From JALSIF01 sp026981635 [NCBI: bacterium] (GTDB lineage: Bacteria; 4484-113; JALSIF01): a stretch of DNA of 5,504 nt. Positions 1 through 5,504 of this stretch are shown one piece after another (the first letter of the stretch is position 1; every line of letters starts with the position of its first letter). The stretch lies in the NCBI GenBank assembly GCA_026981635.1, contig JALSIF010000039.1:1-5504 (forward strand), read 5' to 3'. Both the position numbers and the translations under genes were made by a program. The notes beneath the pieces were generated by a model, which made no database searches, was not told where the DNA came from, and saw only the letters and a program-made list of their open reading frames with translations.

Positions 1-43
1 ATGGTCCTTTCAAGACCTCACCAAATCTATAGGTTCCATGTGT
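1..43. other. Flank downstream of the primase-helicase-like gene
   Basis: These 43 bp lie beyond the stop codon of the minus-strand gene. I see no hairpin/T-tract terminator. Short start codons on either strand here run into stops within a few codons or leave the window, so no gene can be supported. The minus-strand transcript may continue into a following gene outside the window. Confidence 0.4.
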
Positions 44-2275
44 CTACCCCTCCCCTATCTCCACCACCCTAAACCTGCTGTAGTTGCGCTCATGGAGGAA
101 GAGGGCGTAGCCGGTCATGCCCCCGGTGGATTTTAGCAGCTCCAGGGCGGCGAAGGTGTGGCTCTCCTCGGCCTTGCCGCCCTGGCCAAAGTAGTTCTGC
201 TCAATCTCTCCCAGGTGCTTCCTTGCCTGCTCCAGGTCACCTACTTGGTGGGCGGGGAGGTGGTCAATGAGGTAGCTGGTGGTCCTTCCCAGGGGGCGAA
301 GCACCCCCACCGCGTCGGCAAACTCGGTGTCGCGGAAGAAGTTGGCGATGGCCTCCTCGCGGGCCTCCGCGGAGAGGCCGGCGGGGGGGCTGAAGATCTC
401 GTAGGTGCAAAGCACCACCACATCAAACTCCCGCGCCATGGACTTGAGCTGGCTCAGGGCCAGGTGGGTGTCTAGGCGGGAGCCCTCGGGGAGGCTGGCG
501 TTTAGGCCGCTTATGAACATGGGCAGGGTGTCAATGATGATGAGCGGGGTGGTCTTCTCCTCAAGCTCGGCCGCCACCGCCCTGAGGCGCTCGGTCTGCT
601 TTCTGAGGGCCTCAAAGTCGGTCGCCCAGGTCCCCTCCACCATGGCGATGGCCGAGTTGAACTCCTGGAACTTCTCGTAGGCCTGCTGGATCTGCTGGTT
701 GAACTGGTCGTCCTCCATGAGCAGGTCGGGCTCGGCCCGCGCCCGGTCAATGAGCTCGCTGGGCAGGGAGCCCACTGCGGCGAGGGACTTGAGGTATAGC
801 TCCTCAATCCCCCGCTGCATGGTGATAAAGAGGGAGACCGCCTGGCCGGTGCGGGCCGCCTCCAGCATCAGCCAGTTTACGAAGGTGCTCACCCCGGCAC
901 CGGGAAAGCCGCCGATGACGTAGACCTTGCCCGGGGTAAGCCCTCCCCCCAGCAGGCGGTTCAGGTCATTGCTGGGGGTGCGGATGAGGCGGCGCTCATG
1001 GCTGAAGAAGCGGCGCAGAAGCTCCGGAGCCAGGGCGTGGAGGTTTCTCAGGCTTACCTCCTCGCCCTCCTCCACCCGGTAGAAGAGCTGGGTGAGGCGG
1101 TCAAAGGTGATCACCCCGCCGGCCAGGCGGGCCTGGCCGCGGGCGTTCTGGTAGAGCTCCTCGGCCAGGGGGAGCTTCTGGGGGTAGGGGTCGCGGGGGG
1201 TGTACTTGCCGGGGCGCTTGGAAAGCTCATAGAGGGTGACGTAGTTGGTCCGCTTGAAGACCGATACGGGCAGGCGGATCTTGTGGGCCCCCTTGGGGGT
1301 AGAGAGGGCGGAGCCTAAGACCGGGGTGAGGGAGGTGGGGTCGTAGACCTGCCAGCTCAGCTGGCTCCACTGCTGGCGGAAGGCCTCCTCCTCCTCCGGC
1401 TCGTAGCCCAGAACTATCTCTGCCATTCGGCGAAATACCCGGTGGAGATCGGGCTGGGGCTCAATGCCGAAGACGGTAGCGTCCACCACCACCTCCAGCA
1501 GGCGGCCCGAGTAGTAGATGGAGATGGCGTCGGGGGGGATGTCGTAGCCCTTGTCCAGCCGGTCGATCACCTCCAGGGCCTGGTTGATGGCGTGGACCAT
1601 CTCGGAGGAGTTGTGGGCCTCAAAGACCACCTGGAAGTCGCCGTAGAGGTCAACCTGGCCCTCCTCAATGAGCTGGTCCAGGCGCTCCACCTCTTGGGTC
1701 AGGTAGGAGTAGCGGGACTGGTAGAGGTCGTTGTAGTTCTCTTTCAGGACTTCGGGAATCTCTTCGGGCCTGACCAGCACTCCGTGGGGGTGTTCCCGGT
1801 CGTGGTATTTCACCGGCACCCGGCGGCGGATGAGGCTGCCGTCCTCCTGGCGCTCAAACTCAAAGCGCACCAGGCGCAGGAAGCCGTAGCCGGGGGGCCG
1901 CTCCTGCTGGTCGTCCTCCAGGTCCACCCCCGCCTGCTCGGCCAGTTCCTGGATGGCCTCGTCCTCGCCAATCCCCTTGCCGGCGGCGTAGAGCTCGGCC
2001 AGGTTGGCAAAGATGAGCCGGCCGTGGTTGGGGGTGGTGTCGTCCTCCTTGAAGAAGACCCGCCCCGAGTCGCGCTCAATGAGCAGGAAGCCGTTTCCTC
2101 CCTCGCCCCCTCCGGCCAGCTCGGCCACCCGGGGGGGACAGGGGGCGAGGATCTCGTTGCCCTGCTCCCTTACCAGGGCCGGGTTTACCCCGATGGAGGT
2201 GAGCACCTTGATGGGGTCCAGCCGAGCAAAGAGCCTTTTCAGGCCTCCCTCGCTCTGATTTGTCTCGTGGACCAT
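44..2275 (-). CDS. Primase-helicase-like protein (degenerate CHC2 + AEP-like + DnaB/RecA-like domains), probably catalytically inactive
   Basis: Intact 743-residue protein from ATG (2275-2273) to TAG (46-44). No in-frame start lies upstream of this ATG before a TAA 18 nt away, and no good Shine-Dalgarno is visible, so the start is the longest possible rather than proven. Residues 18-118 resemble a DnaG CHC2 zinc-binding domain in layout (C46-P, a G-F-hydrophobic stretch at 62-66, and E-D-E-A-x-x-x-L-A-E-x-A-G at 104-116), but only one cysteine remains. Residues 130-370 look like an archaeo-eukaryotic primase fold (V-V-F-E-A-H at 216-221, Y-Y-S-G at 254-257, V-F-G-I-E-P near 268-273, K-I-R-L-P-V-S at 332-338). 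Residues 432-743 match a DnaB-type RecA core: L-G-G-G-L-x-P-G at 442-449, a P-loop-like G-F-P-G-A-G-V-S at 456-463, Walker B I-I-I-D at 579-582, and a terminal G-M-T-G block at 719-722. The P-loop Lys is V462, the DnaB catalytic Glu aligns with Q487, and the arginine finger aligns with T717. This is inferred by family-pattern reading; it could also be a divergent RadA/KaiC-type ATPase. No signal peptide or membrane segment is apparent, so it is probably cytoplasmic. Confidence 0.72.
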   Translation of the reverse strand: MVHETNQSEGGLKRLFARLDPIKVLTSIGVNPALVREQGNEILAPCPPRVAELAGGGEGGNGFLLIERDSGRVFFKEDDTTPNHGRLIFANLAELYAAGKGIGEDEAIQELAEQAGVDLEDDQQERPPGYGFLRLVRFEFERQEDGSLIRRRVPVKYHDREHPHGVLVRPEEIPEVLKENYNDLYQSRYSYLTQEVERLDQLIEEGQVDLYGDFQVVFEAHNSSEMVHAINQALEVIDRLDKGYDIPPDAISIYYSGRLLEVVVDATVFGIEPQPDLHRVFRRMAEIVLGYEPEEEEAFRQQWSQLSWQVYDPTSLTPVLGSALSTPKGAHKIRLPVSVFKRTNYVTLYELSKRPGKYTPRDPYPQKLPLAEELYQNARGQARLAGGVITFDRLTQLFYRVEEGEEVSLRNLHALAPELLRRFFSHERRLIRTPSNDLNRLLGGGLTPGKVYVIGGFPGAGVSTFVNWLMLEAARTGQAVSLFITMQRGIEELYLKSLAAVGSLPSELIDRARAEPDLLMEDDQFNQQIQQAYEKFQEFNSAIAMVEGTWATDFEALRKQTERLRAVAAELEEKTTPLIIIDTLPMFISGLNASLPEGSRLDTHLALSQLKSMAREFDVVVLCTYEIFSPPAGLSAEAREEAIANFFRDTEFADAVGVLRPLGRTTSYLIDHLPAHQVGDLEQARKHLGEIEQNYFGQGGKAEESHTFAALELLKSTGGMTGYALFLHERNYSRFRVVEIGEG

Positions 2276-2313
2276 AACCGGGTGAGATTCTTACCCGCCT
2301 GGGGGCTTTCCGG

Positions 2314-2342
2314 TTTATACGCCGCCTATCCTAACATAGCAC
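2314..2342 (-). promoter_or_regulatory. Candidate sigma70-like promoter for the primase-helicase-like gene
   Basis: On the minus strand a -10 box TATAAA (complement of 2314-2319, five of six matches to TATAAT) lies 17 nt downstream of GTGCTA (complement of 2337-2342, three of six matches to TTGACA). Transcription would start about 30 nt before the ATG at 2275. The -35 is weak, so the call rests mainly on the -10 box and the position. Confidence 0.35.
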
Positions 2343-2345
2343 CGC

Positions 2346-2358
2346 GGCCAACTTGGCC
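2346..2358. repeat. Perfect 13-bp palindrome GGCCAA-C-TTGGCC, possible operator
   Basis: Two 6-bp arms, GGCCAA and TTGGCC, are exact reverse complements separated by one C. The element ends 19 bp before the argS ATG and lies just upstream of the candidate minus-strand promoter, so a dimeric regulator bound here could affect either gene. A hairpin with a single-base loop is sterically impossible at full length, which makes a protein-binding site more plausible than an RNA structure. It could still be a chance palindrome in GC-rich DNA. Confidence 0.3.
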
Positions 2359-2361
2359 AGT

Positions 2362-2371
2362 GGGGGAAAGG
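2362..2371 (+). promoter_or_regulatory. Ribosome binding site of argS
   Basis: The purine run GGGGGAAAGG ends 6 nt before the ATG at 2378. It is a partial match to the AAGGAGG consensus at a normal spacing. It selects this ATG over the reading frame's open extension upstream, which runs antisense through the neighbouring gene. Confidence 0.6.
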
Positions 2372-2377
2372 TACAGG

Positions 2378-4234
2378 ATGGGTCTGAGAGCAGGGCTTAG
2401 AGAGCGGGTGAGGGCGGTGCTCAGGGACCGCTATGGGATTCCCACAGAGGTGGAGCTTGAGCCCATTACCGAGCCGCGGCCGTGGGGATATTCCACCAAC
2501 GTGGCCCTGCGCATCGCTGGGCGGCTGGCGGAGGAGGAGATCGCCCGGCTGGACCCCAGCCTCTCCAAGAAGGAGCGCAAGAGGCGGGAGAAGGCGCTGG
2601 TGCGGGAGCATGCCCTGCGGGCGGCGGAGGAGCTGGCGGCGGAGCTTTCCCGGGAACTTCCTGCGGGAGTTGCCCGGGTGGAGGCGGAAAACGGTTTTGT
2701 CAACTTCTACCTGGACCCGGCGGTCTACGGACGGGAGCTGATCGGTCAGATACTGGCTGACCCGGCGGGGCTGGCGCGGGGCGAGCCGCGGCAGGAGAAG
2801 GTGATGGTGGAGTTCAGCCAGCCCAACACCCACAAGCCCTTCCATGTGGGACATCTCAGAAACACCCTGCTGGGCAACGCCCTTTCTAACCTGCTTGAGT
2901 TTGCCGGCTATCCGGTGGTCAGGGCCAACTACTACGGGGACATCGGGCTTCACGTGATCAAGTGCCTGTGGGGGCTGATGCACCTCGGGGAGCTGGGCAT
3001 AGAGCGGGAGGAGGGGGAGAGCGAGGGGCGCTTCCTGGGCCGGGTCTACTCGGCGGTGGACCGCCTGCTGGGGGAGGATGGGCCCGAGCGGGAGCGGGTG
3101 GAGCGGGAGATCCGCACCCTACACCAGCGCTGGGACCGGCGCGACCCTGAGGTGGTGGACCTGTGGGAGAAGACCCGCAGGGCCTCGCTGGAGGAGTTTC
3201 GCCGCATCTACCGCGACCTGGGGGTCTCCTTTGAGCTGGAGTTCTTTGAGTCGCAGGTGGAGGAGGCGGGCAAGGAGGCGGTGCGTGACCTTCTGGAGAA
3301 GGGGGTGGCGGAGGTCTCCCAGGACCCCGAATACCGGGGGGCGGTCTTTGTGGACCTGGCGGAAAAGACCGGCGACGAGACGCTGGGCAAGCTGGTCATC
3401 CTTCGGGCCGACGGGACCACCCTCTACTCCACCAAGGACCTGGCCCTGGCCCGGATCAAGTTTGAGCGCTACGGGATTGACCGCAGCCTCTACGTGGTGG
3501 CCAGCGAGCAGTCCCTCTACTTCCGCCAGATCTTTGCCATCCTGCGCCTGTGGGGATTCCCCCAGGCGGAGCGCTGCGTCCACATCCCCTACGAGCTGGT
3601 GGTGCTGCCGGAGGGGAAGATGAGCTCCCGGCGGGGGACGGTGGTGCTGTTTGACGAGCTGTGGGACCGGGCGGTGGAGCTCTATACCGCCATCACCCGC
3701 CGCAAGCGGGAGGAGCGGGGGGGCGAGGAGGAGGGGGAGGAGGAGAATGCCCGCCTCATCGCCCTGGGGGCGATCAAGTACTACATGCTGGCGGTGGACA
3801 AGATGAAGCAGGTGGTGTTTGACTTTGACGAGGCCCTCAGCCCCGACGGGAGAAGCGGGGTCTACCTGCAGTACAGCTACGTGAGGGCGCGCCGCATCCT
3901 GGAGAAGGCAGGGCTTGACCCGGACGGGGCGGGGGCGGAGCTGGTTCCCGGGGAGGAGGTTGAGCTTCAGCCTGCCGAGGTGGGGCTGATGAGACGCATG
4001 GACGGCTTTTCCTTCGTGGTGGAGCAGGCGCTGGAGCAGCTTGACCCCTCGCCCCTGGCCCACTGGGCCTACCAGCTTGCTCGCGACTTCACCGACTTCT
4101 ACACCGCCTGTCCGGTGATCCGGGCGGGGGAGCCCTCGCGCAGCTTCCGGCTGGCCCTGACCGCCGCCTTTGCCCGCCTGATGGAGACGGTCTCAACCCG
4201 CCTGCTCTCCATCGGGCTTCCCCGGGAGATGTAG
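2378..4234 (+). CDS. argS: Arginyl-tRNA synthetase
   Basis: Cytoplasmic class I aminoacyl-tRNA synthetase that charges tRNA-Arg with arginine using ATP. The 618-residue length is slightly above the usual 550-600 of bacterial ArgS. Residues 1 to about 125 form the N-terminal additional domain typical of ArgS (it opens M-G-L-R-A-G-L-R-E-R-V). The HIGH signature is H-V-G-H at 156-159 within F-S-Q-P-N-T-H-K-P-F (146-155), and the KMSKS equivalent is K-M-S-S-R at 414-418. The C-terminal anticodon-binding DALR domain begins near residue 490 (Y-L-Q-Y-S-Y-V-R-A-R-R at 496-506) and runs to the end. The start is fixed by the RBS at 2362-2371 and by the N-terminal domain. The F-S-Q-P-N-T-H-K block is the variant I associate with a subset of bacteria (for example Chloroflexi and Deinococcus-type ArgS) and with eukaryote-like enzymes, not the common proteobacterial form. 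An acidic Gly/Glu tract follows a basic stretch at about residues 445-458. The gene is transcribed divergently from the primase-helicase-like gene and ends 85 bp before the tRNA, with no terminator between. Confidence 0.96.
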   Translation: MGLRAGLRERVRAVLRDRYGIPTEVELEPITEPRPWGYSTNVALRIAGRLAEEEIARLDPSLSKKERKRREKALVREHALRAAEELAAELSRELPAGVARVEAENGFVNFYLDPAVYGRELIGQILADPAGLARGEPRQEKVMVEFSQPNTHKPFHVGHLRNTLLGNALSNLLEFAGYPVVRANYYGDIGLHVIKCLWGLMHLGELGIEREEGESEGRFLGRVYSAVDRLLGEDGPERERVEREIRTLHQRWDRRDPEVVDLWEKTRRASLEEFRRIYRDLGVSFELEFFESQVEEAGKEAVRDLLEKGVAEVSQDPEYRGAVFVDLAEKTGDETLGKLVILRADGTTLYSTKDLALARIKFERYGIDRSLYVVASEQSLYFRQIFAILRLWGFPQAERCVHIPYELVVLPEGKMSSRRGTVVLFDELWDRAVELYTAITRRKREERGGEEEGEEENARLIALGAIKYYMLAVDKMKQVVFDFDEALSPDGRSGVYLQYSYVRARRILEKAGLDPDGAGAELVPGEEVELQPAEVGLMRRMDGFSFVVEQALEQLDPSPLAHWAYQLARDFTDFYTACPVIRAGEPSRSFRLALTAAFARLMETVSTRLLSIGLPREM

Positions 4235-4267
4235 CGGGAGGGGCGGGCCAGGGCTGGGGTGGCTGGT

Positions 4268-4281
4268 AAGACAAAGGTCTT
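4268..4281. repeat. 5-bp inverted repeat AAGAC-N4-GTCTT overlapping the tRNA promoter -35
   Basis: AAGAC (4268-4272) and GTCTT (4277-4281) are exact reverse complements around AAAG. The right arm shares two bases with the TTGACA box at 4280-4285. There is no T-tract after it, so it is not an intrinsic terminator for argS. It could be a weak operator or chance. Confidence 0.2.
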
Positions 4282-4308
4282 GACAGGCGGGGTATATTGT
4301 GTTAGTAG
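4280..4308 (+). promoter_or_regulatory. Sigma70-like promoter of the initiator tRNA gene
   Basis: A perfect -35 box TTGACA (4280-4285) is followed after 17 bp by TAGTAG (4303-4308, three of six matches to TATAAT). This would place transcription initiation about 5-7 nt before the tRNA 5' end at 4320. A better -10-like TATATT (4293-4298) lies too close to this -35 to be used with it. A GC-rich segment around the inferred start (GCCGC) would fit a growth-rate-controlled discriminator, which is inference only. Confidence 0.6.
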
Positions 4309-4319
4309 TAGATAGCCGC

Positions 4320-4393
4320 TGCGGGGTGGAGCGGTCTGGTAGCTCGCCGGGCTCATAACCCGGAGGTCGCGGGTTCAAATCCCGCCCCCGCAA
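4320..4393 (+). tRNA. Initiator tRNA-fMet (anticodon CAT)
   Basis: A full cloverleaf folds. The acceptor is TGCGGGG (4320-4326) with CCCCGCA (4386-4392). The D stem is GAGC/GCTC (4329-4332, 4342-4345). The anticodon stem is CCGGG/CCCGG around loop CTCATAA, with CAT at 4354-4356. The variable loop is AGGTC, and the T arm is GCGGG-TTCAAAT-CCCGC (4369-4385). The discriminator base is A73 (4393), and CCA is not encoded (CTT follows), so a CCA-adding enzyme is required. Three consecutive G-C pairs next to the anticodon loop (positions 29-31/39-41) and an A11:U24 pair mark it as the initiator rather than elongator tRNA-Met. The body closely resembles E. coli tRNA-fMet. The oddity is U1 paired with A72 instead of the usual C1xA72 mismatch. 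Confidence 0.93.
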
Positions 4394-4394
4394 C

Positions 4395-4401
4395 TTTTTT
4401 T
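4395..4401 (+). terminator. Possible tRNA 3' U-tract
   Basis: Seven consecutive T residues start two bases after the discriminator base, followed by ATTT. There is no separate hairpin immediately before them, only the tRNA acceptor and T arm. They may help release or processing of the tRNA transcript, with the true terminator at 4461-4491 downstream. Confidence 0.3.
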
Positions 4402-4460
4402 ATTTCCGGACGCCTCCCCTCCTCCCTCTCCTCTGCCCGCCTTCGGTCTCTCCTGCGGGC

Positions 4461-4491
4461 CGGGCGGCTTTCCTGCCAGGGCCCGTTTTTT
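4461..4491 (+). terminator. Rho-independent terminator between the tRNA and the sensor gene
   Basis: CGGGC (4461-4465) pairs with GCCCG (4481-4485). Inside it GGC (4466-4468) pairs with GCC (4475-4477) around a TTTCCT loop, with AGG bulged on the 3' side. Six T residues follow directly (4486-4491). It most likely ends the initiator tRNA transcript, possibly also argS read-through. Its T-tract ends 17 nt before the GTG of the sensor gene, which is unusually close and leaves no room for a separate promoter. Confidence 0.7.
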
Positions 4492-4508
4492 GAGGGTAGA
4501 CTTTCGGC

Positions 4509-5504
4509 GTGAAGGGAAGAAGCGAGCCGGACGGTAGGAGAGGAGATAGGTCAGGCGACAGGGAGCGAGCGGTCCGGGGAAGGATCTCCCCCCTCAGGCT
4601 GGGCATCATCGCGGTGGCGGCCATCTTTGTGGCCGAGTTTGCCATCATGCACAACCTCGGCTGGCTGCTGGAGGAGGCGGGCCGCAAAAGCCATGTTCTG
4701 GAGTCTCTGCTGGACGCCCTGCTGGTCTCCCTCATTGCGGCGGGGGCCATCGGGGTTCTGCTGGTTAGGCCCCTGGAACGGGCCCTTGCCGCCTTGCGGA
4801 GGCTGTCTAGTCGGTTGCGCCATGAGCTTGAGATAAGCGAAGCCAAGTTTGTGGCGGTTTTCAAGCAGAGCTTTGAGTACATGGGGATTCTTGACCCGGA
4901 GGGCCGCTTTCTGGAAGTAAACGACATCGGGTTGGCGCTGGGGGGAGTGGAGCTGGAGGAGGTGAGGGGAAGGCACATCTGGGAGACCCTCTGGTGGGAG
5001 GGCATGGACGAGGAGCAGGAGAAGCTCAGGCAGGCGGTGGAGCGGGCCAGGGCTGGCGAGGTGGTCACCCAGGAGCTGCGGGTTATAGCCAGGGAAAGGA
5101 TTTGCTGGGTGGACTTTTCCCTCAAGCCCGTCTGGGGAGAGGAGGGGCAGGTTGAGTTCCTGCTCGCCGAGGGAAGGGACATCACCCAGCGCAAGCAAAC
5201 TGAGCAAAGGCTTCGCCTGCTGGCCCAGGCGGTTGAGTCAACCAGCGATGGGGTGATCATCACCGACCTGGAGGGGACCATTCTGGAAGTGAACCCTGCC
5301 TTCTCCCGCATCACCGGCTACTCGGCCGAGGAGGCGGTGGGCAAGAACCCGAGGATCCTCAAAAGCGGCAGGCAGCCGCCCGAGTTCTATCGCCAGATGT
5401 GGGATACCCTGCTTGCGGGCAAGACCTGGCAGGGCAAGGTAATAAACCGGCGCAAGGACGGCTCCCTCTACCACGCCAGCCTGACCATATCCCCCATCGT
5501 CAAC
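4509..5504 (+). CDS. Membrane-anchored PAS-domain sensor protein, 3' truncated by the window
   Basis: Open for 332 codons to the last base of the window, so the output domain (histidine kinase, diguanylate cyclase or other) is unknown. GTG at 4509 is the first possible start after an in-frame TAG (4497-4499). A weak GAGGG lies 12 nt upstream. No other ATG, GTG or TTG occurs before the first membrane segment, so this start is favoured. The N-terminus (residues 1-30) is strongly basic and arginine-rich. Two hydrophobic segments follow at about 31-50 and 67-87, separated by only about 16 residues, so little of the protein is exposed outside. A charged helical linker (88-110) leads to PAS domain 1 (about 111-228, with I-L-D-P-E-G-R-F-L-E-V-N at 127-138 and the PAC-type end G-R-D-I-T-Q-R-K at 222-229). 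PAS domain 2 starts near 240 (I-I-T-D-L-E-G at 250-256, N-R-R-K-D-G at 313-318) and is cut by the window end. Signals are probably sensed by the PAS domains inside the cell or at the membrane. Confidence 0.9.
   Translation, partial: MKGRSEPDGRRGDRSGDRERAVRGRISPLRLGIIAVAAIFVAEFAIMHNLGWLLEEAGRKSHVLESLLDALLVSLIAAGAIGVLLVRPLERALAALRRLSSRLRHELEISEAKFVAVFKQSFEYMGILDPEGRFLEVNDIGLALGGVELEEVRGRHIWETLWWEGMDEEQEKLRQAVERARAGEVVTQELRVIARERICWVDFSLKPVWGEEGQVEFLLAEGRDITQRKQTEQRLRLLAQAVESTSDGVIITDLEGTILEVNPAFSRITGYSAEEAVGKNPRILKSGRQPPEFYRQMWDTLLAGKTWQGKVINRRKDGSLYHASLTISPIVN

Follow-up and report, generated by a model that had tools for sequence, protein, structure and literature searches.

A primase–helicase fusion protein of the bacterial phylum 4484-113 with both catalytic centres apparently inactivated

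Introduction

The metazoan mitochondrial protein Twinkle is a primase–helicase fusion whose primase half is inactivated, three of the four zinc cysteines being missing, and whose helicase is active (PMC7231222). Fusions of AEPs to DnaB-type ATPases are also known (the PrimQH family), and mobile elements of bacteria often carry AEP–helicase fusions (PMC5862659).

Here we analysed a stretch of 5504 nucleotides, in the following called the window, which comprises positions 1 to 5504 of contig JALSIF010000039.1 (assembly GCA_026981635.1) of the bacterium JALSIF01 sp026981635. The organism belongs to the phylum 4484-113 (Candidatus Niteriota), for which a 2024 review gives 12 genomes of 1.54–4.11 Mb (PMC11382960); the phylum genomes sampled here measure 1.5–4.0 Mb. 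The window encodes a protein of 743 aa which, as far as the sequence tells, is a fusion of a zinc ribbon, an AEP and a RecA domain in which both catalytic centres are inactivated. Together with its orthologues it is referred to as the phylum family.

As in Twinkle, the primase half looks inactivated, and the window protein has kept one of the four zinc ligands, where Twinkle lacks three of four zinc cysteines. The primase half of Twinkle is, however, of the TOPRIM type and its helicase is active, whereas the phylum family has an AEP and catalytic residues are gone from both halves. Twinkle shows that the primase half of such a fusion can be lost; in the present case neither half looks catalytically intact, and this in bacteria whose relatives possess an ordinary DnaB and DnaG. 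With PrimQH and the AEPs of mobile elements the phylum family shares an AEP fold fused to a RecA-type ATPase. PMC5862659 describes those proteins as mobile-element primases, whereas the phylum family has no catalytic motifs, occurs in all ten phylum genomes and is often found beside argS. Among the papers listed by targeted literature searches, none was seen to describe a fusion that is dead in both halves, which does not prove that the literature holds none.

Results and discussion

Reading frame and domain organization

The reading frame runs uninterrupted from an ATG at 2275 to a stop codon at 44 on the minus strand. The following features were assigned.

44–2275, minus strand, stop codon included: gene for the apparently dead primase–helicase fusion, 743 aa (open frame; orthologues in 9/9 other phylum genomes)
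1901–2275, minus strand: residues 1–125, counterpart of a CHC2-type zinc ribbon (Zn_ribbon_DnaG matches in 3/10 members; ligand columns)
1022–1900, minus strand: residues 126–418, predicted AEP/PrimPol-fold domain (model, structure matches, alignment with two phage AEPs)
47–1021, minus strand: residues 419–743, end of a linker helix and DnaB/gp4-like RecA domain (DnaB_C 1.7e-8; 3bgw_A Z 27.1)
890–892, minus strand: Val462, position of the Walker-A Lys (alignment; Thr in 9/9 orthologues)
815–817, minus strand: Gln487, position of the catalytic Glu of SLEM (alignment; Gln in 10/10)
530–532, minus strand: Asp582, Walker-B Asp (alignment; Asp in 10/10)
401–403, minus strand: Tyr625, position of the Gln of SQL (alignment; Gln in 0/10)
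125–127, minus strand: Thr717, position of the arginine finger (alignment; Arg in 9/9 orthologues)
2378–4234, plus strand: argS, divergent neighbour (Pfam tRNA-synt_1d 2.8e-54)

The RecA/DnaB-like half

Pfam places DnaB_C above its cut-off at residues 433–623 (1.7e-8; 34.6 versus 27 bits) and matches it in all ten members of the phylum family. The AlphaFold model of the whole protein, made with a 10-row alignment, has a pLDDT of 77.5 and a pTM of 0.46, and in it residues 429–739 match DnaB-type helicases in structure (251 residues aligned with 3bgw_A at an rmsd of 2.7 and a Z of 27.1). Both results bear out the DnaB/RecA-type domain at 47–982 (residues 432–743) that had been proposed in an earlier inspection of the letters without database searches, here called the sequence-only reading.

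The residue correspondences in both domains were derived from sequence alignments. For the RecA part, five of the nine canonical DnaBs of the same phylum were taken into the alignment of motif positions, and the motifs were checked separately in all nine. The Walker-A Lys is matched by Val462, the Glu of SLEM by Gln487, the Gln of SQL by Tyr625, the Walker-B Asp by Asp582 and the Arg of K-[HN]-R-N-G-P by Thr717. All five equivalences had been given by the sequence-only reading and agree with the DnaB alignment, as does the GTG codon of Val462 at 892–890 (CAC on the plus strand).

The Walker-A Lys is absent from all ten proteins, with Thr in the nine orthologues and Val in the window protein, and the Glu of SLEM is replaced by Gln throughout; none of the nine orthologues has thus retained Lys or Glu, Thr and Gln being found instead. 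The missing Lys cannot be put down solely to a sequencing error in the codon of Val462, since the nine orthologues have no Lys there either. Position 625 is never Gln in the ten rows, and the adjoining Thr624 and Glu626 are invariant. Gly456, Pro458, Gly459 and Gly461 of the P-loop are likewise invariant. The claim that all key catalytic positions are substituted went too far, because the Walker-B Asp, the Ser or Thr that follows the Walker-A Lys position (463) and the finger Lys715 are each present in 10/10. The finger Arg occurs in nine of the ten proteins, as K-N-R in every orthologue, and the window protein alone carries Thr. Of the four active-site losses that had been counted, those of Lys, Glu and Gln therefore extend through the family; the loss of the arginine finger is private to the window, so that the four losses together are not a family trait.

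With T7 gp4 and DnaB (SF4) the phylum family has in common the RecA fold, the Walker-B Asp and the K-N-R-x-G finger motif (9/10 rows). It differs from them in the missing Walker-A Lys, catalytic Glu and sensor Gln and in the DnaB stretch RESGSIEQDAD, which is shortened and altered in the alignment of the family. This alteration casts doubt on whether the RecA part binds DNA in the manner of DnaB and speaks against a DnaB-like translocation on DNA. Judging from these residues, we infer that ATP hydrolysis has been lost in the RecA domain.

The residues that are kept could also be read in another way, namely as a changed site, formed by Thr462, Gln487, Thr624, Glu626 and Lys715/Arg717, which still hydrolyses nucleotide or switches with it. 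Conservation of the P-loop glycines, Ser/Thr463, Asp582, Thr624 and Glu626 in 10/10 goes beyond what a free scaffold would need. Against a remodelled active ATPase, however, stand the disappearance of both Walker-A Lys and catalytic Glu from all ten proteins and the loss of the primase site as well; in the lineage of the window the finger Arg is also lost and Val, not Thr, is found at 462. We consider continued ATPase activity quite improbable.

The AEP/PrimPol half and the zinc ribbon

The sequence-only reading had taken the gene for a paralogue of DnaB. It is not simply that: the N-terminal half, which had been missed, consists of a CHC2 zinc ribbon and an AEP/PrimPol fold. Pfam lists no match to the DnaB N-terminal domain for the 743-aa protein, whose N-terminal half holds the AEP fold.

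When residues 126–418 were folded alone, a model with a pLDDT of 85.8 and a pTM of 0.82 was obtained, in which residues 388–418 are of low confidence. The 50 matches listed by VIA-align were all AEP primase/PrimPol entries or complexes with one, aligned up to about residue 380, and the best of them was 1v33 (Z 12.6, rmsd 3.2, 191 residues aligned). Foldseek alone gave a weaker result for this domain: the best rows were also AEPs, the best E value was 2.2e-3 with no match at 0.001 or better, and unrelated folds appeared from rank 38. A tblastn search with the window protein led to two phage proteins, one of a Bacillus phage annotated as 'putative DNA primase' (1e-5) and one annotated as 'DNA primase small subunit' (3e-3).

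These two phage proteins, which served as the AEPs of the alignment, carry D-x-D (DFD or DLD) and SGxKGxH. Aligned with them, the catalytic Asp pair corresponds to Val217 and Glu219 and the His to Glu261 in the window protein. Asp is absent at 217 and 219, and His at 261, in all ten proteins; at the third AEP Asp position (307) Asp is found in five of the ten. With catalytic residues missing from both the primase site and the ATPase site, the protein would be a doubly dead primase–helicase fusion. The loss of the AEP catalytic residues, common to the 10/10 proteins, had escaped the sequence-only reading.

The AEP domain is preceded by the CHC2-type zinc ribbon, for which the best of the three Zn_ribbon_DnaG matches has a value of 3.3e-7. 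All four Cys/His zinc ligands are present in 7/7 other rows that cover the ribbon, and the window protein retains Cys46 only. The count refers to seven rows because the 681-aa frame of genome G001 and the 585-aa piece of genome G008, which alone represents G008 in the alignment, start after the ribbon.

Orthologues and selection

In a search of 60 genomes including that of the window, long relatives were detected in each of the nine other genomes of the same class (G001 to G009), with E values from 8e-84 to 1.6e-122. The orthologues are 29–34% identical to the window protein and colinear with it through the AEP and RecA parts. A profile of the middle domain matched 10/10 phylum genomes, and in a search of 385 genomes weak matches came from 2 of the 375 outside the phylum.

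The dN/dS ratio was computed after Nei and Gojobori with our own script for four pairs, all among the relatives. The two same-genus pairs gave 0.065 (G003/G006) and 0.137 (G007/G008), and for the RecA domain alone 0.047 and 0.125, respectively. For the more distant pairs G002/G004 and G003/G009, both near synonymous saturation, overall values of 0.070 and 0.215 were obtained. The fusion protein is thus under purifying selection among the relatives; the window's own lineage is the most diverged and has no close relative among the genomes sampled. As regards the relatives, this agrees with the suggestion of the sequence-only reading that a dead paralogue is maintained by selection. In G008 the orthologue is split into frames of 187 and 585 aa. 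A decaying gene is ruled out by the uninterrupted frame in nine of the ten genomes together with the dN/dS values of the two same-genus pairs.

Among the nine relatives (36 pairs) the mean pairwise identity is 45% for the fusion protein versus 49% for the canonical DnaB, and the two are correlated with r = 0.89. On average, then, the divergence of the fusion protein is almost as slow as that of DnaB and follows it from pair to pair. It is clearly faster than that of DnaB in the pairs with G001 (G001/G005: 46% versus 65%) and slower in the pair G002/G004 (71% versus 60%).

Relation to the canonical DnaB

An intact canonical DnaB with the motifs GK[ST], S-x-E, SQL and K-[HN]-R-N-G-P is encoded in all nine relatives, which rules out for them that the fusion protein is the only DnaB of the cell. 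DnaG is matched in all ten genomes and lies above the family cut-off in nine. In the genome of the window neither a canonical DnaB_C nor a match to the DnaB N-terminal domain was found; as this assembly is 85% complete, we do not claim that a canonical DnaB is absent.

In V-type ATPases the non-catalytic B subunit lends a finger in trans to the active subunits. By analogy, the fusion protein could be a hetero-oligomer partner of the real DnaB, a dead subunit that supplies its K-N-R finger to active neighbours. The finger Lys (10/10) and Arg (9/10) have been kept despite the dead site in cis, and an intact DnaB is at hand in 9/9 relatives. On the other hand, Pfam reports no DnaB N-terminal domain, the sequence is distant from that of DnaB, the window protein has lost the finger Arg and its incomplete genome yielded no canonical DnaB. 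A partnership of this kind seems to us distinctly unlikely. Little more than a speculative place can be given to the related idea of a phylum-specific core subunit of the replisome, which would join the active DnaB ring, provide it with arginine fingers and with an AEP/zinc head that binds single-stranded DNA, and couple or limit priming by DnaG.

Genomic setting

The neighbouring argS is directly divergent from the fusion gene. Its open frame begins at 1442; the limits of homology and an in-frame ATG place its start near 2378. The same arrangement was found in five of the ten genomes (the window, G002, G003, G004 and G006), and in G007 argS is located about 2.3 kb from the fusion gene. No argS was seen in the upstream flanks of about 8 kb in G001, G005 and G009, and the contig of G008 is too short to tell. 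As the position next to argS is common to three families of the phylum, an old chromosomal residence is suggested rather than a mobile element. The neighbours comprise argS, a CODH/ACS-like protein, an LPG_synthase_TM protein and TetR regulators, none of which points to replication.

Phage and plasmid records were searched with three of the proteins. An origin as a phage or plasmid gene was rejected in each case, no locus covering 80% of the query being found in 265 phage records for the window protein, in 345 phage records for the G003 protein and in 21 plasmid records for the G005 protein. In IMG/VR four loci match, in the RecA region only.

The gene might nevertheless descend from a replication protein of a mobile element that was domesticated and has since taken on a task other than replication, such as that of a nucleoid protein, a repair mediator or a regulatory DNA-binding protein. 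The frequent occurrence of AEP–helicase fusions in mobile elements of bacteria (PMC5862659) fits such a descent, and so does the nature of the relatives found to keep the AEP motifs, namely two phages and one stand-alone ORF of 388 aa. The gene neighbours, not being replication genes, are also compatible with it. Against a role outside replication, most of the phylum has retained ribbon, AEP and RecA domain as one unit (the ribbon ligands in 7/7 other rows that reach them). This joint retention and a divergence close to that of DnaB favour a role in replication or repair, and we regard domestication for another purpose as unlikely.

A proposed non-catalytic role

The explanation that we prefer, with a probability of roughly 0.6, is that of a chromosomal pseudoenzyme in which both sites are inactivated and which works by binding, as a non-catalytic scaffold or regulator. 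The gene is probably inherited vertically. That it unites a CHC2 zinc ribbon with an AEP/PrimPol and a DnaB-like RecA domain in one chain is shown by the computations, as are the losses in all ten proteins, the purifying selection among the relatives and the coexistence with DnaB and DnaG. Its primase site (the metal-binding Asp pair and the His) and its ATPase site (the Walker-A Lys, the catalytic Glu and the sensor Gln) would both be inactivated, so that priming and ATP hydrolysis would presumably be lost. Binding would then be its mode of action. The RecA fold would probably hold several chains together, and on single-stranded DNA or at the replication fork this oligomer may play a scaffolding or regulatory part in replication or in repair. 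The dead primase half of animal Twinkle and other non-catalytic replisome subunits derived from enzymes are comparable cases. The retention of the P-loop glycines, of the Walker-B Asp and, outside the lineage of the window, of the K-N-R finger suggests that the subunit interface, and possibly a passive binding of nucleotide, is still in use. Points that count against this explanation are the neighbours without a link to replication, the altered RESGSIEQDAD stretch, the pairs such as G001/G005 in which DnaB is much better conserved, and the weaker Foldseek result for the AEP domain.

If the explanation is correct, bacterial genome maintenance includes a non-catalytic component built from a whole primase–helicase of the mobile-element type. 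Moreover, a DnaB_C match by itself can lead to such proteins being labelled as replicative helicases.

A related family in another phylum

One weak match led to a family of open frames of 628–817 aa in another bacterial phylum, in the following called the G127 clade. The full profiles of the G127 clade and the phylum family, compared one-to-one by hhalign, align over 529 columns with a probability of 99.6 (E 1e-23); for the AEP part alone the probability is 93.9 (E 1.5e-7). The G127 clade appears to share the colinear fusion of an AEP-like and a RecA domain, the AEP-like part being a putative assignment from sequence comparison. Visual inspection of 20 aligned rows showed no D-x-D ahead of the conserved helix, and in the one member scanned Pfam names neither an AEP domain nor a zinc ribbon.

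The two families differ in the ATPase site. The G127 clade keeps the Walker-A Lys in 20/20 proteins, and its SLEM position is occupied by Glu in 16 and by Asp in 4 of them, whereas the phylum family has lost both. Conversely, Ser or Thr after the Walker-A Lys is missing in 17 of the 20 proteins of the G127 clade and is kept in 10/10 of the phylum family. The Lys and the acidic residue of the G127 clade count in favour of the remodelled but active ATPase discussed above. The missing Ser/Thr, however, indicates that the ATPase of the G127 clade may itself be impaired in another way, so that its activity is uncertain and lends that interpretation less weight.

For the pseudoenzyme that we favour, a simple order of events would be that the primase died first and that the RecA site then degenerated along separate paths in the two phyla. 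Since the losses in the G127 clade concern different parts of this site, the clade would allow the steps from an ATPase to a scaffold to be traced. Within its phylum the G127-clade family is present in 21 of 39 genomes, all of which fall inside one family of 24 genomes.

The P-loop in a related family

An AEP-like domain fused to a RecA domain also occurs in a family of another phylum, from which 20 rows (L082-L101) were aligned. The P-loop Lys is kept in all 20 rows, 17 of which have Gly, Ala or Phe directly after it. The P-loop site is thus changed in this family too, but otherwise than in the phylum of the window. Two further open reading frames were recorded, the first upstream of the gene of this family in genome G127, the second standing alone in the unrelated genome G143.

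L080:46-1080, weak alkaline phosphatase match (8.4e-5, under Pfam's cut-off)
L079:1426-2592, AEP-like protein of 388 aa

The stand-alone protein has kept the catalytic motifs of the AEP fold (DIDSED and SGSKGFHI).

Orthologues and replication proteins in the phylum of the window

The orthologue of the dead primase-helicase in genome G008 (L009 / L037) is divided into two frames of 187 and 585 aa, only a few bases apart. As a coverage of about 2.9 is stated for the matching record, the split could stem from an assembly error. The G001 orthologue (L010) is a 681-aa open frame starting downstream of the zinc ribbon, which may also have been lost there. In the window's own genome, which is 85% complete, neither a canonical DnaB C-terminal domain nor a DnaB N-terminal domain was found; DnaG is present.

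Surroundings of argS

Around the divergently oriented argS, two features were noted in the window.

1442-2377, plus strand, upstream extension of the argS open frame, antisense to the dead primase-helicase gene, reaching about 310 codons ahead of the likely start
4320-4394, tRNA-Met gene (anticodon CAT), flanked by argS on one side and a PAS-domain gene on the other

The extension is a high-GC shadow frame and is not likely to code. At three other loci argS adjoins a protein of 580-584 aa.

L031:4211-5953
L032:4303-6057
L033:4303-6057

The L031 copy matches the C-terminal part of the CODH/acetyl-CoA synthase beta subunit (2.3e-32), and a protein of this kind is an odd neighbour for argS.
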